Assembly: GCA_944389975.1 (NCBI GenBank)
Contig: CALXOH010000039.1
Location: forward strand, 1 to 42,752
DNA from: an uncultured Spirochaetaceae bacterium
GTDB lineage: Bacteria; Spirochaetota; Spirochaetia; Sphaerochaetales; Sphaerochaetaceae
DNA length: 42,752 bases
Direction of reading: 5' to 3'
Within the stretch, counting starts at the first letter, position 1, and every line of letters starts with the position of its first letter. The translations under genes and the position numbers were made by a program. Under the pieces are notes generated by a model. The model ran no database searches. It had not been told where the DNA came from and saw only the letters and a program-made list of their open reading frames with translations. Below, in pieces: positions 1 through 42,752 of this stretch.

Positions 1-1
1 G

Positions 2-676
2 GATATCGGCGTGAACAATGCCGCCGTCTGCTCGATCATCCGATCCGACGGTACTGTCACCGGAAGGAGGTTCATATCCTTCCCGGGAGAAGAAGACCGG
101 CTGGGGAGGATACTGGACGAGCGGAGGTCCGCGCATTCGAAATCAGCGTGCAGGACGCATAGGCTTGACCGGTTCCTTGGGAATCATAATGAGAACCTTG
201 CGAGGATGACGGCGGCCGCCATTGCGGAATACGCAGTATCGGAAGGTGCGTCCGTCATCGTGATGGAGCATCTCGATTCCGGAGGGAAGGCGAAAGGTTC
301 GAAGAAGGAGCGGCTGCACCTATGGAGGAAGAGAGACATCCTGAAGCGTACGGAGGCCATTGCCCACAGGAATGGCATAAGGTTCTCGACTGTGTATGCA
401 GGAGGGACATCGAAGTATGCCTTCGATGGATCTGGTGCAGTCATGAGGGACAAGGATAACATGTCGCTCTGCACGTTCAAGACAGGAAAGAAGTATAACG
501 CGGATCTCTCCGCGTCATACAACATAGGCGGGAGATACCTTGTAAGGGAGCTCCTGAAAGCGTGTCCGGAAACGGAGGCGTCGGAAGCCAGGGCGAAAGT
601 TCCCGGCTTATCCGCACGGGCCACATGCACCCTGTCCACCTATATCAGTCTCCTTGCGGTGACGGCTAAGGCCTGA
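2..676 (+). CDS. tnpB: TnpB-type RNA-guided nuclease, C-terminal part (5' end outside window)
   Basis: The reading frame is open to the left edge, so only about 224 C-terminal residues are visible. They hold the RuvC-like nuclease: the window opens on the RuvC-I motif DIGVNN, RuvC-II follows as VIVMEHLD, and RuvC-III is NADLSASYNI. TnpB proteins of IS200/IS605 and IS1341 elements are omega-RNA-guided DNA nucleases that favour retention of their transposon. The zinc-finger zone between RuvC-II and RuvC-III is atypical: it reads YAFDGSG and later SLCTFKTGK, so only one Cys is left. I recall this form from a distinct TnpB-like clade, so it need not mean decay. All three acidic positions are kept and no internal stop is seen. 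No tnpA is visible. Confidence 0.88.
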   Translation, partial: DIGVNNAAVCSIIRSDGTVTGRRFISFPGEEDRLGRILDERRSAHSKSACRTHRLDRFLGNHNENLARMTAAAIAEYAVSEGASVIVMEHLDSGGKAKGSKKERLHLWRKRDILKRTEAIAHRNGIRFSTVYAGGTSKYAFDGSGAVMRDKDNMSLCTFKTGKKYNADLSASYNIGGRYLVRELLKACPETEASEARAKVPGLSARATCTLSTYISLLAVTAKA

Positions 677-800
677 GCTGAGAGGAGACCGGGCGGTGGA
701 AGGGAAGTCCCCGCCCCCTAAAGGGGCAAGCGCGGGAGACCGCGTAGAGGGAAGCACCCGCTCCTACAAGCGGGCGAGGTTCACTTTCGAGTGAAAATGC
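677..800 (+). ncRNA. Candidate omega RNA scaffold and right end of the tnpB element
   Basis: The GC-rich stretch after the tnpB stop codes for nothing obvious but is rich in short perfect stems: GCCCC/GGGGC at 713-717/723-727, CCCGC/GCGGG at 757-761/770-774, and TTCACT-TTCG-AGTGAA at 780-795. In IS605-type elements the guide RNA scaffold overlaps the 3' end of tnpB and runs to the right end, and the guide is the flanking DNA. TTCAC at 780-784 is a plausible right-end tetra/pentamer. The exact boundary is not certain. Confidence 0.4.
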
Positions 801-894
801 GATCCAAGTGTGATGCGTTCAGTCATGGATCAGGGCGTGCATATGCATATTCCGTGTGCTTCTTCTGAACTTTGGATGTATCGGGAAAGTATTT

Positions 895-923
895 TCATTC
901 CGTCCACTTTCATGTGTTACAAT
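895..923 (+). promoter_or_regulatory. Extended -10 promoter of the GNAT gene (leaderless)
   Basis: TGT-TACAAT is an extended -10 at 915-923. The -35 near 895-900 is weak. A start seven bases after the hexamer falls exactly on the A of the ATG at 930, and no purine-rich ribosome binding site precedes that ATG. Confidence 0.5.
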
Positions 924-929
924 CAAGGT

Positions 930-1616
930 ATGTTGGAGACAGAAAGACTTGTTCTTCGTCCTTGGACGAAGGCTGATGCGGATGTGCTTTTTACTTACTC
1001 AAAAGATCCCGTACTGGGGCCCAGGGCCGGCTGGGCGATGCATAAGAGCATCGACGAAGGCCGCCGCATTCTGATGGCGGTACTCCTCGACAACGAGGCG
1101 TATGCGATAGAACTCAAGGGAAAGAAGGGAAATACGGTCATTGGATGCATAAGCATCAAGAAGGAGAAGGAGAGTACACTTACCCACTCTGACAAGGAAG
1201 TCGAGATCTCGTACTGGATTGCAAACAAGTTCTGGAACAAAGGCTATGCGACGGAAGCTGTCAAAGAGATCTTACGCCATGCGTTTGACGACGAGGGGAT
1301 GGAAGCAGTGTGGGGCGCATACTTCGAAGGAAACGACCAAGGGCGCCGCGTCTTGGAAAAATGCGGATTCTCTTACAGCCACATGCTCCTTGGAAAGAAG
1401 CATAGCGAATACTGGGATACCAATAAAGAGCACGTGATGGAGATCATGAAGTCAACCTATCTCAATCTCGTGGGGCGTGCAGATACCCAAAGTTATACGT
1501 TTTTATTGAGTAAGCGAGCAATCGAAGCGTTCTCCTCGCTCGGCGGGGATTGGCAACAAAAGATAAACGATGTCTTGATAGAAGCTGCGGAGAAGGAGAT
1601 CGAGAAGACAAAATAA
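930..1616 (+). CDS. GNAT family N-acetyltransferase (RimJ/RimL type)
   Basis: A 228-residue protein beginning MLETERLVLRPWTKADAD, the usual N-terminus of the RimJ/RimL-like GNAT group, which transfers acetyl from acetyl-CoA to an amine. The later segment WIANKFWNKGYATEAV followed by a turn and EGNDQGRRVLEKCGF matches the acetyl-CoA binding region and the Asn-x-x-(S/G)-x-x-V-x-x-K-x-GF pattern of this family. About 60 C-terminal residues after the GNAT fold are of unknown role. The frame can be extended upstream to 810, but the family alignment and the -10 element place the start at 930. The substrate cannot be told; protein N-terminus, antibiotic or small amine are all possible. The gene converges on rlmL across a shared terminator. 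Confidence 0.85.
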   Translation: MLETERLVLRPWTKADADVLFTYSKDPVLGPRAGWAMHKSIDEGRRILMAVLLDNEAYAIELKGKKGNTVIGCISIKKEKESTLTHSDKEVEISYWIANKFWNKGYATEAVKEILRHAFDDEGMEAVWGAYFEGNDQGRRVLEKCGFSYSHMLLGKKHSEYWDTNKEHVMEIMKSTYLNLVGRADTQSYTFLLSKRAIEAFSSLGGDWQQKINDVLIEAAEKEIEKTK

Positions 1617-1621
1617 ATGGA

Positions 1622-1646
1622 AAAGGGGAGCGCCCGGCTCCCCTTT
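1622..1646. terminator. Bidirectional terminator between the GNAT gene and rlmL
   Basis: A perfect 10-bp stem (1622-1631 with 1637-1646) with loop GCCCG. The A-run on one side and T-run on the other let it serve both converging genes. Confidence 0.85.
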
Positions 1647-1648
1647 GA

Positions 1649-3859
1649 CTACCACTTTCTCCTGATGTTCACTTTAACTTTCTTTCGTATCAGATAGCAC
1701 TTGTGGATCTTCGGGCTGTTCTCATAGTCAACTCCGATCGTCTCCGGCGTGATATCCTTCACGTAATATTCGTCGAGTATCTCCTCATCCATTTTGAATT
1801 TCGTGAAGTTCGTGCTGAATATCATCAAGCCACTTTTGCTTAGAAGTCTCATCGCCCTGTGTATCAACTTCCTGTGGTCGCGCTGTACGTCGAATGTGTT
1901 CCGGCTCTTGCTGTTGCTGAAGGTCGGGGGATCGCAGAAGATCAGGTCGTACCTGTCGAACGAGTTTGCAAGGTACTCCATGACATCCGACTTGTAGAAG
2001 AAGTTCCTGATCGTAGTGGGGAAGGAGTTTATCTTCATGTTCTCGATCGCCCAGTCAAGGTATGTCGATGATGCGTCCACAGATACCGTGGAGATCGCAC
2101 CTCCCTTGATCGCGTTCAGCGTTGCAGTTGCAGTGTACGAGAATAGATTCAAGAACCTCTTTCCCCCGCTGATCTCCTGGATGTACTTCCTTATCGGCCT
2201 ATGATCGAGGAATATCCCGGTGTCGAGGTAGTCGGTGAAGTTCACGAGCACGTTCAGCCCGTTCTCGTGGATGATGTTGAAGTGGTTCTTCGATGCAAGC
2301 TTCTCGTACTGGCTCTTTCCCTTCATCGAACTTCTGACTTTAACGAATATGTTCTCGATGTCGATTCCCGTGGCCCTCTCGGTGGCTAAGACCAGCTCTT
2401 CAAGCCTTCTCTCCGTATCCTCTTGGGGAATCTCAGGAGGGCTCTTGTACTCGCTGAGGTTTATCCATTTTCCTTCGTACATGTCGATCGCTGCATTGTA
2501 CTCCTTCATGTCGGCATCGTAGATCCTGTAGGAAGTAACTCCCTCCTTCTCCATCTCCCCTTTGAGTTTCGAAAGGTTCTTCAAAAGCCTGTTGTAGACC
2601 ATCTCCGAACCCGGGGAAAGGGGTTTTGAAAGCCTTTCTTCCTTCTTTCTGAGGTTCTTTTCCCTCTGCTCCTCCCTCTCTTCGTCCGTGTATATCGTAT
2701 AGTGCGCCGCCTGGCATTCGATCGGGCCGTTGTAGAACGTATTGGTCCTTTCAGGTTTCATCGGGATGTACGAGAATAGTTCGCTCTCGGGAGCAAAGAG
2801 GGTTGCCTTCCAGCCTTTGAACGCGCTTTGGAGCTCATCCCCGATCTTCTCGTAGAAACTTCCGATGTCATCACTCTTCATCCTCACTCCGTATGGCGGA
2901 TCTGTGATTATGAAACCTCTTTCATCCCCGAAGTCACCTTCCTTGTACGAGAACGCATCCTTCTCGTCGATGGATATCAAATCGGAAACGCCCGCTTTGA
3001 TCGCACTTTCGCGCATTATCGAGACAGCCTTCCCCGAGATGTCGCTTGCATAGATCCTGATGTCCCTTCTCTCACGCGCTTCATCCCTTCTCTTCTCAGC
3101 TTCAGCTTTCACGCTCTCCCAAAGCTCTTTGTCGAACGAAGGAAGGTGCATGAATGCAAACTCCCTGTCTCCGACGAGTCCCGGTGCGGTATCTGATGCC
3201 ATGAGCGCAGCTTCGATCGCTATCGTACCCGTTCCCCCGAATGGATCGAGAAGTATTCCCGCTTTATCTTCGGTGATGCTCTTCTTCCAGTCGCTCCTCA
3301 TTACCAGCGATGCGGCAAGGTACTCCTTCATCGACACGTCGAGGTTGTTCTCGACCTTGTAGCCGCGCCTGCTCATCCCTTCGCCCGAGAAATCGATGTA
3401 CCAGATCGCAGTGTCCTTGTGGATGTGTACATGTACGGTGAAGTAGGGGTTTTCCGTATCCACGTCGGGCCTCTTTCCGTCGAACTTCTCCCTGATCCTG
3501 TCCACAATTCCGTCTTTGACTCTCAGGGAGATGAAGTGCGAGTTGTCTACGTACGGGCATGAGATCACAGTCTCTGTGACTTTGATCGTGCATTCCGGCG
3601 TGATGTAATCCTCCCATGGGATCCCCATCGTCGCTTCGTATAGTTCGTCGGCGCTTCTCAGCCCTTCGTCGTGGTAGGATGCAAGGAGAAGGCGTGATGA
3701 GACTCTTGAGTTCATCACGAAGTTGTAAGCTCCCCTCAGGTCGCTTTTGAACTCGACTCCCCCTCGTGTCACCCTTATCTCTTCAGCGTTTGCATAAAGT
3801 ATCACCTCGTCCTTTACGAGGTCTGCCTGGTTTGTCCCGGAACAAGCGAAGAAAATCAT
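1649..3859 (-). CDS. rlmL: Bifunctional 23S rRNA methyltransferase RlmKL
   Basis: A 736-residue protein matching the fused RlmL-RlmK enzyme (about 700 residues in E. coli), which makes m2G2445 and m7G2069 in 23S rRNA during 50S assembly. The N-terminal part has a THUMP-like RNA-binding segment (about residues 40-155), then the RlmL methyltransferase with DPFGGTGTIAIEAA (205-218) as SAM site and TDPPYGVR as the N-methyltransferase DPPY motif. The C-terminal RlmK half shows FLDHRPIRKYI, a SAM-binding stretch FLNLFSYTATATL, and IFCDPPTFSNS. It starts within the hslO stop (ATGA), so the two are translated as an operon, hslO first. Confidence 0.93.
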   Translation of the reverse strand: MIFFACSGTNQADLVKDEVILYANAEEIRVTRGGVEFKSDLRGAYNFVMNSRVSSRLLLASYHDEGLRSADELYEATMGIPWEDYITPECTIKVTETVISCPYVDNSHFISLRVKDGIVDRIREKFDGKRPDVDTENPYFTVHVHIHKDTAIWYIDFSGEGMSRRGYKVENNLDVSMKEYLAASLVMRSDWKKSITEDKAGILLDPFGGTGTIAIEAALMASDTAPGLVGDREFAFMHLPSFDKELWESVKAEAEKRRDEARERRDIRIYASDISGKAVSIMRESAIKAGVSDLISIDEKDAFSYKEGDFGDERGFIITDPPYGVRMKSDDIGSFYEKIGDELQSAFKGWKATLFAPESELFSYIPMKPERTNTFYNGPIECQAAHYTIYTDEEREEQREKNLRKKEERLSKPLSPGSEMVYNRLLKNLSKLKGEMEKEGVTSYRIYDADMKEYNAAIDMYEGKWINLSEYKSPPEIPQEDTERRLEELVLATERATGIDIENIFVKVRSSMKGKSQYEKLASKNHFNIIHENGLNVLVNFTDYLDTGIFLDHRPIRKYIQEISGGKRFLNLFSYTATATLNAIKGGAISTVSVDASSTYLDWAIENMKINSFPTTIRNFFYKSDVMEYLANSFDRYDLIFCDPPTFSNSKSRNTFDVQRDHRKLIHRAMRLLSKSGLMIFSTNFTKFKMDEEILDEYYVKDITPETIGVDYENSPKIHKCYLIRKKVKVNIRRKW

Positions 3860-4797
3860 TTCTCATCTCCTCCTTTTCCAAAGAGTTCTTCCACCTCTTT
3901 TTTTTCGAACGAATACACGCTGCCGCAGTTGAGGCATTCCAAATCAAGCGGGAACTTTCCTTCCATTATCCCGTTCTTCTCACTCTCAGGCAGGGATGAA
4001 AGGTGTATCCTGAAGCGCTCCTTCGAGCATGGGCATGAGAAAGAGAGTGGCTGTGATGATAGATGTAGTGGTGAAAATTCCTCGAACTCGCTTTCGACGT
4101 ACGATCTGATGTCCACGCCCTCTGAAAGAAGCTTTCCGAGCCCTTTGAGTTTCGATGCTTTCTCTTCAAGCTTTGCTACTACACTTTCAGGACACTTTGG
4201 CATCAGCTGCAAAAATATTCCCCCGCCACCACTTACGTATCCCTTTTCATTGAGTTTCACCGAAATGTAGAAGAGGGTGGGCGTCTGTTCGCTTTCGCTG
4301 AAGTAAAGCGCAAGGTCCTTCGCTATGTTCCCGTATTGCATCATCACTGTTCCTGAAAATGGTGTTTTCGCACCTTCAAGCGTCTTTGTCACTGTCAGGA
4401 ATCCCGGGCCGAAGAGCATGTTCACCCCTTCATCCCCGTTTACGCATCCCGTTACTGGAATAGGGTTGTTCACCAAATACCCGCGTACGTATCCCGACGC
4501 ACCCGATTCGACCGACAGCCCTTTTATCGGTCCACCGCACTCGATGTCCAGTCTTATCCTGTCGTTCCCTTTGACCTGTGACGACAATAACGCTACCCCG
4601 ATGTATGCCTGGGAAAGTACGTATGTCTCCAGACTGCCAAGGTTATGGCTTTCCTTCATGCTGTTCAGGCTCTTCGTCAGGCTCAGTGCGTACATCCTGA
4701 CGCTTTTGTCGCCAAAGAGGTAAATCTCCCTTCCATCCGCCGGAAGAGAGGCGAGGTGTGCTCTCACTTCCTCGTCTTGTATTTCCTTTGTAATCAT
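3856..4797 (-). CDS. hslO: Hsp33 redox-regulated holdase chaperone
   Basis: A 313-residue protein of the Hsp33 family, a cytoplasmic holdase switched on by oxidative unfolding. The N-terminal substrate-binding domain has the expected pattern (GGPIKGLSVE, GYVRGYL). The C-terminal zinc switch has four cysteines as CxC (C255, C257) and CxxC (C288, C291), the family arrangement, so redox control should work. The ATG at 4795-4797 has no Shine-Dalgarno; a TTGCCC-N18-TACACT promoter lies just upstream and would begin transcription one base before the ATG. First gene of the hslO-rlmL operon, divergent from the sensor kinase gene. Confidence 0.94.
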   Translation of the reverse strand: MITKEIQDEEVRAHLASLPADGREIYLFGDKSVRMYALSLTKSLNSMKESHNLGSLETYVLSQAYIGVALLSSQVKGNDRIRLDIECGGPIKGLSVESGASGYVRGYLVNNPIPVTGCVNGDEGVNMLFGPGFLTVTKTLEGAKTPFSGTVMMQYGNIAKDLALYFSESEQTPTLFYISVKLNEKGYVSGGGGIFLQLMPKCPESVVAKLEEKASKLKGLGKLLSEGVDIRSYVESEFEEFSPLHLSSQPLSFSCPCSKERFRIHLSSLPESEKNGIMEGKFPLDLECLNCGSVYSFEKKEVEELFGKGGDEK

Positions 4798-4804
4798 AAC
4801 GGAA

Positions 4805-4834
4805 AGTGTACATTTGAACCCCGTTCCAGGGCAA
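4805..4834 (-). promoter_or_regulatory. hslO promoter, near-leaderless
   Basis: Read on the minus strand: -35 TTGCCC (4829-4834), 18-bp spacer, -10 TACACT (4805-4810). Predicted start at 4798, one base before the hslO ATG. Confidence 0.55.
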
Positions 4835-4863
4835 GTGACCGGAATGTGATAAGGTGTTACACT
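4835..4863 (+). promoter_or_regulatory. Sensor-kinase promoter, leaderless
   Basis: Extended -10 TGT-TACACT (4855-4863; hexamer 4858-4863) with a poor -35 GTGACC (4835-4840, spacer 17). Predicted start is 4870, the A of the ATG. It abuts and mirrors the hslO promoter; both read TACACTTTCC toward their gene. Confidence 0.5.
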
Positions 4864-4869
4864 TTCCTT

Positions 4870-6162
4870 ATGGCCCGGGCAAAGACAAGGAAGGAAAAGC
4901 TCAAGAGATTATTCAAGGAAAAGGCACTCAGAACCCGCATTCTGATCGTAATTGTACTCTTCCTCCTTATCGCTGTGATCCTATTCATAACGATCAATCT
5001 CCTTTCGATAAAGCGGCTTGAGATGGAGAACAACGTCGAGAGAGCGTTCAATGACTTGATGCTTGCCATGGAGGACTCCTCGATACCCGTTTCGATAGTG
5101 ATGGCCGAGGACGGTGTGAACGGATTTGCGATCTACTCTAGCTACGGCAACCTTTTATATAGCGAAGGGGATGTGTACCAGCGCCTTCCTTTGGTCGATT
5201 TCGAGTGGGGCGAGAGGAACGCAAGTACCAATTCGATTACGAACTTCGACAGCAGTACGAATACGATGGAGTACATAAGGTTCTCCCGGAAAGCTGTTGT
5301 TCCTACAACCCAGAGCCTATTGGTCTCCGAAGAGCTCGGCCTCGTCGACTTTCCGAATATCATCTACCTCTCGTATGATGCGTCAAACTACAGAAGGGAT
5401 ATAATCGCGATACAGATCGTGATGCTTCTTCTGCTCGCATCTTCGGTATTTTTCTTCTTTTACATCATCCACGTATACGATGAGAACGTCCTGTACAAGG
5501 AAGCGTTGGAAAAGCAGGAACGCCTTGTGAGCCTCGGGCAGGCTGCACGCACCCTCACGCACGAGATCAAAAACCCATTGAGTGCGATAACAATCCAGGT
5601 TGCGATACTCAAAAAGACCCTTCCCGAAGATGTCTCCGGGGACCTCGATGTGATCGCCGGCGAAACAAAGCGCCTCATAACACTCGCCGACAGGGTATCT
5701 GAATTTCTTCATAACCCGGTTGGGAACCCCGAGAGAATAAGTCTCGAGGAATCGATCCGTTCACTTTTCCCCCTCTTCAAAGGAAAAGGGGATATCAAGA
5801 TGAAGGATTACAGCGGGGAGTACTTTGTTTTCTTCGACAAGGAAAGGTTCCGATCAGTCTTTGAAAACATCATCAAAAACGCATTTGAGTCGATGGACGG
5901 CATGAGCGAGCACTTGGTGGAAATCGCGTTCAGCCCGGGAAGAAAAGGCATAGTCCGCATTTTCATCCGCGACAGGGGATGCGGGATAAAGGAAGATGAG
6001 AAAGCGAAGATCTTCGATCCTTTTTACACTACGAAGATACACGGATCGGGCATCGGACTAGCGATCTCAAAGCAGTTCATAGAGGCATCCGGGGGGCAGA
6101 TTGCACTCCGAAAGCGTGATGGCGGGGGTACTGAAGTCGAGGTGGATTTACCCCTGGCGTGA
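4870..6162 (+). CDS. NtrB-like membrane sensor histidine kinase
   Basis: A 430-residue membrane kinase. TM1 is about residues 23-46, an extracytoplasmic sensor region about 47-175 without a recognised domain, and TM2 about 178-202. The HisKA domain has TLTHEIKNPLSAI with phospho-acceptor H231. The ATPase domain has the N box (N333-N337), DRGCGI (368-373), FDPFYTT and GSGIGLA (392-398), so it should be active. The form is that of NtrB/AtoS/ZraS kinases that pair with sigma-54 activators. Its probable partner is the NtrC-type gene about 900 bp downstream; relic DNA lies between them. The frame extends upstream to 4645, but the start at 4870 fits the basic pre-TM segment and the -10 element. The signal is unknown. 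Confidence 0.88.
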   Translation: MARAKTRKEKLKRLFKEKALRTRILIVIVLFLLIAVILFITINLLSIKRLEMENNVERAFNDLMLAMEDSSIPVSIVMAEDGVNGFAIYSSYGNLLYSEGDVYQRLPLVDFEWGERNASTNSITNFDSSTNTMEYIRFSRKAVVPTTQSLLVSEELGLVDFPNIIYLSYDASNYRRDIIAIQIVMLLLLASSVFFFFYIIHVYDENVLYKEALEKQERLVSLGQAARTLTHEIKNPLSAITIQVAILKKTLPEDVSGDLDVIAGETKRLITLADRVSEFLHNPVGNPERISLEESIRSLFPLFKGKGDIKMKDYSGEYFVFFDKERFRSVFENIIKNAFESMDGMSEHLVEIAFSPGRKGIVRIFIRDRGCGIKEDEKAKIFDPFYTTKIHGSGIGLAISKQFIEASGGQIALRKRDGGGTEVEVDLPLA

Positions 6163-6339
6163 TTGCTGATGGCGAAAATCTATGAAAACCGTTATTTGAA
6201 ATGGCAAAAATCATAATAATGTGCCAGTTATTCAAGATAGACTATATCAAAGTGATTTTGACCGGATGATACTTGAAATCCAAGCTGTTCAGTCAGAGAA
6301 GGACAAAGAAAATGAGTAACCTTGATGATATAGTGAGTT

Positions 6340-6669
6340 GAGATGGCGATAACGAACCTTGGGTATCAGGCATATTATCGGAGAGCATGAGCTGTCCGGG
6401 AATTTGCGATCTGGGTATGGAAAGCATACATTACAAGAATTATCTGAGCGATTGACGAATGAATTTGGTAAGGGTTTTGCAGTCAGAACTCTTCATCAGA
6501 TGAAGAAGTTCTATGATCCATTTCCAAATACGAACGCATGCGTTCGCAATTGACATGGTCTCATTATCGACTGCAGATGGCAGTGGAAAACGAGATGGTA
6601 AGAGACTGGTTCCCATTTGTCGTGATTACGTCGACATTTTGGCAGCAAGTTCTTCGTCATCAACATTGA
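6340..6669 (+). pseudogene. DUF1016 (YhcG family) gene remnant, frameshifted
   Basis: A frame starting near 6359 encodes YGKHTLQELSERLTNEF then GKGFAVRTLHQMKKFY, closely resembling the N-terminal DUF1016 region of YhcG-type PD-(D/E)XK nuclease proteins. It stops at 6551-6553. The next expected block, RSQLTWSHYRLQMAVENEM, is encoded from 6538 in another frame and ends at 6669. The C-terminal nuclease half is missing. So this is a broken fragment of a gene usually found in the accessory genome. The 180 bases before it (6163-6340) hold nothing I can identify. Confidence 0.7.
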
Positions 6670-6942
6670 ATTCCCTGTATTTCAGAAGATCAATCTGCTC
6701 TGGATTGTCAAAGCTGGTTTTGTGGGTTGAAAGATTTCTTTAAAGGCATAATATGCAGACTGACCCGCCGATTTGAGGAGGCATGGCCTTAACCTTGGCT
6801 GGCGCTTTCTTCCATAGTATATTGATTTTCCTTTTCTTCGTGGAAGTTTTTGTAAGGTTTTGGGGGTTTTGCCGTACTCATCGGGGATGCAATCAAAGTT
6901 GATGACAAGTTGAGTTTTTCTTGTTTTGGGTAATTTGCACAT
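6578..6942 (-). pseudogene. Unidentified gene remnant on the minus strand
   Basis: An open frame from 6942 gives about 86 residues (MCKLPKTRKTQLVINFD at its start), AT-rich at its start and ending at 6682. A shift near 6710 would open a second frame ending in LLKYREFNVDDEELAAKMST around 6630. The two frames look like one damaged coding sequence, but I do not recognise a family. It overlaps the tail of the DUF1016 remnant on the other strand, suggesting layered insertions. Chance open frames remain possible. Confidence 0.3.
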
Positions 6943-6974
6943 TATGCGCTTCTATTTTCTTCTTTTTGCCATTT

Positions 6975-7004
6975 TTGCAATCTAGCGTTAGAATTTAGTA
7001 TAAA
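6975..7004 (+). promoter_or_regulatory. Promoter of the NtrC-like gene
   Basis: TTGCAA (6975-6980), 18-bp spacer, TATAAA (6999-7004). It would give a leader of about 50 bases before the ATG at 7063. It lets the regulator be expressed apart from the kinase. Confidence 0.6.
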
Positions 7005-7062
7005 GGTGGGCTAAGCAGAGAGGGGGATGTAGTCCTCTTTTGTTTATTCGTTGGGAGAGGGG

Positions 7063-8397
7063 ATGAAAGTACTTGTCTGTGATGATGAAGAGAATATAAG
7101 GAATCTATTGAAAAGGTATTTTGCGCTTTTCAGTATCGATTGCCTTGTTGCAGAGAACGGGTTATCTGCAAAGCGGATGATAAGCCAGGAAGCATTCGAT
7201 GCAGTACTGGTCGATCTCAAGATGCCCGGGATTGACGGATTGGAGCTCATCAAATGGCTCAGGAGCGAAGGCTTTTCGATGCCTATCGTGATGATCAGCG
7301 CCCACGGGGAAATCAGCGATGCGGTAGAGGCACTGAAGGAAGGTGCCGATGACTACTTGGAAAAGCCGTTTGACCCTGAAGAGATGGTAAGGCGGGTGAA
7401 ATTACTTACCGAAGCGCGTAACCTCGATGTGACACAGAATTCAAACGACGGTGCACTTGGCTCGCTGATCGGGTCTTCCACAGCGATGGAGAGGATCAAG
7501 GATGTCATCTCCAGGATTTCAAAGACGATGGCAACCATATTGATCACCGGGGAAAGCGGAACAGGAAAGGAAGTTGTTGCGCGTGCCATACATAAGGCAA
7601 GCGAACTTTCCGGTCCTTTCGTCCCCATAAACATCGGTGGTGTTCCCGAGAACCTCCTGGAGTCCGAACTATTCGGGTACGAGAAGGGTGCATTCACTGG
7701 TGCAACTGCAAGGAAGATCGGATTGTTCGAGCTGGCTGGCGGCGGCACTTTGTTTTTGGATGAGATGGGTGATATGCCCCTGTCTCTCCAAGTGAAGATA
7801 CTCAGAGTCCTCCAGGAGAAGAAGATCACGCGGTTAGGGGGAACTGAGGAGATAGCGATCAACGCGCGTATAATTGCAGCTACGAACAAGAACTTGGAGG
7901 ATATGGTCAGGAAAGGGAAATTCCGGGAAGACCTTTTCTACCGATTGAACGTAGTCAGGATCGAACTTCCTCCTTTGAGGGAGAGGAAAGAGGATATTCC
8001 GCTCCTTTCTGCATACATTGCCAAAAAGCTTGCAAAGCGGATGGATAAGCGTATCGAAGGGTTTACACCCGAGGCGATGGAAGCGTTGAAGGCACATGAG
8101 TTCTACGGGAACGTAAGGGAACTGGAGAACATACTCGAGCGCGCTCTTATATTCTCAGACGGCCCGACGATCGGGAAGAACGATCTGTTGTTTTCCCAGT
8201 CGGTATCAAAAGATATGCAGGGCTCGAAGGATGATTTGATCCCTGATGAAGTTTATTCTTTGAAGGAAATCGAGAAGTATGCGATCATCAAGGCGCTTCA
8301 GCGATGGGAGGGAAACAGAACCAAGGCAGCAGAGGAGTTGGGTATTTCCCGACGCACCTTGATAACCAAGATCGCCGAGTATGGCATAGAGTTGTAG
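7063..8397 (+). CDS. NtrC-family sigma-54-dependent response regulator
   Basis: A 444-residue three-domain activator. Receiver: acidic pair D7/D8, phospho-acceptor D51 in LVDLKMPGIDG, and K101. AAA+ domain: Walker A GESGTGKE (163-170), sigma-54 contact loop GAFTGA (209-214), Walker B TLFLDE (229-234). C-terminus: a Fis-type helix-turn-helix (NRTKAAEELGISRRTL). Such proteins remodel closed sigma-54 RNA polymerase at distant enhancers, so the genome should encode RpoN. A TTG at 7051 is in frame, but ATG 7063 has GGGAGAGG just before it and fits the receiver N-terminus. The likely partner is the kinase upstream. No sigma-54 (GG-N10-GC) promoter was noticed in the window, so targets probably lie elsewhere. 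Confidence 0.93.
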   Translation: MKVLVCDDEENIRNLLKRYFALFSIDCLVAENGLSAKRMISQEAFDAVLVDLKMPGIDGLELIKWLRSEGFSMPIVMISAHGEISDAVEALKEGADDYLEKPFDPEEMVRRVKLLTEARNLDVTQNSNDGALGSLIGSSTAMERIKDVISRISKTMATILITGESGTGKEVVARAIHKASELSGPFVPINIGGVPENLLESELFGYEKGAFTGATARKIGLFELAGGGTLFLDEMGDMPLSLQVKILRVLQEKKITRLGGTEEIAINARIIAATNKNLEDMVRKGKFREDLFYRLNVVRIELPPLRERKEDIPLLSAYIAKKLAKRMDKRIEGFTPEAMEALKAHEFYGNVRELENILERALIFSDGPTIGKNDLLFSQSVSKDMQGSKDDLIPDEVYSLKEIEKYAIIKALQRWEGNRTKAAEELGISRRTLITKIAEYGIEL

Positions 8398-8410
8398 CAA
8401 GTGGTACCAT
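8382..8410 (+). promoter_or_regulatory. Possible leaderless promoter of the M3 peptidase gene
   Basis: TACCAT at 8405-8410 lies six bases before the ATG at 8417, the same geometry as at the GNAT and kinase genes. The -35 (TGGCAT, 8382-8387, spacer 17) is imperfect. Read-through from the NtrC-like gene is the alternative. Confidence 0.3.
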
Positions 8411-8416
8411 TTTCAC

Positions 8417-10111
8417 ATGGATAACACTCTCTCTGCTCCCAGATGGGATCTTTCATCAATCTATCCTTCGCTCTCATCACGTGCGTTCAAGAAAGATAAA
8501 AAAAGGCTTTCAGATCTCTCCGATAGCTTGAAGGCGATGCTTGATTCCTCATTCACCCTCGGGGAAGTACTTCCCTTGGTCGATGAAGGATGCGCAATCG
8601 CGTCAAACCTCTCTTCCTACACGCTTGCACTGGTCTCCGTATCCCCTGAGGATGATGAAGCGTTGATCGAAAGCGACAGGGTGGATCAGATAATATCCTC
8701 TTGGGATAGCGCCCTATTGATATTCAAATCCAAGATAGTGGGGAGAAAGGGTGAGTTTTCATCGTGTCCTGAGTATTCAGCGCTTTTGTACCGTGCATCG
8801 ATAGAGGGCAAGCACAAGATGGGAAAGGATGAGGAAGAGCTCTTCTCAAGGCTCTCGCTATACTCTTCCGGTGCATTCTCGTCTTTGCAGGATGCTCTCT
8901 CAGGCTCCCTTGAGTCGGCAAAAGGCACTCTCTCATCCCTGCGCCTTCTCTCATCGTCTCCGGATAGAAACGTACGGAAGGAAGCGTATGAAGAGGAGAT
9001 CAGGATACTCAGGGAGAACAGGATAACGTTCGCTTACGCCCTCAATTCGATCAAAGGGGAAAGCCTCTACGTGGATAAGAAGAGGGGATGGAAAGACCCG
9101 TACGAGAAGTCTCTATTCAATTCAGCGCTCAGGAAAGGCACGTTGAATCTGTTGATAAGTGCTTTGGAGGAGGCCGTTCCACTCTTCGGTAGTTATTTTG
9201 AAGCGAGAAGAAAGCTTTTGCATGTTGATAAGCTTGAGTGGTACGACCTGCACGCAAACCTCGAAGACGGGAGAACGTATACGTTTGAAGAAGCTGAGGA
9301 GATAGTCACCGGTGCATTCTCTTCGTACTCGGATGCGATGGGGGCTTTGGCAAAGCGCGCATTCTCATCTGGTTGGATAGACGGGGAAGTGAGGAAAGGA
9401 AAGGCATCGGGTGCGTATGACACTGAGTTTCTGAAAAGCGGGGAGAGCAGGGTGTTTCTGAACTTCGACGGCTCGTTGGATTCAGTCTTCACCCTTGCCC
9501 ACGAGCTCGGGCACGCATATCACGACCAGGTTGCGTTCAAGAAGGGTAAGGCGTCGCTGATGCGCTATCCGATGACGTTTGCCGAGACTGCCAGTTCGTA
9601 TGCCGAGGCGCTTCTATTCGAGTACATGCTTGAAAATACATCTGGAAAGGAGCGCATCGCACTTCTCTTTTACTATGCATCGAGCCTTTCAGATATCGTG
9701 GTGGATATACTTTCAAGGTACTACTTCGAACTCGAGTTCTTCAAAAAAAGGGGAAATGGCTTTGTCTCCCCCGAATCGATCTCAAGGATCATGAAGGATG
9801 CCCAGGAGCGGACGTATGGGGACGAGGTGGGTGAAAAGCACGCATACATGTGGGCGGTGAAGAGCCACTACTATTCGTTTGAAGAGCCGTTCTACAACTA
9901 TCCGTATGCGTTCGGATTGCTGCTTGCGCTATCACTTCGCTATATAAAACTAGGAGCGGATGAGTACGAGGGAATCCTCTCATCATGGCCCGAGAAGGAC
10001 CTTGAAACCCTTTTGGGAAAGAAAGGGCTTTTTATCACGACATATGATTTCTGGCATAGGGGGGTTGCCTTGATCGAAAAGGTCCTCAAGGAGCTTTCGG
10101 ATGCGCTTTGA
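8417..10111 (+). CDS. pepF: M3 family oligoendopeptidase (PepF type)
   Basis: A 564-residue cytoplasmic zinc metallopeptidase of family M3, oligoendopeptidase F branch, which cuts short peptides. The active site is FTLAHELGHAYHDQ (HExxH with the two zinc His and catalytic Glu), and the third ligand Glu lies about 25 residues later in FAETASSYAEALLFEY. The long helical N-terminal part and the C-terminal motif HAYMWAVKSHYYSFEEPFYN fit PepF, where His and Tyr residues hold the substrate. There is no signal peptide. It lies 19 bases after the NtrC-like gene and its end overlaps the next gene by 11 bases. Confidence 0.9.
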   Translation: MDNTLSAPRWDLSSIYPSLSSRAFKKDKKRLSDLSDSLKAMLDSSFTLGEVLPLVDEGCAIASNLSSYTLALVSVSPEDDEALIESDRVDQIISSWDSALLIFKSKIVGRKGEFSSCPEYSALLYRASIEGKHKMGKDEEELFSRLSLYSSGAFSSLQDALSGSLESAKGTLSSLRLLSSSPDRNVRKEAYEEEIRILRENRITFAYALNSIKGESLYVDKKRGWKDPYEKSLFNSALRKGTLNLLISALEEAVPLFGSYFEARRKLLHVDKLEWYDLHANLEDGRTYTFEEAEEIVTGAFSSYSDAMGALAKRAFSSGWIDGEVRKGKASGAYDTEFLKSGESRVFLNFDGSLDSVFTLAHELGHAYHDQVAFKKGKASLMRYPMTFAETASSYAEALLFEYMLENTSGKERIALLFYYASSLSDIVVDILSRYYFELEFFKKRGNGFVSPESISRIMKDAQERTYGDEVGEKHAYMWAVKSHYYSFEEPFYNYPYAFGLLLALSLRYIKLGADEYEGILSSWPEKDLETLLGKKGLFITTYDFWHRGVALIEKVLKELSDAL

Positions 10112-11165
10112 GACTGAAAAATACGTATCGGGCGGGTATTCGCTTGCAAGGGATGCGGATGGAGTTCTTTTCATAAAGGGCGCGCTACCTGGGGAAGTGG
10201 TTGATGCATCTCTTGAATATAGAAAAGGGAAAGTCAGGTTTTTCAAGCTCGATGGAGTGGTGACCCCGAGTCCGGATAGAATAGATCCGGGGTGCCCGCT
10301 TTATGGAATATGCGGCGGTTGTGATTTTCTCCACGTCACGCCCCAAGCTTCTGCCTTGTTGAAGGAGGAGAGCGTAAAGGAGAACCTCTCAAGAATCGGG
10401 AAGATAAGGTATGGGTTTCCATTTGAAAAGCCTTCTTATGCAAAGCGCGAAGGGTACAGGATAAGAGTAAATTTCCACATTGAAAAAGGGCGTTTGGGAT
10501 TTTTGGCGCGGAAGGGTAACAAGTTCGTGCCGATCGCTTGCTGCCCGCTATTGGATGAAAAGATAAATGAATTTCTAAGTAAGTGTGATTTTTACAAAGG
10601 AAAGACACTTCCAGTCTTCTCCGGGGATGACGGGATATCCATAGGGAATGAGGTGGTCACGTTCTCAGGCTACAAAGTAAACGCGCTTTCATTCTTCCAG
10701 TCGAACAAATACCTATTCAAAGATCTGTTGGATTTCGTAAAGGAGAACACCGTCGGAAGCACTGTCGTAGACCTTTACTCGGGACTCGGAACATTCTCAC
10801 GCCTTTTCGAGGGCGAAAAGGATGTGATTGCAGTTGAAAGAAGCGAGCACTCGTTGAAGCTTTTCAAACTGAACGCGCCGTCTGCAAGGGTTTACTCCGG
10901 CGATGTAGCGTCGTTTTCCCTTCCGAATGGAGAGAATGCAGGCACTGTCATCGTAGATCCCCCTCGTATCGGGCTTGATAAGAATGTGCCGAAACTCATC
11001 ACATCGTGGCACCCCGGGAGGATCATATACGTCTCATGCGACAGCACGACGCTCTCAAGGGACCTTCCGCGTTTTGAAGGCTACAAAGTGACAAAGGGAA
11101 AGTTGTTCGATTTCTATCCCGGATCAAGCCACGAAGAGAGCGCGTTCGTACTGGAAAGGATCTGA
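10101..11165 (+). CDS. RlmD/TrmA-family RNA (uracil-5-)-methyltransferase
   Basis: A 354-residue member of the TrmA/RlmC/RlmD family, which makes 5-methyluridine in rRNA or tRNA. An N-terminal TRAM-like domain (about residues 1-55) is followed by cysteines CPLYGICGGC and a later ACCPL, the likely [4Fe-4S] site of the RlmC/RlmD group. The SAM site is VVDLYSGLGTFSRLF, then DPPRIGL, and IYVSCDS carries the catalytic cysteine. The Fe-S cysteines argue for RlmD or RlmC over TrmA, but the target base cannot be read from sequence. The start overlaps the end of pepF by 11 bases. The stop is at 11163-11165, and the 80-bp repeat begins at the very next base. Confidence 0.85.
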   Translation: MRFETEKYVSGGYSLARDADGVLFIKGALPGEVVDASLEYRKGKVRFFKLDGVVTPSPDRIDPGCPLYGICGGCDFLHVTPQASALLKEESVKENLSRIGKIRYGFPFEKPSYAKREGYRIRVNFHIEKGRLGFLARKGNKFVPIACCPLLDEKINEFLSKCDFYKGKTLPVFSGDDGISIGNEVVTFSGYKVNALSFFQSNKYLFKDLLDFVKENTVGSTVVDLYSGLGTFSRLFEGEKDVIAVERSEHSLKLFKLNAPSARVYSGDVASFSLPNGENAGTVIVDPPRIGLDKNVPKLITSWHPGRIIYVSCDSTTLSRDLPRFEGYKVTKGKLFDFYPGSSHEESAFVLERI

Positions 11166-11245
11166 TCACTCCTCTTTCTTTCCAACCCAATCAGAGTAGA
11201 TGTCATACACCCTTACGTTCTTCTTGATCGTTTCGATATCCACAT
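11166..11245. repeat. 80-bp direct repeat, left copy (orphan 3' end of the GH2-like gene)
   Basis: Identical over 80 bases to 12006-12085, which is exactly the last 80 bases of the GH2-like gene including its stop. This copy is cut off from the gene by the toxin-antitoxin cassette. It begins at the base after the RlmD-like stop codon. Confidence 0.97.
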
Positions 11246-11260
11246 TATTCGTCAAATTTA

Positions 11261-11295
11261 TTGATTATTATATAATATGTGGTATATTCCTACAT
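11261..11295 (+). promoter_or_regulatory. Promoter and likely operator of the toxin-antitoxin operon
   Basis: TTGATT (11261-11266), 16-bp spacer, TATATT (11283-11288). TATAAT at 11271-11276 is an alternative -10. An imperfect palindrome ATGT...ACAT (11277-11295) covers the -10, the usual place for autorepression by a RelB-type antitoxin. AAGAGG at 11296-11301 is the ribosome binding site. Confidence 0.5.
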
Positions 11296-11309
11296 AAGAG
11301 GTAATAATT

Positions 11310-11588
11310 ATGTCCCAAACAACTTATAGTATTAGGATGGATAGCGATCTCAAGAAGGATTTCGATTCCATCTGTGATGAATTCGGGATGTCCTCAACGA
11401 CAGCGATAAACATCTTCGCAAAAGCAGTCGTGAGGGAACGCCGTATCCCGTTCGAAATCTCGGCAGACCGAGGCATGGATGCATTAAGGGCACTACGTGC
11501 ATCCGCAAAGAGAAACGGGATAGCGGACATGAGTCTTGATGAGATCAACGAGGAGATAAGAGAGGCTAGGGAAGGGCTTGGAGAATAA
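11310..11588 (+). CDS. RelB/DinJ-family antitoxin
   Basis: A 92-residue protein beginning MSQTTYSIRMDSDLKKDFD, the ribbon-helix-helix DNA-binding start of the RelB/DinJ family. A short beta strand (residues 4-9) is followed by helices through SSTTAINIFAKAVVRERRIPFE, the family signature. The acidic C-terminal tail (about 65-92) should wrap the toxin. Such antitoxins neutralise their partner and repress their own promoter. A good ribosome binding site (AAGAGG) lies 8 bases upstream. Its stop overlaps the toxin ATG by one base. RelB/DinJ antitoxins usually go with RelE/YafQ toxins; a PIN partner is less usual but known. Confidence 0.88.
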   Translation: MSQTTYSIRMDSDLKKDFDSICDEFGMSSTTAINIFAKAVVRERRIPFEISADRGMDALRALRASAKRNGIADMSLDEINEEIREAREGLGE

Positions 11589-11992
11589 TGAGGAAAGTCG
11601 TGATCGATACCAATGTTCTTGTATCAGCGCTTCTTTCCAGCCATGATGATTCTGCAACTGTCATAATAGTCTCGCTTGTCTTGAAGGGGTGTGTCCCTTT
11701 GATAATCACTTCCAGGATTCTTGCCGAATACGAAGAAGTACTCAGACGAAGGAAATTCAGATTCCCTGAAGAAAATGTTTCGGAACTATTGGATGCGCTC
11801 AAGCGAAAAGCAATCGAAATTGATCCCATACCTTCCAACATAGAGCTTTTGGATGAAGATGACAGGCCGTTCCTTGATGCAATGCTTTCTGCTGAAGAAT
11901 CAATTCTTGTTACAGGAAATATCAAGCATTTCCCTCGGCATGAACGCATCATGACGGCGAGGGCTTTCCTTTCTTTGTTCTGTCAAAGTTGA
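11588..11992 (+). CDS. PIN-domain toxin (putative endoribonuclease, COG1569 type)
   Basis: A 134-residue single PIN domain beginning MRKVVIDTNVLVSALL; D7 of DTN is the first metal ligand. A second acidic position is in AEYEEVL (E47/E49/E50), and the C-terminal acidic cluster is DEDDRPFLD (D89-D97), followed by ILVTGNIKHFP, typical of the PIN subgroup of COG1569. PIN toxins of VapC type cut tRNA or rRNA with Mg or Mn. The start codon overlaps the antitoxin stop. The domain looks complete with no frameshift, so the module may be active. Target RNA is unknown. Confidence 0.87.
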   Translation: MRKVVIDTNVLVSALLSSHDDSATVIIVSLVLKGCVPLIITSRILAEYEEVLRRRKFRFPEENVSELLDALKRKAIEIDPIPSNIELLDEDDRPFLDAMLSAEESILVTGNIKHFPRHERIMTARAFLSLFCQS

Positions 11993-12005
11993 CGCAATCG
12001 AAATT

Positions 12006-12085
12006 TCACTCCTCTTTCTTTCCAACCCAATCAGAGTAGATGTCATACACCCTTACGTTCTTCTTGATCGTTTCGATATCCACAT
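12006..12085. repeat. 80-bp direct repeat, right copy (functional 3' end of the GH2-like gene)
   Basis: Identical to 11166-11245. On the minus strand it encodes the last 25 or so residues and stop codon of the GH2-like protein. Confidence 0.97.
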
Positions 12086-13739
12086 CCTTGTACGGGGTGA
12101 AGATCACCATCTTCTCGCTTGATGGGCGTACTTCAAAGCAGTTGTCGGAAAACCTTCCTTCCACGTTCTCGACTTCCAAAGTGACTGCGAATGCAGGTTT
12201 CTGACATTTGACCCGGAACGAGTATGATGATGTTCCCGCTTTCTGTACTGTAAGTTGCAGTTGTGGCGGAAGGAACGCGCACTTCTCGATCGGCGAGAGA
12301 AGCAATGTTAGTTCCCGATGGACTTCGTCAGTGCGCAGTTTCACGTACACGAACTCGTGCTCCACATCGATTTTCCTCAAGTCCACAGTACGCACTTCCC
12401 TATGGGAGTGTGCGGGGACGAACACGGTGTGCATGAATTTCTTCCTCTTCTCTCCATCGTAGCGTATGAACTTGATCGATATATCCATCGTCTCGTCCTT
12501 CGCGCTGTCGTTGGATGCGAGGATCTTCAGCTTTCCATCCTCCTGGTACATTATTGGGACGAGGTCGGAGAAGAACCTACGCGCAAGGTAGTGGCTCGGC
12601 TCCCATTTGCCGTCTTCCGTCACAGTCGATGTGAGGTTGTCGTACAGCACGCCCCTCGTCTCATCCGATGAACGCGCCCTGAGAACGCACCGTTCGAGGT
12701 TGATCGCATTCATGCATTTGCTCTTGAAGTCGCTTCCGTCCTTTTCAGCTTTGAATTTCTTCAAGCTGTCGATGTCCACGTAGGCATAGGAAGGGTGGGA
12801 TGAGAACTCGATGTTCTTCTCCTTATGCAGCACCAAGAGTCCCAGCCTGTCTGCAATGCTGTAGAACATGTGGCTTTCGTGTCCGTCTTCGATTGCAAGA
12901 ACGTTCATGTTCGCATCGATTGCGCTTTTCAAGAGCTCTTCATAGCGCCTGCTGTCCGCGGGAATCCCCTTCGGCCATAGCGCTCCCATGTGGAATATCC
13001 TATGCCCGTTGAGGTTCAATGCCCCGTCGACAAGGTCAAGGTCCCTGAACGCAACCTGCTTTTCGAACATCGTTCCGTTGACTAGTATGCACGCTCTGTA
13101 GCTCTTCTGCTTCCCGTACCCTTTGATGTCCCACTCGGTCACATCATCTTCGATCTCCAGCGTGCTTTCAAGAAGGGCGCTTCCCTTTTCCACTTGGAAA
13201 CTCTCTTCGTACGTCTTTCCAAGTATTTCGATCGAAAGCGGCACGTTCTGGCTCTCAAATGACGTGTACATCACCCGTATCTTGAGCTGCCACTTCCCTT
13301 CGCTTTTCCTTTTGGTCTTCACCCCGATGAACTTGACCACGCCCTCTTTGGAAGTGATGATCTCGACGTTTCCCATGAATGATGAAGTCGAGATGATCCC
13401 GATCTCGTTATCTCCGTCGTAAAGGAGGTTTGTTATATCCTCACTCTCTGCAAGCTTTCCATTCACGAGCGTAAGGAGGGATGCGGGGGCCCGAAGTATC
13501 GCTTTCTCCCTATCTTTCAAAGAGATTGGAAACGACCTTTTCAAAAGCCAGTAAGTACCGCTTAGAAACCTTACGCTGTTCTCGACTAGTTTTTTGGTCA
13601 CCAAGTTCGTATATATGCTGTTCTGCGTATCTACTTCGATCGCTTTTCCGTCATCGAATGCCGATGTATATTTCCTGACCTGGCTCAAATCGAGTGGATG
13701 GAGCATCCATTTGCCGGACAGGGGGAGTATGTTTTCCAA
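12006..13739 (-). CDS. GH2-like protein lacking the catalytic barrel core (beta-mannosidase type)
   Basis: A 577-residue protein with the order of a glycoside hydrolase family 2 beta-mannosidase. The N-terminal sugar-binding domain is about residues 1-125 (GTYWLLKRSFPIS), an Ig-like domain 125-240, then the barrel opening at NGHRIFHMGALWPK (244-257) and ANMNVLAIEDGHESHMFYSIAD, recalling the beta-mannosidase segment around RVWGGG. The region GVLYDNLTS...EPSHYLARRFF (363-390) matches the end of the barrel, followed by C-terminal Ig domains. Only about 60 residues join these, where family members have about 200 carrying the acid/base Glu (NE) and nucleophile Glu; neither motif is seen. It may be a non-catalytic carbohydrate-binding protein. 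The start is TTG at 13737-13739 with AAGGAAGG upstream; a later start cannot be excluded. No signal peptide. Confidence 0.7.
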   Translation of the reverse strand: MENILPLSGKWMLHPLDLSQVRKYTSAFDDGKAIEVDTQNSIYTNLVTKKLVENSVRFLSGTYWLLKRSFPISLKDREKAILRAPASLLTLVNGKLAESEDITNLLYDGDNEIGIISTSSFMGNVEIITSKEGVVKFIGVKTKRKSEGKWQLKIRVMYTSFESQNVPLSIEILGKTYEESFQVEKGSALLESTLEIEDDVTEWDIKGYGKQKSYRACILVNGTMFEKQVAFRDLDLVDGALNLNGHRIFHMGALWPKGIPADSRRYEELLKSAIDANMNVLAIEDGHESHMFYSIADRLGLLVLHKEKNIEFSSHPSYAYVDIDSLKKFKAEKDGSDFKSKCMNAINLERCVLRARSSDETRGVLYDNLTSTVTEDGKWEPSHYLARRFFSDLVPIMYQEDGKLKILASNDSAKDETMDISIKFIRYDGEKRKKFMHTVFVPAHSHREVRTVDLRKIDVEHEFVYVKLRTDEVHRELTLLLSPIEKCAFLPPQLQLTVQKAGTSSYSFRVKCQKPAFAVTLEVENVEGRFSDNCFEVRPSSEKMVIFTPYKDVDIETIKKNVRVYDIYSDWVGKKEE

Positions 13740-13817
13740 TTCCAGGTTCCTTCCTTTTTAGAATAATATAGCACGAGGATGGGACATTCCTTGCATTTAG
13801 TGTATCATATTCGGTGT

Positions 13818-15686
13818 ATGAAAGACGGCTTTATTAAAGTAGCGGCTGCCAGTCCACGGATGAAAGTTGCCGCAATTGATTACAACGTCAAAAATATGAT
13901 CTCCCTTTTCGAAGAAGCAAAGAAAGAAAAGGTGAAAGTGTTGGTGTTCCCCGAGTTGGGTATCACCGGTTATACATGCCAGGATCTATTCCTTTCTGAA
14001 AAACTCTTGAAGGAAGCGAAGAAAGGGCTTTTGGAGTACGCATCGAAGACTGTCGGATCGGATGTGCTATCGTTCGTGGGTTACCCGCTTCAGTACATGG
14101 GGAAACTATACAACAGCGCAGTTGCAATCCAGAACGGTAAAATTCTTTCATATACTCTCAAAAGCAACATCCCCGCTTATTCTGAGTTCCAGGAGGAGAG
14201 GTGGTTCTCCCCTTCGTTTGACGAAGTGAAGTACATCGACGGCATCCCCGTTGGAAACAAGATAATCCACCAGTGGGGGGATTTCATGGTCGCGGCAGAG
14301 ATTTGCGAAGACCTCTGGGTCGCATCATCCCCCTCCTCGAGCCACGCCATGAACGGCGCTACCTTGATAGTCAACCTTTCTGCGTCCGATGAGGTCGTCG
14401 GAAAAGATGAGTACAGGCGCTCATTGGTGCTTGGAGGGAGCGGCAAGTGCATCTCTTCATACATCTATGCATCCTCTTCCACTGGGGAAAGCTCGACAGA
14501 TTTGGTGTTCATATCCCGGATGATGATTGCAGAGAACGGCACAATGCTCAAGGAAAGTGCGTTCTCAGAGGGACTTCTTGTGACTGAGATCGACAACGAC
14601 AGGATCATCTCGGAACGTCGTAGGATGACTACGTTCAAGCAGCGTTTCGACGGCTATGCCTTCGTTCCAGTTTCGTTTGAAGAGGTGGAGACACACCTTT
14701 CAAGGTCGTTCAGCCAATACCCGTTCGTGCCATCCGATGCCAAAAGCCTCTCATCCCGCTCCTCTTTGATCCTCGACTTGCAAGCGATGGGATTGAAGAA
14801 GAGGATTGAACACACGAATGCGAAAAAACTTGTGATCGGGCTTTCCGGAGGGCTTGACAGCACGCTTGCACTTCTGGTGTCCGTTCGCGCAATCGATATG
14901 CTGAAGCGTCCGCGGAAGGATATACTTGCAATTACCATGCCGTGTTTCGGGACGACGGGGCGCACATTGGAGAATGCAACAAAGCTTGCATCCCTTCTGG
15001 GAGTCTCTTTCGAGAAGATCGACATCAGGGAGAGCGTGCTATCCCATTTCAGGGATATCGGGCAGGGGGAAGATGACTATTCGGTGACATATGAGAATGC
15101 ACAGGCAAGGGAACGCACACAGGTGCTGATGGATAAAGCGAACATGTTCTCGGGCCTTGTGATAGGCACGGGGGATCTCTCGGAGCTGGCGCTCGGGTGG
15201 GCGACGTACAACGGGGATCACATGAGCATGTACTCTGTCAATTCATCGATTCCGAAGACGCTTGTACGCCACTTGGTGACGTACGTGATGAATGAAAACG
15301 GGCCTGAAGCGGGAGTCCTTGCAGATATCCTTGCAACTCCGGTCTCCCCTGAGCTTCTTCCTGCAAAGGACGGGAAGATCAGCCAGATCACTGAAGACAT
15401 AGTAGGGCCGTACGAGCTTCACGATTTCTTCCTTTACTACTTCGTGAGGCTCGGATTTACGCCTGGAAAAATTCTTCGCATTGCAAAGATCGCCTTCTCA
15501 GGAACGTACGATGAAGATACAATCAAAAAGTGGGAGACGATATTCCTTGGACGGTTCTTCTCCCAGCAGTTCAAGCGAAGTGCACTCCCCGACGGCCCGA
15601 AGGTGGGTTCTGTGACATTCAGCCCACGCTCTGACTGGAGAATGCCAAGTGATGCTGTAATTTCCTCGTTCCTCGAGGGTTTTTGA
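13818..15686 (+). CDS. nadE: Glutamine-dependent NAD(+) synthetase
   Basis: A 622-residue two-domain enzyme that amidates nicotinic acid adenine dinucleotide to NAD with glutamine and ATP. The N-terminal CN-hydrolase (glutaminase) domain has the catalytic Glu in FPELGITGYTCQDLF (E46) and the nucleophile Cys in AAEICEDLWV; the Lys of the triad is expected between them. The C-terminal synthetase domain has the PP-loop GLSGGLDSTLALL and the later GTGDLSELALGWATY. The N-terminus MKDGFIKVAAASP matches family members, so the start is 13818 and not the upstream ATG at 13779. No Shine-Dalgarno is seen; CATATT six bases before the ATG might be a -10. It is followed closely by the outer-membrane protein gene. 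Confidence 0.94.
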   Translation: MKDGFIKVAAASPRMKVAAIDYNVKNMISLFEEAKKEKVKVLVFPELGITGYTCQDLFLSEKLLKEAKKGLLEYASKTVGSDVLSFVGYPLQYMGKLYNSAVAIQNGKILSYTLKSNIPAYSEFQEERWFSPSFDEVKYIDGIPVGNKIIHQWGDFMVAAEICEDLWVASSPSSSHAMNGATLIVNLSASDEVVGKDEYRRSLVLGGSGKCISSYIYASSSTGESSTDLVFISRMMIAENGTMLKESAFSEGLLVTEIDNDRIISERRRMTTFKQRFDGYAFVPVSFEEVETHLSRSFSQYPFVPSDAKSLSSRSSLILDLQAMGLKKRIEHTNAKKLVIGLSGGLDSTLALLVSVRAIDMLKRPRKDILAITMPCFGTTGRTLENATKLASLLGVSFEKIDIRESVLSHFRDIGQGEDDYSVTYENAQARERTQVLMDKANMFSGLVIGTGDLSELALGWATYNGDHMSMYSVNSSIPKTLVRHLVTYVMNENGPEAGVLADILATPVSPELLPAKDGKISQITEDIVGPYELHDFFLYYFVRLGFTPGKILRIAKIAFSGTYDEDTIKKWETIFLGRFFSQQFKRSALPDGPKVGSVTFSPRSDWRMPSDAVISSFLEGF

Positions 15687-15698
15687 AGAGGAGGAAAA

Positions 15699-16268
15699 AT
15701 GAGAAAGAAGATAATAGTTTGTTTGTTGCTTTTGGCTCTTGTCCCATCATTTGTGATGGCGGATTTCATGTCGCTAGGTCTCAATGTCGGCTATAGCAAG
15801 AGCTATACGGATATACACGAACCGGCGAACATCGAGTTCTGGGACTGGAGGAACATATCGTACGGACCAGAGTTGAGGATCAACATATTCTTCCTGCGCC
15901 TTTCACTTGCCTCTCACATCGCACCTTTGGAGGAAGGCGTACTCTTTGACAACACTGCTGCAGTCGACCTCTACTTCAAATTCCTCGACTCGATCAGGCT
16001 CAGCCTCGGCGTAGGCGTATCGATGCCCATCTATCAAAAGGGTGGGGATTGGCACATGGGGTACGGGGATGTCGCGTTCACCGACTTCAAAGGGCTGATG
16101 GAGAGTTCGCACCTCACATACCGCGTGGGGCTGGGGTATATATTCGACAACTTCGAAATAGACTTGCAATACTCGCTTCCCGCAAGGGGTTCCTTCAAGG
16201 AAGGGGACTACGTTCCTTCGTGGGAGGACAGCACCCTCTCCCTAGGACTGTCCGTGATACTTTTCTAA
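15699..16268 (+). CDS. Putative outer-membrane beta-barrel protein
   Basis: A 189-residue protein with a signal peptide (MRKKIIVCLLLLALVPSFVMA, cut expected after residue 21). The mature part alternates polar and hydrophobic residues in short strands (LRINIFFLRLSLASHI, LTYRVGLGYIF, FEIDLQYSL) and ends SLGLSVILF, with the terminal aromatic residue recognised by the Bam machinery. This suggests a small 8- to 10-strand outer-membrane barrel. I do not recognise a named family; it may be a lineage-specific spirochaete protein. AGGAGG lies just before the ATG. The gene starts 12 bases after nadE and is followed 7 bases later by a membrane-anchored protein. Confidence 0.7.
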   Translation: MRKKIIVCLLLLALVPSFVMADFMSLGLNVGYSKSYTDIHEPANIEFWDWRNISYGPELRINIFFLRLSLASHIAPLEEGVLFDNTAAVDLYFKFLDSIRLSLGVGVSMPIYQKGGDWHMGYGDVAFTDFKGLMESSHLTYRVGLGYIFDNFEIDLQYSLPARGSFKEGDYVPSWEDSTLSLGLSVILF

Positions 16269-16275
16269 AGGCAGT

Positions 16276-16701
16276 ATGATGGAATTTTTGAAGGTCTTCC
16301 TTTCGGCATTCGTGCTGCTGGTAATAACCACACTGGTCTTTTTCGCAATCTATTTCCTCTTTCCCGACTTCTCGGAAAACGCGTTCGGGATATCTGCATA
16401 TAGCGAAGGGTTCGTGCTTGGATCAAACGGAGTATCCGAAAATGGAGATAGTTCCGGCGACTTCGATTCGTTTCTGAACGGAGAGAGGGGAAAGGCCGTT
16501 ATGAGTGCTTTGGAAAGCGAGGGCGTGGACACGTCCGGTATCGACATCAATGAGCTTGAAGCCAAGGCTTCAGAGTACCTTGGGAAAACCGGAGAGAGCC
16601 TGGATGAGATTTTCTCAAATGCGAACATCGCACGAATGATCACGGGAAAGATCCCGGATGAAGTCTCGTCATTTCTTTCCGAGCTGGGGCTTGCTTTATG
16701 A
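16276..16701 (+). CDS. Small single-pass membrane-anchored protein, unknown function
   Basis: A 141-residue protein with one long hydrophobic segment (about residues 6-29, LKVFLSAFVLLVITTLVFF onward) and an acidic, Ser/Gly-rich remainder, probably exported with an uncleaved anchor. The C-terminal third is helical and amphipathic (DINELEAKASEYLGKTG, ARMITGKIPDEVSSFLSEL). No family is recognised. Two ATGs in a row (16276, 16279) make the start ambiguous by one codon. It overlaps the next gene by four bases (ATGA), so it belongs to the same operon. Confidence 0.6.
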   Translation: MMEFLKVFLSAFVLLVITTLVFFAIYFLFPDFSENAFGISAYSEGFVLGSNGVSENGDSSGDFDSFLNGERGKAVMSALESEGVDTSGIDINELEAKASEYLGKTGESLDEIFSNANIARMITGKIPDEVSSFLSELGLAL

Positions 16702-17453
16702 AAGTGACTTTCCTCGGCACAGGCACCAGCCACGGCGTGCCCGTACTGGGTTGCTCGTGCCCCGTTTGCAGAAGCAGCGATGAGAGGGACAAGCGCTACC
16801 GCTCTTCAGTCTGGATCGAGAAGGACTCTACGAGCATCGTCATAGACACCGGGTATGAGTTCAGGCTTTCAGGGATCCGCGCTGGTATAGGTAAACTCGA
16901 TGCGGTCTTATATACGCACGCACACTCTGACCACATAATGGGCTTTGACGACTTGAGGGTCTTCACCCTTGAGAAAAAGCTTCCGGTGTATGCAAGCGAA
17001 AAGACTCTGGATGATATCAAGACGAAGTTCCCGTACGCTTTTATCAAGGATTTCTTCCCGGGAATTCCGATGTGCACAGGCAATGTAGTGAGAGGGTATG
17101 AGCCGTTTTGTGTAAACGGCATCGAGATATTGCCCATTCCGCTCAAGCACGGGCTGATGGAAGTGTACGGCTACAGGATCGGGTCGTTTGCGTATCTTAC
17201 GGATGTTTCGTACATCGAAGAGAAAGCGTATGGTTTCCTACGCGGTCTGGATGTGCTTGTAATAGGCGCGCTGAGGGAGAAAAGCCATCCGACACACCTT
17301 TCATTCGGGGAGGCGGTGGAGGCAATCAGGCGGATCAAACCGGGAAAAGCGTACTTTACGCATATAAATCATGAGACGAGCTACGTTGATATAAACGCCA
17401 AATACATGCCTGTCGCGGAGAGTGCATACGACGGCATGGTTCTGGAGGTATGA
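16698..17453 (+). CDS. MBL-fold metallohydrolase (PhnP-like phosphodiesterase group)
   Basis: A 251-residue metallo-beta-lactamase-fold hydrolase. It begins MKVTFLGTGTSHGVP, then CSCPVCRSS supplies cysteines like the structural zinc site of PhnP, and THAHSDHIMGFDDL is the metal-binding HxHxDH motif. Further His ligands follow in IPLKHGLMEVYGYRIG, LSFGEA and YFTHINHE. PhnP cleaves cyclic phosphodiesters; relatives process nucleotides or RNA, so the substrate is open. It overlaps the upstream gene (ATGA) and its stop overlaps the polA start, so expression is coupled to polA. Confidence 0.85.
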   Translation: MKVTFLGTGTSHGVPVLGCSCPVCRSSDERDKRYRSSVWIEKDSTSIVIDTGYEFRLSGIRAGIGKLDAVLYTHAHSDHIMGFDDLRVFTLEKKLPVYASEKTLDDIKTKFPYAFIKDFFPGIPMCTGNVVRGYEPFCVNGIEILPIPLKHGLMEVYGYRIGSFAYLTDVSYIEEKAYGFLRGLDVLVIGALREKSHPTHLSFGEAVEAIRRIKPGKAYFTHINHETSYVDINAKYMPVAESAYDGMVLEV

Positions 17454-20305
17454 TGGAAGATTTGTTTTCGTCCTTGGATCTGGATCAGGAGAAGCTTGGA
17501 AAGGAAAAAGAGAAAAAGGACGAACGCGTCCTCTTGAAGATGAAGAAAGAGCAGGAAGAGAGGACAAGGGAAGAGGAGGAAGCTTCCTCACCCGTTTTTT
17601 CAAAGACGCTTTACATCATCGACGGCTATTCAATCATATACAGATCGTATTTCGCGTTCCTCTCACACCCCCTCAGCGATAGGAATGGCAACAACATCAG
17701 TTCGTACGTCGGTTTTTTCAATACCCTTTTGATGCTTTTGTCAAAGTACAAGATGGATTACATCGCTGTCACGATGGATGAGAAGGAACCTACGTTCAGG
17801 CATCTGATGTACCCCGGGTACAAAGCTACGAGGGACAAGGCTCCGGAGGATTTGCACGCACAGGTTCCGATGATAACCGAAACGCTCTCGAAGATGGGTA
17901 TCAAAGTGCTCTCCAAGCCCGGCTTCGAAGCTGACGACGTGATGGCAAGCCTCACGAAGAAAGCTGAAAGTGCAGGGGTGCTCTCCGTGATGGTCACTGG
18001 AGACAAGGATCTCATGCAGCTTGTATCAAAGTCAGTGAAGGCGTTGAGGCCCGGAAAAGGCGCAGGGGAATACAACTTCTACGGAAGGGATGAAGTGAAA
18101 GGGGAGTACGGGGTGTACCCGGAGCAGATAGTGGATTACCTGTCACTCCTCGGAGACAGCGCCGACAACGTTCCCGGAGTCAAGGGGATAGGTGGAAAGG
18201 GGGCGGTGAAACTTCTCTCCGAGTATGTCTCTCTGGAAGGGATTTACAGGAACATCGCGCACATCCCGGGTGCGACGGGCAAAAAGCTCGAGGAAGGAAA
18301 GGATGATGCGTTCTTATCGAAAAAACTCATCGAACTGTCGTTTGATGCGCTTGATGAAGACTTCGACATCGAAGAGCTAAGCATCGCTGAAGTCGACAAG
18401 GAGAAAGCGAGGAAGGATTTTGAGGATCATCAGGCGAGGATGCTTTTAAGGCGGCTCGGTGCGGATTATCAGGAAGAGGATATGAAGGCAAAGCCATCGC
18501 TCTTGAAAAAAGACGAGGAGTACCTTCTCGGGGAAGGGAAGTACGAGGCGGTGCTTACTCCGGACAGGCTCCGCATCCTCTTTGAAGAGGCTCTCAAGAA
18601 GAACTCGGGGCTCATTGCATTCGACACTGAAACAACAGGCTTGAAAGAGGATGCATTGTTCCTTGGTTTCTCGTTCTCATTCGAGCCCAAGAAAGGATAT
18701 TACGTTCCGTTTGTGGCGGGCAGGAAGGAATGCACAGACAAAAAGAGCATGCTTTCGGTCGTCCACGACTACATCACTTCCGGACGCCTTCGTGTTGTCG
18801 GGCAGAACTTGAAGTTCGATCTGAAAGTGCTATGGAAGGAAGGGGAGGACATACCGAATATAGCGTTCGATACAATGATCGCGTCCTGGATGCTCGATTC
18901 AAACAGCCAGCGATTCAGCCTCGACGAACTTGCCTCCAAATTCCTCGGCTACAAGACCATGCGCTTTGAGGACGTGGTTCCCGAAGGGGAGGACTTCAGC
19001 AGCGTCTCAATGGAAGACGCTGTCAGGTATTCAGGAGAGGACAGCGACCTTGCCTTAAGGCTTTACAAGGTGCTTTCACGCCTTCTGAAGGAAAACCAGC
19101 TTGTTGATTTGTACCGCACTATGGAACTTCCACTCGTGAGGGTGCTTGCAAGGATGGAAAGGCATGGGATATTGCTCTCGGAGGAGAGGATGGAGAGACT
19201 CGAAAGGAGCGAACGGGAGCGTATAGCAAACCTTGTCGAGTCGATATATCGGGAGGCGGGGCACGAATTCAACATCAATTCCACCAAGCAGCTTGCCCAG
19301 GTGCTCTTTGAAGAGATGAGGCTCGAGACTGGAAAGAAGACGCAGCGAGGCTATTCAACCGATGTATCCACACTCGAGAGCCTGAGGAAGAAGGGTGGAA
19401 AGATAATAGATGATCTGCTCCAGTACAGGCAGAGTTCGAAATTGAAGAGCACATACATCGATGTGCTTCCGACACTCCGCGATGAAAACGGCAGGGTGCA
19501 CACGAGTTTCAACCAGACGGGGACTGCTACCGGACGCCTTTCAAGCAGCGACCCGAATCTTCAGAACATACCCGTCCGGACCGAGGAAGGGCGTATGATC
19601 AGGGATGCGTTCGTCGCATCAGACGGCCACATCTTCATCAGTGCAGACTATTCGCAGGTTGAGTTGGTGATGCTTGCGAACATGAGCGGGGATCCGGGGC
19701 TTTCAAGCGCATTCAAAAGCGGAGAGGACGTGCACAAGTACACGGCAAGCCTTCTGTTCCAGAAGGATATAGGGGAGATTTCTCCAGATGAGCGTAGGAT
19801 TGCAAAGACCATAAACTTCGGGATCATGTACGGGATGTCGGCATTCAGGCTCTCAAATGATCTCGGGATATCCCGCTCGGAGGCATCAAGTTTTATAGAG
19901 AAGTATTTCGATCGCTATAGCAAGGTCAGGGATTTTGTACACGAGACTGTCGGGAAGGCGGAGCACGACGGATATGTGACGACCCTTTTCGGGCATAGGC
20001 GCGAAGTTCTCGGGATCAACAGCCGGAACAAAGTCGAGAAGAGCGCTGCAGAGCGCGTTGCAGTCAATACAGTCATCCAAGGAAGCGCAAGCGAGGTGAT
20101 GAAAAGAGCCATGCTCGCTCTTCCCGAGGATCTCTTGTCGATGCTTTTGCTCCAAGTCCACGATGAATTGATATTCGAGTGCCCGATAAACATAGTAGAA
20201 GAAACTTCAATGAAGATCAAAAACGTGATGGAGAACACGACAAAGCTCGATGTCCCTGTGAAAGCGAGCGTTGAGAATTCGTACTCCTGGGGAGGCATGC
20301 ACTGA
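17450..20305 (+). CDS. polA: DNA polymerase I with a charged N-terminal extension
   Basis: A 951-residue family A polymerase for Okazaki fragment processing and repair. Residues 1-50 are an extra, highly charged, probably coiled segment absent from E. coli PolA. The 5'-3' exonuclease domain begins near residue 53 (TLYIIDGYSIIYRSY). The 3'-5' exonuclease looks active: FDTETTGL (ExoI), NLKFDLKVL (ExoII) and YSGED (ExoIII, YxxxD) keep all four acidic ligands. The polymerase domain has motif A DYSQVELVMLANMSGD, motif B RRIAKTINFGIMYG and motif C QVHDELIFE. Start at 17450 or 17453, with GGAGG at 17444-17448 just upstream. The stop overlaps the coaE start by one base. Confidence 0.96.
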   Translation: MMEDLFSSLDLDQEKLGKEKEKKDERVLLKMKKEQEERTREEEEASSPVFSKTLYIIDGYSIIYRSYFAFLSHPLSDRNGNNISSYVGFFNTLLMLLSKYKMDYIAVTMDEKEPTFRHLMYPGYKATRDKAPEDLHAQVPMITETLSKMGIKVLSKPGFEADDVMASLTKKAESAGVLSVMVTGDKDLMQLVSKSVKALRPGKGAGEYNFYGRDEVKGEYGVYPEQIVDYLSLLGDSADNVPGVKGIGGKGAVKLLSEYVSLEGIYRNIAHIPGATGKKLEEGKDDAFLSKKLIELSFDALDEDFDIEELSIAEVDKEKARKDFEDHQARMLLRRLGADYQEEDMKAKPSLLKKDEEYLLGEGKYEAVLTPDRLRILFEEALKKNSGLIAFDTETTGLKEDALFLGFSFSFEPKKGYYVPFVAGRKECTDKKSMLSVVHDYITSGRLRVVGQNLKFDLKVLWKEGEDIPNIAFDTMIASWMLDSNSQRFSLDELASKFLGYKTMRFEDVVPEGEDFSSVSMEDAVRYSGEDSDLALRLYKVLSRLLKENQLVDLYRTMELPLVRVLARMERHGILLSEERMERLERSERERIANLVESIYREAGHEFNINSTKQLAQVLFEEMRLETGKKTQRGYSTDVSTLESLRKKGGKIIDDLLQYRQSSKLKSTYIDVLPTLRDENGRVHTSFNQTGTATGRLSSSDPNLQNIPVRTEEGRMIRDAFVASDGHIFISADYSQVELVMLANMSGDPGLSSAFKSGEDVHKYTASLLFQKDIGEISPDERRIAKTINFGIMYGMSAFRLSNDLGISRSEASSFIEKYFDRYSKVRDFVHETVGKAEHDGYVTTLFGHRREVLGINSRNKVEKSAAERVAVNTVIQGSASEVMKRAMLALPEDLLSMLLLQVHDELIFECPINIVEETSMKIKNVMENTTKLDVPVKASVENSYSWGGMH

Positions 20306-20889
20306 TGGTTGTGGGTCTTACCGGTGTATCGTGCAGCGGGAAAAACGAAGTTGCACGCATTTTCTCTTCCCTCGGGTATCTCGTGATCGATGAGGACAAG
20401 CTGGGGCACGATGCCCTTGTAGTCAGAAAAAAAGAGATAGTCGATGCATTCGGCACTTCGATCCTCTCTGAGGATGGAAGCGTGGATAGAAGGAAACTTT
20501 CATCTATTGTCTTTTCCTCCACGTCGATGCTTTCAAAGCTCGAGGGTATAAGCCATCCATATATGGTGAGTGAGACGAAGCGGATCATAGAATCGTTTGA
20601 CGGGGATGTTGTTATCAACGCAGCGATACTCGAGCACCTGGGTCTCGATGCCATCTCCGATGTGTTTGTCTTCGTATCCGCCCCTGTAGATATCCTATTG
20701 GAGCGCGCAAAGAGAAGGAACGGGACTGGGCGTGAGATGTTTTTAAAGAGGTTGAAGGCGCAGGAAGAGATAGGAAAGAAGCTTGAAGCCTCCGGTAAAG
20801 CCATCTACAGGATAGATAACGACTCGACATTGGAAGAGCTTTGGAAAAAGACGCGCTCGGTTGTCGAAATGATCCGCGGGGGAAAATGA
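20305..20889 (+). CDS. coaE: Dephospho-CoA kinase
   Basis: A 194-residue kinase for the last step of CoA synthesis, ATP-dependent phosphorylation of the ribose 3'-OH of dephospho-CoA. It shows MVVGLTGVSCSGKNEVA as P-loop, then VIDEDKLGHDAL (catalytic Asp region) and a typical CoA-domain helix pattern with RRNGTGREMFLKRL late in the protein. The P-loop has Asn14 where the Walker A consensus wants Ser/Thr; I recall the same in treponeme CoaE, so it is probably a lineage trait. Its ATG overlaps the polA stop (TGATG). Confidence 0.9.
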   Translation: MVVGLTGVSCSGKNEVARIFSSLGYLVIDEDKLGHDALVVRKKEIVDAFGTSILSEDGSVDRRKLSSIVFSSTSMLSKLEGISHPYMVSETKRIIESFDGDVVINAAILEHLGLDAISDVFVFVSAPVDILLERAKRRNGTGREMFLKRLKAQEEIGKKLEASGKAIYRIDNDSTLEELWKKTRSVVEMIRGGK

Positions 20890-20903
20890 AATGGAACAAA
20901 TAA

Positions 20904-20933
20904 TTGCACGCAGTTGCTCTTTGAGGTTAGAAT
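20904..20933 (+). promoter_or_regulatory. Promoter of the pentadecad-repeat protein gene
   Basis: TTGCAC (20904-20909), 18-bp spacer, TAGAAT (20928-20933). Predicted leader of about 58 bases, with AGAGG at 20987-20991 as ribosome binding site. Confidence 0.55.
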
Positions 20934-20997
20934 CAATAAATAAGGAATTGAAGGCATTTTTTCTTTTTGCTTTCCGTTTCATCGATAGAGGTTGAAA

Positions 20998-23298
20998 ATG
21001 GGTAAACACTTAAGGTATGTGATTCTGGCATTTTCCGTAGTTCTTGCGATATTCCTGTTCGCTTTAATCTGGCAGGTTCGTCCTTTGGACGACGGCACCG
21101 GCCTTTCGGATGCCGAAAACCGTCAGAACCAAGGTATGAGTGCCGTATTCAGACCGGAGGGGTTGAGCGATGAGGAAAAAGCCGAAGTCGGAGCGTACTT
21201 GCTTTCCGACGAAGATTTCATCTCTTCCCTTTCCCAGGCGATTGCAGGAAAGCTTCCCGCTTCATCCGGTGATGATGTCGATGTCGATGCTCTCGTAAGC
21301 GGTGTGATTGACAGCGTCAAAGACGATCCTGCAGCGCTCTATGCACTCATAGAAGAGAGCGTGGAGAGCGATATAGACGAGAAGATAAGCGCAAAGGAAG
21401 ATGAGATTGCAGCCCTCGTTCCAGTCGTGGAAAACAACGTTGCAGAGAAGCTTTCTGCATATGTCGATTCCCAGACGCCTTCGTTTGTCGATCAGGTTGC
21501 AGCAAAGGTCCTTGAGAGGGAGGATGCGTTCGTTTCCTCAGTTACAGAGCGCGTGATCCAGTCCATTGATCTCTCAACGAACGTCAGTGACGAGAGCGTA
21601 AGCGCGATTGAGAAGAGTGTTACGGAAAACGTAATAAAATATGCACTCAGCGAATGGCCTTACATCAGAAGCGAGATTGAAAAGGCTGTAAAAGCTGAAG
21701 CTGAAGGACTTGAAGATAGCGTCACCCGCGATATCCTTTCGAGGGAAGATGCATTCGTGGACGAGGTTGCCGCCAAAGTACTCGAGAGGGAAGACACATT
21801 CGTAGCGGAAGTTGCATCCAGAGTTCTTGCAGAGAAGGATTCGTTCATCAAGGAAGTTGCAGACGAAGTACTCTCAGGCCGTGATGCATTCGTGGATGAG
21901 GTTGCCGCCAAAGTACTCGAGAGGGAAGACGCGTTCGTAGCGGAAGTTGCATCCAAGGTTCTTGAGAGAGAGGATGCATTCGTTTCCGAAGTCACATCGA
22001 GAGTGCTCGCGCACGAACCTGAGTTTGTTGACAGCGTAACGGATAACGTCCTTGCATACCGCAGCGAGTTCGTAAGGGAAGTTGCAGAGCTTGTCTCTGA
22101 AAATACGGTAAGCGACCTTGAGAAGGTCGTCACAGAGAACGTGACAAGTTACGTGAACGCCGAATGGCCGTACATCAGAAGCCAGATCGAAGAGATGGTC
22201 AATGCACAGGGCGCGGCATTGGAAGAGAACGTTACAAATGCAGTTCTCTCCCACGAAGATGAGTTCGTCGCTGAAGTTGTATCGAAGGTTCTCGAAGGCA
22301 AGGATGAATTCGTTTCCGAAGTCACAGCAGGCGTATTGGAGAACGAGGATGAGTTCATACGTACCGTGATCGACAAGGTACTCTCGAACGAGCCGTATTT
22401 CATCGAACAGATTGCAAAGGTTCTTTTGGATCATGAATCAGAGCTTGTGGATCTCGTAGTAGCAAGAGTGATGGAAGGAAAGGATGCGTTCGTATCTGAA
22501 GTTGCCTCTGAAGTGATGATGAATGAACCTCAGTTCGTGGAGAAGGTGAAGAATCTCGTGCTCGAAGAGCGGGATGCGTTCATTACTGAAGTCTTGAACG
22601 AAGTGCTTGCACACGAAGATGAGTTCGTAACCCGCGTTGCCGAAAAGGTACTCGAAGGAAAAGATGAGTTTGTAACCCAGGTTGCAAACGAAGTGCTTAC
22701 GCATGAGGATGAATTCGTAGCCAGAGTTACGGAGAAGGTTCTCGAAGGTAAGGATGAGTTCGTCTCTGAAGTTACTTCCCAAGTTCTTTCCCACGAGCCT
22801 GAGTTCGTAGATAAAGTTGCATCGAAGGTTCTTGAAGGCAAAGATGAGTTCGTAGCGGAAGTTTCTTCTGAAGTTCTCTCCTCGATAAGCGATGACGTGG
22901 ATATGAAAGTCGCCGAGGCTGTCGATGCTTTGGTCGATGATGTTGCATCTCTTGTCTCCGAAAGCCTTTTGAAAGCTACATCGGGCGATGGAACGACCAC
23001 ATACGACCAGATCGTGTACAACACTGCATCGGATGTGATGGGAGCCCTTTCCGGAGAGGAAGGCAAGAAGTATCCAGGACTTGAGAGCTACGAGGAGAAC
23101 ATGTTCAAGGCTATCGAGAACATTGTGTATGAAGTTCTCGGCAGACTCGATTTCAGCACATACTCGGTCGACGTTCCTGAAAGCGTGATCGGAAATCCGA
23201 CGTTCTCCGATCCCGATCCTTCAGCTGACTATACTGAGAGAAGGAACGAGATCAGAAGGGCAGAGATAAACAGGATTCTCGATTCGATCCTCAATTGA
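20998..23298 (+). CDS. Membrane-anchored pentadecad-repeat (predicted coiled-coil rod) protein
   Basis: A 766-residue acidic protein with a basic start and an N-terminal signal anchor (residues about 7-26), so the rest should lie in the periplasm or outside. About 24 copies of a 15-residue unit, roughly [EKR]D-x-F-V-x-E-V-x-x-K-V-L-x-x, occur at residues 160-189, 250-369 and 420-629. Two longer spacers share ...VTENV...EWPYIRS-(E/Q)-IE.... A 15-residue period (15/4 = 3.75 residues per turn) fits right-handed coiled coils, as in the YadA stalk. A non-repeat C-terminus (about 640-766) includes GDGTTTYDQIVYN and PTFSDPDPSADY. No named family is recognised. Start at 20998 is set by AGAGG six bases upstream, not the TTG at 20992. 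Its end overlaps the converging radical SAM gene by 8 bases. Confidence 0.75.
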   Translation: MGKHLRYVILAFSVVLAIFLFALIWQVRPLDDGTGLSDAENRQNQGMSAVFRPEGLSDEEKAEVGAYLLSDEDFISSLSQAIAGKLPASSGDDVDVDALVSGVIDSVKDDPAALYALIEESVESDIDEKISAKEDEIAALVPVVENNVAEKLSAYVDSQTPSFVDQVAAKVLEREDAFVSSVTERVIQSIDLSTNVSDESVSAIEKSVTENVIKYALSEWPYIRSEIEKAVKAEAEGLEDSVTRDILSREDAFVDEVAAKVLEREDTFVAEVASRVLAEKDSFIKEVADEVLSGRDAFVDEVAAKVLEREDAFVAEVASKVLEREDAFVSEVTSRVLAHEPEFVDSVTDNVLAYRSEFVREVAELVSENTVSDLEKVVTENVTSYVNAEWPYIRSQIEEMVNAQGAALEENVTNAVLSHEDEFVAEVVSKVLEGKDEFVSEVTAGVLENEDEFIRTVIDKVLSNEPYFIEQIAKVLLDHESELVDLVVARVMEGKDAFVSEVASEVMMNEPQFVEKVKNLVLEERDAFITEVLNEVLAHEDEFVTRVAEKVLEGKDEFVTQVANEVLTHEDEFVARVTEKVLEGKDEFVSEVTSQVLSHEPEFVDKVASKVLEGKDEFVAEVSSEVLSSISDDVDMKVAEAVDALVDDVASLVSESLLKATSGDGTTTYDQIVYNTASDVMGALSGEEGKKYPGLESYEENMFKAIENIVYEVLGRLDFSTYSVDVPESVIGNPTFSDPDPSADYTERRNEIRRAEINRILDSILN
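21745..22104 (+). repeat. 45-bp coding tandem repeats, block 1 (8 units)
   Basis: Eight in-frame units of 45 bases (residues 250-369), the last one diverging. Within it, the segment from 21745 recurs at 21880 (135 bases on, three units) with only a few differences over about 78 bases, so this part duplicated recently. Confidence 0.85.
22255..22884 (+). repeat. 45-bp coding tandem repeats, block 2 (14 units)
   Basis: Fourteen uninterrupted in-frame units (residues 420-629). Position 1 is E/K/R, position 2 mostly D or P, 4-5 mostly FV, 8 and 12 mostly V, 13 mostly L. EG-KDEFV and H-EDEFV units alternate toward the end. Confidence 0.85.
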
Positions 23299-24325
23299 TC
23301 TTCGGATATTCCCTCTTTCCTCCGTAGGGGGAGTCGAATATCCAGCTGTTTTCATCCTCACCTGCAAGGTAGTTGTGGGTGAGGATTGCTTTTCCCCCGC
23401 CTTCGGGCAAATCTATCGTATACATCGGCATCTCAAGCCCGGAGAGCCTTTTTCTCATCTCTTTTTCCATCTCAAGTCCTTTTTTGATATCGACCCTCAA
23501 ATGGCTTGTGCCGTTCACCAGATCCCCTTGGAAAAGGTAGTAAGGCTTGATCCTGTTTACCAAAAGTTTCCTTGCAAGCTCAACTTGCACTTCCACGCTG
23601 TCGTTCACACCTTTCAAGAGAACGCTCTGGTTGAAAGCAATTATTCCGAGAGAAAGGAACCTCGATACGATCTCTACGCTTTCTTTGGTTATCTCTCTGG
23701 GATGGTTGAACTGCGTCATCAGATAGTACGGGGCTCCCGTATTATGGCGCTCGAATACCCTGAATAGCTCGTCAGTGAATCTTCTCGGATGGGAAAGAAG
23801 TGCCCTCGTGCATAACCTGAGTATTATGTCGGGCCTTGTTTCTTTCAGCATCCCGATCACTTCCTCCAGTTTCCAGTCAGAGAGTACGAACAAATCCCCT
23901 CCTGTGAGGAGTATCTCCTCTATCTCGGTGTGCTTTTCGAGGTATTTGCAGATCTCTTCCAGTTCGTGCCGTGTTACAGCTCCGATCTCGTGACCCGTGA
24001 ACCTACGCCTGAAGCAGTGCCTGCAATACGCGAAGCACTGGTCTGTCACAAGTAGCGCGGCCCTGTTATCGTACCTATGTATGAAGCGTTCTGATTTCGA
24101 GTGCTTGACTTCCTCCAACGGATCGAGCGATCCAAGGTAGTCGCTTTGCTCTTCCTTTGATGGCACGAATTGTCTTCTTATCGGGTCGTTCTGGTCGTAT
24201 TTATTGATCAATGCCATGACTTCATCGGATATCAAAACAGGAAGGTGGGGGATATCCTCGCTCCACGCTTTCTCGCTCTCGCTGAGTGCAAGTACCTTTT
24301 CCAAATCGCTTTTACTTTTGTACAT
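23291..24325 (-). CDS. Radical SAM lysine 2,3-aminomutase (KamA/EpmB family)
   Basis: A 344-residue radical SAM/PLP enzyme that moves the amino group of lysine to give beta-lysine. CFAYCRHC is the CxxxCxxC cluster motif, LLTGGDLF the GGE-like SAM motif, and EGGGK carries the PLP lysine. QGDL and TIDLPEGGGK keep two Asp which, as I recall, hold the lysine amino group in clostridial KamA; E. coli EpmB lacks the second. Its length equals that of EpmB (342), without the longer C-terminus of KamA. With epmA and efp nearby, it likely makes beta-lysine for EF-P, though free beta-lysine as osmolyte is possible. The start is ATG at 24323-24325; a TTG at 24361 is also in frame. No Shine-Dalgarno is seen. 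Confidence 0.85.
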   Translation of the reverse strand: MYKSKSDLEKVLALSESEKAWSEDIPHLPVLISDEVMALINKYDQNDPIRRQFVPSKEEQSDYLGSLDPLEEVKHSKSERFIHRYDNRAALLVTDQCFAYCRHCFRRRFTGHEIGAVTRHELEEICKYLEKHTEIEEILLTGGDLFVLSDWKLEEVIGMLKETRPDIILRLCTRALLSHPRRFTDELFRVFERHNTGAPYYLMTQFNHPREITKESVEIVSRFLSLGIIAFNQSVLLKGVNDSVEVQVELARKLLVNRIKPYYLFQGDLVNGTSHLRVDIKKGLEMEKEMRKRLSGLEMPMYTIDLPEGGGKAILTHNYLAGEDENSWIFDSPYGGKREYPKIN

Positions 24326-24332
24326 AAGATGT

Positions 24333-24361
24333 TTTTTACAACTAACAAAGGAATGGGACAA
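24333..24361 (-). promoter_or_regulatory. Possible near-leaderless promoter of the KamA/EpmB gene
   Basis: Minus strand: TTGTCC (24356-24361), 17-bp spacer, TAAAAA (24333-24338). Predicted start at 24326, one base before the ATG. Confidence 0.35.
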
Positions 24362-24396
24362 GATACGGAAGTGCCTTTTGTGCTAGAATCGCTACG

Positions 24397-24798
24397 GTGG
24401 CTGAAATGGTAGAAGCTTTGAAAGACCCTATAATCATATCCGGTATAGTCGTCCATGGGAAAGGGAAGGGGCATACCGTCGGAATGCCGACTGCAAACTT
24501 GAGTATCTCTGGCTTTTCTTCCACGCCCCCGTACGGTGTGTACGCGTCGATCGTGCGACTCCCGTTCGGTTTTTTCATGGGAGTTACCAACATCGGCCTC
24601 CGCCCGTCTGTCGACGACGAGGATAAAGTTTCGATCGAGACCGAGATAGTCGACTTCGACATGGATATCTACGGTCTTTCGATGACACTCGAACTGGTAG
24701 GGTATATCAGGGAGACGCGAAAGATGGCGAACCTAGAGAGCGTGAAGGAGCAAGTCGGGAAGGACATCGAGGATGTCCGGAAATTCTTCTCCCTCTAA
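24397..24798 (+). CDS. Stand-alone riboflavin kinase (RibF C-terminal domain only)
   Basis: A 133-residue protein equal to the riboflavin kinase half of bacterial RibF, which phosphorylates riboflavin to FMN. It has GKGKGHTVGMPTANL (ATP and metal binding, PTAN motif), PPYGVYAS, GVTNIGLRPSV, and ETEIVDFDMDIYG with the catalytic Glu. The N-terminal FAD synthetase half of normal RibF is absent, and the DNA upstream is occupied by the divergent radical SAM gene. So FAD synthesis must be supplied by another gene. The start may be GTG 24397, one base after a start predicted from TAGAAT at 24384-24389, or ATG 24406 with GGTGG upstream. It converges on the YkgJ-like gene with a 4-base overlap. Confidence 0.88.
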   Translation: MAEMVEALKDPIIISGIVVHGKGKGHTVGMPTANLSISGFSSTPPYGVYASIVRLPFGFFMGVTNIGLRPSVDDEDKVSIETEIVDFDMDIYGLSMTLELVGYIRETRKMANLESVKEQVGKDIEDVRKFFSL

Positions 24799-25421
24799 GC
24801 GCCTTTCCCGAACGATGCCAGCATCAGGATTTTATCGATTTCGGAGAGTACCGAAAACGTGAGTAGTTTCGTACCTGTCGTGTTCCCATAGAGACCTTCG
24901 AGCTCTTCCCCGTACTTTGACATCAATGGAACGTCGGGATGCGCAAACTCAAGGTTGATATCTTTATCATCACCGCCGAATCTGCAAGCTTTGAAGACCG
25001 GCTTGCGGTATTTATCGAGGAAGAAAGAGGAGTTGAAGAGTCTGCATACCAAGCCCCTTGCAGGGTAAATCATGCAGTGCAGTTCTGAATTTACGTCGTA
25101 GAACGGGCATGGAGCTGTAGTGCTACCTTTCCTCTCCTCAAGTCTTGATACGAGCATTTCCCTCTTTTCGCTTGTCAGTACATGATATGCGATGAATAGC
25201 GACTCAAGGTATGTGAGATCTGGTATGAAGTGCGCACAGCATTCCCCGCAGCCTTTCTTACAGAAAACTCCGAATCGATTTGGGAATGTTGAAAGCTCCT
25301 TGTCAACATTTTCATAGAACACGCTTATCGCACCAAGCTCTTTGAACACTTCCGTATCTTTGAGATCTTCCAACAAATTTTGCATGGAGGATAAATAATC
25401 CAAAGAGGAAAAGTTTGTCAA
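24795..25421 (-). CDS. YkgJ-family Cys-rich (zinc/iron-chelating) protein
   Basis: A 208-residue protein with the Cys pattern of the YkgJ/CxxCxxCC family: CKKGCGECC, then CPFYD, CMIYPARGLVCRLF and ACRFGG. These cysteines are thought to bind a metal or Fe-S cluster; the biochemical role is unknown. A helical N-terminus of about 45 residues comes before the Cys core and a helical C-terminus after it. It lies between efp and the KamA/EpmB-like gene on the same strand, but about 250 bp and a terminator separate it from efp, so it has its own promoter, not identified here. Confidence 0.75.
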   Translation of the reverse strand: MTNFSSLDYLSSMQNLLEDLKDTEVFKELGAISVFYENVDKELSTFPNRFGVFCKKGCGECCAHFIPDLTYLESLFIAYHVLTSEKREMLVSRLEERKGSTTAPCPFYDVNSELHCMIYPARGLVCRLFNSSFFLDKYRKPVFKACRFGGDDKDINLEFAHPDVPLMSKYGEELEGLYGNTTGTKLLTFSVLSEIDKILMLASFGKGA

Positions 25422-25629
25422 TCTGTAAAGACCCAGCTCAATGTCCAGTAGGGAGTAGGTGGAGGGAATAATGCTGCAGGGCTGGGACGAGAATGTATTA
25501 TTCGAATGGATTTGTTCACGCTGATACCCCGGCCGAGCTGATGAAGATCACCTAGGTGAAGGTTTTGGATTTCTTCTGAGTTTCAGTTCAGTAGAGCAGT
25601 GATCATCCATTTGCCGATGAAAAGAAAAG

Positions 25630-25651
25630 TCCCTTGCTTTCCTGCAAGGGA
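25630..25651 (-). terminator. Rho-independent terminator after efp
   Basis: A perfect 8-bp stem TCCCTTGC/GCAAGGGA (25630-25637 with 25644-25651). On the minus strand it is followed by a T-rich tract, 20 bases beyond the efp stop. Confidence 0.85.
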
Positions 25652-25671
25652 TCTTTCGTTTTGAGAAAGCG

Positions 25672-26235
25672 TCAGGAGTTGACCCTTTCGATGTACTCTT
25701 TTGTTTCGGTGTTAACGCGTACCTTCTCACCCTGCTTGATGAATCCGGGGACCCTGATCTTCAATCCGGTTTCGAGTACTGCATCCTTTGTGACGCCCTG
25801 TACCGTATCACCGCGTACTGCATCCTCAGTCTCTGTGACGACGTAAACCACTTTTGAAGGAATCTGGATGTCGAGGACCTGGTCTTCCCACATTGTGACC
25901 CTGTATGACTCGCCTTCCTTCATCAGGTACTCGTAGTCAGGGAAGCTCTTCATCGGAACTTCGATCTGCTCGTAGTTCTCGGTGTTCATGAACGAAAAGT
26001 TCTCACCATCGTTGTAGAGGTACTGGAAGTCCCTGTCTTCGATCGAGATATCCTCGGCGTTGTCCTGGCTTTTCATCGTTTCGGAGAGAGTCTGTCCTGT
26101 TGCCGGGCTTTTAAGCTTGAGGCGTACGAATGCCGAGCCTTTTCCCGGGTTTACGAATTCACGTTCAATGCAAAGGAATGGCTGACCCTTGATCAAAAGT
26201 GCCGTTCCCTTTTCAATCTGACCTGCTTTAATCAT
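25672..26235 (-). CDS. efp: Translation elongation factor P
   Basis: A 187-residue EF-P, which rescues ribosomes stalled on polyproline. The three beta-barrel domains are of normal length. The modification loop reads NPGKGSA with Lys32 at the tip, the residue that receives beta-lysine in EpmA-type systems. Domain II/III motifs (QFLYNDGE-like QYLYNDGENF, TVQGVTKDAVLETG, VNTETKEYIERV) are all present. GAGGG lies upstream of the ATG. The epmA stop is only 25 bases upstream on the same strand, so epmA and efp form one operon closed by the terminator at 25630-25651. Confidence 0.97.
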   Translation of the reverse strand: MIKAGQIEKGTALLIKGQPFLCIEREFVNPGKGSAFVRLKLKSPATGQTLSETMKSQDNAEDISIEDRDFQYLYNDGENFSFMNTENYEQIEVPMKSFPDYEYLMKEGESYRVTMWEDQVLDIQIPSKVVYVVTETEDAVRGDTVQGVTKDAVLETGLKIRVPGFIKQGEKVRVNTETKEYIERVNS

Positions 26236-26260
26236 TTTATCTTACCCTCTGTCAGTTTAT

Positions 26261-27244
26261 TCAATTATCTTGAGTTAACATATCAGAAAGTGGAAAGGAA
26301 AGTAAAGGTCTGATCTCCGTAAGGGAAAGACTGGTCATCAATAGCCTGTCCAGTCCGATTGCAACTCCGCTTGATTTCTTCATCTCCAGATCTGCAAATG
26401 CCATATCCACGGCAGGAATCACATCGTCAGTTCCCTTCCTCTCTTTCTCCATCTTTTCGTACTCTTTTACGTAATACCCTTTGATCTTCCCCTTGTCGGT
26501 CTCTTCGTCGTAGCAGTTCGCAACTTCCACGCCGTCTATATACATCTCCCAGCGCTTCTTGTATGGCCTGTCCGTATAGTCTTTTGCAAGGCATTCGATC
26601 TGTTTGGGGTAGTCGGTTATCACTACTGGGACATCCTTCGAGATGTCGCATTCGACGTTGTTTATGAATATCCTATTGAATGTATCATCCCACGATTCAT
26701 TCCCGGGCACGTGGATTCCGAGGGATTCGGCCGCTTTTCTTATCTCTTTCTCATCTTGCACTTCATCGAGGTCGATCTTGGTCTTTTCAAGGAAAATATC
26801 GCGCATCGTAGTTACAAGGAAAGGTTTCCTCAGGTTTTCGTTCTCACTCGGTATAGCGTTCAAAAGCTCTTTTGTGAGCTTTATCGAGTCGACTTCATCC
26901 ATTCCAACCGAGTAGTACTCAAGCATCGAAAACTCGGGATTGTGCACATCTCCGAGCTGTTCGCTGTTCCTGAAGCAATTTGATATCTGATAGATCGAGC
27001 CTGAGCCGTTTGCAATCATCTCCTTCATGAATATCTCGGGGGATGGGATCATGTAGAGTTTCATTCTCTCCTCGAACGGGTTTATGAATTCAGTCTCAAA
27101 CGACTTGATCGTCGGCTCCGGGATAAGCGATGGGGAGAGTGTGGGGGTGAATACCTCAAGATATCCCCTTTCGTCGAAGAACGACCTTATCGCACGGTAC
27201 ATTTCGGATCGTTTTTTCTGGTAATAGAAACAGGATTTTTCCAT
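26261..27244 (-). CDS. epmA: EF-P--lysine ligase EpmA (PoxA/GenX/YjeA)
   Basis: A 327-residue class II aminoacyl-tRNA-synthetase-like protein without the anticodon-binding domain of LysRS, equal in length to E. coli EpmA (325). EpmA activates (R)-beta-lysine and joins it to the EF-P lysine. Motif 2 is YQISNCFRNSEQLGDVHNPEFSMLEYY, shown here by its parts FRNSE and HNPEFSMLE, and motif 3 is GVAIGLDRLLM. The frame runs on to 27385, but the residues beyond MEKSCFYYQKKR do not fit the family, and a TTGCAA-N18-TAAATT promoter predicts transcription from 27246, two bases before this ATG. Cotranscribed with efp. Confidence 0.92.
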   Translation of the reverse strand: MEKSCFYYQKKRSEMYRAIRSFFDERGYLEVFTPTLSPSLIPEPTIKSFETEFINPFEERMKLYMIPSPEIFMKEMIANGSGSIYQISNCFRNSEQLGDVHNPEFSMLEYYSVGMDEVDSIKLTKELLNAIPSENENLRKPFLVTTMRDIFLEKTKIDLDEVQDEKEIRKAAESLGIHVPGNESWDDTFNRIFINNVECDISKDVPVVITDYPKQIECLAKDYTDRPYKKRWEMYIDGVEVANCYDEETDKGKIKGYYVKEYEKMEKERKGTDDVIPAVDMAFADLEMKKSSGVAIGLDRLLMTSLSLTEIRPLLSFPLSDMLTQDN

Positions 27245-27252
27245 AGGAAATG

Positions 27253-27305
27253 AATTTACCCGTCTTCCGGCCTTTGTTGCAAGGGTGAAGGGGAAAGGGT
27301 AATAT
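27253..27305. promoter_or_regulatory. Divergent promoter pair sharing one palindromic -35 (epmA and mnmE)
   Basis: TTGCAA at 27277-27282 reads the same on both strands. Leftward (minus) an 18-bp spacer leads to TAAATT (27253-27258) for epmA. Rightward a 17-bp spacer leads to TAATAT (27300-27305) for mnmE. The rightward start would be about 27312, so mnmE would then begin at ATG 27316. Confidence 0.5.
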
Positions 27306-28626
27306 GCAATCGGATATGAGAAGATACGAGACGGACGAACCGATATACGGCCTTGCCACGGGCTACCAGAAGAGTGCGATAGCAATATTCAGGCTTTCCG
27401 GAAAGGGATGCATAGAGCTTTTTTCAAAAGCATTTTCAAATGCACGGAGGCTTGAAAAGGCATCAAGCGGGACTGTTATCCACGGCTATGTAATCGAGGG
27501 CGGAGAGAGAATCGATGAAGTGATGGTTATAAAATACACCTCGGGGCACGGGTATACCGGAGAGGAGGCACTTGAGGTAATGTGTCATGGGAGCCTTGTT
27601 ATAATCAAAAGGCTTTCAGTCCTCTTCGAGCACCTTTCGTTTGCCCAGGCCCTCCCCGGGGAATTCACGTACAGAGCGTTCATGCACGGAAAGATGGACC
27701 TCGTGGAGGCGGAAGCTGTCGAGGAGTTGATATCATCCAAAAGCGAAACATCGTCAAACATGGCGCTCATGCGCCTTTCCGGGGGGCTTTCAAAAGAGAT
27801 AGACAATATCAAAGGAGAGCTTCTTGACATACTATCATCACTTGAAGTCTACCTCGACTACGCTGAAGACGAAGTGGAGGAGGAGTGGGTATATCCGGAA
27901 GAGGAAGTCATATCAATCATAGGACGCCTCGATGGGATTGCATCCACATACAATGCGACAAGGATATACCAAGAGGGTGCTACCGTGGTGCTTGCAGGGC
28001 GCACCAATGCAGGAAAGTCATCCCTATTCAACGCGCTTTTGAAGGAAGAGCGTGCAATTGTGAGTTCATTCGAAGGAACTACGAGGGATTACATAGAAGC
28101 TGATGTGCTTTTCGGCTCTGTTCCTGTCCGCCTTTTCGATACCGCGGGCTTGAGGGAATCCGGGGAAGCGATCGAAAGCGAAGGGATAAGAAGATCGAGA
28201 AAGCTCATAACCTCCGCTGATCTCGTGATCTACCTTTTGGAAGACGGGGAGGAGGAAAGCGATGTCGGAAACGAAAACACTCTTTTCGTCCACTCCAAAA
28301 GTGACATCAGGAAAAGCGACGGCATATCTTTCTCCTCAATCACAGGGGAAGGCTTGGATGAATTGGTGAAGAAAGCTGAAGAGATGCTCATAGGAAAAGC
28401 GGAAGAGCACCCGGGGTACGTTCCGATCTCATCCGAAAGGGAGCGGGATGCTCTTCTGGAAGCCTCCTCGATATTGAAGGAGAGCCTTGGAAAGAGTGAT
28501 CTATCTCTTGACCTGTTGGTTCTCTACTTCAGGGACGCACTTTCATCCTTGCAGGTATTGACCGGGGAAATTACAAGTGACGACGTCTTGGAGAATCTCT
28601 TTTCCAAGTTTTGTCTGGGGAAGTGA
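27304..28626 (+). CDS. mnmE: tRNA modification GTPase MnmE
   Basis: Up to 440 residues. With MnmG it adds the carboxymethylaminomethyl or aminomethyl group to wobble U34 of certain tRNAs. The N-terminal folate-binding domain (about 1-120) is followed by a helical domain holding an inserted Ras-like G domain: GRTNAGKSSLFN (P-loop), TTRDYIE and DTAGLRES (G2/G3). The protein ends FCLGK, with the conserved C-terminal Cys of the (C)(I/L/V)GK motif. ATG 27304 has AAAGGG four bases upstream; ATG 27316 would fit the predicted promoter better and loses four residues. First gene of mnmE-mnmG-rsmG-ftsK. Confidence 0.95.
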   Translation: MQSDMRRYETDEPIYGLATGYQKSAIAIFRLSGKGCIELFSKAFSNARRLEKASSGTVIHGYVIEGGERIDEVMVIKYTSGHGYTGEEALEVMCHGSLVIIKRLSVLFEHLSFAQALPGEFTYRAFMHGKMDLVEAEAVEELISSKSETSSNMALMRLSGGLSKEIDNIKGELLDILSSLEVYLDYAEDEVEEEWVYPEEEVISIIGRLDGIASTYNATRIYQEGATVVLAGRTNAGKSSLFNALLKEERAIVSSFEGTTRDYIEADVLFGSVPVRLFDTAGLRESGEAIESEGIRRSRKLITSADLVIYLLEDGEEESDVGNENTLFVHSKSDIRKSDGISFSSITGEGLDELVKKAEEMLIGKAEEHPGYVPISSERERDALLEASSILKESLGKSDLSLDLLVLYFRDALSSLQVLTGEITSDDVLENLFSKFCLGK

Positions 28627-28628
28627 AC

Positions 28629-30419
28629 ATGATTGATTACGATGCTGTTGTCATAGGTGGCGGGCACGCAGGGATAGAAGCATCCCTTGCCCTCTCCCGC
28701 GAAGGCTATTCCACGTTGCTCATAACCCAATCGCTCGATGCGATAGGACGACTTTCATGCAACCCTGCGATCGGAGGGCTTGCAAAGGGGAACCTCGTCA
28801 GGGAGATCGACGCGCTCGGCGGAGAGATGGCCCGTTTGATAGATAGCACGATGATACAGTACAGGATTTTAAACAGGCGTAGGGGACCTGCTGTACAAGC
28901 GCCAAGGGCACAGGCCGACAAGTTCTCGTATTCCCGTCTCGCAAAGGAGACTCTTGAGAGGGAGAAGAACCTCCATGTCTTCATGGACGAAGTCGTGGAT
29001 ATCATCTCGGAGGGAAGAAAAGCACTTGGAGTCCTCACAAAAAGGGGCAATGAGATCAGGTCATCCGTGGTGGTTCTCACTACGGGCACGTTCATGCGCG
29101 GAAAGATATTCATCGGCGAGTACGAAGCTAATGAAGGGCGTTTGTCGGAGGAGGCTGCAAACGACCTTGGATGGAACCTGGAGAAGAAGGGCTTTCCAAT
29201 AGGGCGCTTGAAGACCGGAACTCCCGCCCGTGTCCGTCTTTCATCCTTGGATCTTTCGAGGATGGAGGTTGAAAAAGGTGATGAGAAGATGCGTCCCTTC
29301 TCGTTTGACTACGATGAAGTTGAGCGTCCAAATCTCGATTGCTACATAACGTACACGAACGAAGAGACACATAAGATAATCAGGGAGAACATCAACTCCT
29401 CTCCGCTTTACGGTGGAAAGATCGTCGGAAAAGGGCCACGCTACTGCCCTTCGATAGAGGATAAAGTGATCCGTTTCCCTGAGCGCGAAAGGCATCAGAT
29501 ATTCGTCGAGCCCGAGGGGGTGGGAAGCCAGGAGATGTACCTCAACGGCCTCTCATCGTCCCTTCCAGAGCACGTTCAGGAAGCGTTTATACACACTCTT
29601 CCCGGGCTTGAGAGGGCGGAAGTGATGCGCCCGGGCTATGCCGTTGAGTACGACTACCTCGATCCGTTGTACCTGTACCCGTCGCTTGAGAGCAAGATGA
29701 TGGAGAATTTGTTCGTTGCGGGTCAGACGAATGGAACATCGGGGTACGAGGAGGCTGCAAGCCAAGGGCTTGTTGCAGGAATAAACGCTGCAAGAAAGAT
29801 TCGAGGAGAGAGCGCTTTGGTCTTGAAGCGTTCGGAAAGTTACATCGGAGTTCTCATCGACGATCTTACCACAAAGGGTACCAAAGAGCCCTACAGAATG
29901 TTCACATCCCGCGCTGAATACCGCCTTTTATTGAGGCACGACACTGCAGACCAGCGCCTCACGAGGCTTGGCGCCGAGTACGGACTGGTGGGGAAGGAGA
30001 AACTGGAGCGCCTTGAGGAGAAACTGAAGCGTATTGACGACGTCAAGGTACTGTTGAAGGCGGGAAGAATGGAGGGAAAGAGCCTTTACGACCTCTTGAA
30101 GGAGCCTGAAAGGCACATCTCGTCGTTCTCGATCGACGAGAAGGATGAGATTCTCGACGAAGTTGAGATGGAAGTGAAGTACGAGGGCTATATAAAGAGG
30201 GAAGAGAAGGAGATAGGTAAGTTCTTGAAGTACGAGGATGTAACCATTCCCCCTTCCCTGGATTATAATAAGATAGTTGGACTCTCCGCGGAATCGAGGG
30301 AGAAGTTCTCTTCCGTGCGCCCACTGACGCTGGGGCAGGCTATGAGGATATCGGGAGTGCGGGTCTCGGATTATGCGATCCTTGCGCTGGCTGTAAAGGA
30401 AAATAGAGAAAGTGAATGA
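28629..30419 (+). CDS. mnmG: tRNA uridine-5-carboxymethylaminomethyl modification enzyme MnmG (GidA)
   Basis: A 596-residue FAD protein that works with MnmE on tRNA wobble U34. It starts DYDAVVIGGGHAGIEASLAL (dinucleotide fold) and carries the GidA signatures CNPAIGGLAKG and GTPARV, the segment RYCPSIEDKV, and GQTNGTSGYEEAASQG. The C-terminal helical domain that binds MnmE and tRNA is complete. TTG 28611 is also in frame, but ATG 28629 has GGGGAAG upstream and lies two bases after the mnmE stop. The end overlaps rsmG by 8 bases. Confidence 0.96.
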   Translation: MIDYDAVVIGGGHAGIEASLALSREGYSTLLITQSLDAIGRLSCNPAIGGLAKGNLVREIDALGGEMARLIDSTMIQYRILNRRRGPAVQAPRAQADKFSYSRLAKETLEREKNLHVFMDEVVDIISEGRKALGVLTKRGNEIRSSVVVLTTGTFMRGKIFIGEYEANEGRLSEEAANDLGWNLEKKGFPIGRLKTGTPARVRLSSLDLSRMEVEKGDEKMRPFSFDYDEVERPNLDCYITYTNEETHKIIRENINSSPLYGGKIVGKGPRYCPSIEDKVIRFPERERHQIFVEPEGVGSQEMYLNGLSSSLPEHVQEAFIHTLPGLERAEVMRPGYAVEYDYLDPLYLYPSLESKMMENLFVAGQTNGTSGYEEAASQGLVAGINAARKIRGESALVLKRSESYIGVLIDDLTTKGTKEPYRMFTSRAEYRLLLRHDTADQRLTRLGAEYGLVGKEKLERLEEKLKRIDDVKVLLKAGRMEGKSLYDLLKEPERHISSFSIDEKDEILDEVEMEVKYEGYIKREEKEIGKFLKYEDVTIPPSLDYNKIVGLSAESREKFSSVRPLTLGQAMRISGVRVSDYAILALAVKENRESE

Positions 30420-31038
30420 GCTGCTTTATTCAGGGCTTGAAAAGCTCGGACTGGGAGATGATGAGAAGCTTGGAAAGCTTGAGACTTTCCTTTCCGAACT
30501 CATGCTCTTCAATCCCACCTACAGGCTCGTCTCCCAGACTGACGAGAGGGATATCATCGTAAGGCACATACTCGACTCGGCTGCGGCAGTGCCTTACCTT
30601 TCGTCTTTAAATCCAGATTCGGTGATCGACCTCGGAAGCGGCGGCGGCTTTCCAGGGATAGTGCTTGCTACTTTGATGGACGATGTTTCCTTCACATTCT
30701 CAGAGCGCATGGCTAGGCGTGTTTCGTTCCTCAAGAACGAAGTCCTGCTCCTTTCCTTGAAGAACGTCAGGGTGATCAGCGATGATTCGTTCAACATCAG
30801 TGAGAAGTTCCCGGTTGCAACTGCACGCGGTTTCCATCCTGTCTACGATATATATCCTGAGGTGGCAAAGCTTCTTGCCCCGGGCGGGAGAATGGTCCTT
30901 TACAAAGGGCCTGGGAAGAACGTCGAGAAAGAGATGGCGGAGACTGAAAAGCGTTTCGGGCGCATTGAATACAGCATAATCGATATTTCCGTTCCTTTCC
31001 TCGATGAGGAGAGGACGTTGTTGGTGATAGAGGTATAA
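30412..31038 (+). CDS. rsmG: 16S rRNA (guanine(527)-N7)-methyltransferase RsmG (GidB)
   Basis: A 208-residue SAM methyltransferase that makes m7G527 in 16S rRNA; loss gives low-level streptomycin resistance in other bacteria. VRHILDSAAAVPYL is the usual pre-SAM motif, VIDLGSGGGFPGIVLA the SAM site, and the later ATARGF matches the RNA-binding R-A-x-A region. The GTG start lies inside the mnmG end (8-base overlap), so translation is coupled, the classical gidA-gidB arrangement. Confidence 0.94.
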   Translation: MNELLYSGLEKLGLGDDEKLGKLETFLSELMLFNPTYRLVSQTDERDIIVRHILDSAAAVPYLSSLNPDSVIDLGSGGGFPGIVLATLMDDVSFTFSERMARRVSFLKNEVLLLSLKNVRVISDDSFNISEKFPVATARGFHPVYDIYPEVAKLLAPGGRMVLYKGPGKNVEKEMAETEKRFGRIEYSIIDISVPFLDEERTLLVIEV

Positions 31039-31039
31039 G

Positions 31040-34030
31040 ATGTCAGATAAGGTGAAGAAAAACAAGAAAAAGAAAGGATCGTTCCTTTCCGCCTTTTACA
31101 TATTGCTTGCATTCCTTTCAAGTTTGGTCGCATTCCTTGCATATTTCCTTCCGGAGGGAATCCCATTCAAAAGCATAGTCAAGGATTTTCTTGTAAATTC
31201 CTTATCCTTTCTCGGCCCGTCGTCGGTCTATGCACCGTTGGATGTTGCCATCTTCTTTCTGATCCAGTTCTCCCTTGCATCTGCCTTCAGAAAGAGGCGC
31301 CCGTTCTCGTTTCTCTCTTTGATCGCTCTGTACGTTCCATACCTCTCGATGCTTCTTGCATCCCGGTTTGAACGAGGAATCGAAACTCCGGTATTCATCA
31401 TGGAGCGGATATCCTCAGGGGAGATCGTGCTTTTGTACGTCCTCTCAGGGCTCTCTCTTGTATTTTCGCTCCTTATTCTTCCCGTCGTCCGTCCTTTGGA
31501 TAATGCGTGGAAGGAGAAGAGGAAGCGCAAGATGGAATTGGAAAAGGCTGAAGTGGAGGATGTCGTCTCCACCGATGGCCCGGTTGCTGTTGAAGAAGTA
31601 TCAGAGATTGCTGAAGAGAAAGAGAATCCTCTTGTGAAAGAGATGGATAAGAAAGCTTTGAAAGAGGAGAAGAAGAGGCAAAAGAGGGAGGAGAAGAGAA
31701 AGAGGAAAGAGGAGCGTAAGAGAAGTGAGGATGTCGTTGAATCGTTCAATACGAACGAAGATGAGAGCGAACCTGTGATAGCGCCACGCTATTCGCCCGA
31801 TGCCCCCCTCGATTTCCCGACTTTAACCGATATTCCGCACTTTTCCACGATCGAACCGCACGAGGATCTGAAGAAGGTTACGGATGACCCGGAGACGAAG
31901 TTCAAGCGTTCGATGGGGCTTGATGAGTTCGAGGATGAAGATAGTGAGAAGTTGGATTTAGGCCCTGACTGGGATGAGACGCCGAAAGTGGAGAAGAAGA
32001 GAAGGAAGATGGACCTCGACTCGGCTCCGAAGCATTTCAAGAGCGGCGGTATACTGGAAGCTACGATCGAGAGTTTGAAGGAGATCGGGGATGATTATCC
32101 GAACCAGGATCCGACGCCCCTTCCCGTGAGCGTGAAGAAGGAGAAAAAGGGGGATGGTGATGACTTTGCACCATCGAACCTCTCGAAGGATCATCCGAGG
32201 TACAAGCTATTCGAATCTTTGAGGAAGAAGAAGGAAAGCGTTGGAAAAGCGCCGCAAAAGATCGAAGAAAGCCCTCTCGAGGAGATCGAAGAAGTAAACA
32301 TACCTCAAGTGGCGGTGGAAGAGAATCCATATAAGAAGGCACTTGAGGAAGTTGAGAAGAAAAAGGATGAAACGAGGGAGAAGGTGGAGGAAAAACCTGT
32401 GGAGGCGGAGGAGAAGGTTATTCCCCGTGCCGAAGACATCCCCTCGCTTGATGAGAAGCACAAAGGAAAATACAAGGGCGCTGATGAAGAGAGCGCTGAC
32501 GAGCAGGATGACAGCTTCTACCACACTGTGGGAGTAAGCGGACTGAGATCCAACCACGACGGGATGAGGGGGATCAAGGCCCGTTCCAGGCTCAAGTACT
32601 CACCCCCTTCGAAGGATTATTTGAAAGAATATCCGCAGGATGCGTACGAGATAGATGCCAACACCAGGTCGCGTGGCGACTTGATTATCAAAACGCTCGG
32701 GGAATTCAACGTCGAAGTCGACCTCGTGGACATAATCAAAGGGCCGACCGTGACGATGTATGAGTACCAGCTGAGGGAAGGTGTTGCGGTCCAGAAAGTA
32801 AAAAGCAGGGTGGATGACATCGCATATGCACTCGGGGAGAGGCACATAAGGCTTCTCGCCCCGGTTCCGGGAAAAAGGGCGATCGGAGTGGAAGTCCCGA
32901 ACTTCAAGCGCAGCACGGTAGGCTTTAAAGAGATGCTTGATGCATTTGAAAAGGACAAGGACTCTTCCGGTTACTCGGTTCCGATGATCCTCGGAAAGAC
33001 TATCACGGGAAAGCCCGTATCGATTGATGTCGCGGCAGCCCCGCATTTGTTGATCGCAGGTTCCACGGGAAGCGGAAAGAGCGTAGGGATAAACTCACTT
33101 ATCGCAACCATACTCTACGAGAGAAGTCCGAACGACGTTCGACTTATAATGGTCGATCCGAAGGTAGTGGAATTGAAGATCTACAACGGGATTCCTCACC
33201 TCTTGACCCCCGTGATCACCGATCAGAAGGATGTCAAGAAGATACTGAAATGGCTTGTCGATGAGATGACGCGCAGGTACGAAATGGTCAGCGGGATGAA
33301 CGTGCGCTCGCTCAAGGGATACAACGAGAAGATAAGGGAGGAACACCTGTTGAGGGAGAAGCTTCCTTACATAGTCCTCATAATGGACGAGTATGCGGAC
33401 TTGATGGCTACGATTGGAAAGGACATCGAGTCTTACGTCGGAAGGCTGACTGCGATGGCACGTGCCGTCGGAATCCACATCGTGCTTGCAACACAGCGTC
33501 CGTCGACCGATGTCATCACGGGAACGATAAAGAACAACATCACGACCCGTATCGCTTTCGCTGTCTCCTCGTACATCGATTCGCGTACGATCCTCGATGA
33601 AGTGGGCGCAGAGAATCTCCTCGGACGGGGCGACATGTTCCTCAAAGTACCGACGAAGCAGGGCATGGAGCGTATCCAAGGGGCGTTCATCTCAGACGGG
33701 GAAGTCGAGAAGATGGTAGAGGATCTGAAGGAAAAATACGGAGAGCCCGATTACCTCGATCCTGAGATCTTCGAGGCCTATACCGATACGGATGACGATG
33801 TGTCCTCATCCTCGGACTCCGATGTCGAAGAGTACGATTCGGAGGAAGAGGAGTACGAGGAAGCAAAGAGGATACTCTTCGAGAAGAAGTCGATCAGCGC
33901 ATCGTTTTTGCAGCGCAGGATGCGCATAGGCTACAACAAGGCGGCGAGGTTCATCGAAGACATGGAGAAAGAGGGGCTTATCTCGGAAGCGAACGGATCG
34001 AAGCCACGCGTTCTGATAAAAATGCCATAG
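31040..34030 (+). CDS. ftsK: DNA translocase FtsK/SpoIIIE
   Basis: A 996-residue DNA pump for chromosome segregation at the septum. Four membrane segments lie at about 14-37, 61-82, 89-108 and 128-150. A long charged linker (about 155-505, Lys/Glu-rich coiled-coil-like stretches) follows. The motor has Walker A GSTGSGKS (about 674-681) and Walker B IVLIMDEYAD (about 778). The C-terminal gamma winged helix (about 935-996: SASFLQRRMRIGYNKAARFIE) reads polar DNA sequences and activates XerCD. It begins two bases after rsmG with AGAGGT upstream. An acidic Ser/Asp stretch separates motor and gamma domain. Confidence 0.95.
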   Translation: MSDKVKKNKKKKGSFLSAFYILLAFLSSLVAFLAYFLPEGIPFKSIVKDFLVNSLSFLGPSSVYAPLDVAIFFLIQFSLASAFRKRRPFSFLSLIALYVPYLSMLLASRFERGIETPVFIMERISSGEIVLLYVLSGLSLVFSLLILPVVRPLDNAWKEKRKRKMELEKAEVEDVVSTDGPVAVEEVSEIAEEKENPLVKEMDKKALKEEKKRQKREEKRKRKEERKRSEDVVESFNTNEDESEPVIAPRYSPDAPLDFPTLTDIPHFSTIEPHEDLKKVTDDPETKFKRSMGLDEFEDEDSEKLDLGPDWDETPKVEKKRRKMDLDSAPKHFKSGGILEATIESLKEIGDDYPNQDPTPLPVSVKKEKKGDGDDFAPSNLSKDHPRYKLFESLRKKKESVGKAPQKIEESPLEEIEEVNIPQVAVEENPYKKALEEVEKKKDETREKVEEKPVEAEEKVIPRAEDIPSLDEKHKGKYKGADEESADEQDDSFYHTVGVSGLRSNHDGMRGIKARSRLKYSPPSKDYLKEYPQDAYEIDANTRSRGDLIIKTLGEFNVEVDLVDIIKGPTVTMYEYQLREGVAVQKVKSRVDDIAYALGERHIRLLAPVPGKRAIGVEVPNFKRSTVGFKEMLDAFEKDKDSSGYSVPMILGKTITGKPVSIDVAAAPHLLIAGSTGSGKSVGINSLIATILYERSPNDVRLIMVDPKVVELKIYNGIPHLLTPVITDQKDVKKILKWLVDEMTRRYEMVSGMNVRSLKGYNEKIREEHLLREKLPYIVLIMDEYADLMATIGKDIESYVGRLTAMARAVGIHIVLATQRPSTDVITGTIKNNITTRIAFAVSSYIDSRTILDEVGAENLLGRGDMFLKVPTKQGMERIQGAFISDGEVEKMVEDLKEKYGEPDYLDPEIFEAYTDTDDDVSSSSDSDVEEYDSEEEEYEEAKRILFEKKSISASFLQRRMRIGYNKAARFIEDMEKEGLISEANGSKPRVLIKMP

Positions 34031-34040
34031 CGCGGGTGCG

Positions 34041-34070
34041 TTGCAATTCTGACGGGCCTTACATTAATAT
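34041..34070 (+). promoter_or_regulatory. Promoter of the class IV aminotransferase gene
   Basis: TTGCAA (34041-34046), 18-bp spacer, TAATAT (34065-34070). It starts 10 bases after the ftsK stop. CGGGCC/GGCCCG (34053-34058 and 34078-34083) flank the -10 as an inverted repeat and could be an operator. Confidence 0.6.
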
Positions 34071-34076
34071 TAGCTT

Positions 34077-34163
34077 TGGCCCGGGGTTGTATTCAGATTT
34101 TCCAACAGCCCGGACCATCTGTATATCCATCAGTTTCCTGATGCTTTGGAAAGGAGTTCCCTT
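34077..34163 (+). promoter_or_regulatory. Structured 5' leader of the aminotransferase mRNA
   Basis: The predicted 87-base leader can form a 9-bp stem with a 2-base bulge (34081-34089 with 34103-34113) and a perfect 6-bp hairpin CATCAG-TTTC-CTGATG (34128-34143), eight bases before the AAGGAG ribosome binding site. It does not match a riboswitch class I know. Confidence 0.35.
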
Positions 34164-34958
34164 GTGGGCAAAGGCATAATAAACGGCAGGATCGTAGACG
34201 AGAGCGAGTGTACCGTAAGCGTCCTTGATCGTGCATTCCAATATTCATACTCGATTTACGAGGCGTTGAAGCTGAAAAACGGATCGTTCGTACACCTTTC
34301 CGAGCACCTTGCAAGGCTGCACCTTTCCGGAAAGGCGATAGGCCTCGGCATCCCTTACAGCGATGAAGAGATCTCATCGTGGCTTGAAAAACTCAAAGAG
34401 GTGGAAAAGCTTTCGGATGCGACTTTCAGGATCCTCGTCTTCGGCTCTGAAGAAGTGAAGGTGTTCGTAAACCATTCCCCTTTGAAAGTCTATCCCGAAA
34501 GTTATTATAAAGAGGGTGTCGACGTAGCCACATATCAGGCGGAGAGATTCATGCCGAATGTGAAGACGAGCAACATGCTTCCTTCCTACCTTGCGCTTGC
34601 CAGTGCGGAGAAGAAGGGGTGCTTTGAAGCGTTGCTGGTCTCAAGGGATGGATATGTTTTGGAAGGAACCCGTTCGAATTTCTATGCGATAAAGAATGAT
34701 AAGATATATACAGCGCCTGATGAGATGGTGCTTCTGGGGGTGACCCGGACCGGGCTTGAGGAATGTGCTGGAAAACTTTCCCTCTCGGTCGTGGAGAAAA
34801 CGCTCACGATGGATGAACTTTTCTCCATGGACGGCCTTTTCCTGACATCGACGAGCATGAGGGCGATGCCGATAAAAAGCGTCGACGGGAGATCTGTTCC
34901 GCTTTCAGCCCTCGATAAGATACAGAAGCTTTCCGAACTCATCGGCGCTTGGGAGTAA
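34164..34958 (+). CDS. Class IV PLP aminotransferase (D-alanine/branched-chain type)
   Basis: A 264-residue fold-type IV PLP enzyme. It begins with INGRIVDESECTVSVLDRAF, the usual start of the group. The catalytic Lys is in PNVKTSNMLPSYLA, and EGTRSNFYAI carries the Glu that holds the PLP ring nitrogen. The length is close to D-alanine aminotransferase and aminodeoxychorismate lyase and shorter than BCAT (about 300). D-amino acid transamination, branched-chain amino acids and 4-aminobenzoate synthesis are all possible. The frame opens at TTG 34146, but GTG 34164 has AAGGAG seven bases upstream. It is followed 11 bases later by the helicase gene. Confidence 0.85.
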   Translation: MGKGIINGRIVDESECTVSVLDRAFQYSYSIYEALKLKNGSFVHLSEHLARLHLSGKAIGLGIPYSDEEISSWLEKLKEVEKLSDATFRILVFGSEEVKVFVNHSPLKVYPESYYKEGVDVATYQAERFMPNVKTSNMLPSYLALASAEKKGCFEALLVSRDGYVLEGTRSNFYAIKNDKIYTAPDEMVLLGVTRTGLEECAGKLSLSVVEKTLTMDELFSMDGLFLTSTSMRAMPIKSVDGRSVPLSALDKIQKLSELIGAWE

Positions 34959-34969
34959 TTGGAGTATTT

Positions 34970-36433
34970 ATGCAATTTGAAGAACTAGGATTGGACGAAC
35001 GTATACTGAAGGCCATAGAAGAGCATTCATTCGATTCCCTTACGAAAGCGCAGGAGGGCGTGCTGCCCATAACGCTCAAGGGCAAGGATGTGATGGTGCA
35101 GTCGAAGACCGGAAGCGGCAAGACCCTTTGCTATCTTCTCACGATCTTTGAAAAGTACATCAGGTGTAGCGGAAAGGAGAGGGCGCTTGTTGTTGCACCG
35201 ACCAGGGAATTGGCAGTGCAGATCGAAGGGGAGGCGCGCTCATTCTCCAAATACATCGATTCATACTCCGTAGGATGTTTCTACGGCGGTGTGGGGTATC
35301 AGAAGCAGAACAGGGAATTGGATAGTGCGCTTGTTGTGGGTACGCCCGGTCGGCTTTTGGATTACGCGAAGTCCGGGAAGCTCGATTTCTCCACTTTCGA
35401 TATCGTTGTGCTCGATGAAGCGGACAGGATGTTCGACATGGGATTCTATCCCGATGTGCAGGAGATGTTCTCCAAGATGAGAAAGCCTGAGGAGAGGGAG
35501 ACCATGCTTTTCTCTGCAACACTCTCTGTAAAGGTCCAAAACCTCGCATGGAAATTCATGAACGAACCGGAAGAGATACACATCGAGCCCGAGGAGATAA
35601 CTGTAAAGAACATCACCCAGGAGCTTTTCCACGTCTCCAAGGATGAGAAGTTCCCGCTTCTGCTTTCCCTTCTGAAGAAGATCGATCCGTCCTCTGCAAT
35701 CATATTTACAAATACAAAGGAAAGGGCGCTTGAGGTTGCTGAGAGGCTGACGATGAACGGCTATAAGGCAAAGGCACTCATCGGTGATATGGAGCAGAAG
35801 AAGAGGCTCAAGACCCTCGATGAACTCAAAGCGGGCGCAATAACCCTGCTGGTCGCAACGGACGTCGCAGCGCGGGGCTTGCAGATCGATGACCTTGAAC
35901 TCGTAGTGAACTACGACATCCCGGAAGATTACGAGAACTATGTACACCGCATCGGTCGTACGGCACGGGCGGGAAAGAGCGGAAAGGCGATCACACTTGC
36001 GTGCGAAGAGTACATATACGGACTGGAAGCGATCGAAGAGTACATACAGATGAAGATCCCCGTGCTCTGGGCGGATGAGTGCTCTCTCGAGCCGGTTGAG
36101 GACAAAAGCAGCGGCTACAAGGCTAAAAAGCGTTACAACAGGCTTGAGAAAGGCTTTTCCGGAGGAAGAAAAGTCAGGGAACGTGGCACGAGGCGCGACA
36201 GGGACGACCGGAGAAGGAGAAACGAGAACGGGGAGAAGAGGAAAAAACAGTACCCTGCAAGGAAGAAAACGCACGATAATTCCAATATCAAAGGGAAAGT
36301 TTCCGTCGAAAGGAAAACTCCGGTACCTGAAGGGGTCGTTGCAAGGAAGGTCAAACTTTCCGAAGTTCCGCACGAAGAGAAGAAGGGGTTTTGTGCGTTC
36401 ATCAGGAAGCTGTTTTCCAAGGAGGGAAGGTAA
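34970..36433 (+). CDS. DEAD-box ATP-dependent RNA helicase (RhlE/RhlB type)
   Basis: A 487-residue RNA helicase. Motifs in order: Q motif region (FDSLTKAQEGVLP), I SKTGSGKT, Ia PTRELA, II LDEADRM with DEAD, III SAT, V ATDVAARGLQID, VI HRIGRTARAG. The C-terminal tail (about residues 375-487) is very basic with Arg-rich runs, typical of RNA-binding tails of cold-adaptation or ribosome-assembly helicases. ATG 34970 follows GGAG by five bases. Its stop overlaps the plsC ATG by one base. Confidence 0.93.
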   Translation: MQFEELGLDERILKAIEEHSFDSLTKAQEGVLPITLKGKDVMVQSKTGSGKTLCYLLTIFEKYIRCSGKERALVVAPTRELAVQIEGEARSFSKYIDSYSVGCFYGGVGYQKQNRELDSALVVGTPGRLLDYAKSGKLDFSTFDIVVLDEADRMFDMGFYPDVQEMFSKMRKPEERETMLFSATLSVKVQNLAWKFMNEPEEIHIEPEEITVKNITQELFHVSKDEKFPLLLSLLKKIDPSSAIIFTNTKERALEVAERLTMNGYKAKALIGDMEQKKRLKTLDELKAGAITLLVATDVAARGLQIDDLELVVNYDIPEDYENYVHRIGRTARAGKSGKAITLACEEYIYGLEAIEEYIQMKIPVLWADECSLEPVEDKSSGYKAKKRYNRLEKGFSGGRKVRERGTRRDRDDRRRRNENGEKRKKQYPARKKTHDNSNIKGKVSVERKTPVPEGVVARKVKLSEVPHEEKKGFCAFIRKLFSKEGR

Positions 36434-37167
36434 TGGGCAAGTTCAGGCGTGCGATATCTATAATATTTCTCGTTCCGGTATTCGTTCCGGTACTTGTAAT
36501 CGCGATGCTTTCGGGCATTTTCTACATCATCAGGCTTAGAAAGCTCGGCGATCTCTGGCTTCACTTCTGGATCAGGATCGCAATCTACTGGATCTGGCTC
36601 ACATTCGGCGCAAGGGTGCATGTTACAGGTAAAGAGAACGTGCCCAAGGACGACAAGAACCTTTGCATCATCGCAAACCACCAGTCAATGATAGACATCC
36701 CTCTGATCTTCTACTCAGGTTTCTGGTGCGGGATCATAGGCAAGGTTGAGTTGAGGAAGGTTCCCGTCCTCAATGCCCTGATGTATGAGTTCAACTGTGT
36801 TTTCATAAATCGCAAGAGCCTCAAGGAATCGCTGAAGGCTATAAACCAGGGAAGTGAGAACATCAAGAAGGGCATTCCGATGGCCATCTTCCCAGAGGGC
36901 ACCAGAAGCCATGACTACTCCATAGGAGAGTTCAAGGCAGGGGCTTTCAAGATGGCAACGAAGGCAAGGGCGACGATCATCCCGGTTGCAATCCAGAATT
37001 CACGCCGCCTGTTGGAAGACCCGCGTGGATTCGGAATAACAGACGTATACTTCAAGATCCTTCCTCCCATAGAGACGAGGAACATGGATGAGGACGAGGT
37101 GAGGCTCATCCATGAGAAGGTTGAAGAGGAGATACGTAGCGCCTACGAGACGCTCAGGCGCGTCTGA
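36433..37167 (+). CDS. plsC: 1-acyl-sn-glycerol-3-phosphate acyltransferase (PlsC family)
   Basis: A 244-residue membrane acyltransferase for phosphatidic acid synthesis. Two N-terminal hydrophobic segments (about 8-32 and 41-60) precede the catalytic motif NHQSMID (H83 and D88 of HX4D). The glycerol phosphate site is FPEGTRS (153-159), and motif IV is IIPVAI. All key residues are present. The ATG at 36433 overlaps the helicase stop, with AAGGAGGG upstream, and the stop overlaps the ATPase gene by one base, so the whole block from the aminotransferase may be one transcript. Confidence 0.92.
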   Translation: MGKFRRAISIIFLVPVFVPVLVIAMLSGIFYIIRLRKLGDLWLHFWIRIAIYWIWLTFGARVHVTGKENVPKDDKNLCIIANHQSMIDIPLIFYSGFWCGIIGKVELRKVPVLNALMYEFNCVFINRKSLKESLKAINQGSENIKKGIPMAIFPEGTRSHDYSIGEFKAGAFKMATKARATIIPVAIQNSRRLLEDPRGFGITDVYFKILPPIETRNMDEDEVRLIHEKVEEEIRSAYETLRRV

Positions 37168-38489
37168 TGCTCTCGATAAAAGGGCTCTCTTTCTCATATG
37201 AGGACGGGGAGAGGATCTTCGACGACCTGTCCCTCTCGATGGATGAAGGGGAGAGGATACTGATCCTGTCCCCGCCGGGAAGTGGAAAGACGACGCTTTC
37301 AAAGATCCTCTCAGGTGCCTTGGGAGAAGATGACGGAGAGCTTTCCGGATACTCGTTCTCGATCGACGGGGATGATGTTCTTTCCCTCTGTGACTCAAGG
37401 CGTTCTGCCTTCGTTGCACGGGTAAGTCAGGATTCAAGCGAACTATTCGTATTCCCGACGCTCTGGGATGAGGTTGCGTTCCCGATGGCAGCCAGAAAAG
37501 TTCCGTATGACGAGATTAGGATGAAAGCGGATGAGATCATAGGGTATTATGACCTTGGAAAACTCTCTGAAAGCTCGGTGATGGAGCTATCGGGAGGGGA
37601 GATGAGAAGGCTCTCCCTTGCCTCAGCAGACGCCCTTTCAAGCAAACTCTACATCTATGATGAATCATTTGATGAGCTATCAAAAGGGTACAGGGAACGC
37701 GTAAAGGAGATAATCGGGGAGAAAAAGTACGCGATAGTCCTCGCATCCCGTTTCCTCGAGTGCTTTGAAGGCTTTTTCGACAAGATGTATACGATTTCCC
37801 GCGGCAGGCTTTCTTTGCTTTCATCGGTTCCGAAGTATTCACTTTCTTTTCAGCATGCAGAAATTGAAGAGGAGCACGAATTAAGAGTGGAGAACCTCTC
37901 GTTCTCACTTTCGCATGAAAGTTCGTCGTTTCATTCTGCGTTGGAGTTGCGCGTTCCCTCATTTTCTTTGAAAAGCGGAAGGATAAAGCTTCTGACGGGG
38001 GAGAACGGATCGGGGAAAAGTACGTTCAGCAAGCTTTTGGTAGGGCTGTACCAGGAAAGTACGGGCACTTTCTCGCTCGATGGCGTACGCATCGGGTCAA
38101 AAGATAGGAAGAGGAGGATTTCGTATCTGATGCAGGACCCGTTCCCATCTTTGTATCTACCTCGGGTGCGTGATGAGCTTGAATCGGTTTCCTCGGATAA
38201 TGAGAGGATAGAAGAGGCGATGGCAGTTTTCTCATTAAAAGGTGATGAGTATGTATCCACACTCTCGTTTGGAAAAGCGAAGATGCTCCAGAGTGCGATA
38301 TACTACCTCCTGAGACGTCCTTTCGTAATCCTCGACGAACCGGATGTTGCGCTCTCTTACGCTGATGTTGAGAAAGTGGTGGATGCATTTCTCTCAACCG
38401 GTGCCGGCATTTTGTTGATAACACACGATGAGAACATCAAGAAAATGGGTTACGAAGGTTATACTATCTCGGACGGAGTGCTTTCATGA
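37167..38489 (+). CDS. ECF transporter ATPase, two ABC domains fused
   Basis: A 440-residue protein with two ATP-binding cassettes, equal to EcfA and EcfA' joined, as in YkoD-like proteins. NBD1: Walker A SPPGSGKT (35-42), signature LSGGE (141-145), Walker B YIYDES; at the switch position it reads VLASRF, without the usual His. NBD2: Walker A GENGSGKS (278-285), a changed signature LSFGK (366-370), Walker B VILDEPD, and a normal ITHDEN switch. So one of the two composite ATP sites should be complete and the other degenerate. It powers vitamin or metal uptake with the next two genes. Overlaps plsC by one base and ecfT by four. Confidence 0.88.
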   Translation: MLSIKGLSFSYEDGERIFDDLSLSMDEGERILILSPPGSGKTTLSKILSGALGEDDGELSGYSFSIDGDDVLSLCDSRRSAFVARVSQDSSELFVFPTLWDEVAFPMAARKVPYDEIRMKADEIIGYYDLGKLSESSVMELSGGEMRRLSLASADALSSKLYIYDESFDELSKGYRERVKEIIGEKKYAIVLASRFLECFEGFFDKMYTISRGRLSLLSSVPKYSLSFQHAEIEEEHELRVENLSFSLSHESSSFHSALELRVPSFSLKSGRIKLLTGENGSGKSTFSKLLVGLYQESTGTFSLDGVRIGSKDRKRRISYLMQDPFPSLYLPRVRDELESVSSDNERIEEAMAVFSLKGDEYVSTLSFGKAKMLQSAIYYLLRRPFVILDEPDVALSYADVEKVVDAFLSTGAGILLITHDENIKKMGYEGYTISDGVLS

Positions 38490-39226
38490 ACATCAGAAGC
38501 GGATACATTTACAAGGATGATTTTCTCCACCGACTCGATGCGCGTGCAAAGATCTTCTTCACACTCTCATCCCTTCTCTTTCTCATCGCAGAGTCGTCAT
38601 CTTCATCCATTTTTGCATTCCTATCCCTCATCGTCATCCTCACATTCCATTCCCTTGGCATGATGGGTATAAATAGAGCGTTTGCTCCGGTTTCATTTCT
38701 TTTGCTATTCATTTTCATCCTCTCTCCATTCTCGTGCAGGGAGGGAACTCCATTGTTGATGCTATCTGACTTCGTTTTGGTTACGAAGGAAGGGCTCTCG
38801 TATTCTTTGCACCTTGCACTGCGCCTTACCGGGATATCATTCCTATTTTCTCTTCTTTTCTCCACAGAGAGGATGGAGAACCTCCTCTCTGCACTCACTT
38901 CATTCGGCTTGAAATATCCGATATCGCTATCTGTAATCCTTTCGTTCTCGTTCGTGCATCGCCTTTCGCTGCGTTATTCGGAGATAAAGGACGCAATATC
39001 ATTGAGAAAGGGTGGAAGCGTAGGGAGAAAAGGTATCCTGGACGTGCTTTCCGCATTGATCGTGTATGCACTCAAAGAGGTTTCGTCTACCTCGAATGCG
39101 CTGGTTGGGAAAGGATACGACGGAAAGGGGAAGGTCACTGACATGCACCCTCTTTCATCTTCGTATTCTGTTGTCATAATCTCCATTATCTGTATACTAC
39201 TACCTTGGATTTTTCATCTTTTGTAG
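38486..39226 (+). CDS. ecfT: ECF transporter transmembrane component EcfT
   Basis: A 246-residue membrane protein with about five to six hydrophobic segments. It opens HRLDARAKIFFTL, the usual start of EcfT (xxLDPRxKLxxxL). The C-terminal cytoplasmic part has AISLRKGG and NALVGKGYDGKG, in the place of the two Ala-Arg-Gly coupling-helix motifs; here both are altered (SLRKG and LVGKG). EcfT joins the ATPases to the substrate-binding S component. ATGA overlap with the ATPase gene. Confidence 0.85.
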   Translation: MNIRSGYIYKDDFLHRLDARAKIFFTLSSLLFLIAESSSSSIFAFLSLIVILTFHSLGMMGINRAFAPVSFLLLFIFILSPFSCREGTPLLMLSDFVLVTKEGLSYSLHLALRLTGISFLFSLLFSTERMENLLSALTSFGLKYPISLSVILSFSFVHRLSLRYSEIKDAISLRKGGSVGRKGILDVLSALIVYALKEVSSTSNALVGKGYDGKGKVTDMHPLSSSYSVVIISIICILLPWIFHLL

Positions 39227-39234
39227 GAGTAGTG

Positions 39235-39747
39235 ATGAATAAAAGTACTGGCAGGATAAGTTTGATTTCGGTCATGACGGCTCTTACCGTCGTCTTCACT
39301 TTGATAATCCGCTATCCGGTCGTCGCGACCAATGGATACATAAGCCTCATCGATGCATCGATAGTCTTTTCAGCTATTGCGTTCGGTCCGGTTCCGGGCT
39401 TTCTGATCGGCGCACTCGGATCGGCGCTTTCGGATATCATCGGGGGTTATGCGCTCTGGGCTGTCATCTCATTCGTCGTCCACGGGCTTGAAGGGCTTTT
39501 GATAGGCATTGTTGCCAGAAATGGGAATTTTTCAGCACTCAAGGGTGTTCTTTCAGTGTTGGTATCGCTGATCATCGTACCGTTGGGGTATTTCCTTCTC
39601 ACGGGCCTTTTCCTCGTCGACTTCAAGACGAGCCTTGTGGAAGTTCCGGGAAACCTTCTCCAGTCCGGCGTCGGAAGCGTCATCGGCGTTGTCTTGTACA
39701 AGATAGTACTGAACAGCTATCCAAAGCTGAAGAACATGAGATGGTAG
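39235..39747 (+). CDS. ECF transporter substrate-binding (S) component
   Basis: A 170-residue membrane protein with about six hydrophobic segments and no ATPase: MTALTVVFTLIIRYP near the start, then SLIDASIVFSAIAFGPVPG and GALGSALSDIIGGYALW, characteristic of ECF S components of the COG4720-like group. It follows EcfT by 8 bases with TAGGAG upstream, so all three ECF parts are here. The substrate cannot be told from sequence; thiamine precursors, pyridoxine and other vitamins are transported by relatives. No riboswitch is seen before the operon. Confidence 0.82.
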   Translation: MNKSTGRISLISVMTALTVVFTLIIRYPVVATNGYISLIDASIVFSAIAFGPVPGFLIGALGSALSDIIGGYALWAVISFVVHGLEGLLIGIVARNGNFSALKGVLSVLVSLIIVPLGYFLLTGLFLVDFKTSLVEVPGNLLQSGVGSVIGVVLYKIVLNSYPKLKNMRW

Positions 39748-39763
39748 AAAAAACGCCCGATAA

Positions 39764-39794
39764 TTGATAATGTTTTGTTGTTCTCAGATACAAT
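39764..39794 (+). promoter_or_regulatory. guaA promoter
   Basis: TTGATA (39764-39769), 19-bp spacer, TACAAT (39789-39794). AGGAGG at 39800-39805 is the ribosome binding site three bases before the ATG at 39809. Transcription would start near 39801 and cut into the Shine-Dalgarno, so the true start may lie upstream. Confidence 0.45.
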
Positions 39795-39808
39795 AATCTA
39801 GGAGGATC

Positions 39809-41362
39809 ATGTTGGAGAAAAACAACCACGATTCCATATTGGTTTTGGATTTCGGAGCCCAGTACAGCCAGCTTATTGCGCGTCGGGTACGCGAATGCGG
39901 AGTGTACTCTGAGATAGTTCCGTATACGATAACCAGCGATGAAGTAAAAGCCAGGAATCCAAAGGGGATCATCTTCTCAGGCGGTCCGTCTTCTGTAAAG
40001 ACTCCAGGTTCCCCGAGGCCCGATATGGCCTTGTTTGATCTGGGCCTTCCAATCCTCGGCATATGCTACGGCCTCCAGGTCATGTCGCTTATGCTTGGCG
40101 GCAAAGTCGATTGCCCGGAAAAAAAAGAGTACGGGATAGCCAATATAGACATCATAAGGCAGTCGGTACTCTTCGATGGGGTTTCCCGGAAAAGCCAGGT
40201 GTGGATGAGCCACGGAGATTCAGTGGTGGCACTTGCTCCCGGGTTTGAGTGCATCGCATCCACTCCGAACTGTCCGTACACTGCAGTCGAGAACAGAGCG
40301 AAGGGATTTTATGGCGTGCAGTTCCATCCCGAGGTAGTGCATTCGCTTGAAGGCACGAAGATGATTGAAAACTTCGTGTTGAAGGTTGCAAAGTGCACCA
40401 GAAGCTGGAACATGGGTTCGTTTATCAACGACTCGGTGAAGGCGATAAGGGAGAAAGTAGGGGACAAGAACGTTCTCCTGGGACTCTCAGGCGGTGTAGA
40501 TTCCTCCGTCGCCGCCCTTTTGATACATAAGGCTATCGGTGACCAGCTTGTGTGCGTTTTCGTCAACAACGGACTATTGAGGAAGAACGAGGCGGAGAAT
40601 GTAATCAATCTTTTCGGAAAGCACTTCAACATCCGCTTGCAATATGCAGATGCGGAGAAGGACTTCCTTGATGCCCTGAAGGGTGTAACTGAACCGGAGC
40701 AGAAGAGAAAGATCATCGGCAAAGTTTTTGTAGACACGTTCTATAAGGAAGCGCGTAAGTGCGGGGATATATCGTTCTTGGCCCAAGGCACGCTCTATCC
40801 GGATGTGATCGAATCAAGAAGCCCATCAGGCGGACCGTCAAGTACGATCAAAAGCCATCACAACGTGGGAGGCCTTCCCGAGGATCTGAAGTGGGATCTT
40901 CTCGAGCCTTTGAAAGAGTTATTCAAGGACGAAGTAAGGGAACTTGGGAAAGAGCTTGGCCTTCCTGATGAGTTGGTATACCGCCATCCGTTCCCTGGTC
41001 CCGGGCTTGGCGTAAGATGCATCGGGGAAGTTACCAAGGAGCGTCTCGATACGCTACGTGAGATCGATGCGATCTATATCGAGGAGATAAGGAAAGCGGG
41101 ACTATACGACAAGATCTGGCAAGCGCTTGCCGATTTGTTGCCGGTAAAGAGCGTAGGAGTGCAAGGGGATGAGCGGACATACAGGGAAGTGTGTACACTC
41201 AGGGCTGTAACGAGCGAGGATGCAATGACTGCGGACTGGTTCAGGATGCCATACGAACTCTTGCAAAGGTGTGCATCGCGCATATGCAATGAAGTTCCCG
41301 GGGTGAACCGCGTACTCTACGATATTACGAGTAAACCGCCAGGAACTATTGAGTGGGAGTGA
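39809..41362 (+). CDS. guaA: GMP synthase (glutamine-hydrolysing)
   Basis: A 517-residue enzyme that turns XMP into GMP with glutamine and ATP. The class I glutaminase domain has the nucleophile C86 in GICYGLQ and the His/Glu of QFHPEVVHS. The synthetase domain has the PP-loop GLSGGVDSSV. The C-terminal dimer domain contains HPFPGPGLGVR and ends KPPGTIEWE, the standard end of GuaA. Length is normal. A long hairpin follows the stop as terminator. No purine riboswitch fits in the 61 bases upstream. Confidence 0.97.
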   Translation: MLEKNNHDSILVLDFGAQYSQLIARRVRECGVYSEIVPYTITSDEVKARNPKGIIFSGGPSSVKTPGSPRPDMALFDLGLPILGICYGLQVMSLMLGGKVDCPEKKEYGIANIDIIRQSVLFDGVSRKSQVWMSHGDSVVALAPGFECIASTPNCPYTAVENRAKGFYGVQFHPEVVHSLEGTKMIENFVLKVAKCTRSWNMGSFINDSVKAIREKVGDKNVLLGLSGGVDSSVAALLIHKAIGDQLVCVFVNNGLLRKNEAENVINLFGKHFNIRLQYADAEKDFLDALKGVTEPEQKRKIIGKVFVDTFYKEARKCGDISFLAQGTLYPDVIESRSPSGGPSSTIKSHHNVGGLPEDLKWDLLEPLKELFKDEVRELGKELGLPDELVYRHPFPGPGLGVRCIGEVTKERLDTLREIDAIYIEEIRKAGLYDKIWQALADLLPVKSVGVQGDERTYREVCTLRAVTSEDAMTADWFRMPYELLQRCASRICNEVPGVNRVLYDITSKPPGTIEWE

Positions 41363-41381
41363 TTCCAATTTGTCTATAATA

Positions 41382-41425
41382 AGAAAATCGTTGTAATACA
41401 ATGACTTGTATTATGACGATTTTCT
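41382..41425 (+). terminator. Long terminator hairpin after guaA
   Basis: A 20-bp stem (41382-41401 with 41406-41425) with loop TGAC. It has 18 Watson-Crick pairs and two central G-U wobbles in RNA. It is followed by GTTTTAT. Confidence 0.75.
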
Positions 41426-41747
41426 GTTTTATGTCAGTTATCACTATTATTTCAGATTTTTCCTGCCAAATTCCTACCAGCTGAAAACCTTTAAATCTGG
41501 TATATGTATTATCTAAGTCCTATTTTTATCTTTTATGACTAAAGGATTTAGTTTATGGGCCTATCTATCTTTTCAAATGGATGAAACCCGGAATTCATTT
41601 GGCGGCATGCAAGAATACTCTTAGTTCTTTAAAATTATACCTTAATCATAGTGTCTGGAATCCATATACTTCAGTATCGTCAGTTCTTGTCAAAAACCTT
41701 TCAATACGCTTTGCCATCCGTTGGAGTGGATGACAAAGCAGTAGATC
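41426..41747. other. AT-rich intergenic region without a recognised gene
   Basis: About 320 bases between the guaA terminator and the MFS gene end. They are AT-richer than the rest and have no long frame. A 23-codon frame on the minus strand (41646-41717) is too short to support. It may be decayed accessory DNA. Confidence 0.5.
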
Positions 41748-42752
41748 TTATTGTTCCAGATTCCTCATAGCTTTAAGCTTTGAGAAAATCACACAGACAA
41801 GAACACCCATTACACCAATTACAGCGAAGAGGAATGCTGCCCCTGAGCCTTTTCCTGTCCCGAATAGCTGATTGAGAACAGTGTTTGATTTATCAGTCAT
41901 GAAAGGTTCAAACATAGAATCTACCAGGAAGCCCCCAGCAAGATAACCCAGCGGTATGGTGAAGAACTGGAGCATGTTCCTTGCTGAATACACTCGACCC
42001 TGGATGCTGGATGGGATCTGGCTTCTCATCAAAGCATCGAGGTTGGTATTCATCACAGGGATGCAGAGCCATCCGAGGAATGCTCCTACACACCACGTGA
42101 TAGGATTCCGGAAGAATGCAAGCATGAAGTTCTCAGTGCTCATAGAGATGAAGAGCGAGATGATTATCATTTTTACCCTGTTTTCAGGCGTCGGCAACAT
42201 GGTCGCGATTGCACTACCGATAATCATCGCTATCCCTGCCGTGGACTGTACTGCAGCCAGTACGCTTTCACTCTCAAAGCTGAGAATCATGGCAGGAAGG
42301 GCCGCATTATAGATCGAGGCTATGAAGTTGATCGCGGCAAGGAAGAGTATCACTTGGAGTATCCCCATGTTTGTTCTGAGGAAACTTAATGCTTCCTTCA
42401 GATCCCTTACGATATGGCTGTCTTCCCGTTTCTCATTCTTCATTTCCGGGATCCGGACGAAGAATAGCAGAGAGAGGAATGCCACTGTGAATGTGGAGAG
42501 GTCTACGATGATTACAAGAGTCAGTCCTCCAACAGAATACAGTGCCGTTGCGATTACAGGGGAGGTCATGTTTATCACGCTGTATGCAAGGGCATTGAGA
42601 CTTCCCGCCTTCTGGTACTTGTCCTCAGGTGTAACGAGGGTAGTGGCGACCTCGCTTGCTGGCTGCTGGAATGTCTGTGCCGTCCCTGTTATAGCGTTCA
42701 CAAGGTATAGATGCCACAGCTCAAGATTCCCTGAGAGCCACACGAAAAGTAT
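41748..42752 (-). CDS. MFS transporter, macrolide-efflux (MefA) type, N-terminus outside window
   Basis: The last 334 or so residues of a major facilitator; the frame is open to the window edge. About nine hydrophobic segments can be followed, for example VIATALYSVGGLTLVIIVD, GILQVILFLAAINFIASIY and FLFAVIGVMGVLVCVIF. Motif-like features of the MefA/DHA3 group are ASEVATTLVTPEDKYQKAGSLN near the start (the loop after TM4) and IPSSIQGRVYSARNMLQFF (after TM8), each quoted in part. Such proteins export macrolides or other compounds, but many relatives are uncharacterised. The flanks are AT-rich, which may point to an accessory region. Confidence 0.8.
   Translation of the reverse strand: MLFVWLSGNLELWHLYLVNAITGTAQTFQQPASEVATTLVTPEDKYQKAGSLNALAYSVINMTSPVIATALYSVGGLTLVIIVDLSTFTVAFLSLLFFVRIPEMKNEKREDSHIVRDLKEALSFLRTNMGILQVILFLAAINFIASIYNAALPAMILSFESESVLAAVQSTAGIAMIIGSAIATMLPTPENRVKMIIISLFISMSTENFMLAFFRNPITWCVGAFLGWLCIPVMNTNLDALMRSQIPSSIQGRVYSARNMLQFFTIPLGYLAGGFLVDSMFEPFMTDKSNTVLNQLFGTGKGSGAAFLFAVIGVMGVLVCVIFSKLKAMRNLEQ

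Follow-up and report, generated by a model that had tools for sequence, protein, structure and literature searches.

What is a membrane-anchored protein built largely from near-identical 15-residue units, and which of its parts would matter in the envelope of a spirochaete? The question is raised by a gene in the window, the whole 42,752-nucleotide stretch of DNA analysed here, which comes from an uncultured bacterium of the Sphaerochaetaceae. Members of this family are coccoid, non-spiral spirochaetes (PMC12236494, PMC7738495).

Gene and protein layout

17450-20305: polA, upstream of coaE (PF00476)
20305..20889, forward strand: coaE, syntenic upstream neighbour (PF01121, E 1.6e-27)
20998..23298, forward strand: whole gene, 766 residues, ATG start, AGAGG upstream of the ATG
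21016..21078, forward strand: predicted transmembrane helix, residues 7-27 (YVILAFSVVLAIFLFALIWQV), from the sequence
21076..21150, forward strand: conserved juxtamembrane motif, residues 27-51, VRP....L..AE.RQ....AV, from invariant columns in 16 orthologs
21151..21474, forward strand: acidic helical segment, residues 52-159, non-repetitive
21475..21564, forward strand: 15-mer block 1, 2 units, residues 160-189 (15-mer profile)
21565..21744, forward strand: spacer A, residues 190-249, duplicate of spacer B
21745..22104, forward strand: 15-mer block 2, 8 units, residues 250-369 (15-mer profile)
22105..22254, forward strand: spacer B, residues 370-419, in which residues 385-403 (YVNAEWPYIRSQIEEMVNA) are a relic of the 19-residue unit seen in relatives
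22255..22884, forward strand: 15-mer block 3, 14 units, residues 420-629
22885..23178, forward strand: helical segment, residues 630-727, Y..I.Y....D...AL.G......L..Y..N...AIE..V.EVL.RLD, partly conserved in the nearest orthologs
23179..23298, forward strand: conserved C-terminal tail, residues 728-766, NPTF...DY...RNEIRRAEINRILDSILN, one copy per genome

A TTG at 20992, two codons upstream of the ATG at 20998, is an alternative mechanical start; the ATG is favoured, as orthologs begin MGK. The protein is free of cysteine and carries a net charge of -108 over residues 31-766. Its basic N-terminus, MGKHLR, would place the start of the chain inside and the remainder in the periplasm.

The polA-coaE neighbourhood offers no functional hint. 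Two small reading frames lie further upstream on the forward strand. The first (15699-16268) encodes a 189-residue protein with a signal-peptide-like start and a beta-barrel-like alternating sequence, possibly an outer-membrane protein, for which Pfam and NCBIfam gave no match. The second (16276-16701), just upstream of the cluster, encodes an acidic single-anchor protein of 141 residues with no family match.

The earlier note on this DNA knew no named family of this kind, and nothing credible came from Pfam, NCBIfam, PHROGs or PDB sequence searches. The Pfam families EKR and NYD-SP28 scored above cut-off (E about 1e-8) but were rejected, since neither exceeds it within one single stretch and a reversed-sequence decoy scores equally. 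The reversed window sequence yields equally strong false Pfam matches, such as MtlR at 4.8e-8. DUF445 (PF04286), a helical segment, shows weak profile similarity to the repeat regions of the family, with E 1.3e-6 and 29.0 bits on the window protein (cut-off 33.8; decoys reach 33.5 bits elsewhere) and E 1.5e-11 and 45.3 bits on one ortholog, L037. This similarity can be an artefact of periodicity, because the reversed sequence also exceeds the cut-off in unrelated families. Apolipoprotein-like binding to a membrane surface was held unlikely from the large net negative charge.

The pentadecad repeats

An iterated 15-mer profile recovers the arrangement given in the earlier note: 24 units, grouped as blocks of 2, 8 and 14, that keep exact register without indels. 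Units score 19-35 bits, where shuffled sequences set a threshold of 7.6, the spacing within blocks is always exactly 15, and one further degenerate unit lies at residue 642. The consensus is [EK]-[DP]-[EA]-F-V-x-E-V-[AT]-x-[KE]-V-L-E-[GHNR]. The hydrophobic positions that had been proposed also hold: position 4 is F or L, positions 5 and 8 are V or I, and position 12 is V or L, each in 25/25 units, and position 13 is L, M or I in 23/25. Autocorrelation of the window protein has maxima at lags 15, 30, 45 and 60 (z 15-19). There is a slight super-period of 30 residues, with lag 30 at least equal to lag 15 and a 90-nucleotide period in the DNA. One dimension needs correction. The earlier note gave block 2 a length of about 30 nm at 1.5 angstrom per residue; a length of about 31 nm belongs to the 14-unit block, and the 8-unit block would measure about 18 nm.

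The spacers appear to record an older state. The two duplicate one another (local alignment score 168, shuffle maximum 49), and the relic in spacer B scores 18.5 bits with a profile of the relatives' 19-mers (shuffle 99% maximum 7.3). Taken together, the duplication and the relic make it appear that the pentadecads grew inside an older 19-mer protein.

A family defined by its two ends

By sequence and gene order, the window protein is a member of an undescribed family that is defined by its two ends and its location after coaE: it carries the N-terminal anchor motif and the C-terminal tail motif, and its gene follows coaE. The N-terminal profile A1 was built from 16 orthologs and has 95 columns, of which V27, R28, P29, L36, A39, R42, Q43 and V50 are invariant. 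The membrane anchor suggested earlier is supported, as the predicted helix is conserved in A1 and is accompanied by a VRP...A..RQ motif. At the extreme C-terminus, orthologs have in common a tail of about 39 residues, P-x-F...[ED]Y...R...R..[AE]I...L.

Searches with the whole protein in 60 related genomes matched 21 of the 35 other congeneric genomes, with no match beyond the genus. Profile A1 reaches further, with matches in 68 of 395 Spirochaetia genomes, all of them Sphaerochaetaceae, and among the genomes searched the family is restricted to the Sphaerochaetaceae. Genome contigs gave no match to the whole protein and 12 loci with a single N-terminal protein. The gene lies directly after polA-coaE in almost all orthologs with a readable flank; such orthologs are present in most Candidatus Ornithospirochaeta genomes and in other genera of the family. 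Three small genomes of the window genus (G019, G020 and G026, 1.4-1.5 Mb) gave no A1 match, and their CoaE is very divergent or fragmentary. The gene may have been lost there or have diverged past detection, and it may thus be dispensable.

A profile of the tail finds it at the post-coaE locus in most carriers (E 1e-18 to 1e-4), with a single match per genome; in the whole window genome there is no match away from that locus. Trained without genus g29, the profile still detects the tail in g29 members (E 5e-9 to 0.015). In genera g26, g27, g30, g31, g35, g41 and g42 it matches weakly or not at all, so membership of these outermost proteins rests on synteny and layout. A role of the tail as a sorting tag common to several proteins was rejected, given the one match per genome.

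An exchangeable middle

Between these conserved ends the middle is wholly different from ortholog to ortholog. Lengths vary from 241 to 992 residues and the dominant lag may be 15, 19, 42, 34, 41 or 12. Pentadecads are confined to the window species and a single sister species; in about 55 other members, repeats of other kinds or Pro-rich linkers take their place. The main types are the following.

19-residue units: L096, L105, L107
19- plus 23-residue units: L037, L038
34-residue units: L047, L108
41-residue units: L049, L051, L111
Pro/Glu-rich stretches with a 12-residue period: L041, L050
Pro/Glu/Val-rich linkers: genera g26, g30, g35, g41

Two further members, L044 (ORF 3392-5374) and L045 (ORF 3517-5451), each contain two near-identical inserts of about 85 residues, apparently globular (YTYAGYTLVGTISTGSAVLEYP...) and flanked by Pro-rich stretches.

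Such a range of lengths and such different chemistry argue for a spacer role of the middle rather than a binding surface, in line with domain II of TolA and TonB (PMC12204202). Fixed ends with wholly replaced repeats in close relatives are good natural evidence that the presence of a spacer matters and its chemistry does not. The 15-, 19-, 34- and 41-residue helical repeats also form a natural series for studying the origin of such rods.

Shape of the repeat region

The 50 units of the window and sister species suggest a joint. All seven prolines lie at position 2, position 15 takes 12 of the 13 glycines and all 11 histidines, and 38 of the 59 aspartates occupy the joint positions 2 and 15, concentrated at 2. 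The 19-mers have a comparable pattern, with 24 of 25 prolines at one position, two residues past a nearly invariant Asn. Confinement of the joint residues [G/H/N]-x-[D/P/S] to positions 15 and 2 reads as a C-cap/N-cap pair, with a helix cap every 15 residues. The units probably fold rather than stay disordered, since their pattern is strong and position 8 is always V or I.

The earlier note had predicted a right-handed coiled-coil rod. The 15-residue helical unit on which it built survives the analysis, and the expected hydrophobicity peak at 3.75 residues per turn is present (power 34, large block). This peak is not independent support for a right-handed supercoil, because a repeat of 15 residues has no helix-like harmonic other than 15/4. 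A homo-oligomeric rod, 15/4 here and 19/5 in relatives, does draw on other observations. Unit lengths of 15, 19 and 23 are whole turns apart and, with the sums 30, 34, 38, 42 and 57, fit 4n+3 counting, as in a coiled coil with stutters; hydrophobicity has maxima at 3.75 and 3.80; and YadA reaches 19/5 locally (PMC4786415). Against it stand the cap residues and prolines at one joint per unit, in 15-mers and 19-mers alike. In a continuous 15/4 helix, moreover, the charged position 1 (Glu, Lys or Arg) would sit 2 degrees off the centre of the hydrophobic stripe, in the middle of the would-be core. AlphaFold2 models, all of low confidence, were obtained for the whole protein with one ortholog (pLDDT 39) and for an in-register alignment of seven 8-unit windows (pLDDT 51). 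In both, the helix of most units breaks at position 15 or beside it; with pTM about 0.2, the models are too poor to show shape. Nor does a rod fit the members whose units are 41 residues long or whose middle is Pro-rich, and the pentadecads are confined to two species. It is doubtful that the repeats form one straight, right-handed coiled coil. As what defines the protein, a continuous rod is not supported, and the oligomeric rod is disfavoured and rather unlikely.

Amphipathic helices of 12-14 residues with tight joints, and the slight 30-residue super-period, would also suit a scaffold rather than a spacer: an alpha-solenoid, or an array of up-down helices, with a ligand or protein bound along its face. 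The units are near-identical, in contrast to the alternating A and B helices of HEAT or TPR repeats, Pro-rich segments replace the middle in other genera, and Foldseek returned no match with the low-confidence model of pLDDT 51. A solenoid is considered unlikely.

The post-coaE locus and peptidoglycan

The place immediately downstream of coaE is taken, in other Spirochaetia, by the gene of an anchored protein with a SPOR domain, which binds peptidoglycan. Some nine candidates were found, and the four tested by Pfam were all confirmed (E 1e-10 to 1e-17). The SPOR domain (PF05036) is absent from the window protein and from the window genome, and it was not found in 77 of 81 Sphaerochaetaceae genomes; G137, G335, G197 and G341 (genus g29) have partial, weak SPOR matches at other loci (E 5e-5 to 4e-4). 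Nor did any of 31 Sphaerochaetaceae genomes, including those that keep peptidoglycan genes, yield an OmpA/Pal-type peptidoglycan-binding domain. Known peptidoglycan tethers thus seem to be missing.

Peptidoglycan itself may be missing as well. In the window genus, searches gave no MurC-F and, in 11 sampled genomes, no penicillin-binding protein (PBP) transpeptidase; MurG-type matches are weak, and the SEDS protein is divergent. The sole Mur ligase match in the window genome carries an HVAGSKGKGS motif, which we take to be FolC-like, so the match reads as FolC. Relatives that keep peptidoglycan genes mostly have 4-6 Mur ligase matches and one transpeptidase. From this gene content, the window organism probably makes no peptidoglycan, and peptidoglycan is an unlikely partner of the protein in this genus. 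The apparent loss of PBP transpeptidases and MurC-F covers G000 and the genomes of genus g1 as well as genera g28, g32, g34, g38, g39, g40 and g136; where these seem lost, a divergent FtsW/RodA-like protein is often kept. Loss of peptidoglycan in a diderm lineage, comprising Candidatus Ornithospirochaeta and several other Sphaerochaetaceae genera, is probable.

The window family could descend from the SPOR protein of the same locus after loss of the SPOR domain and act as an FtsN-like regulator associated with division or the wall. Position after coaE and the order of anchor, linker and C-terminal module are the same in the two, SPOR is nearly absent from the Sphaerochaetaceae, and the anchor profiles align (probability 69%, E 4.4e-5), including a Pro just past the membrane helix. 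The alignment does not prove descent, as it spans only a 32-column hydrophobic segment. No SPOR remnant was seen, and the gene is kept in a genus where neither PBP nor MurC-F could be detected. Such a regulator is a tentative reading, with the odds against it.

Proposed role

The account preferred here, to which we give an even chance, is an inner-membrane-anchored periplasmic spacer or tether that presents a docking tail; the periplasmic location, the docking and an outer-membrane partner are conjectural parts of it. (i) The conserved N-terminal anchor would hold the protein in the inner membrane. (ii) The long, acidic, mostly helical middle would set its reach. (iii) The 24 pentadecads of the window protein are probably short amphipathic helices, jointed every 15 residues. 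(iv) The tail of about 39 residues, ending in a putative amphipathic helix (Y...R...R..[AE]I...L), would dock on an envelope partner.

Of the periplasmic strut and surface stalk suggested by the earlier note, an envelope spacer is plausible and the stalk is unsupported. A long, repetitive, acidic protein of gut bacteria might bring an extracellular stalk or adhesin to mind; the anchor with its conserved juxtamembrane motif, and searches that gave neither an outer-membrane anchor nor an adhesin domain, make this very improbable.

A bolder version of the preferred spacer would make the protein the chief connection of the inner with the outer envelope in the Sphaerochaetaceae, a strut of tunable length that exchanges modules of 15, 19 or 23 residues differing by whole helical turns. 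Its setting is a family without OmpA/Pal-type tethers and almost without SPOR-type tethers, in which several genera apparently lack peptidoglycan. This extension is speculative and is judged improbable. Should the tail dock on the outer membrane, the protein would bear on how the envelope coheres in a diderm without peptidoglycan, SPOR or OmpA/Pal, a question that can be put to the test in cultured relatives, for example Sphaerochaeta. The family is of moderate interest: it is undescribed, confined to one lineage, and swaps its repeat modules in spirochaetes that seem to be wall-less.

Comparison with known systems

The 15- and 19-residue periodicities recall the stalks of YadA-type trimeric autotransporters. 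The window protein differs in lacking the YadA beta-barrel anchor and head (Pfam, NCBIfam), in its opposite membrane anchoring, in the Pro/Gly joint of each unit and in ending in a short helical tail. The SPOR protein (PF05036) that follows coaE in other spirochaetes is alike in genomic position, in its single anchor with an immediate Pro, and in a long linker leading to a C-terminal module. The Sphaerochaetaceae protein has no SPOR domain, and helical repeats take the place of the short Pro/Glu-rich linker.

TolA and TonB, force transducers that span the periplasm, provide a third comparison. The window protein lacks their SHLS motor motif, A1 has no conserved His in the helix, no motor genes lie beside the gene, and a tail of about 39 residues stands where TolA and TonB have a C-terminal domain of about 100 residues (no Pfam match). 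The overall design is alike: an N-terminal membrane helix, a long clade-variable middle and a conserved C-terminal contact module (PMC12204202). In TolA/TonB domain II, too, the middle switches between alpha-helical and proline-rich forms by clade (PMC12204202).
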